This document shows positions 1 through 64,000 of a DNA stretch of 64,000 nucleotides, in pieces. Under the pieces are notes generated by a model. It ran no database searches and was not told the DNA's origin. It saw nothing but the letters and a program-made list of their open reading frames with translations. This DNA is from Chryseobacterium sp. JM1 (GTDB lineage: Bacteria > Bacteroidota > Bacteroidia > Flavobacteriales > Weeksellaceae), in assembly GCF_000737715.1 (NCBI RefSeq), contig NZ_JPRN01000009.1, forward strand, positions 1 through 64,000, written 5' to 3'. Position 1 is the stretch's first letter; each line of letters begins with the position of its first letter. The translations under genes were made by a program, and so were the position numbers.

Positions 1-150
1 CGAAATAAGGTATTGCTGATCAATAGTCGTGGTCACCTGGCTTAGAAAATTCTGTGTAGAAGACCTGATGTCTTTCTGCCACAATACTTCCTGGGCAGAC
101 AGTCCCAGAAGTGTGCACAGCATCAGTGCTCCGGAGTATATTTTTTTCAT
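1..150 (-). CDS. Secreted protein, N-terminal fragment (gene runs off the window)
   Basis: Fifty codons are visible, starting at the ATG at 150 and staying open to the window edge. The first 19 residues form a Sec signal peptide (MKKIYSGALMLCTLLGLSA), and the mature part begins QEVLWQKDI. No domain can be identified from so little sequence. Similar starts occur on large secreted flavobacterial proteins with beta-propeller or RHS-like bodies, but that is only a resemblance from memory. A well-formed promoter lies directly upstream, so this is probably the first gene of its transcript. Confidence 0.7.
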   Translation of the reverse strand, partial: MKKIYSGALMLCTLLGLSAQEVLWQKDIRSSTQNFLSQVTTTIDQQYLIS

Positions 151-194
151 CCATTTAAGTTTTTAAGTTAATATTAGTTTTATAAATAATGCGG

Positions 195-224
195 CAAATT
201 TAACATTTTTTAACACACCTGCAA
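195..224 (-). promoter_or_regulatory. Bacteroidota-type promoter for the secreted protein at 1-150
   Basis: On the minus strand a TTG (222-224) is followed after exactly 19 bp by TAAATTTG (195-202), matching the TTG-N19-TAnnTTTG consensus of Bacteroidota primary sigma factors. The start codon lies 45 bp downstream, so transcription would begin near 188. No competing start is visible. Confidence 0.65.
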
Positions 225-420
225 GTCTCCTTACTGAGATTTAATATGAATTTTATGAACGTTCAATATTAAATGAGATCACTCATATTCATAGAACCAA
301 TCCAGATCTTCATTGCGACAGAACATATCGTATTATATCACATTATATATTTTCTTATTTTTTAAAACATACTGATATTCACTTCATCAATACCTGAAAA
401 TACGGTCCACTTAAAACAAA

Positions 421-447
421 AAATACCCCTAAGTTATTAGAGGTATT
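421..447 (-). terminator. Intrinsic terminator after the small secreted protein
   Basis: AAATACC pairs with GGTATTT, then one mismatch, then CTAA pairs with TTAG around a GTTA loop. On the minus strand the hairpin is followed by a T-rich run. It sits 18 bp past the stop codon of the gene at 465-719. Confidence 0.7.
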
Positions 448-464
448 TTTACAATATAATGGGA

Positions 465-719
465 TTACATTTTTCTTAGTAATTTTTTCTGGCTCTGGTA
501 TTTTTCATTCAAAGCTTTTAACTGATCACGTTTCATTTTTTTAGTGGCAAGCGGATGATTCAAAATGAGTTTTTTCTCTGTATTGTATCTTTTGTCCAGC
601 TCACGCGATTTGATATTAATCAATTCACTTTTAGTAGGAGGAGCAGGTGGTCTTTTCTGGGCATTAACATTCATTGATAAGCCTAATAACACGACTGTTG
701 ATATCAAAAACTTTCTCAT
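465..719 (-). CDS. Small secreted basic protein of unknown function
   Basis: I take the start at the ATG at 719 because it gives a clean signal peptide (MRKFLISTVVLLGLSMNVNA, then Q). The open frame extends 15 codons upstream, but that extension has no signal-like character. The mature part is about 64 residues. It is rich in lysine, has a short proline stretch (RPPAPPTKSE), and is predicted to be mostly charged helix, with a LNEKYQSQKKLL tail. I recognise no family. It is monocistronic, with its own terminator downstream. A periplasmic or surface location is inferred from the signal peptide only. Confidence 0.7.
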   Translation of the reverse strand: MRKFLISTVVLLGLSMNVNAQKRPPAPPTKSELINIKSRELDKRYNTEKKLILNHPLATKKMKRDQLKALNEKYQSQKKLLRKM

Positions 720-860
720 GAGATTTATTTTTTTTGAATGGTTTAAATAATCAATTTTTATCATTTAAATTCATTCAGGTTTCTATAAATATTACATATA
801 TCATACCATCGCAATCCATTGAATTAAAATATCACAAATTTTTAACGCAAAAAAGGGAAA

Positions 861-3524
861 TTATTCCACCTCAATATTCCTTTTCAAAGGCAGGTTTTTA
901 GAAGAATTTCCAACCATAATCCGGTAGGTTCCTTTTTCAACGGTCCATTTCATATTTTCATCCAAAAACCGAAAGTCTTTTACAGGAACTTCAATTGTCA
1001 CCTGTTTGGATTCTCCCGGATTCAGATGAACTTTTTTTAATCCTTTCAATTCGATAACAGGTCGGGATACTGATGCCAGCAGATCTTTCACATACAGCTG
1101 AATCACTTCACTACCGGCTTTTGATCCTGTATTTTTAACCATAACTTTTGCCGTGATGGTTTCATGGTCTGAATATTTTGTTTTGTCTAACTGCAAATCA
1201 GACATTTCAAACGTCGTATAGCTCAGTCCAAAACCGAAAGGGTACAAAGGCTCTCCACTCAAATCGTAATAGTCATTTCCTCTTCCGGTTGGGTGATGAT
1301 TGTAGGTCAAAGGTAACTGCCCCTCTTCCACCGGAAACGTAATGGGAAGTTTTCCGGATGGATTTTCAACCCCGAAGAGCACTTTTGCCACCGCATTTCC
1401 TCCTTCTTCCCCGGGATACCAAACATCCAGAATAGCTCCTACTTTATCTTTCCAGGTCGTTGTTTTTATAGCAGAACCGCCTACCAAAACTACAGTGACA
1501 GGTTTGTTTAATTTTGACACTTCATGAATCATTTTTTCCTGATTTCCCGGAAGGCTCAGTGAAGAACGGTCCTGAAATTCGCCTTCATGAATGCCTGCCG
1601 TGATGATGATATGATCTGCATTCTGCGCCATTTTTAATGCCTCATCAAAGTCTTTCTGATAATTGTCTATACCGTAATTCCAGATCAGTTCAATATTCGC
1701 TTCGCCCCTGTTTTCACGGAATTCAACGACGATATCATACTGTTGATCTTTCACAAAATCCACAACTGCTGTTTTGGTAGAATACCCCAGTTTCTCCCAT
1801 TGATCAATCACCGGTTTTCCGTTTAAATACAATCTGAAACCATCATTTCCACCCAATCCCAACTGATATTTTCCACTTTCCGGAGCTTTCAGTTTTCCAG
1901 TCCACCGAATGCTGTAATTATCTGTCTGCAGTTTTTCAGGATCCGGAGAATACAGTGTCCATTTAAAGTTGATCTGTTCATCCTGCCTTTCAAAAGCCGG
2001 AGTATCTTTCAAAACACTGTTGGAAAAATAACTTCCGTGTAATCCTTTTTTGTTTCCAAATGATAAAAGGTCGGCGGGAACTGTTTTAAAGTCCTTCATA
2101 TCCCATGTAATTCCTTTTGCATAAAGGATTTCTATATTTTTATCTTTGGTGAAATTTTTAATGCCCTGCAGAATATTCACTTTATTATTTCCCGGTCCGG
2201 AATATCCGCCCAACCTTGCATCAGTGGCATCTGTTCCGATAACTGCGATCCTTTTTACGCCACCGGAAACTGGGAGCGTTCCATTATTATTTTGCAGCAG
2301 AACAAAAGACTCAACTGCGGCCTTTTCCGCCAATGGTTTATGGTTGATCTTTTTTAGTTCCTGTATGTCTTTCCCCGAAATGTAAGGATTTTCAAAAAGT
2401 CCCAGTTCAAATTTTGCTCTCAGCACTCTTGCTACAGCATCATCTATTCTATTTTGTGAAATTCTTCCGTCTAAAAATGGTGGAATAAAAAGTTTGTAAT
2501 GCTGATAGTCTGTCTGAAATATCACATCCAATCCTGCATTGATGGCCTGTGCCGAAGCATCATCATAATCCTTCGCCGTAAAATGAAGTACATTCGCTCC
2601 TCCTACCGCACTGGCATCACTGATCACAAAGCCTTTGAAATTCCATTCTTTTTTTAATTTTTCTGTGAGCAGCCAATGATTAGCCGTTGAAGGTCTTCCG
2701 TCCAACAGGTTATAAGAAGTCATGACCGATCTGCTTTTTCCCGTTGTAAATGCTTTATCAAAAGGAACGAGGTGAGTTTCTTCAAGATACCGCTTACTCC
2801 AGTGGATCGGATAAGAATCTCTTCCACCCTCGCCCACATTGGCTAAAAAATGTTTTGGAGTGGTAATGATTCCCTGATTTTCAAAAGAACTTACAAAGCT
2901 AACGCCCATCAGTGACGTTAAAAAAGGATCTTCTCCATAAGTTTCCTCTGTACGTCCCCATCTGACATCGCTGGCAAGATTCACTACAGGTGTCAGAATC
3001 TGGCGAATTCCCCTGAGTTTTGATTCTTTTGCTATAGCTGAGGATACTTCCTTCATCAGATCTGGATTAAAAGAAGCTGCCAAACCAATAGCCTGCGGAA
3101 ATGCAGTGGCCCCTTCGCGAACCAACCCATGCAGAGCTTCATCAAAAGGAATGATTGGAATTCCGAGTCTGGATTCTTCAACGAAGTATTTTTGGATAGC
3201 ATTGATTTTTTTTGCCAGCTTTTCAGCATCTTCGTTAGCATTGTATGTGAGCATTTGTCCGGCAGCACCTCCGCCCTGGTTTCCGGCACTTACCTGCAAT
3301 CCGAAGATTCCGTGTCTGTATTTATCTTTTGGAACATTATCCAGATCTCCGGGAATCATAAAACACTGCCAGAATTTTTCTTCCGGTGTCATTCTTTTCA
3401 ACAGATCCTGAACTCTGATTTCTGTGGATTGTTTTGAATCTTTGTATAATCGTTTTTCTTTTTGAGCATACAAGTAAACAGAACTGAAAGACAATACAAT
3501 GACCGTAATTTTAATCAACTTCAT
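861..3524 (-). CDS. GH3 glycoside hydrolase with inserted PA14 domain (beta-glucosidase or beta-xylosidase)
   Basis: This secreted enzyme of 887 residues has a signal peptide (MKLIKITVIVLSFSSVYLYA). It carries the GH3 N-terminal barrel (about 35-380), then the C-terminal alpha/beta domain split by a PA14 carbohydrate-binding insert (about 490-640), then a C-terminal fibronectin-III-like domain (about 790-880). The nucleophile region reads VISDASAVGG, with Asp303 as the likely nucleophile. Most GH3 glucosidases have SDW here, while SDA or SDC is seen in some xylosidase-like members, so the substrate is open. Its start codon overlaps the stop of the upstream fucosidase gene (TAATG), so the two are translationally coupled and probably degrade the same fucosylated glycan in the periplasm or at the cell surface. 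Confidence 0.9.
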   Translation of the reverse strand: MKLIKITVIVLSFSSVYLYAQKEKRLYKDSKQSTEIRVQDLLKRMTPEEKFWQCFMIPGDLDNVPKDKYRHGIFGLQVSAGNQGGGAAGQMLTYNANEDAEKLAKKINAIQKYFVEESRLGIPIIPFDEALHGLVREGATAFPQAIGLAASFNPDLMKEVSSAIAKESKLRGIRQILTPVVNLASDVRWGRTEETYGEDPFLTSLMGVSFVSSFENQGIITTPKHFLANVGEGGRDSYPIHWSKRYLEETHLVPFDKAFTTGKSRSVMTSYNLLDGRPSTANHWLLTEKLKKEWNFKGFVISDASAVGGANVLHFTAKDYDDASAQAINAGLDVIFQTDYQHYKLFIPPFLDGRISQNRIDDAVARVLRAKFELGLFENPYISGKDIQELKKINHKPLAEKAAVESFVLLQNNNGTLPVSGGVKRIAVIGTDATDARLGGYSGPGNNKVNILQGIKNFTKDKNIEILYAKGITWDMKDFKTVPADLLSFGNKKGLHGSYFSNSVLKDTPAFERQDEQINFKWTLYSPDPEKLQTDNYSIRWTGKLKAPESGKYQLGLGGNDGFRLYLNGKPVIDQWEKLGYSTKTAVVDFVKDQQYDIVVEFRENRGEANIELIWNYGIDNYQKDFDEALKMAQNADHIIITAGIHEGEFQDRSSLSLPGNQEKMIHEVSKLNKPVTVVLVGGSAIKTTTWKDKVGAILDVWYPGEEGGNAVAKVLFGVENPSGKLPITFPVEEGQLPLTYNHHPTGRGNDYYDLSGEPLYPFGFGLSYTTFEMSDLQLDKTKYSDHETITAKVMVKNTGSKAGSEVIQLYVKDLLASVSRPVIELKGLKKVHLNPGESKQVTIEVPVKDFRFLDENMKWTVEKGTYRIMVGNSSKNLPLKRNIEVE

Positions 3525-4966
3525 TATTTCGTCATTTGAATTACAGTAGCCAACTTGAGTTTTGTCCTTTCTTCAGGAAGTTTTATTTCAATCCTGTTTC
3601 CGGTTTGTTTCCATTGAATTTTTGAGCTCATGCCAAGAATTTTCAATGATTTTGGCTTAAAATTTTCCGGAAGTGTAAAATGGAGTACCGATGGCGTTTT
3701 ATACTCTGTAGTATCATCGATATGGAAAACATTCAATGTTTTAGCGTCTTTTGATTGGGTATAATAAAAATTTCCATCGTGATACGGCTCTGCACTTCTG
3801 GTTGCGAAAACCGCTGACTGATTTTTGTCCATCCAATTGGAAATTTCTTTTAATCTTTCATACACAATCGGGTCATAATCTCCATTGGGACCGGGAGCAA
3901 TATTCATCAGATAGTTTCCGCCTCTTGAGATAATTTTTATAAGGGTTTCTATGATTTTCTGGGAAGATTTATAGTGATCATTGGGAACATACGAAAAAGA
4001 GTCTCCCATCGTGATGCAGCTCTCCCAGGGAATAAAAAGGGCATGTTCCGGCACCGCCTGCTCAGGAGTTACATAATTCTCCCATTTTCCGGGTACGGTA
4101 CGGTCTACCACAATAATTCCCGGTTGATTTTTCCTGGCCATGGTCCCGATTTTATCCATATCAATATCCTGCTCCACTTTAATGGTTCTCTGCCATTCCA
4201 CAGAAGGATCGATGGTTTTAAAAGGACGTACCCAACCTCCATCCAGCCAAAGAATATCAATTTTTCCATAGTTGGACGTGATCTCGTTCAGCTGATTAAA
4301 AGTGAATTTTTTAAAGCTTTCCCATCTTTCAGGGTATTTCTTCGGATCATAGTTGACATTTCTGTCTTTTGGCGGAAAGTATGGCCACCAGTAGTTTTCA
4401 GAATGCCAGTCAGGTTTTGAAAAATAGGCTCCGATTTTAAACCCATCTTTTCTAAAAGTATTGAAGATTTCTTTGGTAACATCCGCTTTTGGATTTTTTG
4501 AGAAAGGAGTTTTAGCAGAAGTAATTTTATAATCGGATTCTTTGGTATCAAACATCGTAAAACCGTCATGATGCTTTGTCGTAAAAACCACATACTTCAT
4601 TCCGGCTTTCTTAGCAGCATCAGCCCATTTTTGAGGATTAAATTCTACCGGATTGAAAGTTGTCTGAAGATTTTCATAATTCTTTACATACTCATTGTAA
4701 GATTTTCCATATTCCGGTTTTCTCTGTGTCCAGGACTCATCTTCCGGGCACAGGCTCCAGCTTTCCACAATTCCCCACTGACTGTAGGTTCCCCAATGCA
4801 TAAACAGTCCGAATTTAAGGTCCTGCCACTCTTCCAGATTCTGAACAACGAGCGGATCGTCCGGCTTTTGATAGCCTGCAGAAACATTATGTGCCTGCGA
4901 AAAACAGGCTGAGGATATAAAAAAAGTGGACAGGAAAAGGCTTTTCGTTTTCTGTTTAATGAGCAT
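3524..4966 (-). CDS. Secreted GH29 alpha-L-fucosidase
   Basis: The protein has 480 residues with an N-terminal signal peptide ending near ACFSQA. The GH29 barrel is clear: the FGLFMHWGTYSQWG strand, the TTKHHDGF motif near residue 130, and ILWLDGGW with Asp242 as the catalytic nucleophile. A small beta domain follows from about 385. GH29 enzymes release alpha-linked L-fucose with retention of configuration, and some also accept beta-galactosides. It is the first gene of a two-gene unit with the GH3 enzyme, overlapping it by one base. I saw no SusC/D pair or regulator beside it, so this is not a standard polysaccharide utilisation locus. Confidence 0.92.
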   Translation of the reverse strand: MLIKQKTKSLFLSTFFISSACFSQAHNVSAGYQKPDDPLVVQNLEEWQDLKFGLFMHWGTYSQWGIVESWSLCPEDESWTQRKPEYGKSYNEYVKNYENLQTTFNPVEFNPQKWADAAKKAGMKYVVFTTKHHDGFTMFDTKESDYKITSAKTPFSKNPKADVTKEIFNTFRKDGFKIGAYFSKPDWHSENYWWPYFPPKDRNVNYDPKKYPERWESFKKFTFNQLNEITSNYGKIDILWLDGGWVRPFKTIDPSVEWQRTIKVEQDIDMDKIGTMARKNQPGIIVVDRTVPGKWENYVTPEQAVPEHALFIPWESCITMGDSFSYVPNDHYKSSQKIIETLIKIISRGGNYLMNIAPGPNGDYDPIVYERLKEISNWMDKNQSAVFATRSAEPYHDGNFYYTQSKDAKTLNVFHIDDTTEYKTPSVLHFTLPENFKPKSLKILGMSSKIQWKQTGNRIEIKLPEERTKLKLATVIQMTK

Positions 4967-5029
4967 ACAAGGTTCGTTTTTGCTAATTTAAACATCCTTT
5001 CTTTAATCGGCAAACCTTAATTTTGATGT

Positions 5030-5425
5030 GATAGGATTGCATCCTATCTTGGGGTAAATCGGCTGGTTGTCTCGCGCAGATTTTTATGATATATTTCTGA
5101 TAGGACTGCATCCTATCCTGGGTTAAATCGCCACGTTGTGGCTGGGTTGTCTCGCGCAGATTGTGCAGATGCAGCAGATTTTTATGATATGCTTCTGACA
5201 GGACTGCATCCTATCCTGGGTTAAATCGCCACGTTGTGGCTGGTTGTCTCGCGCAGATTGTACAGATGCAGCAGATTTTTATGATATGCTTGTGATAAGA
5301 CTGCATCCTATCTTCGGGTAAATCGCCACGTTGTGCCTGGCTGTTTAGCAGATTTATGATATACTTCTGATAGGACTGCATCCTATCTTAGGATAAATCG
5401 CCACGTTGTGGCTCATTTTTCTCAC
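5030..5425. repeat. Five-copy imperfect tandem repeat with two conserved hairpins per unit
   Basis: Five units begin at 5030, 5099, 5197, 5294 and 5369, so spacings are 69, 98, 97 and 75 bp. Each begins with an inverted repeat, GATAGGA-N5-TCCTATC, followed about 12 bp later by TAAATCG and a second hairpin, GCCAC-GTT-GTGGC. Unit 1 lacks the second hairpin and unit 4 has one mismatch in it. The longer units also carry a CGCAGATT-rich linker. A single diverged copy lies at 8756. There is no coding potential. It fills most of the gap between the fucosidase start and the DUF2071 gene. Confidence 0.85.
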
Positions 5426-5543
5426 GCAGATTCAACATTTTCTCATTTATGATTTCTTCAACTTATATGAACTTTAATGGATTCAGTTTTCAGCTTTAAT
5501 TAAAACGTGTTTAAAAACTTTTGTCTCTTTTGTGGTGAAAAGA

Positions 5544-6248
5544 TCACATGATGTATTTCTTCGTTTTCACTTCAATTTCAGAGCCTTCTGCCAGCATGAC
5601 AGAAATCGGTTTTTGTTCATTAAGAAACTGAAAGTCTTTCCCGTAGAGTGCATTAAATTCAATATCCAGCTGGTAATCTTTAACCGGATAGTATTCCCAT
5701 TTCGGGTGACAGACTTCATATTCGGAGGTTTTATGTTCTCTTTTGGTGAATCCGAAATAATGTTCGGTAATGAATTCAAATTCTGAATCATCTTCCATCG
5801 GCAAAGCTGTACTATCAGCCGTTATTTGGATGGAATGCCAGCTTTTATCTTTCCATTCGTATTTTACCGTCAGTTTATCATCATTCAATCTGATTTCATT
5901 ATTCATTGGCATGGTTTTATAATTTTCTTTGTAAAATGAATTGGCTACAAAGCTGAGTGCATATTTAGGAACAATCTCTTTAATAAAAACCACACCTCTT
6001 TTCCATGTATTTTTTTCTTTCTTTTTAACGTAAAATCTTAGATTAACCTCTTCAAAATTCCGGTAGAAAGGAATGGAAAGTCCCAGTAATTTCGTGTTTA
6101 AAAACATAAATCCAACCAGACTTATATAACACTTTCCTTGATAAAAATCCAGCTCAGTCCCTTCAGGAAGATACTTGACTAAAACCTCAGGGTCTATGTC
6201 GTAATTGATGATGGCCAGTTTTCGCCATTCGGCTTGCAGGAAGTTCAT
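5544..6248 (-). CDS. DUF2071 family protein (YqjF-like)
   Basis: The 234 residues match the DUF2071 pattern: an N-terminal FLQAEWRKLAIINYDIDPEVL segment, LPEGTELDFYQGKCYISLVGF, an NLRFYV strand, and RGVVFIKEIVP. The family shares the acetoacetate decarboxylase-like beta fold, but no enzymatic activity is established for it. No signal peptide is visible, so it is probably cytoplasmic. It is the last gene of the minus-strand series that starts at 8098, but a 170 bp gap with a pyrimidine-skewed tract separates it from its upstream neighbour, so it may be transcribed alone. Confidence 0.8.
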   Translation of the reverse strand: MNFLQAEWRKLAIINYDIDPEVLVKYLPEGTELDFYQGKCYISLVGFMFLNTKLLGLSIPFYRNFEEVNLRFYVKKKEKNTWKRGVVFIKEIVPKYALSFVANSFYKENYKTMPMNNEIRLNDDKLTVKYEWKDKSWHSIQITADSTALPMEDDSEFEFITEHYFGFTKREHKTSEYEVCHPKWEYYPVKDYQLDIEFNALYGKDFQFLNEQKPISVMLAEGSEIEVKTKKYIM

Positions 6249-6268
6249 TTTGTTGTTTTTTTGGGTGG

Positions 6269-6346
6269 GTTATGAGTTGGAGTGTTGGAGTGTTTTAGGG
6301 TTTTAGGGTTTTAGAGTTTCGGGATGTGGGGTTCGGGATTCGGGTT
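6269..6346 (-). repeat. Strand-skewed CCCTAAAAC-type degenerate repeat
   Basis: Read on the minus strand this is a run of AAACTC, CCCTAAAAC and CCCGAA phrases with almost no G outside CCCGAA. Similar tracts lie at 36360-36440 and 57105-57175. It looks like a dispersed low-complexity intergenic repeat with no coding role. Confidence 0.5.
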
Positions 6347-6418
6347 ATTGCGTTTGAATATTTTGATTCAATAATCTTTTATTATCACTCTTTAATTTTA
6401 ACGAAAAGTAGTAGTTTA

Positions 6419-6880
6419 TTACGGGGTATTAATTGATTCCGCGATTTTCTTAATGAGTTCGTTTCTTTCTAATAGAAATTTTCTCATATAATCTTTAAGG
6501 AAAATATGGTTGAAAAATGTTCCGATTATTCCAAAAGGAGATTCGAATTCAAATAGATCAATCATGACTGTATTTCCGTTTCTTTCTTTAAAAATATGCT
6601 GATGTTTCATTGTTTTAAATGCCCCTTTAAGCATTATATCTGTGAACTGGACCGGTTTCTCCATACTTATAATTTTTGTTGTCAGTGTCTGATAAACGCC
6701 TAAATGTTTAGCGCGCCAGGTCACCGTTTCATTTTTCTCAATAAGTCCGGAAGTTCTTCCTGCTATTGCCTTTTCATTGGTTTTCCCAGTTGATTTTTGA
6801 TGCAGATCAATATCTCTTGCCAAATCAAAAACTTTATGAATATCTGCTTTGATTGCTGTTTCTAAATAAATTGTAGTCAT
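6419..6880 (-). CDS. SRPBCC (START-like) family protein
   Basis: The 153 residues begin with a typical SRPBCC opening strand (TTIYLETAIKADIHKVFDLARDIDLH), have a central VTWRAKHLGVYQTLTTKI strand and end with the long amphipathic helix FFNHIFLKDYMRKFLLERNELIKKI. This fold binds hydrophobic ligands in cyclases, lipid-transfer and stress proteins, but the ligand here is unknown. No signal peptide. It sits 26 bp below a small membrane protein gene and is probably cotranscribed with it, suggesting a role linked to the membrane or lipids. Confidence 0.8.
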   Translation of the reverse strand: MTTIYLETAIKADIHKVFDLARDIDLHQKSTGKTNEKAIAGRTSGLIEKNETVTWRAKHLGVYQTLTTKIISMEKPVQFTDIMLKGAFKTMKHQHIFKERNGNTVMIDLFEFESPFGIIGTFFNHIFLKDYMRKFLLERNELIKKIAESINTP

Positions 6881-6906
6881 TTTGTTATTTTTAGATGTAT
6901 GCAGGT

Positions 6907-7266
6907 TTATGGATAAGATTTGTAAACGTTATAATAATCATAGATGTAGATCATGGCCATCACCGGGCTGTAAAATAAAGAGGCAAATAAAACGGACATC
7001 AAAATTTGAGAAACATCGTAATCTGCACCAGATGTATACTTCAAAAGTACTGAAGTCCAAACAGGTATAATCAATATTCCGTAGATGATATAAAAAACTG
7101 ATTTCTTTATGGGCAGAAACAGTCTGATCAGAAAGCTTATCAACTGGGCGCCACCCGTCACATAGTAGAATAAAAGGAAATTATAGCCGCCAAAACCTGC
7201 CAGGACCATTCCAATCATCAGCATGATCAGCTGAATATAAAAGTCGATTATTACAAATGTTCTCAT
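6907..7266 (-). CDS. Small integral membrane protein, unknown function
   Basis: The 119 residues contain about four hydrophobic helices: an N-terminal one (FVIIDFYIQLIMLMIGMVLAG), FLLFYYVTGGAQLISFLI, SVFYIIYGILIIPVWTSVLL, and LMSVLFASLFYSPVMAMIYIY. No catalytic motif or named family is evident. It follows two other small membrane protein genes (7345 and 7754) with a 78 bp gap and may belong to the operon controlled by the GbsR-type regulator at 8167. Confidence 0.65.
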   Translation of the reverse strand: MRTFVIIDFYIQLIMLMIGMVLAGFGGYNFLLFYYVTGGAQLISFLIRLFLPIKKSVFYIIYGILIIPVWTSVLLKYTSGADYDVSQILMSVLFASLFYSPVMAMIYIYDYYNVYKSYP

Positions 7267-7344
7267 GATTATTTCTTTTAAAAGGTTAAGAAATCGCCTC
7301 TGGTTCTTTTATTGTTAGATCTGAAGGTGATGTACATCCAGATT

Positions 7345-7746
7345 TTAAAGATGAGTGTTTTCATTTTCGATGAGTTTTTCTTTGTTCATAGCATGTTTAC
7401 GGCCTTTCAGAAACAGAAGGAGGTTAAGAAGCATCATCAGGCCGAGATAGATAGAAAAACCTCCGATTTTTTTACTTAAAGCGACAACCAGTCTTTCTAT
7501 GGTTTCAATCTGAAAAAATTCAATGATGCATAAAGCAAATCCGATATTCAGGAGATAAAAACCAATCTTAAAGAGAGAATTCGTTGCCATCGCGATGTCT
7601 TTTTTCTGATGAAAAATATCAATCATGAATGTTTTTGAGTTTTTGAACAGAAACTGGGACACCAGCACGGTAAGAGCGATTACAATAGGAAGATAAATCA
7701 TGTACGCTGAGAAATTGTACGTCGTGGTTAAAACTGTTGTGGTCAT
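7345..7746 (-). CDS. Small integral membrane protein, paralogue of the next upstream gene
   Basis: The 133 residues have an N-terminal helix (YMIYLPIVIALTVLVSQFLF), a middle pair (LFKIGFYLLNIGFALCIIEFF) and a last helix (FSIYLGLMMLLNLLLFLKGR). Its second half aligns by eye with the protein at 7754: both have a YYLLN or FYLLN start, an acidic LEEV or IERL linker, an IGxxAL or IGGFSI helix and an HFMN or MLLN end. The gap to the upstream stop is only 7 bp. Function unknown; a paired or heteromeric membrane protein is a reasonable guess. Confidence 0.65.
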   Translation of the reverse strand: MTTTVLTTTYNFSAYMIYLPIVIALTVLVSQFLFKNSKTFMIDIFHQKKDIAMATNSLFKIGFYLLNIGFALCIIEFFQIETIERLVVALSKKIGGFSIYLGLMMLLNLLLFLKGRKHAMNKEKLIENENTHL

Positions 7747-7753
7747 AGCTGTA

Positions 7754-8098
7754 TTATTTTAATGTTAATTTGTTTCTTAAAAAGTAAAGGGTAAAAATGT
7801 TCATAAAATGCAGTACACAAAGGATCAAGGCAATATATCCGATACGGATGGCAGTCACCGCGATGACTTCTTCCAAAGAACTCACCCGGTCCCAGAATGC
7901 GAGATTGACCGCAATGTATCCCAGATTCAGCAGATAGTAGCACCCAAGAAGAATCCTGTTGATGGTAAGGCACATCACGCTATCATGAATCAGGTATTCC
8001 AGATAAACCTTTCCGGTCTGAAAACATCTCCTTCCGACATCTATGGTGATGTAAGAACTCACCGTAAGAAAAATGATATATGAGACTATATTAAACAT
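7754..8098 (-). CDS. Small integral membrane protein, first gene of the GbsR-linked operon
   Basis: The 114 residues form about three transmembrane helices, with a short cytoplasmic patch (DVGRRCFQTGKVYLEYL) between the first two. It resembles the downstream protein at 7345 in its last two helices. A palindrome identical in layout to the one before the GbsR gene lies 15 bp upstream of its start codon. No known family was recognised. It is likely the promoter-proximal gene of a unit running to at least 7345. Confidence 0.65.
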   Translation of the reverse strand: MFNIVSYIIFLTVSSYITIDVGRRCFQTGKVYLEYLIHDSVMCLTINRILLGCYYLLNLGYIAVNLAFWDRVSSLEEVIAVTAIRIGYIALILCVLHFMNIFTLYFLRNKLTLK

Positions 8099-8112
8099 CT
8101 TATAAATATTAT

Positions 8113-8134
8113 ATTTTCAGTAATTTTTGAAAAT
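8113..8134. promoter_or_regulatory. Candidate operator (TTTTCA-N8-TGAAAA palindrome), copy 1
   Basis: ATTTTCA and TGAAAAT are separated by 8 bp and lie just before the start codon of the gene at 8098. The whole element, TTTTCAnTAATTTTTGAAAATTAA, recurs with one base change at 8719-8738 before the regulator gene. The sharing between a regulator promoter and the adjacent operon is what makes it a candidate binding site. Confidence 0.55.
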
Positions 8135-8166
8135 TAAATTCAAATAAAAAAGGATCATATCCTCTT

Positions 8167-8670
8167 CTATTTTAGCAGGTTGGTAATTTTTCCTACCAGC
8201 CAGTGATCATCGCTTTTGATCGCCAGATCCATAATATTGTTAATTTTCCCGGTCACGGAGCTGAAATCATCCATCAGCTTTACAAATTCTTTCGCTTCAT
8301 CGGAATCATTGTCCTCTATATTCTTTAATTCTTCCAGAAAAGAAATGACAGGTTCTATTTCCCTTTTTCTTCTTTCTTTCGTGATTTGCTTAAACAGATA
8401 CCATACATCTTTTTCTGCTACGAAATACTCTTTCCGGTCTCCTTTTACAAATTCTTTTTTTACAATTCCCCAGTCTATCAATGCACGGAGGTTCATATTG
8501 GCATTTCCTCTTGAAATCTCCAGCTGCTCCATCACATCATCAGTAGAAAGTGGTTTTCCAGTGGCCAGAAGCAATGCATGAACCTGTGCCATCGTACGGT
8601 TGATTCCCCAGTTGGTGGCGAAGGTTCCCCATGTTTGGATGTACTTTTCTTTTGCTTCTGATAGTTTCAT
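8167..8670 (-). CDS. GbsR/MarR family transcriptional regulator
   Basis: The 167 residues have the GbsR-type winged helix: an N-terminal WGTFATNWGINRTMAQVHALL helix, the LSTDDVMEQLEISRGNANMNLRALIDWG recognition region (about 41-68), and the wing KKEFVKGDRKEYFVAEKD. The C-terminal half is a helical, probably dimerising segment. Family members repress or activate osmoprotectant and membrane genes. Its promoter contains a palindrome overlapping the -33 element, so autoregulation is likely, and the same palindrome precedes the divergent-function membrane operon just downstream (8098 and onward). The inducing signal is unknown. Confidence 0.85.
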   Translation of the reverse strand: MKLSEAKEKYIQTWGTFATNWGINRTMAQVHALLLATGKPLSTDDVMEQLEISRGNANMNLRALIDWGIVKKEFVKGDRKEYFVAEKDVWYLFKQITKERRKREIEPVISFLEELKNIEDNDSDEAKEFVKLMDDFSSVTGKINNIMDLAIKSDDHWLVGKITNLLK

Positions 8671-8695
8671 TTTTTTCTGTCTTTAATTTCTATAA

Positions 8696-8738
8696 CAAAT
8701 GTAATTATATTTTTTGAATTTTCAATAATTTTTGAAAA
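8696..8738 (-). promoter_or_regulatory. Promoter of the GbsR-type gene with overlapping operator, copy 2
   Basis: On the minus strand TTG (8723-8725), 19 bp, and TACATTTG (8696-8703) match the Bacteroidota promoter consensus exactly. The inverted repeat TTTTCA-N8-TGAAAA (8719-8738) covers the TTG, so a bound protein would block the promoter. The start codon at 8670 lies 26 bp below the -7 box. Confidence 0.65.
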
Positions 8739-8755
8739 TTAATTTTTATCCATTT

Positions 8756-8812
8756 GATTGGACGGTATCCTATCCTCGATTAAATCGTCACTTCGTGACT
8801 GGCTGTTTGTTT
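8756..8812. repeat. Single diverged copy of the two-hairpin repeat
   Basis: GATTGGA-N5-TCCTATC is followed by TTAAATCG and the hairpin GTCAC-TTC-GTGAC. Compared with the array at 5030, the second base pair of the second hairpin has changed on both sides (C-G to T-A), keeping the stem. It lies directly after the SGNH gene stop and could also serve as its 3' end structure. A further decayed piece (CTTCGTGACT and GTTTGTTT) lies near 11449-11463. Confidence 0.65.
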
Positions 8813-8821
8813 AGTAGTTTA

Positions 8822-9742
8822 TTATTTGGGGAGTTTCTTTTCTACCAGTTTAGTTAGCTTTTCTGCTCCGATACTGTTCAGATGATCTGCATCATAGAAA
8901 TCAGAAATGTTAAAGTAAGAACTTTGCATATAATCAATATGACAGCATGTTTGTGGATATTTCTTTAATAAATAATCATACACATTCATCGTATTGGCAA
9001 GTTGAGATTGGTTACAATTCTGATAATATTTAAGAGTGACGGGACTTGAAAGGAAAACCACCTTGATTTGCTTTTCTTCAGCAAATTTGACCATCCTGTT
9101 TAATATCTCTTTATTTATCTCAAAATTATGTAGGTATTCTTCTGACTGTATATTAAAAGTATGTCTTTTGGCTGCTACTTTTGCCGACTCACTGATATCA
9201 AACGGAGAAGGTGATTGATAAGCTGTTCCAAATCCCAGACGGGTGCTAAGTGAATGATGTTTTTTTTGAATATAATAATCTTCAATCTTTTTTATTTGAT
9301 CCTGAATCTTTCCATTAAAAATCTCTGTATAATTGATCGGGTCATATCCTATACCGAAATGATAGTATAAATTGTAGTTTTTAATTCTCCACTTATCATT
9401 CGCTGTTTCCAAGGTATAATACATGGAAACGTAATCTGCAGGAATCACAATATATTTCAGATTTTTCCAATGGTATTTATCCAGAATCATATGGTCCAGA
9501 TTAAGAGACTGCGATATATAGGATGCATTATAAGATTGATGTAACGCGAAATCCGGATTAATCCCAAAATACACATGCGAGTTTCCCAGATAGAGCACTT
9601 CTACGCTGTTTGAATTTTCATCCAAGTAATCACTTTTGATAGCGTACTCATTTGGAATACGTTCAAGTAGATACTCCATTGCGGCTAAAACAGCGACAAC
9701 CGGAATCATGAAGTAAACGAGATTTTTTAGCAGCTTTTTCAT
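8822..9742 (-). CDS. SGNH-hydrolase-like membrane-anchored protein, partner of the MBOAT acyltransferase
   Basis: The 306 residues begin with one transmembrane helix (LVYFMIPVVAVLAAMEYLL). The rest is extracytoplasmic. SGNH-type signatures are present: YLGNSHVYFG with Ser55 in place of the GDS block, a KVVFLSSPVT strand, and DADHLN with Asp284 and His287 as the likely block V residues. Proteins of this kind (AlgJ/AlgX- or DltD-like) transfer or remove acyl groups after an MBOAT protein has moved them across the membrane. Its start overlaps the stop of the MBOAT gene (TAATG), strongly supporting a joint role. The acylated polymer is not identified by the context. Confidence 0.7.
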   Translation of the reverse strand: MKKLLKNLVYFMIPVVAVLAAMEYLLERIPNEYAIKSDYLDENSNSVEVLYLGNSHVYFGINPDFALHQSYNASYISQSLNLDHMILDKYHWKNLKYIVIPADYVSMYYTLETANDKWRIKNYNLYYHFGIGYDPINYTEIFNGKIQDQIKKIEDYYIQKKHHSLSTRLGFGTAYQSPSPFDISESAKVAAKRHTFNIQSEEYLHNFEINKEILNRMVKFAEEKQIKVVFLSSPVTLKYYQNCNQSQLANTMNVYDYLLKKYPQTCCHIDYMQSSYFNISDFYDADHLNSIGAEKLTKLVEKKLPK

Positions 9743-11175
9743 TAGAATTGAAAATAAATAAAAATTTGTTCTTCACCCGAGAAATAAATAATACCACCCA
9801 TAAGGATGTAATAAAACCCCCATCTCACCCATCGGTTATGGTCCAAATGCATCTTTTCAATGGCAAAATTATCTTTCCTTCCAAACCACTCTACCGCCAT
9901 AAAAAACAGGATGATCGCCACCAGCCATTTTACTTCTTTTTGCGGATATTTTAAAAGTGAATAGCTGCAGATTCTCCGAATGTATTTCAAGGCATCCATC
10001 ACACTGTCAGCTCTGAAGAATATCCATGCGAAAACGGTAAGTCCAAACGTAAAGCCCATCATCAGGATTTCTTTTACATTGGGAAATAAGGAATTTTCAG
10101 CAACAACATTTAAATTATTCCTGTTGGTTTTAAAGATAATTGAAGGCATAATAAATAAAGCATTTAGAAATCCCCAAACGATGAAGGTCCAGTTGGCTCC
10201 ATGCCAGAAACCGGAAACGAGGAAAATAATAAATGTATTCCTTATTCTCATCCAATTTCCCCCATTACTTCCTCCTAAGGGAATATAAAGATAATCCCGG
10301 AACCATGATGAAAGTGAAATATGCCAACGTCTCCAAAACTCTGCAATATCACGTGAAAAATAAGGATAATTGAAGTTTTTCAATAAATCAAACCCAAGAA
10401 GTCTCGCCGTCCCCAATGCAATGTCTGAATACCCGGAAAAATCTCCATAGATCTGAAATGCAAAGAGAACAGCACCAACAGCCAACGTACTTCCATACAA
10501 TCCCTGGTGATGACCAAAAATATCATTTACATAAATGGCGCACTGATCAGCAATTACAATTTTTTTAAACAGTCCCCAAAGGATCTGCCGTAATCCGCTT
10601 AATGCATTTTCATAACCGAACGTTCTCTGAATTTTGATCTGAGGCAGTAAGTGGGTCGCTCTTTCAATAGGACCGGCTACCAGTAAAGGGAAAAAGCTTA
10701 CAAATAAGCTATAGTCTACAAAATTGCGCTCAGCCTTTATTCTTTTCTTATAAATATCAATCACATATGAAAGACCATGAAATGTATAAAATGAAATCCC
10801 CACGGGAAGTATGACATTAAGAAGCCAGATATTGACTTTGAAGCCGAAATTTGACAGAAAATCGGCAAAGCTTTCAATAAAGAAATTGTAGTATTTAAAA
10901 AAGCCCAGAAATCCTAAATTAATGACAATACTTAATGTCAGCCAGAATTTAGCTTCCCTATTATTCTTACTGTTTTCAATCTTAATGCCTGAGAAATAAT
11001 CCAGTCCAATGGAGAACATCAAAAGAAACAGAAACCTCCAGTCCCAACAGGAATAAAAATAAAAGCTTGCGATGAGAAGTAAGATATTCTGCCATTTCAA
11101 ACTTTTATTTATCATCCAGTAAATGCAGAATATAACCGGGAAAAACAGGGCAAATGAAAGGGAATTAAATAACAT
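9742..11175 (-). CDS. MBOAT family O-acyltransferase (AlgI/DltB type)
   Basis: The 477-residue polytopic protein shows the full AlgI/DltB pattern: ILLLIASFYFYSCWDWRFL, LPVGISFYTFHGLSYVIDIY, VAGPIERATHLLPQ, the QIYGDFSGYSDIALGTARLLGF segment, the EFWRRWHISLSSWFRDYLYIPLGGS loop and the catalytic SGFWHGANWTF motif with His325. AlgI-type proteins move acyl groups from a cytoplasmic donor to an exported polymer with an SGNH partner. The partner is encoded next in the same unit with a one-base overlap. No glycan synthesis genes are nearby, so the acceptor is unknown. A TATATTTG -7 box lies 23 bp upstream. Confidence 0.92.
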   Translation of the reverse strand: MLFNSLSFALFFPVIFCIYWMINKSLKWQNILLLIASFYFYSCWDWRFLFLLMFSIGLDYFSGIKIENSKNNREAKFWLTLSIVINLGFLGFFKYYNFFIESFADFLSNFGFKVNIWLLNVILPVGISFYTFHGLSYVIDIYKKRIKAERNFVDYSLFVSFFPLLVAGPIERATHLLPQIKIQRTFGYENALSGLRQILWGLFKKIVIADQCAIYVNDIFGHHQGLYGSTLAVGAVLFAFQIYGDFSGYSDIALGTARLLGFDLLKNFNYPYFSRDIAEFWRRWHISLSSWFRDYLYIPLGGSNGGNWMRIRNTFIIFLVSGFWHGANWTFIVWGFLNALFIMPSIIFKTNRNNLNVVAENSLFPNVKEILMMGFTFGLTVFAWIFFRADSVMDALKYIRRICSYSLLKYPQKEVKWLVAIILFFMAVEWFGRKDNFAIEKMHLDHNRWVRWGFYYILMGGIIYFSGEEQIFIYFQF

Positions 11176-11197
11176 TTATATTTTCAAATTTGTTTCG

Positions 11198-11205
11198 CAA
11201 ATATA
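11198..11205 (-). promoter_or_regulatory. -7 promoter element of the MBOAT-SGNH operon
   Basis: TATATTTG on the minus strand fits TAnnTTTG and lies 22 bp before the MBOAT start codon. No good TTG stands at the expected 19 bp, so the -33 part is weak. The remaining gap to 11476 is AT-rich and contains only the decayed repeat near 11449-11463. Confidence 0.45.
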
Positions 11206-11476
11206 AAAAAGAAATAATACATATTTATTAACAATAACATTAATTTAATTAAACAAATATAAAATAATTAAGAATATATTACTAAATACAAAACACCCCA
11301 TTACCCGGCATTTATATGAATTTATTTAATCATAAATAACTGTTTACCTTAATTGTAGTATATAAATGTTTATTTTATCTTATAAAATTGATAGCAATTG
11401 TATGTATGGATTTTAAATGTGTTTGTTTTTTTGCTAGTTAGAACTTCGTGACTAGTGTTTGTTTATAAAATAAAAA

Positions 11477-11503
11477 AGAGGTAATGCTTAAAACAATACC
11501 TCT
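11477..11503 (-). terminator. Intrinsic terminator of the alpha-2-macroglobulin operon
   Basis: AGAGGTA pairs with TACCTCT, with one mismatch and two further pairs toward a CTTAAAA loop. On the minus strand it is followed by TTTTTTATTTTAT. It lies about 50 bp past the stop of the gene at 11555 and closes the four-gene unit. Confidence 0.75.
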
Positions 11504-11554
11504 ATCTTCTATTTTTTATTTAAATAATATTCTTTAAAACACTCCCATTATTCA

Positions 11555-14500
11555 TTACTCATTACTCATAATTCTGGTACTGATTCCCTCATTCCAAGAC
11601 TTCGCTTCAGGCATATAATAAAGATATACATTGCTGGCTTTTCCGGTATATTCTCCTGCAAATTCAACTTTAAGATCAAGATTGATCACCTTTGTTTCCT
11701 CAGCATCAAAATGTTCCCAGTACAACACCAGATAATTGTCGAATATTTCATAATAAGCGACTTGCTTTTTGTCAATAAGATCTTTCAACAGAGCATTTTG
11801 GAGAGTCAGCCCGGCTGGAATTCCGATTTTAGCAGTGACCATCTGTAAAGGTCCGTTGATTTTATTTTTTACCGTAACCGTCATTCTGTTGGTCTCCCCT
11901 ACTTTCGCCTTTGCAGATTTCAGCGTGGTCTCCAGTGTCACAGGAATATCCTTACTTTCCGGAGCCTGTAAAGTGTAATACTGATAATCCAGCTTATATG
12001 GCAATCCTTTTGGGATGTCTCCGGCATATTCAATGTCTATTTCGTTCTCTCCGGTCCTGTATGCTGAACTCAGGCTTACATCAGGGGCTACTTCTACATT
12101 GTTTATTTTAATTTTTGGCTTTTCGGTTCCGTACAGCTTTTCATTTTTAGCAAAGAAATCAGACATCGCTTCCAAGGCTAATATAGTAGCCTGCGTGGAG
12201 CCAAAACTATAATATCCGTTATAATTGATCAATTGATCTGCTGCTTCTGCGATTTTCAGCTGATTGATTTTTTCATCCTTCTGAAGGGCCATGATGTAAA
12301 GCGACAGCGTTTCTGCATTGGCTGAGACCCCTCCGGAGCCTGTAAAAGTGACCTCCGTTTTTTCAGTTTTACTTTCATACTGCTGATTCAGTAGTGTCAT
12401 AAGCTGTTGATATTCTTTTGCTTTTCCAAGATAGGCAGATGCATTGGCCATCAGGGTGAGCTGGTAAGAATCTTTTGTGGCTAATACTTTATTCAATGCA
12501 TTTTTATATGGTTCTTCCAATTCATTTTTTAACCCGATTTTTGACAGAGCATAGATCACATACATATTTCTCGACCAGGCATAATTGGAGAAAGGACTCT
12601 TCATTTCAAAACTTTTTCTTACTTCAAAAGTTCCGTTCTGATTTTTCCTGGATAAAATGAAAGAGGTCAGATTCTGGATCAGCTTAGGATCAATGTCCAC
12701 ATATTTCTTAAGATCCCTGAATTCCAGTAAGGCAAAAGCTGACACCGAAGCATCAGATTCCGAAGCATTGAAATATCCGAAACCTCCATCCTTATTTTTA
12801 TAGCTAAGCATTTTCTGGTAGCCCTTTCTCATATTTCTGATCACAAAACTTTCCGTCTCGGGCGTGATCTTTTTAATTGATTTTAAATAATCAAGAATGA
12901 AAATATTTGGATACACCGTAGATGAAAGCTGCTCAAAACATCCGTGAGGTTGGCGTTTCAATCTTTCCATGTCATCAAACAGCTGAAGAGCCGTATTTTG
13001 ATACACGTAATACGAAGATGAGAAACTTCCGTTGATGTATTCCGGAATGTTGGCCTTTATGTTTTCAGAAGAATTATTGATGACAGAATAATGGTGCGGA
13101 AATCCTTTTTCTTCAACATTAAAAGGAAAAATAGCCGCTTCTCTGAAGTCTCCTGACTGTATTGAAAACTGGATATTAGAACTTATTACATCATCAGTCT
13201 GCATGGTCACAAACAACCTTCCCGATTCCAATGGTTTCAGGGTAATGATACTGTCAAATTTTATTAGTTTAACTCTATTCGGAACAATGACATCCATGAT
13301 CATTTTCCGGGTTTCTGCGGAGTTGTTTTTAATGACTACCGGAATCGTCATCTGATCTGCCCTCGTCAGGTACTGAGGAATTTTAGCATCAATGGAGATG
13401 AGGCTCTGAGCAGCATATACCGTTTCATCCCTTCCTATCTGGCCTTTCCCGGAAATACCTTCGGTTATGATTCTGAAAGCAGTATTGGCATCGGAATTAT
13501 AAAATTCAACCTGCGCTTTTCCTTTTTTATCAGTTTCTAACACAGGATTCCAGTAGATGTTTTCCCTGTAGTCAAAACGGTATGAAGTATTGGTACTCTG
13601 ATAGACAGGATACTGAAAATTTCTGCTGTAAGAATAGGTAACAAGGCTGTCATTCGGAACTGCCATCACTGCATAATAAGATTTTGGAGTAACGTCAATT
13701 CTCAGTTGTGAACGCGAGTTTTTGACAGAATTAATAAGAATGACTCCATTAACCCCCAAACTTCCATAAAGAGATGTGGCAGCAGCATCTTTCAAAACCG
13801 TTATACTGCTGATATCACTTGGATTGATTGTTGTTTTGAAATTTTCGACCAGCACTCCATCAACAACATACAGCGGAGTTTTGTTTGATACAGAAACCGA
13901 TCCTCTTATCACAACATTACTTCCGGGCTGTCCACTGGCTCTGTTGACCATAACTCCGGAGACTTTTCCTGTTAATACAGATGCAACATCCGGATTCTGC
14001 AATCCTTCTTCCTTTGAAACAGTTGTTGCTGATGCTAAACCATTTTTTTTGATTCTATAAGCCATTACGACCACTTCTTCAATTCTATCTGACTTTATAG
14101 TGTCACTTTTCGTATTTCCTCTGCTTTCGGATGATCTTTTTGTACGGCTTTCAGGAACATACTTTGTCTTTTCCTGCTCTATAATCTTTTTTTCAGGATC
14201 TTTTCGCATTTCTATCTTTCCGGTTTCTTTTACAGCTTCTTTAACGATTTCCTGTACATTCACATTATTCAGTGATTTTTTCGCCAGCGGATTTACCGGA
14301 AGCCTGTAAGATAGAATTCTGATCTTCACCTCCTGTTTAGGTTGAAAAGATTTAGCAACAAGTTTGTAGGAATTATCTTTTTTAAGATCCGAGAAATAGA
14401 ATGTTCCCTCTTCAGAAGTCGTCTGTTTAAGAGTTTTGTATCCTTCGATGAGGTAAACGTCGGCTTTGACAGGTTTCCCATTCTCATCTTCTACAATTCC

Positions 14501-16123
14501 ATAAATGGGATTCTTTTTTTCAGGAAGGTATTTATATTTTTGATTTGTAATGACTTCGGGAACCATCTCAAAATACCTGTAGCCATTGGTAAGCATCAAA
14601 AGATCAAGACTCTTAGCTGCCTTTTCTTCTTTTTTATCAAAATAAAACTGTGGTCTTTCCACTTTTCCTTTCAATTCCGAATCCATCAGGAGCCAGGAAA
14701 TGATATTATTCTGTTTGTCATCCGCATAGGTCCAGAGTTTATCATCTACAACGCTCATAGCAAGATTGGCAGGAACAGGAAGTCCGTTTTCATCCGTGGT
14801 TTCAATGTCCAGTACTACTTTTTCCCTTGGAAGATACTGTTGTTTTACAGGCTTAATTTTCACATTCATCTGTCTGTTTCCATGGGCAAAAACAATACGT
14901 TCTGCAAGGGGAATTTCTCCTTTAAAAACAGTAAATCTGCAAATACCGGCGGGAAGTTCTTTTTCAGAAATTTCAAACTGATTAAAACCTTTCTGTAATG
15001 AAAATGTCTGATTATAGATCTCTTTTTCCCGGAAGCTTCCTTTTAAAATAATTGTTTTTGCTCCTGTAGATTTGATCTTTGCGTAGATCTTTTGGTTTTC
15101 TTTATGCATATTAAAAACCACACCTTCATCTTTAGCCTCAGGAAGCGGGTATGTTTGGGAAATATTTTCAGGTTTAAGGACTTTTGCGTAATACGTTTCT
15201 CCTTTTTTAGGAGTAAAGAGAAAACTCCCCATTCCAAAATTATAGGCTGAAGTTTCTGCTACTTTTTGGTTGTTCTGATTAAAAATTTCCAAAACGGCAT
15301 CAACAGGTTTTTCATATTCATCTACAATTTTAAATGCTACATTCTGCTCAATTCCATTGATAAAAGTTCCTCCTTCCGGCATAAATTTCACATCAAGATG
15401 ATTCAGAACAATAGGAATATTTCTGGAAACAGATTCTGTAAAACCATCAAAATTCACTTTAATATTCAGCAAAGCATCAGAAGATTTCAAAACCTTCGGA
15501 AGATTGAATTTAAGCTGTTTTTTGCCTTCATTATCGGTGAGCAGTTTTCCTTCTGAAATGATCTCCCCATTGTGCATCACCGTATAATCTGCTTCATAGA
15601 AAGGAATCACCTGATTGCTTAGGCTTCGCATTGAAAAATCTGCCAAAACCTCATCACCCGGGCCATATCCTTTTTTAGGAAACTCAAGCTTCATCAGAAT
15701 TCTGGGTGAAACTACTTTCTGTAAGGTGATTTCTTTTTCAAAGGCATTTTTTCCTTCCTCATTCTGCATCCAGTTCGTAAAGGCTCTGATTTTGTAAATT
15801 CCGCCCTTCATCTCATCACTGAAATAGAAATATCCTTCTGCATACCCTTTTTCAATCTCGTATTTGGCTTTTTTAATCACACTTCCGCTTGGATCAATCA
15901 GTTCAAAGTTGACAACCCTGCTCTGATCCGCCGGAAGATTATTTTCGGCTTTCACGACGTAAATTTTAAAGTACATTTCTTCACCAGGCTTATAAAAAAC
16001 ATGGCTGGTTTGTATATACGTTTTTTCTTTTTCGAAATCTTTAAAGTGATTTTGTGCCTTCAATCCAATATTTGAAAACACTAAAGCAAAGAGTAAAATA
16101 TAAGTTGTTATCTTGAAATTCAT
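11555..16123 (-). CDS. Alpha-2-macroglobulin family protein with internal SusC-type plug domain
   Basis: This 1522-residue secreted protein has a signal peptide (ITTYILLFALVFSNIGLKAQ). Seen in order: MG1/MG2-like domains (about 30-135 and after), further beta domains, a carboxypeptidase-regulatory-like repeat (about 545-610), a SusC-type TonB plug-like domain (about 690-795: GKVSGVMVN, VVIRGS, LYVVDGV, VLKDAAATSLYGSLGVNGVIL), a macroglobulin bait and A2M region, and the helical thioester domain from about 1030. The motif PHGCFEQ near residue 1059 keeps the Cys and Gln needed for an internal thioester. Bacterial macroglobulins trap proteases or act at the envelope. A plug domain in the middle is unusual. 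The barrel gene ends 3 bp upstream, so they are cotranscribed. The stop codon falls inside a GAGTAATGAGTAATGA repeat. Confidence 0.85.
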   Translation of the reverse strand: MNFKITTYILLFALVFSNIGLKAQNHFKDFEKEKTYIQTSHVFYKPGEEMYFKIYVVKAENNLPADQSRVVNFELIDPSGSVIKKAKYEIEKGYAEGYFYFSDEMKGGIYKIRAFTNWMQNEEGKNAFEKEITLQKVVSPRILMKLEFPKKGYGPGDEVLADFSMRSLSNQVIPFYEADYTVMHNGEIISEGKLLTDNEGKKQLKFNLPKVLKSSDALLNIKVNFDGFTESVSRNIPIVLNHLDVKFMPEGGTFINGIEQNVAFKIVDEYEKPVDAVLEIFNQNNQKVAETSAYNFGMGSFLFTPKKGETYYAKVLKPENISQTYPLPEAKDEGVVFNMHKENQKIYAKIKSTGAKTIILKGSFREKEIYNQTFSLQKGFNQFEISEKELPAGICRFTVFKGEIPLAERIVFAHGNRQMNVKIKPVKQQYLPREKVVLDIETTDENGLPVPANLAMSVVDDKLWTYADDKQNNIISWLLMDSELKGKVERPQFYFDKKEEKAAKSLDLLMLTNGYRYFEMVPEVITNQKYKYLPEKKNPIYGIVEDENGKPVKADVYLIEGYKTLKQTTSEEGTFYFSDLKKDNSYKLVAKSFQPKQEVKIRILSYRLPVNPLAKKSLNNVNVQEIVKEAVKETGKIEMRKDPEKKIIEQEKTKYVPESRTKRSSESRGNTKSDTIKSDRIEEVVVMAYRIKKNGLASATTVSKEEGLQNPDVASVLTGKVSGVMVNRASGQPGSNVVIRGSVSVSNKTPLYVVDGVLVENFKTTINPSDISSITVLKDAAATSLYGSLGVNGVILINSVKNSRSQLRIDVTPKSYYAVMAVPNDSLVTYSYSRNFQYPVYQSTNTSYRFDYRENIYWNPVLETDKKGKAQVEFYNSDANTAFRIITEGISGKGQIGRDETVYAAQSLISIDAKIPQYLTRADQMTIPVVIKNNSAETRKMIMDVIVPNRVKLIKFDSIITLKPLESGRLFVTMQTDDVISSNIQFSIQSGDFREAAIFPFNVEEKGFPHHYSVINNSSENIKANIPEYINGSFSSSYYVYQNTALQLFDDMERLKRQPHGCFEQLSSTVYPNIFILDYLKSIKKITPETESFVIRNMRKGYQKMLSYKNKDGGFGYFNASESDASVSAFALLEFRDLKKYVDIDPKLIQNLTSFILSRKNQNGTFEVRKSFEMKSPFSNYAWSRNMYVIYALSKIGLKNELEEPYKNALNKVLATKDSYQLTLMANASAYLGKAKEYQQLMTLLNQQYESKTEKTEVTFTGSGGVSANAETLSLYIMALQKDEKINQLKIAEAADQLINYNGYYSFGSTQATILALEAMSDFFAKNEKLYGTEKPKIKINNVEVAPDVSLSSAYRTGENEIDIEYAGDIPKGLPYKLDYQYYTLQAPESKDIPVTLETTLKSAKAKVGETNRMTVTVKNKINGPLQMVTAKIGIPAGLTLQNALLKDLIDKKQVAYYEIFDNYLVLYWEHFDAEETKVINLDLKVEFAGEYTGKASNVYLYYMPEAKSWNEGISTRIMSNE

Positions 16124-16126
16124 ACC

Positions 16127-18898
16127 TTAAAATTGAAATGAAACCATGCATCCAAAAGTCTTGTAAGAAGGGAGATTGAAGAAATCAAGCCCTTTTCCGC
16201 TGTCCAGATCGTAAAAATTCTGGTTGGGATCTGCTCCCTGATTGGCCTGCCAGAGAAGAATATTATTGACGTAGAAGGTAATTCCCAAGCCTCTTTTAAA
16301 TCGGCCAACATCAAATTTTCCTGTTAGTGAAATATTGTTGATCCTTACATAATCTGCCTTCTGCACATAATCTTCTGCCACGCCTGTATAACCGTATCTT
16401 GTCCATCTGTTCTGTGAAACATTCTGTGCCGGATTGTAAAAATCGACCGGAATCTGATTAGGAGTTCCGTTTGAACTTACTCCCTGAAACACATAGTTTT
16501 TGATATTTCTTTCATCGCCTGAATTTTGAGAACGTCCGTAGTAATCCAGTACCGCTTTGGTTCCATTCCAGATCTGACCGCCTTTTTTCCATTCCCAGTT
16601 GATATCCAGAGAAAACATTTTATAATTGATGGTATGATTAAATTTAACGACAAAATCAGGGGTAGGGTCAGCAATAATTTTTAATCCATCTGCTTTTTTT
16701 GGATATCCGAACTCATCAATGATCAGCTCTCCGGCAGCATTTCTTTCAAAATAACTTCCCATCACGGCACCAAAAATTTGCCCTTCGGATAAAGTCTTAT
16801 ACACATCACTGAATCCCGCAATCGGAAGATTGTTATATCCTGCATTTACCCTATCTACTACGTCTTTGTATTTAAAAAAGGAAACCTTATTACTCATCTT
16901 GAAATCTGTTCCCAAATACATATTGTCATAGGCAAAATTCACTTCATAGCCACTGTATGAATGGTCTGCCAGATTCTTCAGCTGCAATTGATTATTTTCA
17001 AAAACCGGAAAAACATCATTGATCACTTTTCGATTAAAATACTCGGCTTCCAAACTCATGTTGTAAGCAGCCTTCAATCTAAAGCCTGCTTTTCCTTCCT
17101 TGCTGTTGATATTGGAAAGGGTCCGGAATGTTTGAGCTTCTAAAACCGGAAAATACTGATGGGCATTCTGAGCCTTCAGCAAGGTTGTGGCATAAGAAGC
17201 ATAAGATTTCGTGATCTCAGGCTCTGAGCTTATTTCCGTGTAGGCTCCCAGAATTTTAAAATCTACGCTGTTCAAGTTAAAAATATTCTGAAATGTCAGA
17301 TAGGCATTCACTTTCGGAAGCCAGTACATGTTTTTAGCAGATGTATTTGATATGTAGAAGGCATTCCCTACATTAAAACCTGCGCTGATGTCACTGCGGT
17401 AGCCGGAATAATCATATTTATAGTTTAAAATATAATCCTGTGATGTCCTCTGATACACATATTCTGTTTTTGTCAGGCTGTTGTAAACTTCAGATTTCCT
17501 GTCATTCAGGAGAAAATTCATGCTCAGGACACTTCTCCTGTCGCTTTCCCCGAAAGTATAGGATCCCGAAACATTAGAACTGTAAAGTTTGTTCTGCTGG
17601 CTGCGTTCACTGTACAAACCGTTTGTAAAGCCGTATGCAGATGGGTTGCGGTAATCAACATTCAGGAAACGGTCGTTTTCGTAGGACTGATTGATGATCA
17701 ATTTAAAATCGGAAAAGTTTCTTTCCAGCCCAAAGCTGAACTGTCTCCTGCGGTCGCGATAGTTGTATTTATTTTCCTGCTCCAGTAAAAAGTAAGGATT
17801 GTCTGCATACTGGCCATAGCTTCTCTGTAAACCGTTTGCCAGAAGTGTATTCTGTGCATTTGAAAAAGAAATGGGTGTAAGCAGTGCATTTTGATAAACC
17901 ATGTTGAAAAGTCCTGCTCTGTTAGAATTTACTGCTTTATTTTCATCATAATTAAATCCCAGATTCACAGAGAATTTCAGAATTTCAGAACTCAGCTTTG
18001 TTTTAAATGTATTGAAAATATTGTATTGATCCACAAAATAAGTCTGATCTTTCTGCTGTCCCAAGTCTAAGGAAAGCCTGAGCTGTTCACTATAATACCC
18101 TTTGTTCAGGGAAGTGTTCAGCCTCAGCTGATTGTTGTGGCTGAAAACCGTTTTGAAAATATCGTTGTTATAAGCTTTTGCCGGAAAAATTCCGGTCCCA
18201 ACAGGAATCAGTCTTCCATTCCAGTCGTATTCATAAGGATGATGATCAAATCCCAATGAAGAAATATCCGGTCCGAAACTGAACATTTCACCTGTTTCGG
18301 GTCCATTCCACTCCAGCTGACCGTTTTGGGAACGTCCCTGAACATAACGGTTTTGGGTATTTGGAATAGAGTTTCTCGTTTTAACGTCAAAAGAGGTTGT
18401 AAAACTTCCGCTAAAATCAATAAATTTCCTGGGCTGTTCTTTTAAATAGTAGGTATTATCAGTAACTTTTTTGATCTTACGGACCGCAGAGAAATTATAA
18501 GCTGATTTTCCGGTTACGTATTCTTTGGAATCTTCAACGCTGAATTCATCTTTGAGTTCTTTCGTCACTAAGCTGTCGTAGGCCCTGCTTCTGGACGTCC
18601 AGACACTTGCTTTCTCCGTTCTGCTTTCTAAAATGCTCTTAAGCTCACGAAGTCCACGGGCTACAAGTTTGTTTTTTCCGTCATTCCAGATCAGGGTATC
18701 ATTTTCTTTGGCGGCAATAATGGCAAAACCTTTTCCATCGGTAAGTTCATATATTCCGTTATTCTTATTATAAACCTTAAGGAAATTCTGAGGTTTATCT
18801 TTTTTATTTAAAAATACTCCTGAATAGTACAGCTGAGAGTTTTGCGAAAACAGAAAGTTGGCTGCAAAAGGCAACAACACCAAATAAATTTTCTTCAT
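16127..18898 (-). CDS. SusC/RagA-type outer-membrane barrel lacking a recognisable plug domain
   Basis: The 923 residues carry a signal peptide (MKKIYLVLLPFAANFLFSQ) and a short carboxypeptidase-regulatory-like N-terminal extension (about 20-95). They pass through a charged linker straight into a SusC-type barrel: IDFSGSFTTSFD near 165, NRYVQGRSQNGQLEWNG, alternating aromatic strands throughout, and a C-terminal YKTFGCMVSFQF strand. SusC proteins normally have a plug of about 130 residues with VVDG and ALYG..NGVI motifs before the barrel. None is visible here. Both flanking genes encode proteins with exactly such a plug. I infer that the plug may act in trans, or that the barrel is an open or structural pore. 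Family assignment is firm; function is not. Confidence 0.8.
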   Translation of the reverse strand: MKKIYLVLLPFAANFLFSQNSQLYYSGVFLNKKDKPQNFLKVYNKNNGIYELTDGKGFAIIAAKENDTLIWNDGKNKLVARGLRELKSILESRTEKASVWTSRSRAYDSLVTKELKDEFSVEDSKEYVTGKSAYNFSAVRKIKKVTDNTYYLKEQPRKFIDFSGSFTTSFDVKTRNSIPNTQNRYVQGRSQNGQLEWNGPETGEMFSFGPDISSLGFDHHPYEYDWNGRLIPVGTGIFPAKAYNNDIFKTVFSHNNQLRLNTSLNKGYYSEQLRLSLDLGQQKDQTYFVDQYNIFNTFKTKLSSEILKFSVNLGFNYDENKAVNSNRAGLFNMVYQNALLTPISFSNAQNTLLANGLQRSYGQYADNPYFLLEQENKYNYRDRRRQFSFGLERNFSDFKLIINQSYENDRFLNVDYRNPSAYGFTNGLYSERSQQNKLYSSNVSGSYTFGESDRRSVLSMNFLLNDRKSEVYNSLTKTEYVYQRTSQDYILNYKYDYSGYRSDISAGFNVGNAFYISNTSAKNMYWLPKVNAYLTFQNIFNLNSVDFKILGAYTEISSEPEITKSYASYATTLLKAQNAHQYFPVLEAQTFRTLSNINSKEGKAGFRLKAAYNMSLEAEYFNRKVINDVFPVFENNQLQLKNLADHSYSGYEVNFAYDNMYLGTDFKMSNKVSFFKYKDVVDRVNAGYNNLPIAGFSDVYKTLSEGQIFGAVMGSYFERNAAGELIIDEFGYPKKADGLKIIADPTPDFVVKFNHTINYKMFSLDINWEWKKGGQIWNGTKAVLDYYGRSQNSGDERNIKNYVFQGVSSNGTPNQIPVDFYNPAQNVSQNRWTRYGYTGVAEDYVQKADYVRINNISLTGKFDVGRFKRGLGITFYVNNILLWQANQGADPNQNFYDLDSGKGLDFFNLPSYKTFGCMVSFQF

Positions 18899-18923
18899 CG
18901 TTATTAATATTTCTAAAAATAGA

Positions 18924-18954
18924 GAAAAAAAAGAAATTCCCGAAGAAATTTCTT
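18924..18954 (-). terminator. UUCG-loop intrinsic terminator or attenuator inside the operon
   Basis: On the minus strand AAGAAATTTC pairs with GGAATTTCTT around a TTCG tetraloop (one T-G wobble) and is followed by eight T residues. It stands between the VWA-plug gene stop and the barrel gene start, within a 67 bp gap. It should reduce transcription of the barrel and macroglobulin genes relative to the sigma factor and VWA genes. Confidence 0.7.
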
Positions 18955-18965
18955 TTTCAAATACA

Positions 18966-21245
18966 TTAATTTTTAATCACCTTAAAGGTTTCCCACTGAT
19001 CTCCAGATCTCAATCTTAAGAGATAAATACTCTGGGGATAGGAAGTAATGTCGATTGTGTTTTTACCTTCTTCAAGTTTCTCTTTTCTCATGATGATCTT
19101 TCCGGCCAGATCATAAACGAACAGTTCGTCTATGGCATATCTGGATTTTATATTGATGATCCCTTTGGTAGGATTCGGGAAGATCACCGTTTTGGATTCC
19201 GGTTGATTATTAACTTCTGTTTCGAGCTTTTTGTTCAGATGATCATTTGAAATTCCGTCGTTGCATTCCGGAAGTGTTGCTCTCTGAAGAATCAATCTTA
19301 ATAACAGTGCATTCAGCTTTTCTACTTCATAGGAATCAATGGTAGGTTTTATATGGTCATTACCAATACCACTGTCGTTGGTTAGAAAAGTGTAGGTCCC
19401 GTTCGTCAGTAAAGCAAATGTTCTCATCAGATATTCCGTCTGTTTATCCGTATCACTTGCTGCCAGAGGAATTACTGTAATTCCTTTTTTGGAGGCCAGT
19501 TTTATTTTCTCATATAGTTTGTTGATATTTTCCTCTGAATGGTGTGGAGGTGCATCAAGAATCAAAAACATGATTTTGGCTGAATTTTCATTGCTCCATT
19601 TCAGTTCATCAATAGACACCTGCATGGCTTCCACAACCGCTTCAGGGGTATCTCCGCCTCCACCTGCATTTTGTTTTTTAATGAAACTGACCAGTTCTTC
19701 AGCTTTATCAGAAAAGTCAAATTTTCTCGTTACATAGTCGTCACCCTGGTCTCTGTAAAAGACGGATCCGTACCGCACCGTTGTATTTTTAAGATTGCGT
19801 TCCACCTTTTTTAAGACATCAAGGAGTTCAGACTGCAGATATGAAATTTCGTCTCCCATAGAACCTGTAGCATCCACTACAAATGCAAGATCCAGATTCC
19901 GTTTGGTAACACAGGCTCTGTCCATCATCACCAGGTTCTGTCCGTTTTTAAAATCTCTGATATTCGTACTGATGATCTGTCCTGAGCCGTCCGCTAAATA
20001 ATATTTTCCGAAAATTGAATTACTGCCTTTCATAGGCTCTATCCACAATTCTGCATTTCCTAAATTATTGGAAACCGCTTCCCAGATGACCTCTTTTTTA
20101 TCGTTCAACAGCTTTACTTTTTCTCCGATTACCGGTTTTCTGTTTTTGTTGACTAGCTGTACGGAAACCCTTCTGTCAGGAAAGAACTTCCATATATTTT
20201 TATATTCGTCAAGCGTAGGAACTGCGATATCTTTCCAGTACTCCCATTTTGAGAAATCATTCACTTCCCCGGCGGTTAGTAGTCCTGCTTTCGGAAGATC
20301 TTTATCTTCTTCTTTAATAACTTCTTCCGTTTTTTTTGAGGCTTCTTCTTTAAGTTTTTCCAATTCGGATTTCGAGAGGCCACGGGTTGTCACCAAAATG
20401 ACCCCATTGCTGGCTTTACTGCCATATAAAGCTGTAGCTGCCGATCCTTTTAAGACTTTTATCTCCTTAATATTGCTGGGATCCAATGAGTTAAGCACTT
20501 TTGATTCTCCGCCAAATACCACTCCATCTACCACAAATAATGCTTTATCAACGCTCATACTTTTAGCCCCTCTTATACGAATTTCTGAATGTTTTCCTGA
20601 TGAAACAGATAGCCCGGCTACTTTACCACTTAAAGAAGCCATTACCGGCAAACTTCCAGCTCCTATCTCCCTGGAAGCAACCATCGTACTTGATGAAGTT
20701 ACTGAGCTTACCTTTTTTTTCAGCCCCATAGAACCAGTCATCACGACTTCTTCTATCCTTGTTTCTCTTAAAGTATCTCTTTTTCTCTGTCCGGAATATT
20801 TATACTCCTCTGGCGGTTCAGGGAGTTCGCAAGAAATGGTTCTTGGGTTGTCTAAACTTATGGGCGCTACGGGTTCATAAGCAAGTACGGGCTGCACAGG
20901 TTTTAGTTCTATTTCTTTTTCTATATTGGCTTTTACTGTACTGTCTACTGTCTGGATATTATTCTTTTCAGAACGATTTTCAGTCCTGTTTTCTACGATT
21001 ACAGGTTTCGGGTTTTCAGCAGTTTTATCTTTACTGATAAAATAAAACGCCCCCAATCCAATGATTAAACTTGCCGCGATTCCATAAGGAAACCACACCG
21101 GCAGTACTCTTTTTTTCTCTTCTTTTTTATCTAAATTTTCTTCAACTTTTGCCCAGACTTTATCAAAACCCGGAAAAACGGTCGGTTCTTCTGAAAGCTT
21201 AGAAGCATCATTGAATTTTTTATCTATGTCGTGATTGTTTTCCAT
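18966..21245 (-). CDS. Membrane protein with SusC-type plug, VWA domain and type IX sorting tail
   Basis: This 759-residue protein follows the sigma factor gene by 10 bp. Seen: an acidic cytoplasmic N-terminus (1-48) and one transmembrane helix (about 49-68), the layout of an anti-sigma factor; a proline-rich linker; a SusC-type plug-like domain (about 165-290: LSGKVAGLSV, IRIRGAKS, LFVVDGVVFG, VLKGSAATALYGSKASNGVIL); a linker with an Ig-like stretch; a VWA domain (about 450-655) with MIDAS residues in DATGS (Asp458, Ser462) and GGGGDTPEAV; and a C-terminal type IX sorting domain (about 690-759: VIFPNPTKGIINI and YLLRLRSG). VWA domains bind proteins through a metal ion. The tail normally sends a protein across the outer membrane, which conflicts with a membrane anchor. 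An anti-sigma role is an inference from position and topology. Confidence 0.8.
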   Translation of the reverse strand: MENNHDIDKKFNDASKLSEEPTVFPGFDKVWAKVEENLDKKEEKKRVLPVWFPYGIAASLIIGLGAFYFISKDKTAENPKPVIVENRTENRSEKNNIQTVDSTVKANIEKEIELKPVQPVLAYEPVAPISLDNPRTISCELPEPPEEYKYSGQRKRDTLRETRIEEVVMTGSMGLKKKVSSVTSSSTMVASREIGAGSLPVMASLSGKVAGLSVSSGKHSEIRIRGAKSMSVDKALFVVDGVVFGGESKVLNSLDPSNIKEIKVLKGSAATALYGSKASNGVILVTTRGLSKSELEKLKEEASKKTEEVIKEEDKDLPKAGLLTAGEVNDFSKWEYWKDIAVPTLDEYKNIWKFFPDRRVSVQLVNKNRKPVIGEKVKLLNDKKEVIWEAVSNNLGNAELWIEPMKGSNSIFGKYYLADGSGQIISTNIRDFKNGQNLVMMDRACVTKRNLDLAFVVDATGSMGDEISYLQSELLDVLKKVERNLKNTTVRYGSVFYRDQGDDYVTRKFDFSDKAEELVSFIKKQNAGGGGDTPEAVVEAMQVSIDELKWSNENSAKIMFLILDAPPHHSEENINKLYEKIKLASKKGITVIPLAASDTDKQTEYLMRTFALLTNGTYTFLTNDSGIGNDHIKPTIDSYEVEKLNALLLRLILQRATLPECNDGISNDHLNKKLETEVNNQPESKTVIFPNPTKGIINIKSRYAIDELFVYDLAGKIIMRKEKLEEGKNTIDITSYPQSIYLLRLRSGDQWETFKVIKN

Positions 21246-21255
21246 TGCCTAAAAT

Positions 21256-21774
21256 TTAAATGTTCTGATTAACCAAAAGTTCCTGTAGTTTTTTCCTTGC
21301 AAAATTGAGCTGGGATTTAGAAGTTCCCTCGCTTATAGAAAGCATTGAAGCAATTTCCTTATGCGGATATCCTTCAATCGCAAACAGGTTGAATATGGCT
21401 CTGCAGCCTTCCGGAAGAAAGTTCAGCAGGCTCAGGATATCTTTCTCAAACGAAATGCTTTCGGATAAGGTTCCGGATGTTTCTGCAAAACTGTCATCCA
21501 TAGAGACGAACTGTGTTTTCGTAGCTCTCAGTTTCTGAAGGCATTCATTGACAGCAATTTTTCTGGCCCAACCTTCAAAAGTGTCCACATTCTGGAGTTG
21601 GCTGATCTTTGTGAATATTTTGTAGAATGTATCGGCCAATACTTCTTCAATATCTTCATCATTTTTCAGGTAGCGTCTGCAGACTGAGTACAGCTTGCCC
21701 GCCATTTTCTCGTAGACCTTCCGCTGTGCACTGCGGCTGTTACGTTGGCATTCTATTAGTAATTCTCTTTCCAT
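21256..21774 (-). CDS. ECF-type RNA polymerase sigma factor
   Basis: The 172 residues comprise sigma region 2 (about 10-80: AQRKVYEKMAGKLYSVCRRYLKNDEDIEEVLADTFYKIF, then FEGWARKIAVNECLQKLR) and region 4 (about 115-165: LLNFLPEGCRAIFNLFAIEGYPHKEIASMLSISEGTSKSQLNFARKKLQELL). Such small sigma factors direct transcription of envelope or transport genes and are usually held by a cotranscribed membrane anti-sigma. The next gene, 10 bp downstream, encodes a membrane protein with a suitable N-terminus. It is therefore the presumed master of the four-gene unit. No matching autoregulated promoter could be recognised by eye. Confidence 0.92.
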   Translation of the reverse strand: MERELLIECQRNSRSAQRKVYEKMAGKLYSVCRRYLKNDEDIEEVLADTFYKIFTKISQLQNVDTFEGWARKIAVNECLQKLRATKTQFVSMDDSFAETSGTLSESISFEKDILSLLNFLPEGCRAIFNLFAIEGYPHKEIASMLSISEGTSKSQLNFARKKLQELLVNQNI

Positions 21775-21995
21775 AGTCAGGCTTTATACTCTTATAGATG
21801 CATCAACTTTGAGACAGGTTGGAAACATTTTAAATATTTTTTTGTAAAAAGGCAAAATAGTGAATAAACTGATACCCAAACAGCTTCGTTTAATTTCTTT
21901 TTTTTCAACTTTTTTTCACTTCCAAATTTAACTTTTCCCTTTGTAACAAATCTTTAATAGGAACGACTATTCGTATAAATAATCTTTTTATAGTA

Positions 21996-23198
21996 ATGAA
22001 AAATACCAAAATTGCCTCATTACTTTTTGTTTTGTCTGCAGGAAGTATGATGTTTGCCCAAGATGACTTGATCAACAAATTAAAGAACAATCAATCACAA
22101 AATGCTAATTTTCAGTTCACCGCGTTAAAAGACGTAGGAGCGACTTCAGTAAAAAACCAGGGATCATCCGGAACCTGCTGGAGCTATTCAGGGAACTCTT
22201 TCCTTGAATCTGAAATGCAGAGGATGGGTAAAAAACCTGTAGATCTGGCTGAAATTTTCACGGCAAGAAATTCTTACCACGATAAAGCTAAATTATTTGT
22301 CCTTAACGGCGGAGCGATCAGCTGGGGTGACGGAGGCGAACTGCACGACGTGATCAATATGTACAAAAAATACGGTGCGGTACCTCAGGATGTGTATACA
22401 GGATTAAAATCCGGACAGAGCCTTAATAACTTTAAGGAAATGCAGGGGAAATTAAAAACAGTTCTGGACAGTCTTGTTCAGGCAAGTTCAAAAGGAAAAC
22501 TTTCGGATAACTGGATGGATTCTGTAGATTCAATTCTGGATGAATATCTTGGAAAAGTGCCAGCTAATTTTACCTACGAAGGAAAAAATTATACGCCTAA
22601 AACATTCGCTAAGGAAGTTGTAGGCATCAATCCTGAAGATTATATAGAAATTTCTTCATACAAAGATTACCCGTACTACCAGAAATTCGTAGTTCCGATT
22701 CCTGATAACTGGAGCCATGATTCTGACTGGAATGTTCCGATGAAAGATTTGACAGCAATCATTGACAATGCTGTAAACAAAGGATATTCCGTAGGATGGG
22801 CTACAGACGTTTCTGAGCCTTATTTCTCATACAAAAACGGGGTAGCTTATGTTCCTGATGTGGATTTGAACGGGATCACTCCTGAAAACAAGCAAACACT
22901 TTTCACTGAGCCTAAGAAAGATAAAACTATTACCGAAGATATGCGTCAGAAAGCGCTTAACAACCTTTCTACCACGGATGATCACGGTATGCATATCGTA
23001 GGATTGGCGAAAGATCAGACCGGAAAAGAATATTATATGGTTAAAAACTCCTGGGGTGTAACCAATGATTTCGAGGGTTATCTTTATGTAACCAGACCTT
23101 ATGTAGAATACAAATCAACTGCGATCCTGATCCATAAGAATGCGGTTCCAAAAAGTATTCTTAAGCAGCTGAAGCCTACTAAAAATATTGGTTTATAA
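21996..23198 (+). CDS. Secreted C1-family cysteine peptidase (bleomycin hydrolase or aminopeptidase C type)
   Basis: The 400 residues include a signal peptide (MKNTKIASLLFVLSAGSMMFAQ). The papain-type catalytic set is complete: oxyanion Gln55 and nucleophile Cys61 in NQGSSGTCWSYSG, His330 in DDHGMHIVG, and Asn351 in KNSWG. The long insertion between Cys and His and the DHGMH form point to the C1B branch. That branch is usually cytoplasmic, but the signal peptide here implies a periplasmic or exported enzyme. A strong terminator follows. Two genes for GG-leader peptides lie downstream. The enzyme could be linked to them, but C39 peptidases are the usual leader cutters, so a link is only speculative. 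Confidence 0.88.
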   Translation: MKNTKIASLLFVLSAGSMMFAQDDLINKLKNNQSQNANFQFTALKDVGATSVKNQGSSGTCWSYSGNSFLESEMQRMGKKPVDLAEIFTARNSYHDKAKLFVLNGGAISWGDGGELHDVINMYKKYGAVPQDVYTGLKSGQSLNNFKEMQGKLKTVLDSLVQASSKGKLSDNWMDSVDSILDEYLGKVPANFTYEGKNYTPKTFAKEVVGINPEDYIEISSYKDYPYYQKFVVPIPDNWSHDSDWNVPMKDLTAIIDNAVNKGYSVGWATDVSEPYFSYKNGVAYVPDVDLNGITPENKQTLFTEPKKDKTITEDMRQKALNNLSTTDDHGMHIVGLAKDQTGKEYYMVKNSWGVTNDFEGYLYVTRPYVEYKSTAILIHKNAVPKSILKQLKPTKNIGL

Positions 23199-23253
23199 TA
23201 CAAAATCACTGTTACCGTTCACTGCGGTAATTTTAGATATTTAAATCTGTTAA

Positions 23254-23290
23254 AACCGCGCTCCAAAATTTTTGGAGCGCGGTTGTTTTT
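23254..23290 (+). terminator. Intrinsic terminator after the C1 peptidase gene
   Basis: AACCGCGCTCC pairs perfectly with GGAGCGCGGTT (11 bp) around an AT loop, followed by GTTTTTT. It separates the peptidase transcript from the peptide genes. Confidence 0.85.
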
Positions 23291-23372
23291 TCTAGTAATC
23301 ATATTTTTTCATGCAAATATTTCGCTGTGTGGTGAAAATATTTTACTTTTAATATTCAACAAATTATTACGT

Positions 23373-23531
23373 ATGAAAAATTTAAAAAAATTAGCCAAGT
23401 CAGAATTGAAGAAAATTAATGGTGGAAATGCACCAGAATGCCCGGAAGGAACTACACCATGTTATCATCGCCGTAACGGTGATATTCCAAGTTACTGGTC
23501 ATGTGAACCAGGCGTAGGATGTCCTAAATAG
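23373..23531 (+). CDS. GG-leader bacteriocin-like peptide, copy 1
   Basis: I place the start at the ATG at 23373, giving 52 residues. The longer open frame upstream crosses the peptidase terminator and is unlikely to be translated. The leader MKNLKKLAKSELKKINGG ends in a double glycine, as in peptides cut by C39-type peptidase-transporters. The core of 34 residues begins NAPECPEG and has four cysteines (23, 30, 44, 50) and a conserved Trp42. Such Bacteroidota peptides are annotated as bacteriocin-like or natural product precursors, with no activity shown for most. No transporter or modifying enzyme is encoded in the window. The same CAACAAATTA sequence precedes this gene and the next. Confidence 0.75.
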   Translation: MKNLKKLAKSELKKINGGNAPECPEGTTPCYHRRNGDIPSYWSCEPGVGCPK

Positions 23532-23559
23532 TACACACGTAGAATCAACAAATTAAAGT

Positions 23560-23721
23560 ATGAAAAATCTAAAGAAATTAAAAAAATCAGATTTAAAGGA
23601 AATTAATGGCGGAAATGCACCGGAATGTCCGGAAGGAACTATTGCCTGTCTTATACCCCCTAAAAATGGATTTCCAGTACGTTGGAGATGCACTCCTGTT
23701 ACTGAGGAATGTCCTGATTAA
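23560..23721 (+). CDS. GG-leader bacteriocin-like peptide, copy 2
   Basis: The 53 residues start with MKNLKKLKKSDLKEINGG, nearly the same leader as copy 1, then NAPECPEGT. The core shares Cys23, Cys30 and Cys44, a fourth cysteine at 51, and the tryptophan at 42, while the loops between them differ (LIPPKNGFPVRWR against YHRRNGDIPSYWS). This is the pattern of duplication with diversifying cores. The gap to copy 1 is 28 bp and they probably share a transcript that ends at the terminator just downstream. Target or activity is unknown. Confidence 0.75.
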   Translation: MKNLKKLKKSDLKEINGGNAPECPEGTIACLIPPKNGFPVRWRCTPVTEECPD

Positions 23722-23730
23722 CACCAATCA

Positions 23731-23768
23731 AAACCCGCTTCCAGAAGTTCTGAAAGCGGGTTTCTTTT
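23731..23768 (+). terminator. Intrinsic terminator after the peptide genes
   Basis: AAACCCGCTT pairs with AAGCGGGTTT, with a mismatch and an inner CAGAA-TTCTG pairing, followed by CTTTT. The inner 19 bases (CTTCCAGAAGTTCTGAAAG) recur exactly in the terminator at 25544. Confidence 0.8.
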
Positions 23769-23822
23769 AAATAAATAGGTGAAAATTAAATATAAATTAA
23801 AGAAAATTTGTATTGTTTAAAA

Positions 23823-23932
23823 GTGAGTGGTCAATGGTCAATTTTGCTACGCAAGTGAATGATACCCCCGCCAATTCTTTTATAAAATTAAAAATTGACA
23901 TCGAAGCGAATTCACAATTGACCATTCACCTT
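23823..23932. repeat. Long imperfect inverted repeat beside the ene-reductase stop
   Basis: GTGAGTGGTCAATGGTCAATT at the left end matches the reverse complement of the right end (AATTGACCATTCAC and flank) with a few mismatches. The middle contains GCTACGCAAG and ATCGAAGCG phrases. It is non-coding and looks like a dispersed intergenic element. Confidence 0.55.
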
Positions 23933-24994
23933 TTAATACAGTTTCGCCATGCTTTCCGCTGAAAAATCCAAAAGCTCTTCTGTATTTCCGGTTTTTATTT
24001 TTTGAACCCATTGTGGATCCTGTAGAAGTGCACGTCCTACGGCTACAAGATCAAATTCCTGATTGTCCAGTCTTCTGATCAGTTCCGTAAGGTCTGCTTT
24101 CTCTGTTCCCTGTCCTGCGAAGGCACTCATAAAATCTCCTTTCAATCCTACAGACCCTACCGTGATTGTTGGCTGTCCTGTAATTTTTTTAGCCCAACCT
24201 GCAAAATTTAAGTCAGAACCTTCAAATTCCGGTTCCCAGAAACGGCGTTGTGAACAGTGGAAAATATCCACTCCGGCTTCTTTTAACGGCAATAACCATT
24301 CTTCCATTTCTGCTGGATTGGCGGTTAATCTGCTGCTGTAATCCTGCTGCTTCCATTGGGAAAGACGAAGAATAATTGTGAAATCCTCTCCTACTGCAGC
24401 TCTGATGGCTTTAACCACATCCACTGCGAAACGGTTTCTTTCTTTGATGGTTTTTCCACCGTATTCATCGGTTCTGGTATTGGTTACTTCCCAAAAGAAC
24501 TGATCGATAAGGTAACCGTGCGCGCCATGAATTTCAAGACAGTCGAAACCAAGATCTTTTGCGGATTTTGCAGAAGCTGCAAACTGTGCAATCGTATCCT
24601 GAATATCTTCTAAAGTCATGGTAGAAGCTTTCTCCATAGGAGCCAACGGATAGTCTTCAGACGATCTCGTATCTCCTACGTGCCAGATCTGAGGTCCCAT
24701 TTTTCCACCATGCTGATGAACAGCATTGATCACGTTTTTCCAGCCTGCCAGTGCTTCATTTCCGTAGAAGTCCGGGATGTTCTGCATATTTTTAGAAGCT
24801 GTTCTGTTGATCACGGTTCCTTCAGAAAGAATTAATCCAACGTCGGAAGCGGCTCTTCTTGCATAATATTCTGCGATATTTTGAGTAGGAACTCCATTAT
24901 CAGACTGTGCTCTGGTCATAGGCGCCATTACGATTCTGTTTTTAAGTTCCAGGTTTTTGTAAACAAAAGGTTTAAATAATGATTCTGTGCTCAT
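23933..24994 (-). CDS. NADH:flavin oxidoreductase of the Old Yellow Enzyme family
   Basis: The 353 residues carry an OYE barrel: LKNRIVMAPMTRAQS near the start, GLILSEGTVI, the substrate-binding EIHGAHGYLIDQFFW motif near 155-170 followed by NTRTDEYGG, and the FMN phosphate-binding end (TVGSVGL, then FDLVAVGRALLQDPQWV). OYE proteins use FMN and NAD(P)H to reduce activated alkenes, quinones or nitro compounds. It is divergently oriented to a HxlR regulator with a 124 bp shared control region containing GTAAC repeats, so induction by an electrophile through that regulator is likely. Confidence 0.92.
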   Translation of the reverse strand: MSTESLFKPFVYKNLELKNRIVMAPMTRAQSDNGVPTQNIAEYYARRAASDVGLILSEGTVINRTASKNMQNIPDFYGNEALAGWKNVINAVHQHGGKMGPQIWHVGDTRSSEDYPLAPMEKASTMTLEDIQDTIAQFAASAKSAKDLGFDCLEIHGAHGYLIDQFFWEVTNTRTDEYGGKTIKERNRFAVDVVKAIRAAVGEDFTIILRLSQWKQQDYSSRLTANPAEMEEWLLPLKEAGVDIFHCSQRRFWEPEFEGSDLNFAGWAKKITGQPTITVGSVGLKGDFMSAFAGQGTEKADLTELIRRLDNQEFDLVAVGRALLQDPQWVQKIKTGNTEELLDFSAESMAKLY

Positions 24995-25017
24995 TTTTAA
25001 ATGGGTATTTTATAATT

Positions 25018-25113
25018 GTTACACAAAGTAACTAATAATAGTTCGTATTTGTATCTCTTGTCAGAAAAAAGTGGTAACTTCGCAGTAACTTACATTAGTA
25101 ACTTAAAAGTAAC
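25018..25113. promoter_or_regulatory. Shared control region with phased GTAAC repeats
   Basis: GTAAC occurs at 25028, 25074, 25085, 25098 and 25109. The last four are spaced 11, 13 and 11 bp, close to one helical turn. The first pairs with an inverted GTTAC at 25018 (5 bp spacer). TTTG near 25049 followed by TAACTTCG at 25075 is a plausible promoter for the HxlR gene. The repeats would then sit over its start region. These are candidate binding sites for the HxlR protein. Confidence 0.5.
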
Positions 25114-25118
25114 AACGT

Positions 25119-25505
25119 ATGGTAAAGAGTGAATTGATGAAATACAGCTGTCCTCTGGGCAAAGCAATGTCTGCATTAGGAAGCAAATGGAAACCAATTA
25201 TTGTATTGGTGATCAAAGACCGTAAACTTCGATTTGGAGAACTTGCCGTACGGATTAACGTAATCTCGAGAAAAGTACTGACCGATCAGTTAAAAGAAAT
25301 GCAAAATGACGGACTGATCATAAGAGAAGAGTTCAAAGAACTTCCTCCGAGGGTTGAATATTCATTGACAGAAAAGGGATTGGCGTTATTGCCGATTTTA
25401 TACCTTTTGGAAGAATGGGAGGCGAAGTTTGACAATAAGGAGGTGCAGTATGATAAGGATTGTAATGTGCTTGACAGTAAAATGAAAAAAGCTGCTGAAG
25501 CCTGA
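25119..25505 (+). CDS. HxlR family transcriptional regulator
   Basis: The 128 residues have the HxlR winged helix: CPLGKAMSALGSKWKPIIVLVI at the N-terminus, RFGELAVRINVISRKVLTDQLKEMQNDGLI as the recognition part, and the EFKELPPRVEYSLTEKG wing. Cys11 is at the position used by redox- or aldehyde-sensing members such as HypR. It is divergent from the ene-reductase gene, the usual genomic arrangement for a local regulator. A shared hairpin terminator follows. Confidence 0.9.
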   Translation: MVKSELMKYSCPLGKAMSALGSKWKPIIVLVIKDRKLRFGELAVRINVISRKVLTDQLKEMQNDGLIIREEFKELPPRVEYSLTEKGLALLPILYLLEEWEAKFDNKEVQYDKDCNVLDSKMKKAAEA

Positions 25506-25543
25506 TTTTATTTTCCATTTATGAGTATAAAAAATAAATATAA

Positions 25544-25574
25544 AAACCGCTTCCAGAAGTTCTGAAAGCGGTTT
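25544..25574. terminator. Bidirectional terminator between HxlR and the E1 gene
   Basis: AAACCGCTT pairs with AAGCGGTTT with the same CCAGAAGTTCTG inner part as the hairpin at 23731. T-rich sequence follows on the plus strand and T/A-rich sequence on the minus strand, and the flanking genes converge on it. Confidence 0.75.
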
Positions 25575-25594
25575 CATTTTATCTAAAATCCCAA

Positions 25595-28027
25595 TTAGAA
25601 TATCGCAGGATATTTCTGAGGGTTTGTTTCATTGAACATGGCGTAGATTCTTTCTACCATATCATCTGAAGATGGCTTGCTGAAGTAATCTCCATCACTT
25701 GCATAAGCAGGTCTGTGATCGTTGGCTGCAATCGTCAACGGATCTGAATCCAGGTATCTGAATGCTTTCTGCTTCTCAAGGATCTGCTGAAGAATAAACG
25801 CTGAAGTACCTCCTTCCACATCTTCGTCGATCACGACTAATCTGTTGGTTCTCTTCACGCTTTCAGCAATTTCGTTGGTTAAATCGAATGGAATTAAAGA
25901 CTGAACGTCAATAACTTCTGCAGAGATTCCTAATTTTTCAAGTTCTTCCGCTGCGTCCATTACAATTCTCCATGTAGAACCGTAAGTCACTAAAGTAACA
26001 TCTTTTCCTTCTTTCGTTACTTCAATTTTCCCGACAGGAACAGTGAACTCACCTAAGTTATCAGGCTGCTTTTCTTTTAATCTGTATCCGTTCAGACACT
26101 CAACAATCACGGCAGGATCATCACTTTGAAGCATTGTATTGTAGAATCCGGCAGCTTTCGTTAAGTTTCTTGGTACCAATACCAAGATCCCTTTAGAAAG
26201 GTTCAGAATACCTGCCATTGGAGAACCTGAATGCCATACACCTTCCAGTCTGTGACCTCTTGTTCTGATGATTACAGGTGCTTTCTGACCTCCTTTTGTT
26301 CTGTATTGAACAGTTGCTAAGTCATCACTCATTCCCTGTAAACAGTATAAAATATAATCTAAGTACTGGATCTCAGCGATAGGTCTCAAACCTCTCATCG
26401 CCATACCAATACCTTGGCCAAGAATAGTAGCTTCACGGATTCCGGTATCTGCTACACGTACATCACCATATTTTTCCTGCATTCCTTCCAGCCCCTGGTT
26501 GACGTCCCCGATATTTCCGGCATCTTCACCAAATACTAAAGTTTCAGGATATTTTTCGAAAATTTTGTCAAAATTATTTCTTACCACCACTCTTCCGTCT
26601 ACTTCTTCAGAATTTTCTGAGAAAACAGGAGCGATCTCTTTTACGTTTTCAGCTTTCCACTGAGACTGAGAATATAAGTGGGAAGAATAGTTGTCTTTTT
26701 CTATTTCAAAAACTTCATTGTATTTCTGCATCAATTGGGTTCTTTCCGCAGAATTCGTTCCTCTTGTGGCCAATAAAGCTTTTCTTATCAGGTGGAAAAC
26801 ATCTTTTTTGGCTTTAGAAACCAATTTGTTGAACTGACTGATATATCCTTCAATTTCAGCATTCTGACCTTTAAGGTTTTCTACTAAAGGAAGAACAGAC
26901 TGAATCAAATCGGTAATAGTCTTCTGATAATTTTCCCAGGCACTTTTCTGCCCTGCTTTTACTATTTTTTTTGCTTCTTCATCAATGGCATCCAATTCTT
27001 CAACAGAAGCAATAATTTCTTCTTTTCCTTCAATTTCAATTGAATAATTTAAAACCCATTCTCTGAATTTTACCAATCCGTCAAACTGAGATTCCCATGA
27101 CAAACGCTCTTCATTTTTATATCTCTCGTGAGATCCTGAAGTAGAGTGACCCTGAGGCTGTGTCACTTCAATGACATGAACCACCACAGGAACGCTCTCC
27201 ATTCTTGCAAACTGCTCTGCTCTTGCATAAGCATCCAATAATGCAGGATAATCCCAAGCTTTCACCTGAATAATTTCACATCCCTGGTTCTCACCTTCTT
27301 TTCTTTGGAAACCGCTTAACATTTCTGCAATGTCAGCTTTTGCTCTCTGATTTTTAGTAGGAACAGAAATTCCGTACCCGTCATCCCAGATAGAAACAAT
27401 CATAGGAACCTGAAGCGCGCAAGCTGCATTCAGTGTTTCCCAGAAATGTCCTTCTGCTGTAGACGCATCACCAATAGTTCCGAAAGCAATTTCATTACCT
27501 TCTTTAGAGAACTTTTCAGAACCTTCGAATTTTACACTTTTATACACTTTAGAAGCCTGAGCCAGACCTAATAATCTAGGCATCTGTCCGGCAGTAGGAG
27601 AAATATCTGAAGAGATATTTTTCTGTGCCATAAGATCTTTCCAGCTTCCGTCTTCATTTAAACTTCTGGTAGCGAAGTGTCCGTTCATCTGTCTTCCAGC
27701 GGATGCCGGCTCTCTTTCCACGCTCGTATCTGCATAAAGCTGTGCGAAAAAGCTTTCAACCGTTAAAGCATCTGCTGCCAATGCAAAAGTCTGATCCCTG
27801 TAATATCCTGAACGGAAGTCTCCATTTCTGAAAACTTTCGCCATCGCAAGCTGAGGAAGTTCTTTACCGTCCCCAAAAATTCCGAATTTAGCTTTTCCTG
27901 TAAGCACTTCTCTTCTTCCAAGATAAGACATCTCGCGTGATATCCTTCCTAATCTATAATCTTCAAGTATCTGATTTTTAAAGTCCTGGAAAGAAATTTG
28001 CTGTGTTTCAATATAGGTTGTCTGCAT
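25595..28027 (-). CDS. 2-oxoacid dehydrogenase E1, fused alpha and beta subunits
   Basis: I start at the ATG at 28027. The frame extends to a TTG 10 codons earlier, which is less likely. The 810 residues join an E1 alpha domain (about 1-400: RDQTFALAADALTVESFFAQLYAD, and the thiamine diphosphate motif GDASTAEGHFWETLN near 195-225 with DDGYGIS) to an E1 beta domain (about 470-810: VFGEDAGNIGDVNQGLEGMQEKYG, RIREA-type DTGIREATILGQG, PVGKIEV, and the C-terminal swivel domain). In Bacteroidota this fused form is annotated as branched-chain or general 2-oxoacid dehydrogenase E1. It makes acyl-CoA with E2 and E3, which are not in the window. Substrate cannot be told from sequence. Confidence 0.9.
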   Translation of the reverse strand: MQTTYIETQQISFQDFKNQILEDYRLGRISREMSYLGRREVLTGKAKFGIFGDGKELPQLAMAKVFRNGDFRSGYYRDQTFALAADALTVESFFAQLYADTSVEREPASAGRQMNGHFATRSLNEDGSWKDLMAQKNISSDISPTAGQMPRLLGLAQASKVYKSVKFEGSEKFSKEGNEIAFGTIGDASTAEGHFWETLNAACALQVPMIVSIWDDGYGISVPTKNQRAKADIAEMLSGFQRKEGENQGCEIIQVKAWDYPALLDAYARAEQFARMESVPVVVHVIEVTQPQGHSTSGSHERYKNEERLSWESQFDGLVKFREWVLNYSIEIEGKEEIIASVEELDAIDEEAKKIVKAGQKSAWENYQKTITDLIQSVLPLVENLKGQNAEIEGYISQFNKLVSKAKKDVFHLIRKALLATRGTNSAERTQLMQKYNEVFEIEKDNYSSHLYSQSQWKAENVKEIAPVFSENSEEVDGRVVVRNNFDKIFEKYPETLVFGEDAGNIGDVNQGLEGMQEKYGDVRVADTGIREATILGQGIGMAMRGLRPIAEIQYLDYILYCLQGMSDDLATVQYRTKGGQKAPVIIRTRGHRLEGVWHSGSPMAGILNLSKGILVLVPRNLTKAAGFYNTMLQSDDPAVIVECLNGYRLKEKQPDNLGEFTVPVGKIEVTKEGKDVTLVTYGSTWRIVMDAAEELEKLGISAEVIDVQSLIPFDLTNEIAESVKRTNRLVVIDEDVEGGTSAFILQQILEKQKAFRYLDSDPLTIAANDHRPAYASDGDYFSKPSSDDMVERIYAMFNETNPQKYPAIF

Positions 28028-28161
28028 AGCTAGATATAAAAGTTTTTTATTCTTCAAGTATTGCGCTAATATACAATTTTTAAATTAATTTTAATTTTCA
28101 ATAATCTTTATTAAAAATTTGATAATAAAAAAATAGTGCTTTATATTGTAAAAAATTGTAA

Positions 28162-28458
28162 ATGATGGAAAAAAAATCACCCCATATCCTTAATGCATCG
28201 AGCAACCTTTTAGGTTTTTCCCTGATTATCATTACCTCGCTTAAAATCACTAAAATCAGTGCCCATACACATCTGGATGAATTTGCAGGTCTTTCCTGCC
28301 TGCTCTTTGCATGCAGCTGCTTTTTTTCCTTTCTGGCGATACGTACGAAAAATGAAAGGCGGGAAACAAAATATGAGACTATTGCGGATTATTTATTTTT
28401 AACTGCTTTATTTTGTATAGTTCTGGCTGTTATAATTGTAACCGTTAAAATAATCTAA
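28162..28458 (+). CDS. Small three-helix membrane protein, unknown
   Basis: The 98 residues contain three hydrophobic segments: LLGFSLIIITSLKI, GLSCLLFACSCFFSFLAI and FLTALFCIVLAVIIVTVKII, separated by short charged loops. Two adjacent ATG codons offer the start. No family was recognised, but the clean membrane pattern and sensible length argue that it is real. It is transcribed away from the E1 gene and followed by a long gap. Confidence 0.6.
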   Translation: MMEKKSPHILNASSNLLGFSLIIITSLKITKISAHTHLDEFAGLSCLLFACSCFFSFLAIRTKNERRETKYETIADYLFLTALFCIVLAVIIVTVKII

Positions 28459-28965
28459 GCCGATTTATATTTTGAAACAAAATGCCAAATTTCCGAATTC
28501 TGAAAGGCTTCAAAAATAATTTTAATAAAATAATCTCCAAACTTAAATAAAATACGGAATGAGATTTCTAACTCGTACCCTTAAAAATCTCATGAAGAGC
28601 ACTATTCCAAGGAATTTTTTCTGCTAAAAACAGATCAATATATCCAAAATACGATTTTACATTTTCTTAAAAACACTACATTGTAAATATTATATTCTAA
28701 TTACTGCAACATTTAATTTAAAACCTATTCATTTTACAATCATTAAACTATTTTTAAGTAAAAAACAGCAAAAATAGACAAAATCAAAGTATAGTTATTT
28801 TAAAATTTAAACCAAAATAAAACAAAATAAATATTAATTTAGCCAAAAACAACAAATACAAATAAACAAATAGCGAATTAATTAATAATTATTCATAATT
28901 GAACTTTATTCTATAAATTTAATATTGATAAAAATCACTTCATGTTGAATTAAAATAAAAGTCTT
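28459..28965. other. 507 bp AT-rich intergenic region, no gene seen
   Basis: Very AT-rich, with stops in all frames and no convincing RNA structure or repeat. The promoter of the gene at 28966 must lie in its last 100 bp, but no exact TAnnTTTG box was found. Confidence 0.6.
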
Positions 28966-29754
28966 ATGAAAAAAATTACTATTGTTGTGTTGATTTTCAT
29001 GATTTTCACAACATACTCATCACAGATCGGGATTCATACCAGTAATCCTCAGGCAAGTTTCCATATAGATGGTGCAAAAGACAACCCAACTTCCGGAGTT
29101 CCTTCTTCCACTCAGCAGACCAACGACTTTGCTGTTACCAATACAGGCAATGTAGGGATTGGAACAACCGCTCCCACTGAAAAACTGGATATCATCACCG
29201 GAAATGCACGTATCCGGAACATCAATACCAACGTAGGGATTGGTGGTACTGACCGAGTTGTAGTAGCCGATGCTACAGGTGTTTTAAAGACTATTAACTT
29301 TAATTCGTATTCTTTATTTCATGCCCGATTAGCTGCCAGCCAAAATATCTCCACCTTAAGCATTACTACTTTAGTATTTTCAACTCCTTTAGCCACATCC
29401 CCTTATTATAGCTATAATACTTCAACAGGTGTCTTAACCTTTAATCAGGCAGGAAATTATTTGGTGACTTTACAGGCCAGTTTCACGAATATGGCAGCAG
29501 GAACGCAACTACTACTAGGAGTAAGACCTGTTCCGGATGCGGATTATCTGGGAAGGGGCAGTCATTATAATGCCTCTACTAATTCAGGAAGTATTGGAGA
29601 ATTAATGAATTATACAACATTACTGATCATACCAACAGCAGGTTATCAGGTCCGTTTCACTGCAGCACCCAATCAAAGTGCCACTGTTCTGGCTACTGAA
29701 ACGGGAAGTACGGGAAGCGGAAATGTTACCAATGTCACCATACAGAAAATATAA
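28966..29754 (+). CDS. Secreted protein with C1q/TNF-like C-terminal domain
   Basis: The 262 residues have a signal peptide (MKKITIVVLIFMIFTTYSS). They carry the flavobacterial phrase GNVGIGTTAPTEKLDI, which is repeated in diverged form (NVGIGGTDRVVVAD), then a jelly-roll-like domain from about 125 (SLFHARLAASQNI, then VLTFNQAGNYLVTLQASFTN). The N-terminal phrase is common in large families of secreted flavobacterial proteins of unknown role, and the C-terminal part resembles C1q/TNF-type domains that trimerise and bind ligands. No sorting domain. It is single-gene and closed by a strong terminator. A surface or released adhesin-like role is a guess. Confidence 0.7.
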   Translation: MKKITIVVLIFMIFTTYSSQIGIHTSNPQASFHIDGAKDNPTSGVPSSTQQTNDFAVTNTGNVGIGTTAPTEKLDIITGNARIRNINTNVGIGGTDRVVVADATGVLKTINFNSYSLFHARLAASQNISTLSITTLVFSTPLATSPYYSYNTSTGVLTFNQAGNYLVTLQASFTNMAAGTQLLLGVRPVPDADYLGRGSHYNASTNSGSIGELMNYTTLLIIPTAGYQVRFTAAPNQSATVLATETGSTGSGNVTNVTIQKI

Positions 29755-29772
29755 ATTTTCTGTTGATATCAA

Positions 29773-29808
29773 AAAAAATCTGAGTGCTTTGTGGCGCTCA
29801 GATTTTTT
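29773..29808. terminator. Strong bidirectional terminator
   Basis: AAAAAATCTGAGTGC pairs with GCGCTCAGATTTTTT (15 bp including one T-G pair) around TTTGTG. It serves both the converging secreted protein gene and the polyprenyl synthase gene. Confidence 0.9.
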
Positions 29809-29828
29809 ATGTATGGTAATTTGTGGTT

Positions 29829-30806
29829 CTAAAATTTTCGTTCAATTACATAATCCAGCATACTGTGAAGTGATTTTTTAGCTTCCGAGTCTGGAAATTC
29901 ATTAAGAATATCTTTAGCCTTCTGTTGGAAATCTTTCATCACCTGAATCGCATAATCCATGCCTCCCGAGTTTTTAACGAAGTCTATAAGCTCCTTCACA
30001 CGTTTCGGGTCATTATTGTAGCGTTTGATGGTATTGAAATAATATTTTCTTTCTTTTTCACCCGCCATTTTTAAAGTATGGATTAAAGGAAGCGTCATTT
30101 TCTGCTCCTTAATATCAATCCCTACAGGTTTTCCGATAACATTGGAACTTAAGTAATCAAAAAGGTCGTCCTTAATCTGGAACGCCATTCCGGTGTAAGT
30201 TCCGAAGTTCATCATTTTTTTGGCAAGATCTTCATCGGCATTATTCGAAAGAACACCTATTTCGCAGCATGCCGCAATCAGTGTTGCTGTTTTCTGACGG
30301 ATGATTTCATAGTAAACATCTTCGGTAATATCAAGCTTTCTGGCCTTTTCAAGCTGAAGAAGTTCACCCTCGGACATTTCACGGATGGTTCTTGATATCA
30401 CACCCAAAAGGTCATAATCTTTATGGTCTGTAGAAAGTAATACTGATTTTGAAAGAAGGTAATCTCCAACCAATACTGCAATCTTGTTCTTCCACAAAGC
30501 ATTGATTGAAAAGAAATTACGGCGTTTAAAGCTTTCATCTACTACATCATCATGTACCAGAGTGGCGGTATGGATCAGCTCGATCATGGAAGCTCCACGG
30601 TACGTTTTCTCTGTGACCTCTCCTACCAGTTTTGCGCAGAGAAATACGAACATAGGACGCATCTGCTTACCTTTGGTCGTAACAATAAAACGGGTTACCT
30701 TATCCAATAAAGGCACTTTACTCTGCATCGATTCATAAAACTTCTGCTCGAAAAGCTTCATTTCCTCATTGATCGGTCGTTTGATTTCTTCTACGATGTT
30801 TGCCAA
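29829..30806 (-). CDS. Trans-polyprenyl diphosphate synthase
   Basis: The 325 residues contain both aspartate-rich motifs: DDVVD at 86-90 (first motif, in HTATLVHDDVVDE) and DDLFD at 213-217, plus KGKQMRPMFVFL at the N-terminus. Such enzymes condense isopentenyl diphosphate onto an allylic starter to make the menaquinone side chain. The chain length cannot be set from sequence alone. The start appears to be TTG at 30804-30806, since MANIVEEIKRPI is the usual start of this family in Chryseobacterium-like genomes as I recall it. The next ATG would remove 15 residues. A TATCTTTG box lies at 30844. Confidence 0.9.
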   Translation of the reverse strand: MANIVEEIKRPINEEMKLFEQKFYESMQSKVPLLDKVTRFIVTTKGKQMRPMFVFLCAKLVGEVTEKTYRGASMIELIHTATLVHDDVVDESFKRRNFFSINALWKNKIAVLVGDYLLSKSVLLSTDHKDYDLLGVISRTIREMSEGELLQLEKARKLDITEDVYYEIIRQKTATLIAACCEIGVLSNNADEDLAKKMMNFGTYTGMAFQIKDDLFDYLSSNVIGKPVGIDIKEQKMTLPLIHTLKMAGEKERKYYFNTIKRYNNDPKRVKELIDFVKNSGGMDYAIQVMKDFQQKAKDILNEFPDSEAKKSLHSMLDYVIERKF

Positions 30807-30843
30807 AATCTGTGAATGAAAGGTAAATAATTATTAATTATGA

Positions 30844-30851
30844 CAAAGATA
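30844..30851 (-). promoter_or_regulatory. -7 promoter element of the polyprenyl synthase gene
   Basis: TATCTTTG on the minus strand fits TAnnTTTG. A TTTTG lies about 23 bp upstream, longer than the usual 19 bp. The start codon is about 38 bp downstream. Confidence 0.4.
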
Positions 30852-30879
30852 ATTTTTTTCACGCAATTTTAAGACAAAA

Positions 30880-31758
30880 TTAATCTTTGAGTTCCTCTTT
30901 GGGAATAAAATACAGTGCAGGCTTTGAACTTCCCAGTGCCGATTTGAATTTCTCTCCTGAAATATAGATTCCTTTACCATTGACAGCAATACCTTCAATC
31001 TGTCCTACAGCCAAAGCACTTCCCAGATAATAATGCTTCGGAGTTTCTTTAAAAAAGATCCCGGGTTCTGTTTCTGTAAAAACATTCAGAAAAACCTCTG
31101 TTCTTTTCGTGTACCCTACCAGATATAATTTCTTTTCAAAATAAGCCGCATCCGTTACTACGAAATTCGTCTTATAAGATTCTATTTTCTCTGCTTTCTG
31201 CTTTTCAGTGATTGCAGGATCGATGATATAATGAGAGGTTGCTTTTGATTTCCATTCTTTGGAAAACAGATGCAGTTTTCCGTTGAGATAGATCATAGCT
31301 TCTGCATCAAAGTCATTGTTGGTATATTGTGGGATAAATTCCGTTTGTTCCGGATAGTAAAAAGAAATTTTTGCAATGGAATCATTCTTGGCTTTACTGT
31401 TTTCAAAAGGAAGTTTATAGATCTCCAGGTCTCTTCTGGTTCCTCCATTATTTCCAAAATCTCCAATGTAGAAATTCTTTCCGTCATTGGTTAGAGCTTC
31501 CCAGTCTTTATTTTTAGCATTGATGGTCAATGTATTTTTGATAGTGCCGGAAGTTTCATCCAGTTCAAAAAGTTCCGGATCATTTCCGCTGTCATTGAAC
31601 GTATACAATTTACCATTCAAAATACTCAGTCCTGACGTTTCCTGAATCTTGTCATCTAAATAGCCGATTCTGAATTTTCTTATTTTCAATGACTCCGTCT
31701 TTTGTGAGAACGACGATTGAAAAATAACAACGGCAGCAAGAAGAATGAGTTTTTTCAT
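30880..31758 (-). CDS. Secreted beta-propeller-like protein
   Basis: The start at 31758 gives a proper signal peptide (MKKLILLAAVVIFQSSFSQ). The upstream 31 codons of open frame are not signal-like. The mature part of about 273 residues has repeated strand-turn blocks typical of a six-bladed propeller: ETSGLSILNGKLYTFNDSGN, WEALTNDGKNFYIGDFGNN, DFDAEAMIYLNGKLHLFSKEW, FVVTDAAYFEKKLYLVGY, and GQIEGIAVNGKGIYISGE. The paired acidic residues at blade ends recall metal-dependent phosphatase-like or SdiA-regulated propellers. No catalytic assignment is possible. It lies upstream of the polyprenyl synthase with a 73 bp gap holding the latter's promoter. Confidence 0.7.
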   Translation of the reverse strand: MKKLILLAAVVIFQSSFSQKTESLKIRKFRIGYLDDKIQETSGLSILNGKLYTFNDSGNDPELFELDETSGTIKNTLTINAKNKDWEALTNDGKNFYIGDFGNNGGTRRDLEIYKLPFENSKAKNDSIAKISFYYPEQTEFIPQYTNNDFDAEAMIYLNGKLHLFSKEWKSKATSHYIIDPAITEKQKAEKIESYKTNFVVTDAAYFEKKLYLVGYTKRTEVFLNVFTETEPGIFFKETPKHYYLGSALAVGQIEGIAVNGKGIYISGEKFKSALGSSKPALYFIPKEELKD

Positions 31759-31925
31759 AGAACAAAAATAAGGGTTTAAGGGGAATTGAAAAAAATTGGA
31801 AGTGTTTTGTTTTTGGGAACCACTCGTCAAAAATTCTTTGATTTTCGCCACCCTTCAGAGGATGGGACTGGTCATCCATTCAATAGTACTTATCACGAAA
31901 ATCAGATGTAGAAAATTTAAGCTTT

Positions 31926-32222
31926 TTAACCATTAAGAGCAATGAAGATGATAAGAATAGTTAAGAAAAATCAAATGATTTTTTTAGACATATCTCTTAA
32001 AAAAGCGAAGCTCTCCTTAATATTCTTAAAAACTTAAATTAACCTTAATGGTTCAATCTCTTTATTTCCCGCGGATTTCACAGATGGCGCAGATTTTCAT
32101 TAATCATATTCTGGATAAAAATCTTTGATTTTTGTAAAAACTTAAGTACACTTCCTATACGCAAAGCAATTAACTAAAAAACAACTTAAGTGTTAGAAAA
32201 CTTTTGCGCCTTTTGTGGTTTA
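31926..32222 (+). repeat. Dispersed ~290 bp intergenic repeat, copy A
   Basis: Most of this stretch (ACCATTAAGAG, AGTTAAGAAAAATCAAATGA, AAAAGCGAAGCT, CTTAATATTCTTAA, AAAATCTTTGATTTTT, AAGTGTT, and a final CTTTTGTGGTTTA) matches the reverse complement of 44294-44572 in the same order. The middle differs: here it holds GCGGATTTCACAGATGGCGC. No reading frame. A third, weaker relative of the end part lies at 5505-5540. Confidence 0.75.
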
Positions 32223-32238
32223 ATTAAAAAAACATGAA

Positions 32239-33177
32239 TTATGCAGATTTCATTTTTTGCTTCTGCTCCTGCCTTTTAGCCTGCTTCTTTAAATGGTCTT
32301 TCTGATATTGTCTCACCGTTTTTCCGGTACCATCATGTCTCCAGCCCGGAGAATTGAAGATATAATTAATCCTGTCAGAAATTTTTAAGCCCGGCTGTTT
32401 GATATCTTTCCAGATCTTTCTCCATTCATACAGAAGAACGGTGTCCGGTTTATTGTCAGGCATTTTCGGATATATTCCATATTTAACGGGTACATTTGGG
32501 TCTTCTTTTTCAAAGGTGCCGAAGATTTTATCCCAGATAATCAGACACATTCCCATATTCCTGTCCAGATACTTGATATTGCAGGCATGATGCACCCTGT
32601 GATGGGAAGGGGTTACTAGAATATATTCCAGAATACCCATGGTTTTCACGGTCTGCGTGTGCACCCATGTTCCGTATACCTGCCCTATCGCATAAACCAC
32701 CATAATATGCCACGGATTGAAACCTAAAAAAGCAAGCGGTGAAAAATAAAGATATCTGTACAGCGGTTGAAGTACGGGACTTCTAAATCCTGTGGTTAAG
32801 TTGAAATATTCTGAATTGTGATGGGTAATATGAACCGCCCAAAACGCCCTTGAATGATGATCCACATAATGCAGCACATAATAGGCAAAATCTGTAATCA
32901 CAAAGCAAATGAGCCAGTACCAAACTGTAAAATCCCATGAGAAAAGCCTATGGTTGTAGAAGAAAAACATCACTCCCATGGCAAAAGCCTTCATGATCAG
33001 GTCCAGACCGAAGTTCATCAGAGCGAGATAAATGCTAGTTGCCACATCTTTTCCGTTGTACAGTTTAGCTTCAGAAACGTGACTGTAAATCATTTCTGCC
33101 AATATAACGGCAGCATGAACCGGAATAGACCATGCATAAACGTTTTCCAGCCCGTCCGCGCCCATAAAGAAGTCCAT
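32239..33177 (-). CDS. Sterol desaturase / fatty acid hydroxylase superfamily membrane protein
   Basis: The 312 residues have about five membrane helices and the family's histidine clusters: HYVDHHSRAFWAVHITHHNSEYFN around 122-145 and HHRVHHACN around 195, which bind a di-iron centre. Such enzymes hydroxylate or desaturate lipids, and several in Bacteroidota act on carotenoids or sphingolipids. The C-terminus is a basic, Gln-rich tail (KKQAKRQEQKQKMKSA). No lipid biosynthesis genes stand nearby, so the substrate is open. Gene is single, with a dispersed repeat after it. Confidence 0.9.
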   Translation of the reverse strand: MDFFMGADGLENVYAWSIPVHAAVILAEMIYSHVSEAKLYNGKDVATSIYLALMNFGLDLIMKAFAMGVMFFFYNHRLFSWDFTVWYWLICFVITDFAYYVLHYVDHHSRAFWAVHITHHNSEYFNLTTGFRSPVLQPLYRYLYFSPLAFLGFNPWHIMVVYAIGQVYGTWVHTQTVKTMGILEYILVTPSHHRVHHACNIKYLDRNMGMCLIIWDKIFGTFEKEDPNVPVKYGIYPKMPDNKPDTVLLYEWRKIWKDIKQPGLKISDRINYIFNSPGWRHDGTGKTVRQYQKDHLKKQAKRQEQKQKMKSA

Positions 33178-33254
33178 AATAAACTTTTTTGCTTTATGTA
33201 AAGGTAGGGTTTTAGGAAATTTTTAAGAAAAATTTTGAGTTTTTTAAGGAAATT

Positions 33255-34289
33255 TTAATCAGTTGCTTTATTGGCAAGCTGTCCGCAGGCTGCATCGATG
33301 TCTCCACCACGGCTTTTTCTGATCATCACTGTAATTCCGGCGTTTTCCAGCTGACGTACATAATTGTCCTCCGCCTGCTTGTTACACTGGTCATATTTTC
33401 CGTCCCCGATAGGATTATACTGAATAAGATTCACTTTGGAAGGAACCTGTTTACAATATCTGATTAAAGCTTTGATATCTTCATCGCCGTCATTGATTCC
33501 TTTCCATACACAGTATTCAAAAGTAATCACAGAGCCAGTTTTCTGGTACCAGTACTGAAGGGCCTCCATAATATCCGTTAAAGGGAATTTATCAGAGAAA
33601 GGCATGATCTCGTTACGTTTGGATTCAATAGCAGAGTGAAGAGAAAGGGCCAGTTTTACACGAAGTTCATCGTCTGCCAGCATTTTGATCATCTTCGGAA
33701 GTCCGGATGTAGAAACGGTAATTCTTCTCGGCGACATTCCCAAACCTTCCGGTTGGGTGATTTTTCTGATGGCTTCCACGACATTTTTGTAATTCATCAT
33801 CGGCTCTCCCATTCCCATAAAAACGATATTGGAAAGCGGTCTGTTAAAGTACATTTTGCTTTGGCTGTCGATCAGTGCCACCTGGTCTACGATTTCAGCT
33901 ACTTCAAGGTTTCTCATTCTTTTGAGTCTTGCCGTTGCACAGAATTCGCAGTTTAATGAACATCCCACCTGTGAAGAAACGCAGGCTGTGGTTCTTGTTT
34001 CTGTAGGAATAAGAACAGACTCTACCAGCAGTCCGTCATGAAGTTTCACGCCGTTTTTGATGGTTCCGTCCGTACTTTTCTGAAGCTGATCCACAGAAAC
34101 GGGATTGATGGTGTACTCTTCGGAAATTCTTTCGCGGAGAGATTTCGAAAGATTCGTCATTTCATCAATCGAATGGAGGTTTTTACTCCATAACCAGTCA
34201 TAAACCTGCTTCGCACGAAACGGTTTTTCCCCTAAAGTCAAAAAATAGTCTTTAAGCTGGTCTAGTGATAAAACTCGGATATCTTTCAT
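33255..34289 (-). CDS. rlmN: 23S rRNA/tRNA adenine-C2 methyltransferase RlmN
   Basis: I use the ATG at 34289, which begins MKDIRVLSLDQLKDYFLTLGEKPFRAKQVYDWLW as in other RlmN proteins. The radical SAM motif is CSLNCEFC with Cys110, Cys114 and Cys117. NIVFMGMGEPMMNY, PRRITVSTSGL, LALSLHSA and the C-terminal SRGGDIDAACGQLA motif with the methyl-carrying cysteine are all present. RlmN methylates A2503 of 23S rRNA and A37 of some tRNAs. It follows queA in the same direction, which makes a small tRNA/rRNA modification unit. Confidence 0.95.
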   Translation of the reverse strand: MKDIRVLSLDQLKDYFLTLGEKPFRAKQVYDWLWSKNLHSIDEMTNLSKSLRERISEEYTINPVSVDQLQKSTDGTIKNGVKLHDGLLVESVLIPTETRTTACVSSQVGCSLNCEFCATARLKRMRNLEVAEIVDQVALIDSQSKMYFNRPLSNIVFMGMGEPMMNYKNVVEAIRKITQPEGLGMSPRRITVSTSGLPKMIKMLADDELRVKLALSLHSAIESKRNEIMPFSDKFPLTDIMEALQYWYQKTGSVITFEYCVWKGINDGDEDIKALIRYCKQVPSKVNLIQYNPIGDGKYDQCNKQAEDNYVRQLENAGITVMIRKSRGGDIDAACGQLANKATD

Positions 34290-34305
34290 TATAGATGATA
34301 GGTTG

Positions 34306-34352
34306 CAGATCTTAGGTGGCAGGTTGCAGATACCTAATACCTGCAACCTGTT
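34306..34352. repeat. GGTTGCAG phrase repeat with a 10 bp hairpin between queA and rlmN
   Basis: GATAGGTTGCAGAT and GGCAGGTTGCAGAT are tandem phrases, and CAGGTTGCAG (34320-34329) pairs perfectly with CTGCAACCTG (34341-34350). No T-run follows on the minus strand, so it is not a clear terminator. It looks like an intergenic simple repeat. Confidence 0.5.
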
Positions 34353-34366
34353 ACCTATTATCTTTT

Positions 34367-35416
34367 TTATAGGATTAACATTGCGTCACCGTAAGAATAA
34401 AATTTATACTGTTCTTTTACGGCTTCTTCGTAAGCATGCATGATGAATTCTCTACCTGCAAATGCAGCGATCATCATCAGTAATGTAGATTTCGGCGTGT
34501 GGAAGTTCGTGATCATTGAATTCGCTACTCCAAAATCGTGAGGCGGATAAATGAACTTGTTTGTCCAACCGTTGAATGCAGAGATCTTTTTGTTTGAAGA
34601 AACAGATGTTTCCAATGCTCTCATCGTTGTAGTCCCTACTGCACAGACTCTTCTGTGAGCATCTACTGCTTTATTGATGATATCAGCATTTTTTTCATCG
34701 ATGATGATTTCTTCAGACTCCATTTTGTGCTTGGAAAGATCTTCTACCTCAATCGGGTTGAAAGTTCCTAAACCAACGTGAAGGGTTACTTCAGCAAAAT
34801 CGATTCCTTTGATCTCCAGTTTCTTCATCAAATGCTTAGAGAAGTGAAGACCTGCTGTAGGGGCTGCTACCGCTCCTTCAATTTTTGCATAGATCGTCTG
34901 GTATCTTTCTGCATCTTCCGGTTCTACTGCTCTTTTGATATATTTTGGAAGTGGAGTTTCTCCTAATTCTTTCAGTTTTGTTCTGAATTCGTCATAAGAA
35001 CCGTCGAACAAGAATCTTAATGTTCTTCCTCTCGAAGTAGTGTTATCAATAACTTCAGCTACCAAAGATTCATCTTCAGTAAAGAATAATTTGTTACCGA
35101 TTCTGATTTTTCTTGCAGGATCTACAAGAACGTCCCATACTCTGGTTTCTTTGTCAAGCTCTCTTAAAAGGAAAACTTCAATTTTAGCACCTGTTTTTTC
35201 TTTATTTCCGTAAAGACGTGCAGGGAAAACCTTAGTATTGTTGAAAATGAATAGATCTTTCTCATCGAAATAATCCACAACATCTTTAAACAGTTTATGC
35301 TCAATGGTTTCTGTTTTTCTGTTTAGAACCATTAATCTAGCTTCGTCTCTGTGTTCAGATGGGTGTTCTGCCAATAATTCCGCAGGAAGATCAAAATTAA
35401 AATCTGATGTTTTCAT
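34367..35416 (-). CDS. queA: S-adenosylmethionine:tRNA ribosyltransferase-isomerase QueA
   Basis: The 349 residues follow the QueA pattern: [108 protein letters not shown] and the end [17 protein letters not shown]. QueA makes epoxyqueuosine in tRNA anticodons in the queuosine pathway. It has a good promoter upstream and rlmN downstream. It ends with SYGDAMLIL, the usual C-terminus. Confidence 0.96.
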
Positions 35417-35471
35417 TTTTTTAAATTACGGTTTAAAAATTATAAAAATTACTAGTGTAATTTTCGGAGTG

Positions 35472-35503
35472 CAAATATACGACATTGAACACCCCTTTGT
35501 CAA
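35472..35503 (-). promoter_or_regulatory. Promoter of queA
   Basis: On the minus strand TTG (35501-35503), then 21 bp, then TATATTTG (35472-35479). The spacing is 2 bp over the usual 19. The start codon lies 55 bp below the -7 box. Confidence 0.55.
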
Positions 35504-35598
35504 GTATTATTTAAAATCAAATTTAAAACCGTGATTCTACGGTGATTTATGAAGGAAAAAAAGATTATTTTTGAAAAAAATTAATAATTTTTACACGT

Positions 35599-36291
35599 AT
35601 GAGCAAATATTCATTGGAAGCTTTCGTCAACGAAACAAAAGAAAATCCACAACAAAGAGATTATTTTGAACTGGAAACTCCACATCTTCTGGAAATCAAC
35701 CTTAACAATCAGGCTGTATGGACTAAAAGAGGAAGTATGGTAGGCTATGTAGGAGGTATCAACTTCGAAAGACAGGGAATGCTGGCCGGAGGTATTGGTA
35801 ACCTTTTAAAGAAAGCCATCAGTGGTGAAGGAACAAAACTGATGAAAGCAGAAGGAACCGGCAAACTGTATGTAGCTGATTCCGGGAAGAAAGTACGTAT
35901 CCTTTATCTGAACAATGAATCAGTATGTGTCAACGGAAATGATGTATTGGCGCATGAGCAGAGTGTAAAAAGTGATATCACCATGCTTAAAAGTGTTGCA
36001 GGTATGATGGCCGGCGGTCTTTTCCAGGTAAAACTTTCCGGAACGGGACATATTGCGATAACAACTCACGGTGAACCATTAACCCTGATGGTAACTCCTG
36101 ACAGTCCGGTTTTCACAGATCCTAATGCTACAGTAGCATGGTCAGGAAATCTAAGTCCGGATCTGAAGACGAATGTTTCTTTCAAAAGCTTAATCGGAAG
36201 AGGAAGCGGTGAAGAATTTCAGATGAAATTCTCAGGAAACGGATGGGTACTTATTCAACCTTACGAAGAAGTATATTTTACAGAAAAATAA
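35599..36291 (+). CDS. AIM24 family protein
   Basis: The 230 residues show the AIM24/TIGR00266-like beta fold of three repeated strand sets: TPHLLEINLNNQAVWTKRGSMVGYVGGINFE, GTGKLYVADSGKKVRILYLNNESVCVNGNDVLAHEQSV and GTGHIAITTHGEPLTLMVTPDSPVFTDPNATVAWSGNL, then GEEFQMKFSGNGWVLIQPYEE. It has no signal peptide. Bacterial members are of uncertain function; the eukaryotic name refers to mitochondrial inner-membrane organisation. Single gene with its own terminator. Confidence 0.88.
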   Translation: MSKYSLEAFVNETKENPQQRDYFELETPHLLEINLNNQAVWTKRGSMVGYVGGINFERQGMLAGGIGNLLKKAISGEGTKLMKAEGTGKLYVADSGKKVRILYLNNESVCVNGNDVLAHEQSVKSDITMLKSVAGMMAGGLFQVKLSGTGHIAITTHGEPLTLMVTPDSPVFTDPNATVAWSGNLSPDLKTNVSFKSLIGRGSGEEFQMKFSGNGWVLIQPYEEVYFTEK

Positions 36292-36313
36292 TATATAGAA
36301 ACAGATGATTGTA

Positions 36314-36352
36314 AAACGGCTGCTCTTCCTATCAGGGGCGGCCGTTTTTTTT
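36314..36352 (+). terminator. Intrinsic terminator after the AIM24 gene
   Basis: AAACGGC pairs with GCCGTTT, extended by partial pairing of TGCTC with GGGGCG, followed by a run of eight T. Confidence 0.75.
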
Positions 36353-36359
36353 ATTTCCG

Positions 36360-36440
36360 TTCAAAACCTTAAACCCTGCATCCCGTACCCCAAACCCTTC
36401 TACTCTCAAACTCCGAAACCCGTACTTATCCCCCCTCATC
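36360..36440 (+). repeat. Strand-skewed AAACCCT/CTCAAACTC degenerate repeat
   Basis: Runs of AAACC, CCCGTACCCC and CTCTCAAACTCCGAAACCCG with few G. The same phrases recur at 57105-57175 and, on the opposite strand, at 6269-6346. Non-coding. Confidence 0.5.
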
Positions 36441-36463
36441 TCGCAACTTTTTAATATATTTAA

Positions 36464-38758
<2,295 letters not shown>

Positions 38759-38768
<10 letters not shown>

Positions 38769-39793
38769 AAACAATCGTTACCGGATTTACCGGAACTGAA
38801 AATTGCACGATCACTCCCATTACCAACGGGCTGATCAATACAACCTATCTGGTGGTGGACTATGATGCTGATGAAAAATTTATCCTTCAAAAGATCAACA
38901 CTCAGGTTTTTCCGTTTCCGGAGATTATCACTAATAATCACATTCTGATCAATAGGTTGCTGGAAGACGGGAATTATCCGTTAGAGCTGGTAAAACCCAA
39001 GGAAACTTTATCTGGAAATTTCATTATTAAAGATGAAAATGGAGCATCCTGGAGAATGCTCAGCTTTATTGAGGACACTAAAACCTTCTTTAAAATCCCT
39101 GATATAAAAACCGCCTATGAATCGGCAAAAGCTGTCGGATCTTTTTTAAATACAGTCAATCCTGAATATCTTCCTTACATTCAGGCTCCAATTCCTGATT
39201 TTATTAATTTTGAAAAAAGAATCTCGGATTATCAGATTTCTTTACAATCTGCAAGTCCGGATCTACTGGACAATGCTGAGCCGGAAATAGAAGCAATGAA
39301 CGAACTCATCTCCCTTCCTGAAAAATGGATTGAGATGGAAAAGGAAGGTGTTTTACCTAAAAGAATTATCCATGGAGATCCCAATGTCAGAAATATTCTT
39401 TTTGACCAAACTTCAAGGCCCCTTGCTGTGATCGATCTGGACACCGTAACCATTTCTACCATTCTCTATGACTTCGGCGATATGGCAAGGTCCTACACCA
39501 ATACTCTGGATGAGGATAATGGAAATGCTGACAATAATTTCAACCCCCAGATTTACAGAACTGTGAAAGACGGATTTCTGCTCTCTTTAAAGAAAAAACT
39601 GACTTTTGAAGAACTGGAAAACCTTGATTATGCGGCACAGACTGTGATTTATATTCAGGCGGTTCGTTTTCTGACTGATTATCTGAATGGGAGTACTTAC
39701 TATTCTACGAAATATGCTGAACATAATCTGGACAGAACCAGGAATCAGTTGGAGCTGTTGAAAGGTCTGAGAGAGTATTTGCGTGTGGATTAG
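38759..39793 (+). CDS. Phosphotransferase of the APH family, likely N-acetylhexosamine 1-kinase type
   Basis: The 344 residues match the aminoglycoside/choline kinase-like fold: an N-terminal ITPITNGLINTTYLV loop, KFILQKINTQVFPFPEIITNN, the catalytic IIHGDPNVRNILF (catalytic Asp in HGDPNxxN) and AVIDLDTVTIS with the metal-binding Asp. The NTTYLV, LQKINTQVF and DLDTV phrases resemble NahK-type anomeric kinases, which phosphorylate GlcNAc or GalNAc at C1. Position as third gene after GH109 and a nucleotidyltransferase agrees. Biochemical proof is absent. The gene is followed by intergenic repeats and a hairpin. Confidence 0.85.
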
Positions 39794-39843
39794 ATTTTTT
39801 TAAACACAAATAACACTAATTTTTCACAAATAAGCACCATACT

Positions 39844-39952
39844 GTCATTGCGAGGAGCACAGCGACGAAGCAATCTCAATTAACATAAGTTTTTAATGGC
39901 AGAGACACAATGCAACTCTTTCTGGAGATTGCTTCGCTACGCTCGCAATGAC
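39844..39952. repeat. Inverted repeat of the GTCATTGCGAG...GAAGCAATCTC type
   Basis: GTCATTGCGAG (39844-39854) and CGAAGCAATCTC (39866-39877) are matched in reverse by GAGATTGCTTCG (39925-39936) and CTCGCAATGAC (39942-39952). This phrase is a widespread dispersed element in Bacteroidota and some other bacteria. It is non-coding. Confidence 0.75.
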
Positions 39953-39961
39953 TGGGGGGTA

Positions 39962-39997
39962 GTTTCGGGGCGGGGAGCGAAGCTCCCGCCCCGAAAC
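39962..39997. terminator. Very stable GC-rich hairpin between converging genes
   Basis: GTTTCGGGGCGGGGAGC pairs with GCTCCCGCCCCGAAAC (16 bp with one bulged G) around GAA. Its GC content stands out from the AT-rich surroundings. T-rich sequence follows only loosely, so it may work as a weak bidirectional terminator or belong to the repeat next to it. Confidence 0.55.
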
Positions 39998-40016
39998 CCA
40001 CAATTAAGTTTTCCCC

Positions 40017-40508
40017 TTACACCAGGAATTCCATAATCTTCTTCCATTCTTCCAATTTGACATCAAAAGATACCGTATGCAGAGGACTGGTAGAAGGAAG
40101 CTGAACAATTGGTACCCTGTAATTTTTCCCTAAAAGCTTTTGCAGGTTTTTGTACGATTTTCCACCATTACAGAAAACCGCTTTGATATTGGGATGCTCA
40201 TCCAAAAGTTCAGCGATCTGGTTGGCTTCTTCATTTTTGATTTCAGAATCCAGACTTCCTTTTCTTTCGCAGGAATCGATGACGTCCCAGACTGCTATGT
40301 GATGTTTCTTTAAAATATCTAAACGTTGAGTATAATCATCTGTAAATTCTTCACTGAACAAATTGAAAATAATCGTCCAGAATTTATTTTGCGGATGAGC
40401 GTAATACTGTTGCTTCTCCAAAGATTTGACACCGGGAATTGAACCCAAAATTAAGATTTCAGACTGAGCATCAATTAAGGGTGGAAACGAGGAAATTCTG
40501 TTTTGCAT
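40017..40508 (-). CDS. DNA-deoxyinosine (hypoxanthine) glycosylase, uracil-DNA glycosylase family 6 type
   Basis: The 163 residues start at the ATG at 40508; two codons earlier a TTG would also fit. The pattern SFPPLIDAQSEILILGSIPGVKSLEKQQYYAHPQNKFW at the N-terminus and VQLPSTSPLHT near the C-terminus is that of the UDG superfamily branch that removes hypoxanthine from deaminated DNA. Asn43 in the HPQNKFW segment is the likely catalytic residue of family 6. Cytoplasmic base-excision repair enzyme. It converges on the GH109 operon. Confidence 0.85.
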   Translation of the reverse strand: MQNRISSFPPLIDAQSEILILGSIPGVKSLEKQQYYAHPQNKFWTIIFNLFSEEFTDDYTQRLDILKKHHIAVWDVIDSCERKGSLDSEIKNEEANQIAELLDEHPNIKAVFCNGGKSYKNLQKLLGKNYRVPIVQLPSTSPLHTVSFDVKLEEWKKIMEFLV

Positions 40509-40564
40509 ACTCAAATATATAAAAAATGTTGAGGCTGAGATTAAGATTGAGGTTGAGAAAAGTC

Positions 40565-40620
40565 AGGCTAAAGCCTTCGGATGAATGCATAAAAAAACGG
40601 GCTAAAGCCCGTTTCTATTG
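40565..40620 (-). repeat. Two-hairpin GGCTAAAGCC / CGGGCTAAAGCCCG element, copy 1
   Basis: AGGCT-AA-AGCCT (40565-40576) and AAACGGGCT-AA-AGCCCGTTT (40595-40614), followed by CTATTGA. On the minus strand the second hairpin is followed by seven T, so it can end transcription of the S9 peptidase gene. A second copy with paired base changes lies at 52306. Confidence 0.7.
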
Positions 40621-40676
40621 ATATTTTCAGAAATAATTAAAAGAAATTCAATTCATTTTAATTATTCATTTTTAGT

Positions 40677-42671
40677 TTACAAAGTTTCTTTTAGCCAATC
40701 GAAGAATTCTCTCTGCCATACCAATCCGTTTTGAGGATGAAGTACCCAGTGGTTTTCGTTCGGGAAATAAACTAATTTAGATTTCAGGCCTCTTAATTTA
40801 GCTGCCTGGAAAGCTTCCTGACCCTGCTCGTAAGGCACACGGAAATCAATCCCTCCCTGGAAAATCATAATCGGCTTGTTCCATTTTTCAACAAAATTAC
40901 TTGGGTTGAATTCTGTGTATGCTTTCGGAAGTGGTTTTTCCCATGGAGAACCCAGATCCCAATTGGCAAACCAAAGTTCTTCCGTAGTAAGGTACCATGA
41001 TTTCATATCAAATAATCCATCGTGTGCGATGAAGGTTTTGAATCTGTTTTCGTGGATTCCGGCTAACATGAATACACTGTAACCTCCGTAGCTTGCTCCT
41101 ACTGCCGCTACTCTTTCTCCGTCTACATAAGGTAATGTTTTCGCAAAATCTGTTGCAGCCAGATAGTCTCTCATCGGCTGTCCGCCCCAGTCTTTGGAAA
41201 TTTCTTCGTTCCATTTTGTTCCCCAGCCTGGCATTCCTCTTCTGTTTGGAGCCACTACGATATATCCGTTGGCTGCCATTAGAGAGAAGTTCCATCTTGT
41301 GCTGAAAAATTGTGTCAATGCAGATTGTGGTCCTCCCTGACAGTATACCAGTGTAGGGTATTTTTTATTCGGGTCAAAGTTTGGTGGATAGTGGAACCAT
41401 ACACCCATTTCTTTTCCATCCGTTGTTTTCACCATCTTCAGTTCAGATTTCCCTTGTGCCAGCTTAGCATAAGCTTCCTTGTTGGCTTCGGTTACCTGCT
41501 TCATTTCTCCGTTTTTCACATTGACAGAGAATAATTCCGTTGCATGGTTCACGTCTGTTCTTCCTACTAAAAGTGAAGATTTATTATCCGTAAAGATTTC
41601 ATTAACGTCAAAATCACCTTTTGTGATCTGCTGAACTTTTGCTGCTTTCGGATCTAAAGAGAAAAGCTGTTTTGTTCCTCTGAACGCAGCTGTAAAATAG
41701 ATCGCTTTGGAATCTCCGCTCCAGAATACATCTCCGGAAACACTTTCATCCCAGCCAGCCGTAAGGTTTGTGGTTTTACCGGACTTCCAATCCATGATTT
41801 TCACATCATTTTTATCCGCTTCATAACCGTCTCTGGCCATACTCTGCCAGATCAGGGATTTTCCGTCAGGACTGAATTTTGGATTAACATCGTATCCTTT
41901 ATTGGATTCTGTTAAATTTTTTGTTGTTCCTGAAGCAAGATCGTAGGCAAAAATGTCTGTGTTCGTACTTGTGGAATATTCTTTTCCGCTTTTAGGTTTT
42001 GTAACGTATAAAAGCTGAGTAGAATCCGGGCTCCAGATGAAGTCTTCTGCTCCACCGAAAGGTCTTTGAGGAGAATCCCAAGTTTTACCTTCCAATAAAT
42101 CTTTTGCAGACTCTGCTTTGTCTGTGGTATTGACTACAAATACGTGGTTGTATTTTCCTTCATTGAAATAGTCCCAGTGTCTGTGGTTCAGATCAGTATA
42201 CACCTGAGCCGTAGTTTTAGGCGTATCGCTGTATTTGTCTTTCCCCATCAATTTCTCTACCAGAACCTGCTTACTGAACGCGATTTTCTTACCGTCCGGA
42301 GAGATCACGATATTATCAGCTTCCCCGATGGTATAAAATTCAGACCAGGTTTTCCCGCTGTCTTTTGAAAGGTAGATTTTATCTCCTTCCTGTGCATAAA
42401 TTCCGTTTTTATCCCACTGAATAAGGGCTTTTTTACCGAAATCTATTTTCGAAGACTGGTTATTAAGAACATTGAGAAAGTAGTTCTCGCTTTTTGTTTT
42501 TTCTGTTTTCAGATCTACCTGTCCCACTTTATAAATAAGTGAAGACTGATCCGGTGAAACTGCCTGTACTCCCACTTTTTTCAAAGTCCAGAGGATTTCA
42601 GGTGTCATTAACTGTTGTGCATTCATTAAGAGAGGAGCTGCCAGAGCAAGCAGACTGTACTTAAGCTTCAT
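40677..42671 (-). CDS. Secreted S9 family serine peptidase (prolyl oligopeptidase / acylaminoacyl-peptidase type)
   Basis: The 664 residues have a signal peptide (MKLKYSLLALAAPLLMNA). An N-terminal beta-propeller (about 25-400: repeated WSPDSTQLLYV, FSPDGKSLIWQS and WSGDSKAIYFT blades) precedes an alpha/beta hydrolase domain. The catalytic triad is Ser527 in GASYGGYS, Asp609 in GGIDFRVP and His641 in NENHWV. S9 peptidases cleave short peptides that pass the propeller. This is a periplasmic peptide-degrading enzyme in a single-gene unit. Confidence 0.94.
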   Translation of the reverse strand: MKLKYSLLALAAPLLMNAQQLMTPEILWTLKKVGVQAVSPDQSSLIYKVGQVDLKTEKTKSENYFLNVLNNQSSKIDFGKKALIQWDKNGIYAQEGDKIYLSKDSGKTWSEFYTIGEADNIVISPDGKKIAFSKQVLVEKLMGKDKYSDTPKTTAQVYTDLNHRHWDYFNEGKYNHVFVVNTTDKAESAKDLLEGKTWDSPQRPFGGAEDFIWSPDSTQLLYVTKPKSGKEYSTSTNTDIFAYDLASGTTKNLTESNKGYDVNPKFSPDGKSLIWQSMARDGYEADKNDVKIMDWKSGKTTNLTAGWDESVSGDVFWSGDSKAIYFTAAFRGTKQLFSLDPKAAKVQQITKGDFDVNEIFTDNKSSLLVGRTDVNHATELFSVNVKNGEMKQVTEANKEAYAKLAQGKSELKMVKTTDGKEMGVWFHYPPNFDPNKKYPTLVYCQGGPQSALTQFFSTRWNFSLMAANGYIVVAPNRRGMPGWGTKWNEEISKDWGGQPMRDYLAATDFAKTLPYVDGERVAAVGASYGGYSVFMLAGIHENRFKTFIAHDGLFDMKSWYLTTEELWFANWDLGSPWEKPLPKAYTEFNPSNFVEKWNKPIMIFQGGIDFRVPYEQGQEAFQAAKLRGLKSKLVYFPNENHWVLHPQNGLVWQREFFDWLKETL

Positions 42672-42699
42672 ATGTTGATATTCATTTTTAACGGAAATA

Positions 42700-42985
42700 T
42701 GAAATCACGCCGATTTCATTAATTCCTTTTATTTAATTCAAAGATCCCCAAAGTTAGTACTTAAAATACCAATGAACGAAAGAATTAACAAGAAAATTCC
42801 ATTTCACAAGCCGGGATTTGTCTTACAGGAAAACCCCTGTTTTTTAAAGATGGGTACTTTCCCTCTTTTTTCTTACCCCTCAAAACCTGAATTTTACTTC
42901 AACGAAATCATCAAAATAACATCTTTACCATCGAAACAAATCAACCGTCCCATATATTAATTAAAACCATTTAAAAATTTACATC
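42700..42985. other. Intergenic region with a possible -7 element for the S9 peptidase
   Basis: TAACTTTG on the minus strand at 42749-42756 fits TAnnTTTG but has no TTG at the right distance. A 62-codon open frame here (42772-42960) has no family resemblance and is not accepted as a gene. Confidence 0.4.
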
Positions 42986-43240
42986 ATGAGTACACCAGAA
43001 ACAGGAAATTTTAAAGGAACATCGGTAGATGCAGGCGCACCTAACCTTTGGCACATCCACGAGAACCATTTAAAATATGGTAAAGATACTGACACAAGGG
43101 TTAATTTTGCAGGCAAAACCCTTGAACAGATTATGGCAAAAATTGCCGAAAACGAACCCATCAATGCACGTTATATGACTACCCCCAATCAGAAAATGAC
43201 GTACGAACAATGCATAAAATGGATTGAGAAATACTGTTAA
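42986..43240 (+). CDS. Conserved small hypothetical protein
   Basis: The 84 residues (MSTPETGNFKGTSVDAGAPN, then WHIHENHLKYGKDTDTRVNFAGKTL) look like a folded soluble domain with a His-rich WHIHENH patch and a C-terminal helix (YEQCIKWIEKYC). I recall similar unnamed proteins in Chryseobacterium, but no function. No signal peptide. The gene has a perfect terminator downstream, which supports its being real. Confidence 0.75.
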   Translation: MSTPETGNFKGTSVDAGAPNLWHIHENHLKYGKDTDTRVNFAGKTLEQIMAKIAENEPINARYMTTPNQKMTYEQCIKWIEKYC

Positions 43241-43243
43241 AAC

Positions 43244-43276
43244 AAGAGGCTGTCCTATCCGGACAGCCTCTTTTAT
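43244..43276. terminator. Bidirectional intrinsic terminator
   Basis: AAGAGGCTGTCC pairs perfectly with GGACAGCCTCTT (12 bp) around TATCC, followed by TTATTTT on the plus strand and preceded by an A-rich stretch. It lies between converging genes. Confidence 0.88.
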
Positions 43277-43296
43277 TTTGCGATATGTGTTGTTAT

Positions 43297-43641
43297 TTAT
43301 TCTCCATCTGAAAACATGGAATTCGCCAGTGAAGTTACAAAGGACAGCAGTACACTAAAGATCAGTGCCCACCAGAAACCACTTACTACCATACTGTCTA
43401 TAAAATAATCTGCAATCAGAATAATCACAGCATTGATCACCAAGGCAAATAATCCCAATGTGATAATTGTAAGCGGAAGCCCTAAAAGTCCTAAAATAGG
43501 TTTTACAAAAATATTTAATACCCCCAGTACGATGGCAAAAATAATAGCCGAAGAAAATCCTTCGAAATGTACACCGGGAAGCACCTTAGTCAAAAGGTAG
43601 GCAACGATTGCTGTAATGAACAGCCTGATAATTAAGTTCAT
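43297..43641 (-). CDS. Four-helix membrane protein of the phage-holin-4 superfamily (PF04020)
   Basis: Starting at the ATG at 43641, the 114 residues form four helices: LIIRLFITAIVAYLLTKVLPG, SSAIIFAIVLGVLNIFVKPILG, PLTIITLGLFALVINAVIILI and VSGFWWALIFSVLLSFVTSLA. The VLPGVHFEGF loop and the LGVLNIFVKPIL phrase are typical of the family. Despite the name these are common chromosomal envelope proteins with no phage context, as here. Function unknown. Confidence 0.85.
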   Translation of the reverse strand: MNLIIRLFITAIVAYLLTKVLPGVHFEGFSSAIIFAIVLGVLNIFVKPILGLLGLPLTIITLGLFALVINAVIILIADYFIDSMVVSGFWWALIFSVLLSFVTSLANSMFSDGE

Positions 43642-43753
43642 ATTATTATTTTTTAATGTTATGGTGTTTACGTTGCAAATCCTGTTCCATTTCATCCGGA
43701 AAAAGACCCGTAATCGCTCTATTTACCGAATATTTTGATTGATGAAGTTCTAT

Positions 43754-44176
43754 TTATTTGATCCTCATCATGGTGACCAGTGAAGTCGCCACATGACTTT
43801 CCGAACCGGTACTTTCATCAATGACATAAATTTCAGTTCTTACCACAATGATTTTTGCACCGCCTTTGATCACGTAAGACCTCGATATCAGGGCATCCCC
43901 AAGTGCGGGACGAAGATAATTGACCTTCAGCTCAACAGTCACTACATAGCAATCGTCTTTATAATGACTTACTGAAGCATATCCTGAAGAAACATCCACC
44001 AGCGAAGCAATCATAGCACCATTGAACATTCCTGCTTTCCGCGTCATCATTTCCATTTTTGGAATTTTAATGGAGACAAAATCGGTGTCTACTTCCAAGA
44101 GTTCGGCATTGTAAAATTTTAATGTTTCTGAACGGCCGAAGCTGTCCGTCATGAGTTTCTTTTTTTCCGGAGTCAT
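43754..44176 (-). CDS. PaaI-type hotdog thioesterase
   Basis: I take the ATG at 44176 (140 residues). The longer frame begins with TTG and adds 14 unlikely residues. The hotdog pattern is clear: KMEMMTRKAGMFNGAMIASLVDVSSGYASVSH, VVTVELKVNYLRPALGDALISRSYVIKGGAKIIVVRTEIYV and SHVATSLVTMMRI. The Asn/Gly-containing FNGAMIASLVDV helix holds the usual acidic catalytic position. Such enzymes hydrolyse acyl-CoA thioesters. Cytoplasmic, single gene. Confidence 0.85.
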   Translation of the reverse strand: MTPEKKKLMTDSFGRSETLKFYNAELLEVDTDFVSIKIPKMEMMTRKAGMFNGAMIASLVDVSSGYASVSHYKDDCYVVTVELKVNYLRPALGDALISRSYVIKGGAKIIVVRTEIYVIDESTGSESHVATSLVTMMRIK

Positions 44177-44293
44177 GAATATGTATTTTAATCTGAATGT
44201 AAATACAAAGTACACCAATGTTTTTCAGAAATACCAGAAAATTGGGAATAAGTTTACTTACTGATGCTGAAATTTTAAATAATACGGCTAGTC

Positions 44294-44572
44294 TTTAACC
44301 ACAAAAGAGGCAAAAGCTTTTGAACACTTTAGTTTATTTTGAAGTTTAAATTCATACTGCAAAAGAGTACACTTAACTTTTAAAAAAAAATCAAAGATTT
44401 TTATTCGTTGTGGTACAATCTGTTTATTAAATAATTGAAACATTAAGAGCATTTAAGTTCTTAAGAATATTAAGAGCAGCTTCGCTTTTTTTTAGTGATA
44501 TGGCTTAAAAAATCATTTGATTTTTCTTAACTATCCTCATCTTCTTCACTCATCTTAATGGTTTAAAAGCTT
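44294..44572 (-). repeat. Dispersed ~290 bp intergenic repeat, copy B (inverted relative to copy A)
   Basis: Reverse complement matches copy A at 31926-32222 along most of its length, including AGTTAAGAAAAATCAAATGATTTTTTA and CTTAATATTCTTAA. The middle differs, here TTTAATAAACAGATTGTACCAC. No gene is present in the 44177-44734 gap. Confidence 0.75.
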
Positions 44573-44734
44573 ACCCTAAAAAGCAACTCAATCTGATTTT
44601 AATGATGATATTGTTCATTGGTGGAAATTATTCTCAACCTCCGGCGCGGCGGCAAAAATTCGAAGTATTTTTGAAGGTGTGGTCTCCAAAAATACTTACA
44701 AAAAATACTAGCTTTGCAGGAAACAAACATCCAT

Positions 44735-45157
44735 ATGCCTCTGAAAAAGATTTTCACATTCCTAAGCCTGCTTCTGTGCTGTATTTTTCAAGCGCAGACA
44801 CTGCATCTGTACGGCGGTTCCAATGAAGACCAGTACCTGGGCTGCATCAATTGTGATACTTTTGATAAAAACTCGATCTGGAATCCTTACGGTGATTATG
44901 GAAATCTGCTCAGTTCAAAATCTATATGGAATGGTTCCGGAAACTATGGAAGTTCATACAGTACCTATTCACCTTGGAGCGATTATGCTTCGTATCCTCC
45001 CGTAATTCTGGATCAGGATGGAAATTTTTTCGGCTACCTGACTTTAAATCCTTACAAATCTGAAAGATCACAGCTGCAACTGGCGCAGATTTTATGTAAA
45101 AATCACGATGCCATCAAGAAAGATCTTGGTGGATGGTATGATCAATTATTCCGGTAA
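44735..45157 (+). CDS. Secreted YG/SY-rich hypothetical protein
   Basis: From the ATG at 44735 the 140 residues have a signal peptide (MPLKKIFTFLSLLLCCIFQAQ). The mature part carries DQYLGCINCDTFDKNSIWN and then tandem-like blocks NPYGDYGNLLSSKSIWN, GSGNYGSSYSTYSPWSDYAS, then PPVILDQDGNFFGYLTLNPYK. The two cysteines may form a disulfide. This arrangement recurs in unnamed periplasmic proteins of varied bacteria as I recall. Function unknown. It converges on topB with a 3 bp gap. Confidence 0.75.
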   Translation: MPLKKIFTFLSLLLCCIFQAQTLHLYGGSNEDQYLGCINCDTFDKNSIWNPYGDYGNLLSSKSIWNGSGNYGSSYSTYSPWSDYASYPPVILDQDGNFFGYLTLNPYKSERSQLQLAQILCKNHDAIKKDLGGWYDQLFR

Positions 45158-45160
45158 ATT

Positions 45161-47287
45161 TTAAGCAAGCTGTACCTGAAAACCTTCTTCAAGTGTCAGA
45201 ACTCCTTCCGTCAAAGCTTCTGAGTGAGTCGTGAATCCTTTCAGTTTTGAAGTTTTCCCTTTTAAAACCAAATCTAAAAGCTGTTTATCAGAAAGCTTCT
45301 TCCCGAAAATATCAAATGTAATTTTGAAACCACAGTTCTTGAAATCGGAGCAACCTACTGCAGTTTTTCCTTTGATCAGATTGTGTTCTTTACATTTCGG
45401 ACATTGGGTTTCTTCCCAAGACTGAAGTTCTTTTTTTACGGCAGGTTCACGCTTTTTCTTTTCTTTGACCTCTTCTTTTTCTTCTTCCTGCAGCATGATC
45501 ACTTTTCCTTTTCCGTCCACCACTTTTCGGGTAAGTTCGGAAACCATCTGGATGAGTTCTTCTTTAAACTGGTTGGCTTCGTACTCGCCTTTTTCAATTT
45601 TACGGAGTTTCTGTTCCCATTCTCCGGTCAGTTCCGGACTTTTCAGAAGTTCGTCTTCAATGGTATCAATTAGTTGAATTCCGGTTTGGGTAGCGATAAG
45701 ATTTTTTCTTTTCTTCTCGATATACTTCCTTTTGAAAAGGGTCTCAATAATATTCGCACGGGTGGAAGGTCTTCCGATCCCGTTATTTTTAAGCAATTCG
45801 CGAAGCTCGTCGTCTTCTACCTGTTTTCCGGCAGTTTCCATGGCTCTCAGCAGCGTTGCTTCCGTGTAAGGCTTTGGTGGAGTCGTTTTTCCCTGGTGAA
45901 TCATTGGATCATGCGGTCCGCTTTCTCCTACGGTAAATTCAGGAATGGTCTGTTCTTCCTCCTTTTCTTTTTCTTTATCTGTTGATTCTTCTTTCGGTTC
46001 TTTTGCATAAACGGCTCTCCATCCCGGTTCCAGAACCTGTCTTCCGCTTGTTTTAAAAGGAATGGTTCCCACTTTTCCTTCCACTAATGTATTTGAAATC
46101 TTACATTCCGGATAAAAAGCAGAAATAAAACGTTTGGCCACCAGATCATAGATCAGTTTTTCTTCCCTGCTCAGATTCTGAGAAGGCGGAACTTCTGTCG
46201 GGATAATCGCGTGGTGATCAGTTACTTTCGCATCATCGAAAACGGCTTTGGATTTAGGAATAGGCGCTTCCAATAATGGAGCAACCAGATCCTGATAAAA
46301 ATGCATTTTTCGGAGAATGCCTTCAATTTTAGGATACAAACTTTCGGATAGATAAGTGGTATCTACACGCGGATAAGTCACATGCTTTTTCTCGTACAGA
46401 CTTTGGATATAATGTAAGGTATTTTCTGCGGAATAGCCATATTTCTTGTTGGCCTCCACCTGAAGTCCTGTCAAATCGAAAAGTCTGAGGTTTTTTTCTT
46501 TTCCTTCTTTAATCTCAAAAGAAACAATTTCAAATGGGTTGAGCTTAAGATATTCAAGTCCTTTTTCAGCGCGGTCTAAGGTTTTTAAACGGTCAATCGC
46601 TGCATTGAAAATGACGTCACGGTATTTGGTTTTAAGTTCCCAATATTCCTCAGTATTAAATGCATCGATTTCTTTCTGCCGCTGAACCAGCATAGCCAAA
46701 GTAGGCGTCTGTACCCTTCCGATGGAAAGAACCGCTTTGTTTCCTCCAAATTTTTTGGTGAATAATCTTGTCGCATTGATTCCCAGCAGCCAATCACCGA
46801 TTGCTCTTGCATTTCCTGCCAGATAAAGATTTTTATAATCCTCAGCAGGTTTCAGGTTCTCAAAACCTTCTTTGATTGCTTCTTCGGTAAGGGACGAAAT
46901 CCATAAACGCTGAACAGGTTTGTTGCATTTTGCTTTCTGTAAAACCCATCGCTGGATCAGCTCTCCCTCCTGCCCGGCATCACCACAGTTAATGACCTCA
47001 TCACATTCCTCCACCAATCTTTCAATCACTTTAAACTGATTTTCAACGCCTTTATTTGGAATTAATTTGATCCCAAAACTGGCAGGAATGATCGGCAGTA
47101 AAAACAAATTCCAGGATTTGTACTGAGGTCCATAATCGTGAGGCTCTTTTAAGGTACAAAGGTGTCCGAACGTCCATGTCACACAGTATCCGTTGCCCTC
47201 CATATAGCCCTGTTTAGGCGTGGTAGCACCTAATACTTTGGCGATATCTCTGGCAACACTGGGCTTTTCGGCAATACAAAGTTTCAT
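45161..47287 (-). CDS. topB: DNA topoisomerase III (type IA)
   Basis: The 708 residues have the Toprim domain (KLCIAEKPSVARDIAKVLG, INCGDAGQEGELIQRWVL), the central gate domain with KAVLSIGRVQTPTLAMLVQRQKEI, and the active-site tyrosine Tyr305 in VTYPRVDTTYLSE. A KEKEKEEEQ acidic-basic insert near 435 and a C-terminal zinc ribbon (CPKCKEHN, then C and C) follow. TopB relaxes negative supercoils and resolves joined DNA molecules. The single chromosomal copy with no conjugative genes around suggests the housekeeping form rather than a mobile-element one. Confidence 0.94.
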   Translation of the reverse strand: MKLCIAEKPSVARDIAKVLGATTPKQGYMEGNGYCVTWTFGHLCTLKEPHDYGPQYKSWNLFLLPIIPASFGIKLIPNKGVENQFKVIERLVEECDEVINCGDAGQEGELIQRWVLQKAKCNKPVQRLWISSLTEEAIKEGFENLKPAEDYKNLYLAGNARAIGDWLLGINATRLFTKKFGGNKAVLSIGRVQTPTLAMLVQRQKEIDAFNTEEYWELKTKYRDVIFNAAIDRLKTLDRAEKGLEYLKLNPFEIVSFEIKEGKEKNLRLFDLTGLQVEANKKYGYSAENTLHYIQSLYEKKHVTYPRVDTTYLSESLYPKIEGILRKMHFYQDLVAPLLEAPIPKSKAVFDDAKVTDHHAIIPTEVPPSQNLSREEKLIYDLVAKRFISAFYPECKISNTLVEGKVGTIPFKTSGRQVLEPGWRAVYAKEPKEESTDKEKEKEEEQTIPEFTVGESGPHDPMIHQGKTTPPKPYTEATLLRAMETAGKQVEDDELRELLKNNGIGRPSTRANIIETLFKRKYIEKKRKNLIATQTGIQLIDTIEDELLKSPELTGEWEQKLRKIEKGEYEANQFKEELIQMVSELTRKVVDGKGKVIMLQEEEKEEVKEKKKREPAVKKELQSWEETQCPKCKEHNLIKGKTAVGCSDFKNCGFKITFDIFGKKLSDKQLLDLVLKGKTSKLKGFTTHSEALTEGVLTLEEGFQVQLA

Positions 47288-47531
47288 GAATTTCGGAATT
47301 ATTGAAGGGGGACAAAAGTCGGGATTTTTTTTGGATTAAGCTAATTTAGTTGAGAGTTGATGTTTGAAAATTATAGGTATGAGCATCGACGTTTATTCCT
47401 ACGGAAGAGGTTTGATTGTGTTAATATAAATGTTTAGGATTAAGGTTAAATGAATGGTAGCAGATCTGTTGCGGATGGACTTTAGTTGCGGGTACGAGCG
47501 TTCCACTCATACTAATAATTGTAACAAAAAA

Positions 47532-47551
47532 CTCCCCTTAAAAAAGGAGAG
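47532..47551 (-). terminator. Intrinsic terminator after the M17-like gene
   Basis: On the minus strand CTCTCCTT pairs with AAGGGGAG (one T-G pair), followed by TTTTTTG. It lies 30 bp past the stop of the gene at 47581. Confidence 0.7.
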
Positions 47552-47580
47552 CCTTCACAATATTAATGAAAACGGGTTCA

Positions 47581-48279
47581 TTATTTTCTATTCACTTCGG
47601 CAATTGCAGCTTGAATTCCGCCACCTGCTACTTCAAAGAAAGATCGGCCTGCCAGAAGGTATACTTTTTTCAATTTCTTTGTATGGGAAAGTTGATGGTC
47701 TTTTAGATAGGTTTCAGAACGATTGGCCAGTACAATCCCTTTCACTACATTTCCGGCTACCAAAGCGGTTGGAGAATCTATTCCGGCGTCTTTCAGATCA
47801 CTGGCAAACGCGAAGTTCGTTACACCTAATCTCATTGCTTCACGGGCGGCCACTTCACCTACGGAAGTCATCAGTTCGGGAGTGAAATTATTGCGATCAC
47901 CCAACCCGATCAGTAATAGTTTTTTGGCAGACATAGAACCAGTGGGCGGTGTGATTAAAATGGTTTCCAACGAATGTCCTTTAAACTGTCCCGACTGTCT
48001 GATTTTTGTAAATTCACCTTTTAATGCATCATCCAAATGCACTAAACCGTTCAGATTGGCGGGTAAAGCCTGAGCACTGTGGATATCATTTTCCGTGTAT
48101 TCAAACACACAGGCCACCTGTAATTGGGCATCTGCAGATGAAGGTCCCTGAACCAAGCCGATCATTGAGATTCCGTCTACGGATCCCCAGTTTTTCGAAG
48201 TGCCAACAGGGGTTGTATTTTGAGCAGTCAGTGTTAAGGATAATAAACCCGCTGCAAATGATAGCATAAAATTTTTCAT
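47581..48279 (-). CDS. Stand-alone N-terminal domain of M17 leucine aminopeptidase, secreted
   Basis: The 232 residues have a signal peptide (MKNFMLSFAAGLLSLTLTAQ) and the macro-like N-terminal domain of M17 peptidases (GLVHLDDALKGEFTKIRQSGQFKG, KKLLLIGLGDRNNFTPELMTSVGEVAAREAMRLGVTNFAFASDL). The metal-binding peptidase domain of about 300 residues is missing, and the gene ends with a proper stop and terminator. Such truncated proteins occur regularly in Chryseobacterium-like genomes, so it may have a separate function rather than be a pseudogene. It follows the pirin gene by 25 bp in the same direction. Confidence 0.75.
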   Translation of the reverse strand: MKNFMLSFAAGLLSLTLTAQNTTPVGTSKNWGSVDGISMIGLVQGPSSADAQLQVACVFEYTENDIHSAQALPANLNGLVHLDDALKGEFTKIRQSGQFKGHSLETILITPPTGSMSAKKLLLIGLGDRNNFTPELMTSVGEVAAREAMRLGVTNFAFASDLKDAGIDSPTALVAGNVVKGIVLANRSETYLKDHQLSHTKKLKKVYLLAGRSFFEVAGGGIQAAIAEVNRK

Positions 48280-48304
48280 GGTTTCAAATCTTTTCCGTTC
48301 GTGA

Positions 48305-49180
48305 TTACATGGCCATCGGAACTTCCATTAGCAGGATTTCCGTATGTTCTGCGGTAGATTTCATATTCAGGTTTTTAATATCCCAGACTCCGAATCCATC
48401 CCGTTCTTCCAATTTCTGACCTTCAATTTCTGCGCTTCCTTTAAGGATAAAAGCATACACTCCATTTCCACTTTTTTTGATCTGGTAACTGGTTTCCACA
48501 CCGTTTTCAAACCGTCCCAAATGAAACCAGGCATCCTGATGAATCCACACGCCTTCATCATCAGCATTTGGAGAGAGGATTTGCTGAAACGCATTGTGGC
48601 TTTTTGTTTTGTCTAAGGTGATCTGGTCGTATCTTGGCGTTACATTTCTCTTATTCGGATATACCCAGATCTGCAGAAATTTGACAAGTTTATTGCTGTT
48701 CTTATTAAATTCGCTGTGCATTACCCCTGTTCCAGCGCTCATCACCTGGATATCTCCACTTTTGATCACGGTAGTATTCCCCATATTGTCTTTGTGCTCA
48801 AGATCGCCATCCAGCGGGATACTGATGATTTCCATATTATCATGAGGATGCGTTCCAAAGCCCCTGCCCGCCTCTACTCTGTCATCATTTAAAACTCTCA
48901 GCACTCCAAAATGCATTCTTTCAGGATTGTGATAATTGGCAAAACTGAATGTATGCTGGCTCAGCAGCCAACCATGATCTGCCTTTCCTCTTGAATCCGC
49001 CTTATGAATCACGGAATTACCTTTAATTTTCGACTCAGGATTGGGTAAGTGATTGTATCCGATGGGTTCTAAAGGCTCAATCTCATCGATCTCATTTTTC
49101 ATGGTATTTCCGAGAGAAGCAGATGCTACAAACATCCCGGTTCCCAATAAACCTTTCTTTAAAAAATCTTTTCTGTCCAT
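48305..49180 (-). CDS. Exported pirin family protein
   Basis: The 291 residues begin with a Tat-like or lipoprotein-free export signal (MDRKDFLKKGLLGTGMFVASA). The cupin fold contains the pirin metal site: HTFSFANYHNPERMHFGVLRVLNDD, then GFGTHPHDNMEIISIPLDGDLEHKDNMGN, and IKSGDIQVMSAGTGVMHSE. Bacterial pirins such as YhhW act as quercetin dioxygenases; others are redox sensors. Export of this one is unusual, as most are cytoplasmic. It is the first gene of a unit with the M17-like protein. Confidence 0.87.
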   Translation of the reverse strand: MDRKDFLKKGLLGTGMFVASASLGNTMKNEIDEIEPLEPIGYNHLPNPESKIKGNSVIHKADSRGKADHGWLLSQHTFSFANYHNPERMHFGVLRVLNDDRVEAGRGFGTHPHDNMEIISIPLDGDLEHKDNMGNTTVIKSGDIQVMSAGTGVMHSEFNKNSNKLVKFLQIWVYPNKRNVTPRYDQITLDKTKSHNAFQQILSPNADDEGVWIHQDAWFHLGRFENGVETSYQIKKSGNGVYAFILKGSAEIEGQKLEERDGFGVWDIKNLNMKSTAEHTEILLMEVPMAM

Positions 49181-49667
49181 ATCTTGTCGTTATTTGTTTG
49201 ATTTTGATAGAACAAATTTAGGGAGACTGAAATCGCTGTGCATTTAACTAGTTTAATAAATTGCTTTTTTTATTAAAAAATTGAGGGGAATAAGGTGTAA
49301 TTATTTTTCAGGGAAATATTTCGCTTTTAAACACAAATTTCACAAATAAGTTCACAAATAACACGACTATAATCAGCGTAATCTGTGGGATCTGCGAGAG
49401 GTTACATTTCTAACCACTGATTTCACAGATTGACACAGATCATTACGCATATTTTTATTCTATTGGATATTTTGAGGGAAGCAAATGGACCTGTCCGCAT
49501 CGTTGATGAAGCTGAATGGATAAACTTGCGCTTAGTCGGGTCAATCGAAGATTGATCTCACCTTTGCAGACTTAAATAAACGGCTTTATGATCAATCTTT
49601 GCGTTAAAAAAATTACTAAAAGAATAGTTTTCAACAGCCTATCAAACAAAAAGTCACATGACAAAAT
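49181..49667. other. 487 bp intergenic region with decayed repeats
   Basis: TAAATTTG on the minus strand (49213-49220) is a possible -7 box for the pirin gene. The stretch 49325-49450 has ACACAAATTTCACAAATAAG and CACTGATTTCACAGATTGACACAGAT phrases, resembling 39808-39838 and the middle of the repeat at 31926. No gene or RNA was found. Confidence 0.5.
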
Positions 49668-50252
49668 CTATTTTTCTTTGGAAGCAAGACGCTTTCTTAT
49701 GGTGCTCACAAATTCCTTCGATACTCCAAGATAGGAAGCAATATAATACTGGGCCACTCTTTGTGGAATGGAAGGATATATTTTAATGAATTCAAGATAA
49801 CGGTCTGTTGCCGTTTTGGAAATGGTATCCACCAGACGATTTTTAAGAGTGGATAGATTTCTTTGCACCAACATTCTGAAAACTCTTTCGAATTTTGGAA
49901 TTTCTTGCAGTAATTTTTCTTTAGTAGCCGGAGTCAGGACATAGATTTCGGAATCTTCCAGGGCTTCAATGTATACTTTTGAAGGCTTCTGTTCCTGAAA
50001 TGAAGCAATATCACTGATCCACCAGTCCTCAATGGCAAATAAAAGGGTAACTTCTGTACCGTTATCATCCAGACAGTACAGCCTTACGCAGCCTTTCTGG
50101 ATATATCCCTCAAACTGGCAAATCTCTCCTTCCCTTAACAAAACGGCCTTTTTAGAAAATGTCTGGCAGCTCAATAAACCGGTAAAGGTTTTCTGTTCTT
50201 CTTCGGTAAGATCTATAAATCGGCTGACGTTCCGGATGATATTTTCAAACAT
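49668..50252 (-). CDS. Crp/Fnr family transcriptional regulator
   Basis: The 194 residues comprise a cyclic nucleotide-binding-like domain (about 20-115: FSKKAVLLREGEICQFEGYIQKGCVRLY, then IEDWWISDIASFQEQKPSKVYIEALEDSEIYVLT) and a C-terminal helix-turn-helix (about 150-190: IPQRVAQYYIASYLGVSKEFVSTIRKR). The cAMP-contact arginine and serine of Crp are not evident. Members of this Bacteroidota branch usually answer unknown signals and often control a neighbour. The next genes, a receiver-like protein and an antiporter, lie upstream in the same direction. Confidence 0.9.
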   Translation of the reverse strand: MFENIIRNVSRFIDLTEEEQKTFTGLLSCQTFSKKAVLLREGEICQFEGYIQKGCVRLYCLDDNGTEVTLLFAIEDWWISDIASFQEQKPSKVYIEALEDSEIYVLTPATKEKLLQEIPKFERVFRMLVQRNLSTLKNRLVDTISKTATDRYLEFIKIYPSIPQRVAQYYIASYLGVSKEFVSTIRKRLASKEK

Positions 50253-50261
50253 TTATAAAGT

Positions 50262-50573
50262 TTATCGCTGCAAATTAGGGAAAAGGCTGTAAACTTCATT
50301 CTTTAAAAGTCCGCTTCCGCCACCGTAATGATCGATTACTTTAGTCTCTTTATCTAAATTTTCGCAAAATATTTTAATGTCTTTTTCGAACTGTTCTTCC
50401 AAACCTGAACTTAGAAGCACAATATCAACCTGATTTTCTCTGATATAATCGTAGGAAGCGGTTTCATCGTTTTGGATTTCAGCTTTCCAGCCTTCATTAT
50501 TTTCGATGATTCTTTTCAAGGTTTCAAGAATTTCCTGATTCTTTCCAATGACTAAAAATTGTAATGTTTTCAT
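50262..50573 (-). CDS. Small receiver-like hypothetical protein
   Basis: The 103 residues look like a degenerate response-regulator fold: TLQFLVIGKNQEILETLKRIIENNEGW at the start, then NQVDIVLLSSGLEEQFEKDIKIFCENL, then TKVIDHYGGGSGLLKNEVYSLF. The phospho-acceptor aspartate pattern is replaced (VLLSSG in place of ILLDxxM), so phosphorylation is unlikely. It sits 9 bp before the Crp gene and 40 bp after the antiporter gene, so all three are probably cotranscribed. Function unknown. Confidence 0.65.
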   Translation of the reverse strand: MKTLQFLVIGKNQEILETLKRIIENNEGWKAEIQNDETASYDYIRENQVDIVLLSSGLEEQFEKDIKIFCENLDKETKVIDHYGGGSGLLKNEVYSLFPNLQR

Positions 50574-50613
50574 TGTATTCTGTATTAAAAGTGAAGAGTA
50601 TTAAGCTTTAGAA

Positions 50614-52224
50614 TTAAAGATGCCTGTTTCCTGTTATCTTTAATTCATTTAAATCCAATTGAGATTCTGCTTTTCGGATCTCATCATCACTGAATAGTTT
50701 TTCTCTTTTCAGCCTGAACAGTTCTTTCCGTTGTATGGCAAAAATATCCAACATGATCTCATGATATTCTTTAAGGTCATTCTGCCTGTTGGTACACATT
50801 TCCAGAGAACTTAGGTGGCTCTCATGAAGCTTGATATCATTTTGCAGGTTTTCTTTTAAATTCCCGACCAAACTGTTGCCGGTTAAGCTTTTTTCATATT
50901 TTTCATTCAATCTGTCAACAGCCAAATGATCCAGTCTGATCTGAATTCCTGTCTGCTGCTCATGAGACGGTAAAATAGGATCAATCTCTCCAATTTTGGT
51001 TAATTTAATAATCAAAGGAAGCGTTAAACCCTGAAAAACCAATGTCACAAAAATAACCACGAACGTAATGAAAATAATTAAGTTTCTTAACGGAAACTCA
51101 GCCTGGTCATTCATCATTACCGGAATTGACAGCGCTGTAGCTAATGAAACTACACCTCGCATCCCTGCCCAACCGATGATCAAAGGGTTTTTCCAGCCCG
51201 GGCTTGGGTCCTGGCGTACTTTTTTACTCAGCCATCTCGGAATATGAGCCACTGGATAAATCCAAAGCAAACGGACAACAATCACGATTAAACTGATGAT
51301 TAAACCATACTTTATACCGTCCATCAAAGAAGTTTCACCCAGACCATTGATAATATCGGGAAGTTCCAATCCGATTAAGACAAACACCAAAGCATTCATC
51401 ACGAAAATCAATGTGTTCCAGACTCCTGTCATATTGATTCTCGTGGTTCCCGTTTTAAAAATTTCATGGGCACGGAAAGACATAAATAATCCTCCGCTCA
51501 CTACTGCCATTACTCCGGAAAAGTGAAAATGCTCCGCTCCCAAAAATAAAATATAGGGCGTCATCACAGTCAATGCCGCATCAATCGCCGGGGTAGTCGG
51601 TAGAAACCGATGGATGGCGTAAAAAATATGAGCGCCCACGATACCTACCACAACTCCCATTCCCGCAACAAGAAAAAACTGTCCTGTAGCTTCCTGCATG
51701 GAAAAAACGCCCGTCATCACCGCCGCTAAAGCAAATCTGAAAACAATCAGTGATGAAGCATCATTGATCAGACTTTCTCCTTCCAGCATAGCAATGGTTC
51801 TTTTCGGAACTTTTAAACCTTTTAAAACCGTAGTTGCGGCAACGGCATCGGGTGGAGAAACAATTCCACCTAACAAAAATCCTAAAGCTAGTGTGAACCC
51901 CGGAATGATAGACTGAGCAGCAAAAGCTACAACAATAGAGGTCAAAAATACCAATCCGAAAGCCATTAATGAAATGGTCCGTTTCCATTTCCAGAAATCA
52001 TTCCAGGAAGTGTACCACGCCGCTTCATATAAAAGAGGTGGTAAAAATATCAGGAAGATAATTTCCGGATCTAATTTTAAAACAGGAACTCCAGGAATAA
52101 AACTGATTCCCAACCCAGCCAATACCAGAAATATAGGATAGGCAATTTTGATGCGCTGTGCCAGCATAACCAGAAGCATGACGACGAGTAGGAGTCCAAG
52201 TATTAAAAGGAGGTGTTCGTGCAT
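50614..52224 (-). CDS. CPA1-type Na+/H+ antiporter
   Basis: The 536 residues have about 12 membrane helices and the conserved motifs of NhaP/NHE-like exchangers: FLIFLPPLLYEAAWYTSWNDFW, GGIVSPPDAVAATTVLKGLKVPKRTIAMLEGESLINDASSLIVFRFAL (with the Asp-Asp ion site area in NDASS), and GWAGMRGVVSLATALSIP. A cytoplasmic helical tail of about 110 residues ends the protein. It exports Na+ in exchange for protons at the inner membrane. The upstream leader has a tandem TTAGA-type repeat (52228-52265). Confidence 0.93.
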   Translation of the reverse strand: MHEHLLLILGLLLVVMLLVMLAQRIKIAYPIFLVLAGLGISFIPGVPVLKLDPEIIFLIFLPPLLYEAAWYTSWNDFWKWKRTISLMAFGLVFLTSIVVAFAAQSIIPGFTLALGFLLGGIVSPPDAVAATTVLKGLKVPKRTIAMLEGESLINDASSLIVFRFALAAVMTGVFSMQEATGQFFLVAGMGVVVGIVGAHIFYAIHRFLPTTPAIDAALTVMTPYILFLGAEHFHFSGVMAVVSGGLFMSFRAHEIFKTGTTRINMTGVWNTLIFVMNALVFVLIGLELPDIINGLGETSLMDGIKYGLIISLIVIVVRLLWIYPVAHIPRWLSKKVRQDPSPGWKNPLIIGWAGMRGVVSLATALSIPVMMNDQAEFPLRNLIIFITFVVIFVTLVFQGLTLPLIIKLTKIGEIDPILPSHEQQTGIQIRLDHLAVDRLNEKYEKSLTGNSLVGNLKENLQNDIKLHESHLSSLEMCTNRQNDLKEYHEIMLDIFAIQRKELFRLKREKLFSDDEIRKAESQLDLNELKITGNRHL

Positions 52225-52227
52225 TTT

Positions 52228-52265
52228 TTGTTTAGATATTAGAAGTTAGATGTTAGAAGTTAGAG
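52228..52265. repeat. Tandem TTAGAAGTTAGATGTTAGA repeat before the antiporter gene
   Basis: Four phrases of TTAGA(A/T)(G)TTAGA in 38 bp, right before the antiporter start codon. It may simply be a slippage repeat in the 5' leader. Confidence 0.45.
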
Positions 52266-52305
52266 CTTGTTGGCATTTGATATATTTGGGGTGCCGCCTG
52301 GTTTT

Positions 52306-52362
52306 GGCTAAAGCCGATTTATTGCTGGGCTAATTTAAGCGGGCTGAAGCCCGCTCCTATTG
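52306..52362 (+). repeat. Two-hairpin GGCTAAAGCC / CGGGCTGAAGCCCG element, copy 2
   Basis: GGCT-AA-AGCC (52306-52315) and AGCGGGCT-GA-AGCCCGCT (52338-52355), followed by CCTATTGAA. The outer base pairs differ from copy 1 (A-T and C-G pairs exchanged together), so the stem is conserved while the sequence is not. Lies between the antiporter and the GNAT genes. Confidence 0.7.
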
Positions 52363-52455
52363 AATATTTATCTTATTTTTTGGTTAATACGGCTAATATT
52401 TTGGTATAAATACAATTCTATTTTTAACTGTACGCAAAATAAACTATACAATTTC

Positions 52456-52749
52456 TTAATCTTCTTTCAGCCAGACATCATTGTATTCATCCGGATGACG
52501 CTTGAACTGTAGGTGAACATATGGACAAAGCGGTACGATTTTCAAATCATTTTCTCTTGCATAGGAAACCAGTCTTTCCAGCAATATTTTGGCAAAACCT
52601 TTTCCTTCGTGTTCAGGATTAACTTCCGTATGGTAAACGGTTAATTTTTTTCCGATCACTGAAATGTCCATTTTCCCTGCTTTCTGGTCGTCTGAGAAAA
52701 GCTGGATTTCTCCTCTTACATTTCCTAAAACTATTTCTGTTCTTTCCAT
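52456..52749 (-). CDS. Small GNAT-like N-acetyltransferase (YjdJ type)
   Basis: The 97 residues match the short GNAT-related family (PF14542): GKMDISVIGKKLTVYHTEVNPEHEGKGFAKILLERLVSYARENDLKIVPLCPYVHLQFKRHPDEYNDVW. HEGKGFAKILLE is the acetyl-CoA binding loop and CPYVHLQFKRHPDE is the family's C-terminal signature. Substrate unknown. Cytoplasmic. A TAATTTTG box lies at 52776. Confidence 0.88.
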   Translation of the reverse strand: MERTEIVLGNVRGEIQLFSDDQKAGKMDISVIGKKLTVYHTEVNPEHEGKGFAKILLERLVSYARENDLKIVPLCPYVHLQFKRHPDEYNDVWLKED

Positions 52750-53037
52750 TTTTTTATTCTTTTAAATTAATATTTCAAAATTAGGTTCTTTAGTAAAACT
52801 GAGTAATGATCTATGATAATTTCGGTAAAGCTTTGTTATTTTATCATTCTGAAATTCTATTGACAATTTACAATCTTCTTTCTTTAGTAATATCAGATTT
52901 AAAATAACAAAATTCAATTTTTCGTGATTTTATTCTTTGTGAATAATGTAATCAGATCTATTCCTGTCATTAATCAACTAAAATTAACCAACTGAAAAAC
53001 AATATATTAAACAGTTTTTAAATAAAAAATATTAAAA

Positions 53038-53083
53038 AGTCTATCTTTTTAGTGGACTAATAAAAATATATGCCCTATATTTG
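53038..53083 (+). promoter_or_regulatory. Promoter and candidate operator of the methionine transport operon
   Basis: TATATTTG (53076-53083) fits TAnnTTTG. No TTG stands 19 bp upstream. Instead an inverted repeat, AGTCTA-N9-TGGACT (53038-53058), covers that place. This suggests control by a DNA-binding protein in addition to the leader. Transcription would begin near 53090, 20 bp before the leader peptide. Confidence 0.5.
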
Positions 53084-53110
53084 CAACCGTATTCAGGAAA
53101 AGAAAATAAA

Positions 53111-53209
53111 ATGAAACAAGGATCTAAACATCAATCCATTAAGAAACAAAACATCAAAACTATGATGATGTGCAACTGTATGCCTATGCATCAGAAATTC
53201 CGTGGCTGA
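53111..53209 (+). CDS. Met/Cys-rich leader peptide of the DMT-metNIQ operon
   Basis: A 32-codon frame begins 21 bp below the predicted transcription start: a basic, Lys/Gln-rich first half, then TMMMCNCMPMHQKFRG and TGA. Five of the last 15 residues are Met and two are Cys, far above chance. An intrinsic terminator starts 27 bp after the stop codon, and the first transporter gene follows it. This is the layout of a ribosome-mediated attenuator: when charged Met-tRNA or Cys-tRNA is scarce, ribosomes stall at the Met/Cys run and the terminator may not form. The CGTGG over the end of the frame (53201-53205) could pair with CCACG in the terminator stem-loop (53243-53247). The peptide itself need not have a function. 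Confidence 0.7.
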   Translation: MKQGSKHQSIKKQNIKTMMMCNCMPMHQKFRG

Positions 53210-53235
53210 CCTTACTTTTATATCACATATTTCAG

Positions 53236-53268
53236 AGGCCTTACCACGTTGTAGGGCCTTTTTATTTT
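53236..53268 (+). terminator. Intrinsic terminator between the leader peptide and the transporter genes
   Basis: AGGCCTTAC pairs with GTAGGGCCT (9 bp, one T-G pair) around CACGTT, followed by TTTTTATTTT. There is no other gene for it to end except the leader, so it most likely works as an attenuator. Confidence 0.8.
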
Positions 53269-53293
53269 ACCCATCACACAAAAAACATACAGA

Positions 53294-54289
53294 ATGAGCA
53301 CTTCTAAAAACAGCTGGCTGCTGCCGGTGGCATTTATCAATATTTACGTCATTTGGGGAATTACATTCCTCGCCATTTCATTTGGTCTGAAAGGATTTCC
53401 ACCTTTTATCCTTTCCGGATTCCGTTTTCTGGCGGCTGGACTGATGATGATCGGATGGCTGCTGGCTAAGGGTGAAAAAGCCAATTCCCTAATCAATTGG
53501 AAAAAGAATGCCATCACGGGAATATTAATTCTTACTGGTGGAACGGGTTTGGTAGCCTGGGGAGAACAGTATGTATCAGCTTCTGAAGCGGCAATTGCCA
53601 TTGCAACAGGTCCGTTCTGGTTCATTGCGATTGATAAGAAAAACTGGAAGTATTATTTCTCAGATAAATTTATTCCAATTGGATTAATCATAGGTTTTGT
53701 AGGTTTAATATTATTCCTGAACGGAAGTGTTTCCAGCGCACATCACACGGCAGTAGATGGAAACCTGAGAATCACAGCCTTCATTGTACTGGCATTAAGT
53801 TCAGTGGCCTGGGTGTTGGGATCTTTATATTCAAAGAAAAATCCGGCTTCACAGTCTACCTTTATGAATATTGCACAACAGCTGATCACAGCGGGGGTCG
53901 CTGCATTTATTATTGCATCATTCAGACAGGAATGGCACGGTTTTTCATTCTCCAATGTTCCTGTATCGGCATGGGCTGGTGTACTGTTTCTGGTGTTCTT
54001 CGGATCGATCGTCGCTTATTTATCTTATATATGGCTGCTTTCTGTAAAACCTGCGGCTTTGGTAAGTACACATACCTACATCAACCCCATTGTTACAGTC
54101 TTTGCAGGCTGGATCGTAGCAGGACAAACCATTAACGGAAGCCAGCTGTATGGATTATCTGTGATACTATTGGGCGTTTTATTAACCAACGTCACCAAAT
54201 ATTTCAGACTTTCGAAACGCTCAAAAGTAAAAATAAGAAGACTGAAGCGATTGGTCAATAAGACGGTACGACCGTATCAGCCTATTTAA
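53294..54289 (+). CDS. EamA/DMT family exporter
   Basis: The 331 residues form ten helices in two EamA repeats: the first opens FINIYVIWGITFLAISFGLKGFPPFILSGFRFLAAGLMM and contains LVAWGEQYVSASEAAIAIATGPFWFI; the second has LALSSVAWVLGSLY and AALVSTHTYINPIVTVFAGWIVAGQTI. DMT proteins often export amino acids or metabolites. Being first in a methionine-regulated unit, it may move Met, a thiol or a related compound, perhaps as an overflow valve or an importer. This is inference. The basic C-terminal tail (SKRSKVKIRRLKRLV) is cytoplasmic. Confidence 0.88.
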   Translation: MSTSKNSWLLPVAFINIYVIWGITFLAISFGLKGFPPFILSGFRFLAAGLMMIGWLLAKGEKANSLINWKKNAITGILILTGGTGLVAWGEQYVSASEAAIAIATGPFWFIAIDKKNWKYYFSDKFIPIGLIIGFVGLILFLNGSVSSAHHTAVDGNLRITAFIVLALSSVAWVLGSLYSKKNPASQSTFMNIAQQLITAGVAAFIIASFRQEWHGFSFSNVPVSAWAGVLFLVFFGSIVAYLSYIWLLSVKPAALVSTHTYINPIVTVFAGWIVAGQTINGSQLYGLSVILLGVLLTNVTKYFRLSKRSKVKIRRLKRLVNKTVRPYQPI

Positions 54290-54310
54290 AATTAAAACTA
54301 TACATTAAAA

Positions 54311-55339
54311 ATGATAGAGATCAAAAACATTTCAAAGACATTTCATCAGAAAAAGCAGTCTTTCAAAGCACTGGATCAGGTGAGTCTCAGTATTGAGAAA
54401 GGAGATATTGTGGGGATCATAGGATTTTCCGGAGCTGGAAAAAGTACCCTGATCCGTACCGTAAATCTTCTCGAAAGACCTGATGAAGGCCAGATCATTA
54501 TCAACGGAAAGGATTTTATTCAGTTAAGTTCAAAACAGCTTGCTGTCGAACGAAAAAAAATCGGGATGATCTTCCAGCATTTCAATCTGCTTTCATCGAG
54601 AACGGTTTTTGATAATGTCGCGCTTTCATTGGAACTGGATCATGTCAGTAAAGATGAGATCAACAGAAAAGTCAATGAACTGCTTAAAATTGTAGGACTG
54701 GAAGATAAAGCCAACGATTATCCCAGAAGTCTTTCCGGAGGTCAAAAACAGAGAGTAGCGATTGCAAGGGCACTGGCCAATGATCCGTATCTCCTTCTCT
54801 GCGACGAAGCTACCAGCGCACTGGATCCTGCGACGACACAATCCATTCTGCAGCTTTTAAGGGATATCAATCAAAGACTTGGGATTACTATTCTGCTGAT
54901 CACGCATGAAATGGAAGTCATCAAGGCAGTCTGCAATCACGTGGCTGTTATCGACAAAGGAAAATTATTAGCAAAAGGAACATTAAGCGAGATCATCTCG
55001 GATAAAGAAAATCCGGTGATCCGACAATTTATAAATTCAGATATCATGACGATTCCCCAGGAACTCAATAAAAAACTGCAGAAAGAGCCACAGGCTGGTT
55101 TATTTCCGCTGGTTGAAATAGAACTCAATGAACATATCAGTGTTGAAAAACTGCTTTCAACGCTTTATGACCAATATAAAATCCCTTACCGACTTCTGAA
55201 AGCTGATGTAGAATATCTCGGCAATTCCAACTTCGGGAAACTTCTGCTTCATTTGCAAGGCGAAACCGAGGAAAACCAGAAGGCGATCTATTATTTAAAC
55301 CAGAATAAAATTCAAAATACAGTAAAAGGATATGCTTAG
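54311..55339 (+). CDS. metN: Methionine ABC transporter ATP-binding protein MetN
   Basis: The 342 residues contain Walker A GFSGAGKST, Q-loop MIFQHFNLLSSRTVFDNVALSLEL, the ABC signature LSGGQKQRVAIARALAND, Walker B LLLCDEATSALD, and the switch His in ITHEM. A C-terminal NIL domain (about 265-340) that senses cytoplasmic methionine follows, typical of MetN. It starts 21 bp after the exporter gene and overlaps metI by 8 bp. Together with MetI and MetQ it imports methionine. Confidence 0.95.
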   Translation: MIEIKNISKTFHQKKQSFKALDQVSLSIEKGDIVGIIGFSGAGKSTLIRTVNLLERPDEGQIIINGKDFIQLSSKQLAVERKKIGMIFQHFNLLSSRTVFDNVALSLELDHVSKDEINRKVNELLKIVGLEDKANDYPRSLSGGQKQRVAIARALANDPYLLLCDEATSALDPATTQSILQLLRDINQRLGITILLITHEMEVIKAVCNHVAVIDKGKLLAKGTLSEIISDKENPVIRQFINSDIMTIPQELNKKLQKEPQAGLFPLVEIELNEHISVEKLLSTLYDQYKIPYRLLKADVEYLGNSNFGKLLLHLQGETEENQKAIYYLNQNKIQNTVKGYA

Positions 55340-55988
55340 TGACTCGGTAATTGCTCTTTTGGGAAAGGGACTTTGGGAAACAGTTTACATGACGTTTGTT
55401 TCAGGATTTTTTGGATTTGTTTTAGGTCTTCCGGTAGGAATTTTACTGTTTTTAACAAGAAAAGGACAGCTGCTGGAAAACAAAATTTATTACAGGATTA
55501 TTTCTATTTTAGTTAATATTTTCAGGTCTATTCCTTTTATTATTTTAATTGTCTGGATGATTCCTTTCACAAGGGTAATCATTGGAACGTCCATCGGTAT
55601 GAATGCCGCTTTGGTTCCGTTAAGTGTCGGAGCAGCTCCTTTTATTGCCCGACTGGTGGAAAACAGCCTTCTTGAGGTTCCTCATGGTTTGATAGAAACA
55701 GCCAGAGCTTTGGGAGCATCTCCTTTACAGATTATTCAGAAAGTACTGCTTCCGGAAGCACTTCCTTCCCTGATCAATAACGCTGCAATCACTCTGATCA
55801 CTTTGGTGGGGTATTCTGCGATGGGTGGAGCTCTTGGAGCCGGCGGATTGGGACAGATTGGCTACCAGTACGGTTATATCGGCTATGATGCTGTGATTAT
55901 GAATGTGGTATTGGTGCTTTTGGTAGCACTGGTATTTATCATACAGTTTGCGGGCGACAGATTAGCAAAGAAATTCGATCACAGGTAA
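55332..55988 (+). CDS. metI: Methionine ABC transporter permease MetI
   Basis: The 218 residues have five membrane helices and the permease signature for the ABC protein contact (ENSLLEVPHGLIETARALGASPLQIIQKVLLPEALPSLINNAAITLI). ALGAGGLGQIGYQYGYIGYD is typical of MetI. It overlaps metN, so both are made in step. Confidence 0.95.
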   Translation: MLSDSVIALLGKGLWETVYMTFVSGFFGFVLGLPVGILLFLTRKGQLLENKIYYRIISILVNIFRSIPFIILIVWMIPFTRVIIGTSIGMNAALVPLSVGAAPFIARLVENSLLEVPHGLIETARALGASPLQIIQKVLLPEALPSLINNAAITLITLVGYSAMGGALGAGGLGQIGYQYGYIGYDAVIMNVVLVLLVALVFIIQFAGDRLAKKFDHR

Positions 55989-56025
55989 GTCAAAGACAGA
56001 AAGTTAATATATAAATCTAATAATA

Positions 56026-56058
56026 AAAAGGTGGCTGATTCACTCGAAGTCACCTTTT
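56026..56058 (+). terminator. Hairpin between metI and metQ
   Basis: AAAAGGTGGCT pairs with AGTCACCTTTT (11 bp with one G-T pair). The T-rich end (TTTT then ACTCAT) makes a modest terminator. It may lower metQ expression or protect the upstream mRNA. Confidence 0.6.
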
Positions 56059-56075
56059 ACTCATAAAAAATTCTA

Positions 56076-56894
56076 ATGAAAAAGATAAAAACCATAGCCG
56101 TTTTAGCAGCCGGACTTCTCCTGTTCAATGCATGTTCAGGAAAGAAAGATGATCCAAATCACATCGTAGTGGGAATTACTTACGGTCCGGAACTGGAAAT
56201 TGCTGAAGCTGCCAAAAAAGTAGCTAAAGAAAAATACAATCTTGATGTGGAACTGATTCCCTTCAATGATTATGTAGTTCCTAATGAGGCTTTAAACAAC
56301 GGAGATATTGAAGCCAATGCTTTCCAGCACGTTCCTTATCTGAACGAACAGTCGAAGCAGAGAGGATACAAACTGGCCGTGGTAGGAAATACTTTTGTCT
56401 ATCCTATCGTTGCTTATTCAAAAAAGATCAGAACAATCAGCCAGCTTCAGAATGGAAGCACAATCGTTATTCCGAATGATCCCACCAATGAGGGACGTTC
56501 TCTCCTGCTCCTGCAGAAAAACGGACTTTTAAAATTAAAAGAAGGTGTCGGACTTCTTCCAAAAGTCACCGACATCACTGACAATCCAAAACAGTTGAAG
56601 ATTCTCGAAATCGAGGCTCCACAGCTTCCACGAGTTCTGGATGATAAAGAAGTGGTTATCGCTATTATCAACAATAATTTTGCATCACAGGCCGGATTGG
56701 ATCCTGCTAAACAAGGCGTTTTCAGTGAGGATAAAGATTCTCCATATGTCAACGTCATTGTTGCTACCCATGACAATAAAAATTCAGACAAAGTAAAAAA
56801 CTTTGTAAAGGCCTACCAATCTGATGAAGTGGCTAAAAAAGCTGAAGAGATCTTCAAAGGTGGTGCGGTGAAGGGATGGGAGGAGCATGAGTAA
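56076..56894 (+). CDS. metQ: Methionine-binding lipoprotein MetQ
   Basis: The 272 residues begin with a lipoprotein signal (AAGLLLFNAC, acylated Cys20). The substrate-binding fold shows ITYGPELEIAEAAKKVAKEKYNLDVELIPFNDYVVPNEALNNGDIEANAFQHVPYLNEQ, TIVIPNDPTNEGRSLLLLQKNGLLKL and AIINNNFASQAGLDP, as in MetQ/NlpA. It delivers methionine to MetNI. In a cell without a lipid-bound gap it would be anchored to the inner-membrane face. The stop codon lies within a GAGTAATAAGTAATGAG repeat. Confidence 0.94.
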   Translation: MKKIKTIAVLAAGLLLFNACSGKKDDPNHIVVGITYGPELEIAEAAKKVAKEKYNLDVELIPFNDYVVPNEALNNGDIEANAFQHVPYLNEQSKQRGYKLAVVGNTFVYPIVAYSKKIRTISQLQNGSTIVIPNDPTNEGRSLLLLQKNGLLKLKEGVGLLPKVTDITDNPKQLKILEIEAPQLPRVLDDKEVVIAIINNNFASQAGLDPAKQGVFSEDKDSPYVNVIVATHDNKNSDKVKNFVKAYQSDEVAKKAEEIFKGGAVKGWEEHE

Positions 56895-57208
56895 TAAGTA
56901 ATGAGCAATTAGTAATAGGGAATGAGTTATAAATGATAAGGGATGAGTTTGTTGCAGGGTACGAATTTCGTGTTTTGGGGTAGATACCATAATATAGATT
57001 TACTTTTTTCAGATATAGAGACAGGACTGGTGGCTTCGGGAGCCTCAGCCGCCAGGGTATTTGTCATTCAATGTTTTTTCTCTCTTTACTACTTTAAACA
57101 TTTAACCTCAGAACTTAAACTCCGCAACGCTTAAACCCTAAAACTCTCCGACTCTCAAACTTCAGAACTCGGGATCAACTATTTATTGATTAAAATTTAT
57201 TTTCTCAA
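56895..57208. other. Intergenic region of repeats and hairpins
   Basis: 56887-56940 has tandem TAATGAG phrases. CTGGTGGCT (57027-57035) pairs with AGCCGCCAG (57047-57055) in a stable hairpin. The strand-skewed AAACCCTAAAACTCTC tract spans 57105-57175 and resembles 36360-36440. No gene was found. Confidence 0.6.
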
Positions 57209-57239
57209 TTTGAGATAATAAAAATTTTACTTACTTTTG
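57209..57239 (+). promoter_or_regulatory. Consensus promoter of the second GH3 gene
   Basis: TTTG (57209-57212), exactly 19 bp, then TACTTTTG (57232-57239): a full match to the Bacteroidota consensus. The start codon lies 25 bp below the -7 box. Confidence 0.75.
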
Positions 57240-57264
57240 TTGTTAATCAATAAAAAGGCATTTT

Positions 57265-59526
57265 ATGTTCAAGAAAACCGCCATTGTAAGTTTATTCACT
57301 TTTATTGCTGCTTCGTATATGGCTCAGACTCATACTCAACCCGTTTATTTAGATGAATCAAAACCTGTAGAGCAACGTATTCAGGATGCTCTTTCGAGAA
57401 TGACCGTGGAAGAAAAAGTGGCTATGCTGCATGCACAGTCCAAGTTCAGTTCGCCCGGCGTTCCAAGACTGGGAATTCCTGAATTCTGGACTACAGACGG
57501 ACCTCACGGGGTACGTCCGGAAGTGATGTGGGATGAATGGGACCAGGCCGGATGGACGAATGATTCGATCATTGCCTACCCTGCCCTGACGGCACTTTCT
57601 GCAACATGGAACAAAAAAATGTCCTGGAATTACGGAAAAGCTTTAGGCGAAGAAGCCCGATACAGAAAAAAAGACATTCTTCTGGGACCTGGTGTCAATA
57701 TCTACAGAACACCCCTGAACGGAAGAAACTTCGAATATATGGGTGAAGACCCTTACTTAACTTCAAAAATGGTGGTTCCTTACATCAAAGGGGTACAATC
57801 CAATGGTGTAGCGACTTCTGTGAAGCATTTTGCCCTGAACAATCAGGAAATGTTCCGTCATACAAGCAATGTGAATATTGATGACAGAACGCTTTATGAG
57901 ATCTACCTTCCCCCTTTCAAAGCGGCAGTAACTGAAGGTGATTCATGGACAATCATGGGCGCTTATGACATGTACAAAAACCAATATGCCAGCCAAAACC
58001 AATATCTTTTAAACGACATTCTGAAAAAAGAATGGGGCTATAAAGGGGTTGTCGTTTCCGACTGGGGAGCGGTTAACAATACCGAACAGGCCATCCACAA
58101 CGGGCTCGATCTTGAATTCGGGAGTTGGACCAACGGACTTTCTGCCGGTACTAAAAATGCTTACGACAACTATTATTTAGCAAAACCTTATTTAGACCTC
58201 ATCAAAGCCGGAAAAGTAGGAACTCAGGAACTTGACGATAAGGTAACAAGACTCCTTCGTTTAGCCTATAAAACGACGATGAACAGGAACAAACCTTTCG
58301 GGAATATTGCTTCTGAAGAACATAAAGCGGTAGCCAAAGAGATCGGTGAAGAAGGAATTGTATTATTGAAAAATCAGGGAAATGTACTTCCCATCGATCT
58401 TAATAAAGCTAAAAAAATTGCCGTTATTGGTGAAAATGCCATCAAAATCATGACCGTTGGTGGTGGTTCTTCTTCTTTAAAGGTAAAATATGAAACGCTT
58501 CCATTAGACGGAATCAAGTCCAGATTTGGAAAACAGGCGGATGTACAGTATGCGAGAGGTTATGTAGGAGATATCGGCGGAGAATACAACGGGGTAAAAT
58601 CCGGACAGAACTTAAAAGACGACCGTTCTGCAGCAGAATTATTGAACGAAGCTGTAGAGTTAGCGAAAAAATCAGACTACGTTATTTTCGTAGGTGGACT
58701 GAATAAAGCAGACTTTCAGGACAGTGAAGGCAACGATAGAAAAAGCTACGGACTGCCATACAATCAGGACAACGTAATTTCAGCATTAGCGAAAGCTAAT
58801 AAAAATCTTGCAGTCGTTTTAGTTTCCGGAAACGCAGTAGCTATGCCGTGGATAAAAGATGTTCCTTCTGTTCTGCAGTCGTGGTATCTGGGTTCTGAAG
58901 CTGGAAATTCCATTGCTTCTGTTTTGGCAGGTGATGCGAATCCTTCCGGGAAGCTTCCGTTTAGCTTCCCGGTGAAACTTGAAGACAATTCGGCACATCA
59001 GTTGGGAGAATATCCCGGGCAGAAAGACGAACTGGCCGCCGGAAAAGGAAAAGACCAGAAAAACCCTATCAATATTACGTATAACGAAGGTGTTTTTGTA
59101 GGATACCGTTGGCATGACACGAAGAAGATCAAACCATTGTTCAGTTTCGGGCATGGATTGAGTTATACCACCTTTGAGTTTGGAAAGGCCACTGCTGATA
59201 AAACGGTGATGTCTGCGGACGATAAGATCACTTTCACGGTGACTGTAAAAAATACAGGGAAGAAAGCCGGTGCTGAAGTTGCGCAGTTATACATCAGTGA
59301 TATTAAAGCATCTGTACCTCGTCCTGCAAAGGAACTGAAAGGTTTTGAAAAAGTATATTTAAATCCTGGTGAGCAGAAAGAAGTGACATTCACGATTGAT
59401 AAAACGGCATTAAGCTATTTTGATGCAGATAAGCATGAATGGACGGCTGAGCCTGGAGATTTTGAGGCGCAGATCGGGAATTCTTCTGATGGGATTAAGA
59501 CGAAGGTGAAGTTTACGTTGAAGTAA
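57265..59526 (+). CDS. Secreted GH3 beta-glucosidase
   Basis: The 753 residues have a signal peptide (MFKKTAIVSLFTFIAASYMA). The GH3 barrel shows WTTDGPHGVRPE, LLGPGVNIYRTPLNGRNFEYMGEDPYLTSKM, SVKHFALNNQE and VVVSDWGAV with Asp266 as nucleophile. The C-terminal sandwich (EIGEEGIVLLKNQGNVLPI, DANPSGKLPFSFP) and Fn3-like domain (EVAQLYISDIKASVPRPAKELKGFEKVYLNPGEQKEV) follow. Unlike the enzyme at 861 it has the standard SDW motif and no PA14 insert. Release of terminal beta-glucose from oligosaccharides is likely. It has its own consensus promoter and terminator. Confidence 0.94.
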   Translation: MFKKTAIVSLFTFIAASYMAQTHTQPVYLDESKPVEQRIQDALSRMTVEEKVAMLHAQSKFSSPGVPRLGIPEFWTTDGPHGVRPEVMWDEWDQAGWTNDSIIAYPALTALSATWNKKMSWNYGKALGEEARYRKKDILLGPGVNIYRTPLNGRNFEYMGEDPYLTSKMVVPYIKGVQSNGVATSVKHFALNNQEMFRHTSNVNIDDRTLYEIYLPPFKAAVTEGDSWTIMGAYDMYKNQYASQNQYLLNDILKKEWGYKGVVVSDWGAVNNTEQAIHNGLDLEFGSWTNGLSAGTKNAYDNYYLAKPYLDLIKAGKVGTQELDDKVTRLLRLAYKTTMNRNKPFGNIASEEHKAVAKEIGEEGIVLLKNQGNVLPIDLNKAKKIAVIGENAIKIMTVGGGSSSLKVKYETLPLDGIKSRFGKQADVQYARGYVGDIGGEYNGVKSGQNLKDDRSAAELLNEAVELAKKSDYVIFVGGLNKADFQDSEGNDRKSYGLPYNQDNVISALAKANKNLAVVLVSGNAVAMPWIKDVPSVLQSWYLGSEAGNSIASVLAGDANPSGKLPFSFPVKLEDNSAHQLGEYPGQKDELAAGKGKDQKNPINITYNEGVFVGYRWHDTKKIKPLFSFGHGLSYTTFEFGKATADKTVMSADDKITFTVTVKNTGKKAGAEVAQLYISDIKASVPRPAKELKGFEKVYLNPGEQKEVTFTIDKTALSYFDADKHEWTAEPGDFEAQIGNSSDGIKTKVKFTLK

Positions 59527-59551
59527 TTTTTATTAATATATTTAAATATCT

Positions 59552-59579
59552 AAGCAGGTTCTATGGGATCTGCTTTTTT
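59552..59579 (+). terminator. Intrinsic terminator after the second GH3 gene
   Basis: AAGCAGGTTC pairs with GGATCTGCTT (10 bp, two G-T pairs) around TATG, followed by TTTTT. Confidence 0.8.
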
Positions 59580-59589
59580 ATATTCTATA

Positions 59590-59760
59590 ATTTGTTCTTT
59601 TGCCTTGAAGCAAAATGAACCAAAAATTCAAGACTTAGAACCTTCCGCTAAAAATGAAATCTGTTCTCTAAAAACTCTAAAACTCGTGCGGTAACACTCT
59701 ATATTGAGAATCAGGATTTGTCCCGCACTCAGACAGAAGAGTTTTTTTAACGTTCACAGA
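59590..59760. repeat. Possible remnant of a dispersed Bacteroidota repeat
   Basis: CTTTTGCCTTGAAGCAAAATGAACCAAAAATTCAAG and CTAAAACTCGTGCGGTAACACTCT are phrases I recall from many Bacteroidota intergenic regions, here broken up. No gene lies in the 59527-59837 gap. Confidence 0.4.
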
Positions 59761-59837
59761 ATTCATTTTCTTGACGCTCCAGTTTCTTAGGTCAATGATT
59801 GGTCGGTATTACAAGTTGAAGGAGCTACTTATAAAAT

Positions 59838-60233
59838 TTATTCCTTTTCAGCTTCTTTTTTATATTCAATTCCTTCATCAGCATTGATTTCAATGGTAAT
59901 TTCTTTACCTTGTTTATAAACGGGACAGGAAGCGCGCATCAGAAACTTTTCAGCAGCTTCATTGGATAATGGTTCTTCCATGGGATCATTTTCATTATTA
60001 TAGAATCCCATCAATGTGATTCTATTTGCGTGTAAATTCCAATTCCCGCTTCCTTCATACATCAATGAATCCTTATTGAATATTTTATGAATGTACAAAT
60101 CATCCTTTAAGATCAACGAATCAGTAAGTTGATTACTATGATAGGAGTATCGTCCAATCAAATCTTCTTTATCAGCCATACAACTTACAGTGATTAAAGA
60201 ACAGAATAAAAAAAGAAAATATTTTTGTTTCAT
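59838..60233 (-). CDS. Small lipoprotein, unknown
   Basis: The 131 residues start with a lipoprotein signal (FLFLFCSLITVSC, acylated Cys18). The mature part has a lipocalin-like feel (LIGRYSYHSNQLTDSLILKDDLYIHKIF, GNWNLHANRITLMGFYNNE), with a strand-rich core and an acidic tail. No family assigned. A perfect 11 bp inverted repeat lies 47 bp upstream, which may control it. Confidence 0.7.
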   Translation of the reverse strand: MKQKYFLFLFCSLITVSCMADKEDLIGRYSYHSNQLTDSLILKDDLYIHKIFNKDSLMYEGSGNWNLHANRITLMGFYNNENDPMEEPLSNEAAEKFLMRASCPVYKQGKEITIEINADEGIEYKKEAEKE

Positions 60234-60279
60234 CTTTTAAGTACAATTTAATAAAAAATTACAAACTACATACACTGGA

Positions 60280-60303
60280 TGATAGTATCAAATGATACTA
60301 TCA
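60280..60303. promoter_or_regulatory. Perfect 11 bp inverted repeat (possible operator)
   Basis: TGATAGTATCA-AA-TGATACTATCA lies upstream of the lipoprotein start. It has no T-run in the minus direction, where a terminator would be needed, and the stems are too symmetrical for a chance event. A dimeric repressor site is possible. Confidence 0.45.
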
Positions 60304-60335
60304 AAAAAATAAAATCACTTTTATCCACAAAAAAA

Positions 60336-60356
60336 TGCCCGGATCTCACCCGGGCA
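60336..60356 (-). terminator. Intrinsic terminator after the DUF2652 gene
   Basis: TGCCCGG pairs with CCGGGCA around 7 bases; on the minus strand it is followed by seven T. Ends the gene at 60396. Confidence 0.8.
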
Positions 60357-60395
60357 CCGCATAGCAAATTTACAAGGATTAAAAAAATAGATATG

Positions 60396-60950
60396 CTAGT
60401 TGACACTTTCAAAATAATGAATCATTCCTCCTTCCGGAAGATGATATTTCTGTGTGTGGGCTTCTGACTCCCTGTTCCCGCTGTTTTCTAAAAAAGAATG
60501 ACTGAACAGAGCGTAAGACGGCTGTTCGGCAAATTCATTTTTCAACATCTGATGGGCTTCCACTACCGTTTTTCCATAAAGCTTTTTAAAACTTCCGATC
60601 GTATACTGCGAAAATTTTCCATAGTGTACAATGAACTTCAGCGACATGTCTATGGACATACTGAGCTCTTTACTCAGTTCATTTATCTTTTGGTTAAAAG
60701 CATTCCGCATTTTCCAAAGTATCGTTGAAATACTCTCATAAGAAGGTTTGTCATCGTATCTGTAAAATAAAATGGCATCGCCCTCGATCTCTGAAATTTC
60801 AAAATACTGATCATTCATATCGATCAGCGTAGATAGTAGTTGTCTTACAATATATTCTCCTGTATAAAGTTTTGTATTGAACACAAATTCAGTAAACCCG
60901 CTGAAATCAGGAATAAGAATAACACCCTCATGTATATTTGTATTCTTCAT
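60396..60950 (-). CDS. DUF2652 protein with nucleotide-cyclase-like fold
   Basis: The 184 residues contain PDFSGFTEFVFNTKLYTGEYIVRQLLSTLIDM and ISEIEGDAILFYRYDD, matching the metal-binding aspartate (PDFSGFT) and the second strand (EGDAILF) of class III adenylate/guanylate cyclases, and FIVHYGKFSQYTIGSFKKLYGKTVVEAHQMLKN. The family is annotated DUF2652. Key substrate-specifying residues of true cyclases are not evident, so activity is doubtful. No membrane segments. A small single-gene unit with a terminator. Confidence 0.85.
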   Translation of the reverse strand: MKNTNIHEGVILIPDFSGFTEFVFNTKLYTGEYIVRQLLSTLIDMNDQYFEISEIEGDAILFYRYDDKPSYESISTILWKMRNAFNQKINELSKELSMSIDMSLKFIVHYGKFSQYTIGSFKKLYGKTVVEAHQMLKNEFAEQPSYALFSHSFLENSGNRESEAHTQKYHLPEGGMIHYFESVN

Positions 60951-60965
60951 AATGATTTAGTTTAA

Positions 60966-60999
60966 AAACCTGCTGCATCCTTATAGACGAAGCAGGTTT
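60966..60999 (-). terminator. Terminator of the RND efflux operon
   Basis: AAACCTGCT pairs with AGCAGGTTT (9 bp) with a 16-base loop; on the minus strand TTTAAAC follows. It lies 10 bp past the stop of the outer-membrane gene. Confidence 0.65.
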
Positions 61000-61008
61000 C
61001 ATTTTACT

Positions 61009-62427
61009 TTACTGCCAGCCGCCGCCCACTGCTCTGTACAGAGAAGTAATGGCATTTAAGCGTTGGGCTTTCAGGGAAGCGAGATCCAGTTCTGCCTGAA
61101 GCTTATTGCTTTGCGCGATAATCACTTCTACATACGTCGCTGAATTGTATTTAAATAAAATATCAGCTTTCTTCACCGCTTCACCGGATTTCGCAGCTAA
61201 TCCTTCTGCAATTTTCTGCTGTTCTTCCAGCTTCTGGATCTGCACCAGTGCATCAGAAACTTCTCCAACCGCTTTTAAAACAGACTGTTTGAAATTAATT
61301 TCAGCCTGATCCGCCAGCACTTTAGACTGTTCGTATTGGGTCTTTAATTGTTTTCCGTTTAAAATAGGCTGGGCAATCATTCCTGCCGCCATTCCGAAAA
61401 GCGAACCGGGAACACTGAACCAATGGCTGGCCTGGAAAGCATTCAATCCGCCCTGAGCCGTAATATTCAGAGAAGGATACATGCTCATTTTCGCCACATG
61501 GATCGCAGCTGCACTTTTTCTGACTTCGAGTTCAGCCGTTTTAATATCGGGTCTGTAACTTAGCAGTTCTGATGGAATTCCTGCTGCAATGCGGTCCGGC
61601 GACTGTACATTATTCAGACTCGCACTTCTCTCAATTTTATCCGGCATTGAGCCTGTCAAAATACTCAATGCATTTTCCTGAACCGCGATAGAACTTTCAA
61701 TGGCAGGAACTGTTTTTAAGATCTGATCTTTTACAATTTCCTGCTGCTGTACGGCAAGAGCCGTCGTTAAGCCTAATTCCTGCTGCTTGGTTAAAAACTT
61801 CAGGGTCGTATCAGAATATTCTAAATTGGATTTTGTAATCTGCAATTGCGTATCCAGCATTAGTAAGTTGTAATATCCCTGCACCACTGAAGCGACCAGC
61901 TGGGTTTTTACCGCTTTTGCTGCTTCCTGGGTTTTAAGATATTCTGTCAGAGCCTGCTCTTTTCTTCCTCTGATCTTCCCCCAGATATCAGCTTCCCATG
62001 AAATGTTGACAGACGTGGTATAATCTTCTGTATACTTTCTTCCCATGAACTGCCCAGCCATCATTCCGTTCATACTGTTGTCTGAAGGACGGCTGATACT
62101 CGCATTCGCAACCGTTGCGCTGATCGTGGGAACATTCCCCCACTTGCTTTGGTTATAAGCAAGGGAGGCGTATTCTATCTGTTTTAATGCCACAAGAAAA
62201 TTATTATTCTGTGCAATGGCTTTGTCGATAAGACCAACCAACACCGGGTCTTTAAAAAAGTCCTTGTAGCTGGTCTTTGCTATATTTTCCTGAGCGTCCG
62301 CAATGATGCTGTCATTTCTGAAAGCTTCAGGCATTTTCACTTCAGGCTGTTCAAATTTCTGAACTTTGCACGAAACGGCAACTCCTGAGATCAATGCGAT
62401 ATATGCTATATTTTTAATTGAATTCAT
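61009..62427 (-). CDS. TolC/OprM-type outer-membrane efflux lipoprotein
   Basis: From the ATG at 62427 the protein has 472 residues with a lipoprotein signal (NIAYIALISGVAVSC, acylated Cys20). The two OEP repeats are visible: FLVALKQIEYASLAYNQSKWGNVPTISATV and the long coiled helices (TQLQITKSNLEYSDTTLKFLTKQQELGLTTALAVQQQEIVKDQIL), then PSELLSYRPDIKTAELEVRKSAAAIHVAKMSMYPSLNI. NodT-type proteins form the outer-membrane channel for RND pumps. It follows the RND transporter gene by 17 bp, so the two make one pump. Confidence 0.94.
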   Translation of the reverse strand: MNSIKNIAYIALISGVAVSCKVQKFEQPEVKMPEAFRNDSIIADAQENIAKTSYKDFFKDPVLVGLIDKAIAQNNNFLVALKQIEYASLAYNQSKWGNVPTISATVANASISRPSDNSMNGMMAGQFMGRKYTEDYTTSVNISWEADIWGKIRGRKEQALTEYLKTQEAAKAVKTQLVASVVQGYYNLLMLDTQLQITKSNLEYSDTTLKFLTKQQELGLTTALAVQQQEIVKDQILKTVPAIESSIAVQENALSILTGSMPDKIERSASLNNVQSPDRIAAGIPSELLSYRPDIKTAELEVRKSAAAIHVAKMSMYPSLNITAQGGLNAFQASHWFSVPGSLFGMAAGMIAQPILNGKQLKTQYEQSKVLADQAEINFKQSVLKAVGEVSDALVQIQKLEEQQKIAEGLAAKSGEAVKKADILFKYNSATYVEVIIAQSNKLQAELDLASLKAQRLNAITSLYRAVGGGWQ

Positions 62428-62444
62428 TTTAATAATCATTTGGA

Positions 62445-64000
62445 TTAATATTCCCAGTCGGCTTCTGTTATTACTTTTCCGCTCATTCTTTCATGTAAAG
62501 CCTGGAAGACTACAAAAAGCACCGGAACCACAAAGATTCCTAAAACAGTTCCGAAGATCATCCCGGAAACCGCTGCATATCCGATAGAATGGTTTCCTAA
62601 CGCTGACGGTCCTATGACAAAAAGCAATGGAAGAAGTCCCGCAATAAATGCTAATGACGTCATCAGAATCGGACGCAGACGCGCTTTGGCACCTTCTACT
62701 GCAGAAGCGATAAGGCTTTTCCCTGCCCTTCTACGCTGAATGGCAAATTCTACAATCAGAATCCCGTTCTTCGCTAACAGACCAATCAGCATCACCAAAG
62801 CAATCTGAACATAAATATTATTGGAAAGATCTGCCATCGTAATTCCTACAAATACTCCTGATAAACCTACAGGAATAGCGATCAGTACAGCAAACGGAAG
62901 CACATAACTTTCATACTGCGCCGATAAAAGGAAGAATACAAACACAATACATAATCCGAAGATCATCACCGACTGTGAACCTGCACTTACTTCTTCACGG
63001 CTCATTCCTTTATAATCGTAGGTATATCCCGGAGGAAGCACCTGCTTGCTCACCTCATCAATAGCGGCCATCGCCTGTCCCGTACTGAATCCCGGAGCCG
63101 GCATTACGGTTAAGTTCGAAGAGTTGAACAGGTTGAAACGGTCTACCACTTCTGCACCCGTCACCTGTTTTAAGCTAACCAGCGTATTAATAGGAACCAT
63201 TTCTCCTGAATTATTTTTAACAAAAATACCGTTCAGTGATTCTTTGTCTTCTCTCATTTCCGGAGTAGACTGAACCAGTACTCTATAATATTTCCCGAAT
63301 CTGTTGAAATCCGAAGACTGAATACTTCCGTAATAGCCCTGCATCACGCCCAATACATCAGAAACATTAACGCCAAGCTGAGCTGCTTTTACCTCATCTA
63401 CCAACACTTCAAACTGTGGATAGGATACATCAAACGTTGTAAATGCCACTGCCACTTCCGGTCTCTGCATCAAGGCTCCCATCATTCCGTAAGAAATATT
63501 TCCAAGATTCTGAAGCTCGCCGTTTGTACGGTCCTGAAGCACAAGCTCCATCCCGCTGGTATTTCCGAAACCGTCTACCGTAGGTGTATTGATGACAAGG
63601 AAATTCGCTCTTTTATCCTGGGAAAGTGTTCCCTGAACCTGACCGATAATGTCATTGATATTGCTTACATTTCCTCTTTGCTCTGTCTTTTTAAGTTTAA
63701 CGAAAATAGAAGCCGCCGAAGATGACATAGATCCACTGAATAAGTTCAGCCCGTCCACTGAAATCACTTTTTCTACTGCCGGATTTTTTATCAACAGGTC
63801 TTCCGTATCAGAAACTACTTTGGTCGTTCTGTCTTTCGAAGCTCCCGGCGCAAGATTAGCCGTTACGATGATAAAACTCTGGTCTTCATCAGGAATAAAT
63901 CCTTTAGGTGTCGTCATCGACATCCATGCGAACAAACCTCCAAACCCAACAATGATGATTGCTGCCACCCATTTTCTCTTTAATAAAAACAGGATCGCTT
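62445..64000 (-). CDS. RND multidrug efflux transporter, C-terminal part (HAE1/AcrB type)
   Basis: About 518 residues are present, and the frame is still open at the window edge (the stretch before VAAIIIVGFGG reads AILFLLKRKW). It covers the second half of an RND protein: GFIPDEDQSFIIVTANLAPGAS, the porter loops with NTLVSLKQVTGAEVVDRFNLFNSSNLTV, MVFGLC-like IVFVFFLLSAQYESYVLPFAVLIAIPVGLSGV, ALVMLIGLLAKNGILIVEFA with the proton-path Asp/Lys helix area, and ALGNHSIGYAAVSGMIFGTVLGIFVVPVLFVVF. It exports hydrophobic compounds using the proton gradient. The first half and the membrane-fusion partner are outside the window. Confidence 0.93.
   Translation of the reverse strand, partial: AILFLLKRKWVAAIIIVGFGGLFAWMSMTTPKGFIPDEDQSFIIVTANLAPGASKDRTTKVVSDTEDLLIKNPAVEKVISVDGLNLFSGSMSSSAASIFVKLKKTEQRGNVSNINDIIGQVQGTLSQDKRANFLVINTPTVDGFGNTSGMELVLQDRTNGELQNLGNISYGMMGALMQRPEVAVAFTTFDVSYPQFEVLVDEVKAAQLGVNVSDVLGVMQGYYGSIQSSDFNRFGKYYRVLVQSTPEMREDKESLNGIFVKNNSGEMVPINTLVSLKQVTGAEVVDRFNLFNSSNLTVMPAPGFSTGQAMAAIDEVSKQVLPPGYTYDYKGMSREEVSAGSQSVMIFGLCIVFVFFLLSAQYESYVLPFAVLIAIPVGLSGVFVGITMADLSNNIYVQIALVMLIGLLAKNGILIVEFAIQRRRAGKSLIASAVEGAKARLRPILMTSLAFIAGLLPLLFVIGPSALGNHSIGYAAVSGMIFGTVLGIFVVPVLFVVFQALHERMSGKVITEADWEY

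Follow-up and report, generated by a model that had tools for sequence, protein, structure and literature searches.

We identified, in Chryseobacterium sp. JM1, a SusC-type outer-membrane barrel without a plug whose gene adjoins that of an alpha-2-macroglobulin (A2M) with a SusC-type plug, and we think it probable that the two proteins form a split SusC transporter, in which a thioester protease trap provides the gate in trans. The window analyzed was a stretch of 64,000 nucleotides (contig NZ_JPRN01000009.1, positions 1 to 64,000), in which four intact genes run along the minus strand from 21774 to 11555 (Table 1). The locus is two joined modules, one made of an ECF sigma factor and a second plug-bearing protein (gene 2), and the other of the barrel and the A2M. 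The A2M start codon (ATG) lies 6 nt past the point where the stop codon of the barrel gene begins, and shares the frame of the barrel. The order sigma factor, gene 2, barrel, A2M was found in 33/33 other intact loci of the genus. Profile matches bore out the domains read in the initial annotation: a sigma factor, a protein with a plug and a VWA domain, a plugless SusC barrel, and an A2M with a second plug.

Table 1. Features of the four-gene locus and their positions in the window.
Feature	Position	Strand	Profile or remark
ECF-type promoter motif TCCAACC-N15-GCATCT	21796..21823	-	21 nt upstream of sigma start codon
ECF sigma factor, 172 aa	21256..21774	-	PF08281, PF04542, TIGR02937
Gene 2, 759 aa	18966..21245	-	probable anti-sigma end, TM anchor, plug, VWA, T9SS tail
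Gene 2 Ton-box-like motif and SusC-type plug, residues 162-289	20379..20762	-	TIGR04056, PF07715
Gene 2 VWA domain, residues 452-614	19404..19892	-	PF00092, PF25106
Gene 2 T9SS type A sorting tail, residues 688-759	18969..19184	-	TIGR04183, PF18962
Terminator-like hairpin (TTCG loop, T run) between gene 2 and barrel	18927..18958	-	
Plugless SusC-type barrel, 923 aa	16127..18898	-	TIGR04056 only at 214-981
A2M with plug, 1522 aa	11555..16123	-	
A2M carboxypeptidase-regulatory (NTE-like) domain, residues 540-592	14348..14506	-	PF13620
A2M Ton-box-like motif EEVVVMA, residues 682-688	14060..14080	-	
A2M SusC-type plug, residues 698-794	13742..14032	-	PF07715, TIGR04056
A2M thioester domain	12158..12979	-	PF07678, 3e-24
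A2M thioester motif GCFEQ, residues 1061-1065	12929..12943	-	intact

The barrel appears to carry a signal peptide, and its N-terminal part has diverged. No Pfam family matched it, and its TIGR04056 score of 68.9 bits fell below the cut-off of 368.25, with the match confined to the profile positions given in Table 1. A PDB match was found to the barrel of 5fq6 (246-984). The partial profile match, together with a model of a relative (locus L151) that falls on the SusC barrel, identifies it as a SusC-type transporter barrel. No plug was found elsewhere in the chain, nor in any of the relatives that were kept (the best 80 of 290), and there was no sign of a frameshift; a local frameshift therefore hides none, and we dropped both of these explanations for the missing domain. 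An N-terminal extension (CarboxypepD-like, PF13715) was detected in 4/6 scanned barrel relatives and is absent from the window barrel. Thirty barrels, hand-picked from 114 barrel-A2M pairs, formed one group in a tree (100/100), and the nearest to this group among 22 sampled plug-bearing SusCs were three from the genome of the window. Every SusC among the matches listed for six genomes spans the plug region.

The A2M belongs to its family by its MG2, A2M/MG (856-942) and TED (1049-1322) domains and its CxEQ thioester, and the motif GCFEQ is present in 123/124 full-length plug-bearing A2Ms. Its plug matched PF07715 (4.2e-12) and TIGR04056 (123 bits across 678-857), and the top PDB match was the SusC plug of 5t3r. 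The motif preceding the plug matches the form of the SusC Ton box DEVVVTG as reported in PMC7782687; its strict form was found in 94/124 and its loose form in 106/114 distinct relatives. The NTE-like domain scored below the PF13620 cut-off (0.00035; 21.3 bits against 32.3), in a region that is well predicted in the model. The bait region matched PF07703 in part only (415-461) and is followed by the NTE-plug cassette, and a PDB search with the N-terminal side of the bait gave matches at the level of chance only. Past the plug, the A2M aligns with E. coli A2M from position 953 of the 4rtd chain, and the E. coli bait is reported at about 923-963 (PMC4498604). The cassette of NTE, Ton box and plug lies just ahead of the segment that aligns near where the bait region of E. 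coli A2M ends.

The best fold match of the A2M model was E. coli A2M (Z 22.1, rmsd 9.5, 511 aligned). The plug, modeled at a pLDDT of about 40-62, lies between disordered stretches, with well-predicted MG domains on both sides. Even a lax lipobox motif was found in just 9/124 plug-bearing A2Ms, with the Cys within or near the hydrophobic stretch (by eye) in the seven distinct cases listed, and in 12/21 plugless A2Ms. Library scans of the A2M gave no T9SS tail. Among 44 near relatives, plug identity to the window was 38-83% and was under that of both flanks in 44/44. Across all sequences the mean plug identity was 0.46, similar to most other A2M domains, and the plug is therefore the fastest-evolving part of the A2M in the near relatives but not everywhere.

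The pairing of the two genes extends well beyond the window. Among the best 80 of 290 barrel relatives, 80/80 adjoin an A2M, and the A2M plug was seen in 79/80; in the remaining locus the contig ends too early. The search in the other direction used a profile built from plug-bearing A2Ms, and 12/12 newly fetched plug-bearing A2Ms adjoin a plugless barrel, several of these being loci already among the barrel relatives. Twenty thioester A2Ms of another type, hand-chosen from 73 genomes, had neither a plug nor a neighboring plugless barrel (20/20). The A2M lies ahead of the barrel only in L137 among the kept loci. The pair is present in Chryseobacterium, Flavobacterium and Chitinophaga, among others. 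The recurrence of a plugless barrel next to a plug-bearing A2M in many Bacteroidota suggests a pore that is gated from a second, defense-like protein. None of the matches listed from the open-license PMC literature, preprints excluded, described an A2M that is paired with a plugless SusC.

Gene 2 has a different history. Its plug (179-282) matched profile positions 76-205 of TIGR04056 at 108.4 bits and PF07715 at 3.1e-13. Its C-terminal tail is a T9SS type A sorting domain (TIGR04183, 42.8 bits; cut-off 23), and relatives have a YfbK-type VWA in place of its VWA domain, or none. By eye, the N-terminus has a short polar stretch followed by one apparent TM segment. This topology, the position of the gene, and a separate small TM protein that follows the sigma factor in L072 make an anti-sigma role probable. 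No FecR or DUF4974 family was found in gene 2 at E 0.1. A search of the genome with its first 110 residues returned only gene 2 itself, and the idea of a family reused elsewhere in the genome was dropped. The short N-terminal stretch, the apparent TM segment and the T9SS tail, like the GCFEQ motif of the A2M and the Ton-box-like EEVV that precedes both plugs, had been overlooked by the initial annotation. In L149, gene 2 matches the A2M profile.

The promoter motif ahead of the sigma gene was kept in 28/28 of the upstream regions that were compared. The 5.26 Mb genome contains two matches to it, against none for the reversed control, and the sole other match precedes a gene for a 241-aa plug protein. 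The sigma factor and gene 2 were found without the barrel and the A2M in 12/14 loci, a count that gives no rate because the loci were hand-chosen, mostly from barrel-free genomes. Only 18/80 barrel loci, those of Chryseobacterium and one near relative, had the N-terminal end of gene 2. These two observations weaken the view that the barrel system has gene 2 as an obligate component, and we dropped it. The sigma factor and gene 2 are a separate, genus-level signaling module ahead of the pair in Chryseobacterium and its near relative, and this module may sense the pair.

The two modules are also divided by a terminator-like hairpin, present between gene 2 and the barrel in 22/25 loci examined, the window included. 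Most of 12 barrel-free loci likewise have a hairpin after gene 2. A generic terminator scan gave no entry for the hairpin, probably because that scan demands three G-C pairs. The description of the locus as four cotranscribed genes is therefore unsupported, and the barrel-free sigma and gene 2 loci speak against a single unit of four; transcription through the hairpin may still be compatible with the data.

We looked for signs of co-adaptation between the plugs and the barrel. In a mirror-tree analysis of 114 pairs, limited to loci with both genes intact, the plug-barrel signal was absent: the plug had the lowest raw correlation of 16 segments (0.467, compared to 0.654-0.820 for the others), and its partial correlation (0.246) was 11th of 16, being first only among close pairs. 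In a plug tree with 30 A2M, 22 SusC, 7 gene 2 and 6 short-MG sequences, with bootstrap not settled, the A2M plugs did not form one group, which makes close co-adaptation with the barrel improbable. The gene 2 plugs did not form one group either, and the result for L051 was supported at 99/90 (same unsettled bootstrap).

The L151 model joins a short gene 2 plug and the barrel in one predicted chain (mean pLDDT 55.5). Residues 413-1177 aligned to SusC 210-1015 (Z 21.9, rmsd 3.5, 509 aligned), and about 22 barrel strands were counted by hand. The best Foldseek TM to target was 0.57, reported without ranges. The first 144 residues of the chain, including the first half of the gene 2 plug, were disordered. 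Folding a plug together with the barrel had been proposed as a check on docking; in the 50 matches listed for this weak model, the alignments start at 407-416, which is in the barrel, and only the barrel, not the gene 2 plug, was placed on SusC structures.

The initial annotation had proposed two uses for the plugs, as a gate supplied in trans or as reused binding modules, and each seems to apply to a different part of the locus. For the A2M plug, genomic evidence gives the trans gate good support: the pairing holds in both search directions in the loci examined, and no kept plugless homologue (80 of 290) was without an A2M neighbor. For the gene 2 plug the gate is unsupported, given the barrel-free loci, the 18/80 count and the weak model in which only the barrel fell on SusC structures; here, and in other proteins, reuse of the plug as a binding module seems to be the case. 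If reuse were extended to the A2M, its cassette would be an adaptor or bait scaffold that perhaps binds TonB, the barrel would either stay open or be shut by loops of its own, and the two neighbors would share a substrate. Plugs do occur without barrels, in gene 2 of barrel-free loci, in the 241-aa protein, and in A2M-like proteins of 807-975 aa, most of which have whole or half plugs and no plugless barrel (16 stretches fetched); the mirror-tree, moreover, did not single out the plug. We nevertheless consider this reading unlikely, as it leaves unexplained the constant company of plugless barrels and plug-bearing A2Ms, the lack of both features in the 20 other-type A2Ms, and the retention of the plug as a whole, Ton-box-like motif included.

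The plugs of gene 2 and the A2M could instead both serve one barrel in trans, with gene 2 sensing an empty barrel and freeing the sigma factor. The constant gene order in the genus and the Ton-box-like motif and plug of gene 2 are consistent with this, as is L072, from another family, which has a small protein bearing two half plugs ahead of the barrel. We judge it improbable in view of the barrel-free loci (mostly chosen from barrel-free genomes), the hairpin between the modules, the restricted occurrence of the gene 2 N-terminal end, and the failure of the gene 2 plug to fall on the SusC plug in the matches listed for the weak model. Least probable, in our estimate, is a barrel that exports or displays the A2M and uses the plug as a handle, comparable to Oar in PopC secretion in Myxococcus. 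There is a reported precedent for a TonB-dependent transporter required for protease secretion (PMC6434023; PMC11658791), but a passenger needs no whole plug, and this one is kept at the level of the SusC family. The absence of a listed T9SS tail in the A2M sets aside the T9SS and not the barrel as an export channel.

We therefore favor a split transporter, in which the barrel and the A2M would act as one SusC-type, TonB-dependent transporter. The barrel, in the outer membrane, would have lost its own plug, and the A2M, which we infer to be periplasmic, would hold the missing cassette near its bait and push it into the barrel from below. The inserted plug would seal the pore and tether the A2M to the outer membrane, and TonB could pull the plug via the Ton box. 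A protease that entered via the pore, or that cut exposed linkers, would trigger the A2M and be trapped through the thioester. Plug and barrel of FhuA, made separately, have reportedly been reassembled in a laboratory construct, and would then be an example of a plug acting in trans. In the T9SS, the translocon SprA has its Plug as a separate protein. In the same phylum, the outer-membrane T9SS channel is reported to be open in a strain without PorV and the protein called Plug (PMC12611786), and whole SusC plugs are reported to be able to come out of the barrel in vitro (PMC7782687). SprA and its Plug are unrelated to the barrel and the A2M plug, and the SprA system has no protease trap.

The pair combines features of several known systems. 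The barrel resembles SusC/RagA proteins (TIGR04056; BT1763, BT2264, RagA) in fold and C-terminal features, and some of its relatives have their NTE domain; the SusC-family Ton-box-like motif and plug are here on the A2M. The barrel differs in having no plug in cis and in falling short of the TIGR04056 cut-off, and no SusD was recognized by eye in the listed ORFs of the window. The A2M has MG domains, TED and CxEQ thioester in common with E. coli YfhM/ECAM, but has in addition the cassette near the bait and a barrel partner, and no convincing lipobox. In complement C3/C4/C5, which were fold matches to the A2M model, the inserted anaphylatoxin domain, which is the trigger, occupies the corresponding position within the MG scaffold; in the A2M the insert is a transporter plug, sitting where the trigger would be expected. 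The sigma module resembles FecI-FecR-FecA and FoxI-FoxR-FoxA, described as an ECF sigma factor with a membrane-bound anti-sigma factor reaching the periplasm (PMC11637429), but gene 2 has no FecR match, has a plug and a VWA domain, and is not tied to the barrel.

In the usual view, a TonB-dependent transporter is a single-chain machine that has both plug and barrel. A natural, conserved split would offer a way to study how a plug gets into a barrel and out again, which the reported loss of whole plugs from SusC in vitro (PMC7782687) does not settle. It would also give bacterial alpha-2-macroglobulins an outer-membrane address and a physical trigger. The presence of the pair in genera grown in the laboratory (Chryseobacterium, Flavobacterium, Chitinophaga) makes these ideas testable. 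More tentatively, and with more doubt than confidence, we suggest that the pair could be a baited door, a phylum-wide split transporter in which any protease that attacks the gate from the exterior sets off the trap, and which the plug-bearing sigma/anti-sigma module senses in Chryseobacterium and its near relative. If true, this would join the architecture of a nutrient transporter with complement-like defense.

Gene 2, which follows the ECF sigma gene in the four-gene locus (Table), has a short N-terminal stretch, a Ton-box-like motif, a SusC-type plug, a VWA domain and a T9SS type A tail. There is one apparent transmembrane segment near its N-terminus, so that an apparent inner-membrane anchor and a T9SS tail occur on one chain, which is an unusual combination. 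In the 923-aa barrel, the match to TIGR04056 was confined to positions 214-981 of the 981-position profile, which is the barrel part, and no Pfam family was matched. The A2M protein (1522 aa) contains MG2, a plug, MG and a thioester domain with a GCFEQ motif. Ahead of its plug are a weak carboxypeptidase-regulatory domain and, next, EEVVVMA, an order (NTE, Ton box, plug) identical to that of SusC. In PMC7782687, the SusC Ton box is given as DEVVVTG, and its deletion or replacement caused growth defects. The A2M start codon is in the frame of the barrel gene, 6 nt beyond the first base of the barrel stop.

Features with coordinates or sizes (L, fetched locus; G000, genome of the window)
Feature	Location	Strand	Size	Remark
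Four-gene locus	window 21774-11555	minus		all four genes intact
ECF sigma factor		minus	172 aa	
Gene 2	window 18969-21245	minus	759 aa	
C1 peptidase, papain-like	window 21996-23198	plus		apparent signal peptide; divergent from sigma gene
Plug-only membrane protein	L203:4069-4794 = G000:C3:210568-211293		241 aa	promoter motif 17 nt upstream
A2M-barrel pair	L137:5001-12892			sole locus of 80 with A2M ahead of barrel
Sigma locus of another family	L072:2177-3590			ECF sigma, small TM protein, 156-aa protein, then barrel and A2M

A barrel alignment was used to scan 84,980 species, one genome per species; this gave 290 relatives, of which the best 80 were retained. These came from Winogradskyella, Aquimarina, Tenacibaculum, Kordia, Maribacter, Flavobacterium and Chryseobacterium, and also from Chitinophaga, Niastella, Cyclobacteriaceae, Roseivirga, Saprospiraceae, Bacteroidales and others. 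The initial annotation had placed a plugless barrel beside a plug-bearing gene, and this arrangement recurred: among these best 80 of 290, all 80 barrels lacked a plug and adjoined an A2M gene, and a plug was seen in 79 of the A2Ms. Plug and thioester domain were in one frame in 76; two A2Ms were split into two frames and one was truncated by a contig end, each with the plug seen, and in the remaining locus (L113) the contig ends before the plug. The barrel precedes A2M in 79 of the 80 loci. In one distant relative (L052) the barrel-A2M pair occurs alone.

The reverse search used a profile built from plug-bearing A2Ms and covered 397 genomes of the family of genome G227. There were matches in 15, and in all 12 of the matched genomes not fetched before a plugless barrel adjoined the plug-bearing A2M, one pair being cut by contig ends. 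The forward and reverse tests overlap because several loci are common to both. A survey for the thioester domain found matches in 73 of 247 Bacteroidota genomes, mostly in A2Ms of another type; none of 20 such proteins fetched across families (1493-1945 aa) had a plug or a neighboring plugless barrel. A 1568-aa A2M without a plug (locus L073) was likewise found with no barrel. Thus, full plug-bearing A2M and plugless barrel go together in what was examined. Free plugs exist as well: 16 stretches (L074-L089) encode A2M-like proteins of 807-975 aa that have MG domains, no thioester domain, and a plug that is whole, half or undetected, and no plugless barrel was found in these stretches. In most of them the plug is at the same place as in A2M, and some of the genes are in tandem.

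VWA proteins recur near these pairs, and a VWA partner seems to be a habit of the plug-bearing A2M. YfbK-type VWA proteins, by eye lipoproteins, lie beside A2M in five loci (L040, L041, L045, L068, L069) and downstream of it in L034, L048, L049 and others. A different VWA lipoprotein is encoded some hundred bases or more upstream of the barrel in L071/L121, L112, L115 and L118. The 156-aa protein of L072 combines two half plugs with an apparent signal peptide, giving the theme of sigma factor, gene 2, barrel and A2M in split form.

The distribution of gene 2 was different. The barrel was matched (E 1e-30) in 38 of 117 relatives searched, the window's own genome included, and so in part of the genus genomes; 34 of the matches were intact and within the genus, one was distant, and three were broken or fragmentary. 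Two of the decayed copies have a broken barrel (L059) or every gene broken (L060, in a genome 75% complete), and in the genome of L061 the barrel is reduced to an 88-residue match, next to which sigma and gene 2 are intact. All 33 other intact genus loci kept the gene order sigma, gene 2, barrel, A2M, with gene 2 split into two frames in one of them. Five genus loci have an extra gene between gene 2 and the barrel, for a YfbK-type VWA protein judged by eye to be a lipoprotein. Gene 2 is constant over its first ~300 residues and variable beyond them: in a tally of loci, some fetched twice, the variable remainder was VWA plus T9SS tail in 22 ORFs, YfbK-type VWA in 18, and missing in 14 (one the split gene just mentioned, two from a near relative). 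The N-terminal end of gene 2 was found in only 18 of the 80 barrel loci, all but one from Chryseobacterium. Conversely, we used the promoter motif to fetch 14 loci, mostly in genomes where no barrel had been detected; in 12 of these, sigma and gene 2 (its plug whole or partial) are present, but barrel and A2M are both absent. Terminator-like hairpins follow gene 2 in 22 of 25 barrel-bearing loci, and hairpins are also present there in most of the 12 barrel-less loci. Because sigma and gene 2 occur alone and are followed by a hairpin, the proposed cotranscription of all four genes is unsupported. Gene 2 is part of a separate module, and there may be read-through between the two modules. The C1 peptidase gene (~87-99% identity among intact relatives) adjoins sigma-gene 2 loci both with and without the barrel.

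The motif TCCAACC-N15-GCATCT, which we infer the window's sigma factor to read, lies 21 nt upstream of the sigma start codon and was kept in all 28 upstream regions compared. There were two matches in the window's genome (reversed control, none), one upstream of sigma and one upstream of the gene for the 241-aa protein, which has an N-terminal part with FCSVC, an apparent TM segment and a plug. Relatives of this protein follow the same motif in seven other genomes. Within the genus, 114 of 118 genomes had matches, compared to 9 of 118 for the reversed control. Among 32 motif loci read, 16 were upstream of a sigma gene of the window's sigma family, 8 upstream of a relative of the 241-aa protein, 6 within reading frames and 2 upstream of other genes. 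Given these positions, the sigma factor probably controls itself, gene 2 and this third plug protein.

Could either plug serve the barrel? For gene 2, we modeled a chain in which a short gene 2 plug naturally reads through into its own barrel (locus L151). The model (mean pLDDT 55.5, pTM 0.52) had ~22 barrel strands by hand count, and the second half of the plug was folded and the first half disordered. SusC structures gave the top fold matches, with the alignment beginning at the first barrel strand (model 413-1177 to SusC 210-1015, Z 21.9), and none of the 50 matches listed had an alignment starting within the plug. At this model quality the result argues weakly against docking of the gene 2 plug in the barrel, and hints that this plug is not the gate; it bears on the gene 2 plug alone and not on that of A2M.

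We also modeled A2M residues 24-1035 (mean pLDDT 78.3). In this model, MG domains of good confidence are followed by a disordered linker (~615-699), the plug (pLDDT ~40-62), a second, short gap and one more MG domain. The best fold match was to E. coli A2M (Z 22.1, rmsd 9.5, 511 aligned), and complement C3 scored nearly as well; complement proteins have their anaphylatoxin domain at the corresponding place. N-terminal to the NTE-Ton box-plug cassette, the sole partial match was Pfam A2M_BRD, and no match came from searching the PDB with this portion. Past the plug, the A2M profile aligns to E. coli A2M starting at 4rtd chain position 953, an index that may be off by some residues from the numbering of PMC4498604, in which bait residues 923-942 are disordered and 947-963 become ordered upon cleavage.

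A Ton-box-like motif was found in 94 of 124 plug-bearing A2Ms with a strict pattern, and in 106 of 114 distinct A2Ms with a loose one (by eye in 7 of the remaining 8). Tree analysis of the barrel parts of 30 plugless barrels and 22 plug-bearing SusCs placed the plugless barrels in one group (support 100/100), nearest to three SusCs from the window's own genome, so a single loss of the cis plug is enough to explain them. The A2M plugs did not form one group; that of L051, one of the fetched loci, grouped with plugs of canonical SusCs from the window's genome (99/90, from a bootstrap that had not settled). In all 44 near relatives the plug diverges from the window's more than both flanks do. Across all lineages its mean identity (0.46) is similar to that of most other A2M domains, and the linker preceding it is the most variable part (0.22). 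In a mirror-tree comparison with the barrel, the plug had the lowest raw correlation of 16 segments (0.467) and ranked 11th by partial correlation (0.246), which speaks against tight plug-barrel co-adaptation. The data fit a plug held to the standard of the SusC family and at times swapped for another, and this may account for the null signal.

Given the barrel-A2M pairing, we consider a gate supplied in trans to be the best reading of the A2M plug and a reasonably probable one; the part of the original proposal that concerned gene 2, which belongs to a separate module, was not supported. Such a pairing of a plugless SusC barrel with A2M was not described among the matches listed in the open-access literature. 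The GCFEQ thioester motif is present in 123 of 124 plug-bearing A2Ms, and, judging from the family, these proteins would act as protease traps. A lax lipobox motif was found in 9 of the 124 compared to 12 of 21 plugless A2Ms, and the 7 distinct plug-bearing cases printed look false by eye. Since a convincing lipobox is absent, the barrel may instead serve to anchor the plug-bearing A2Ms.
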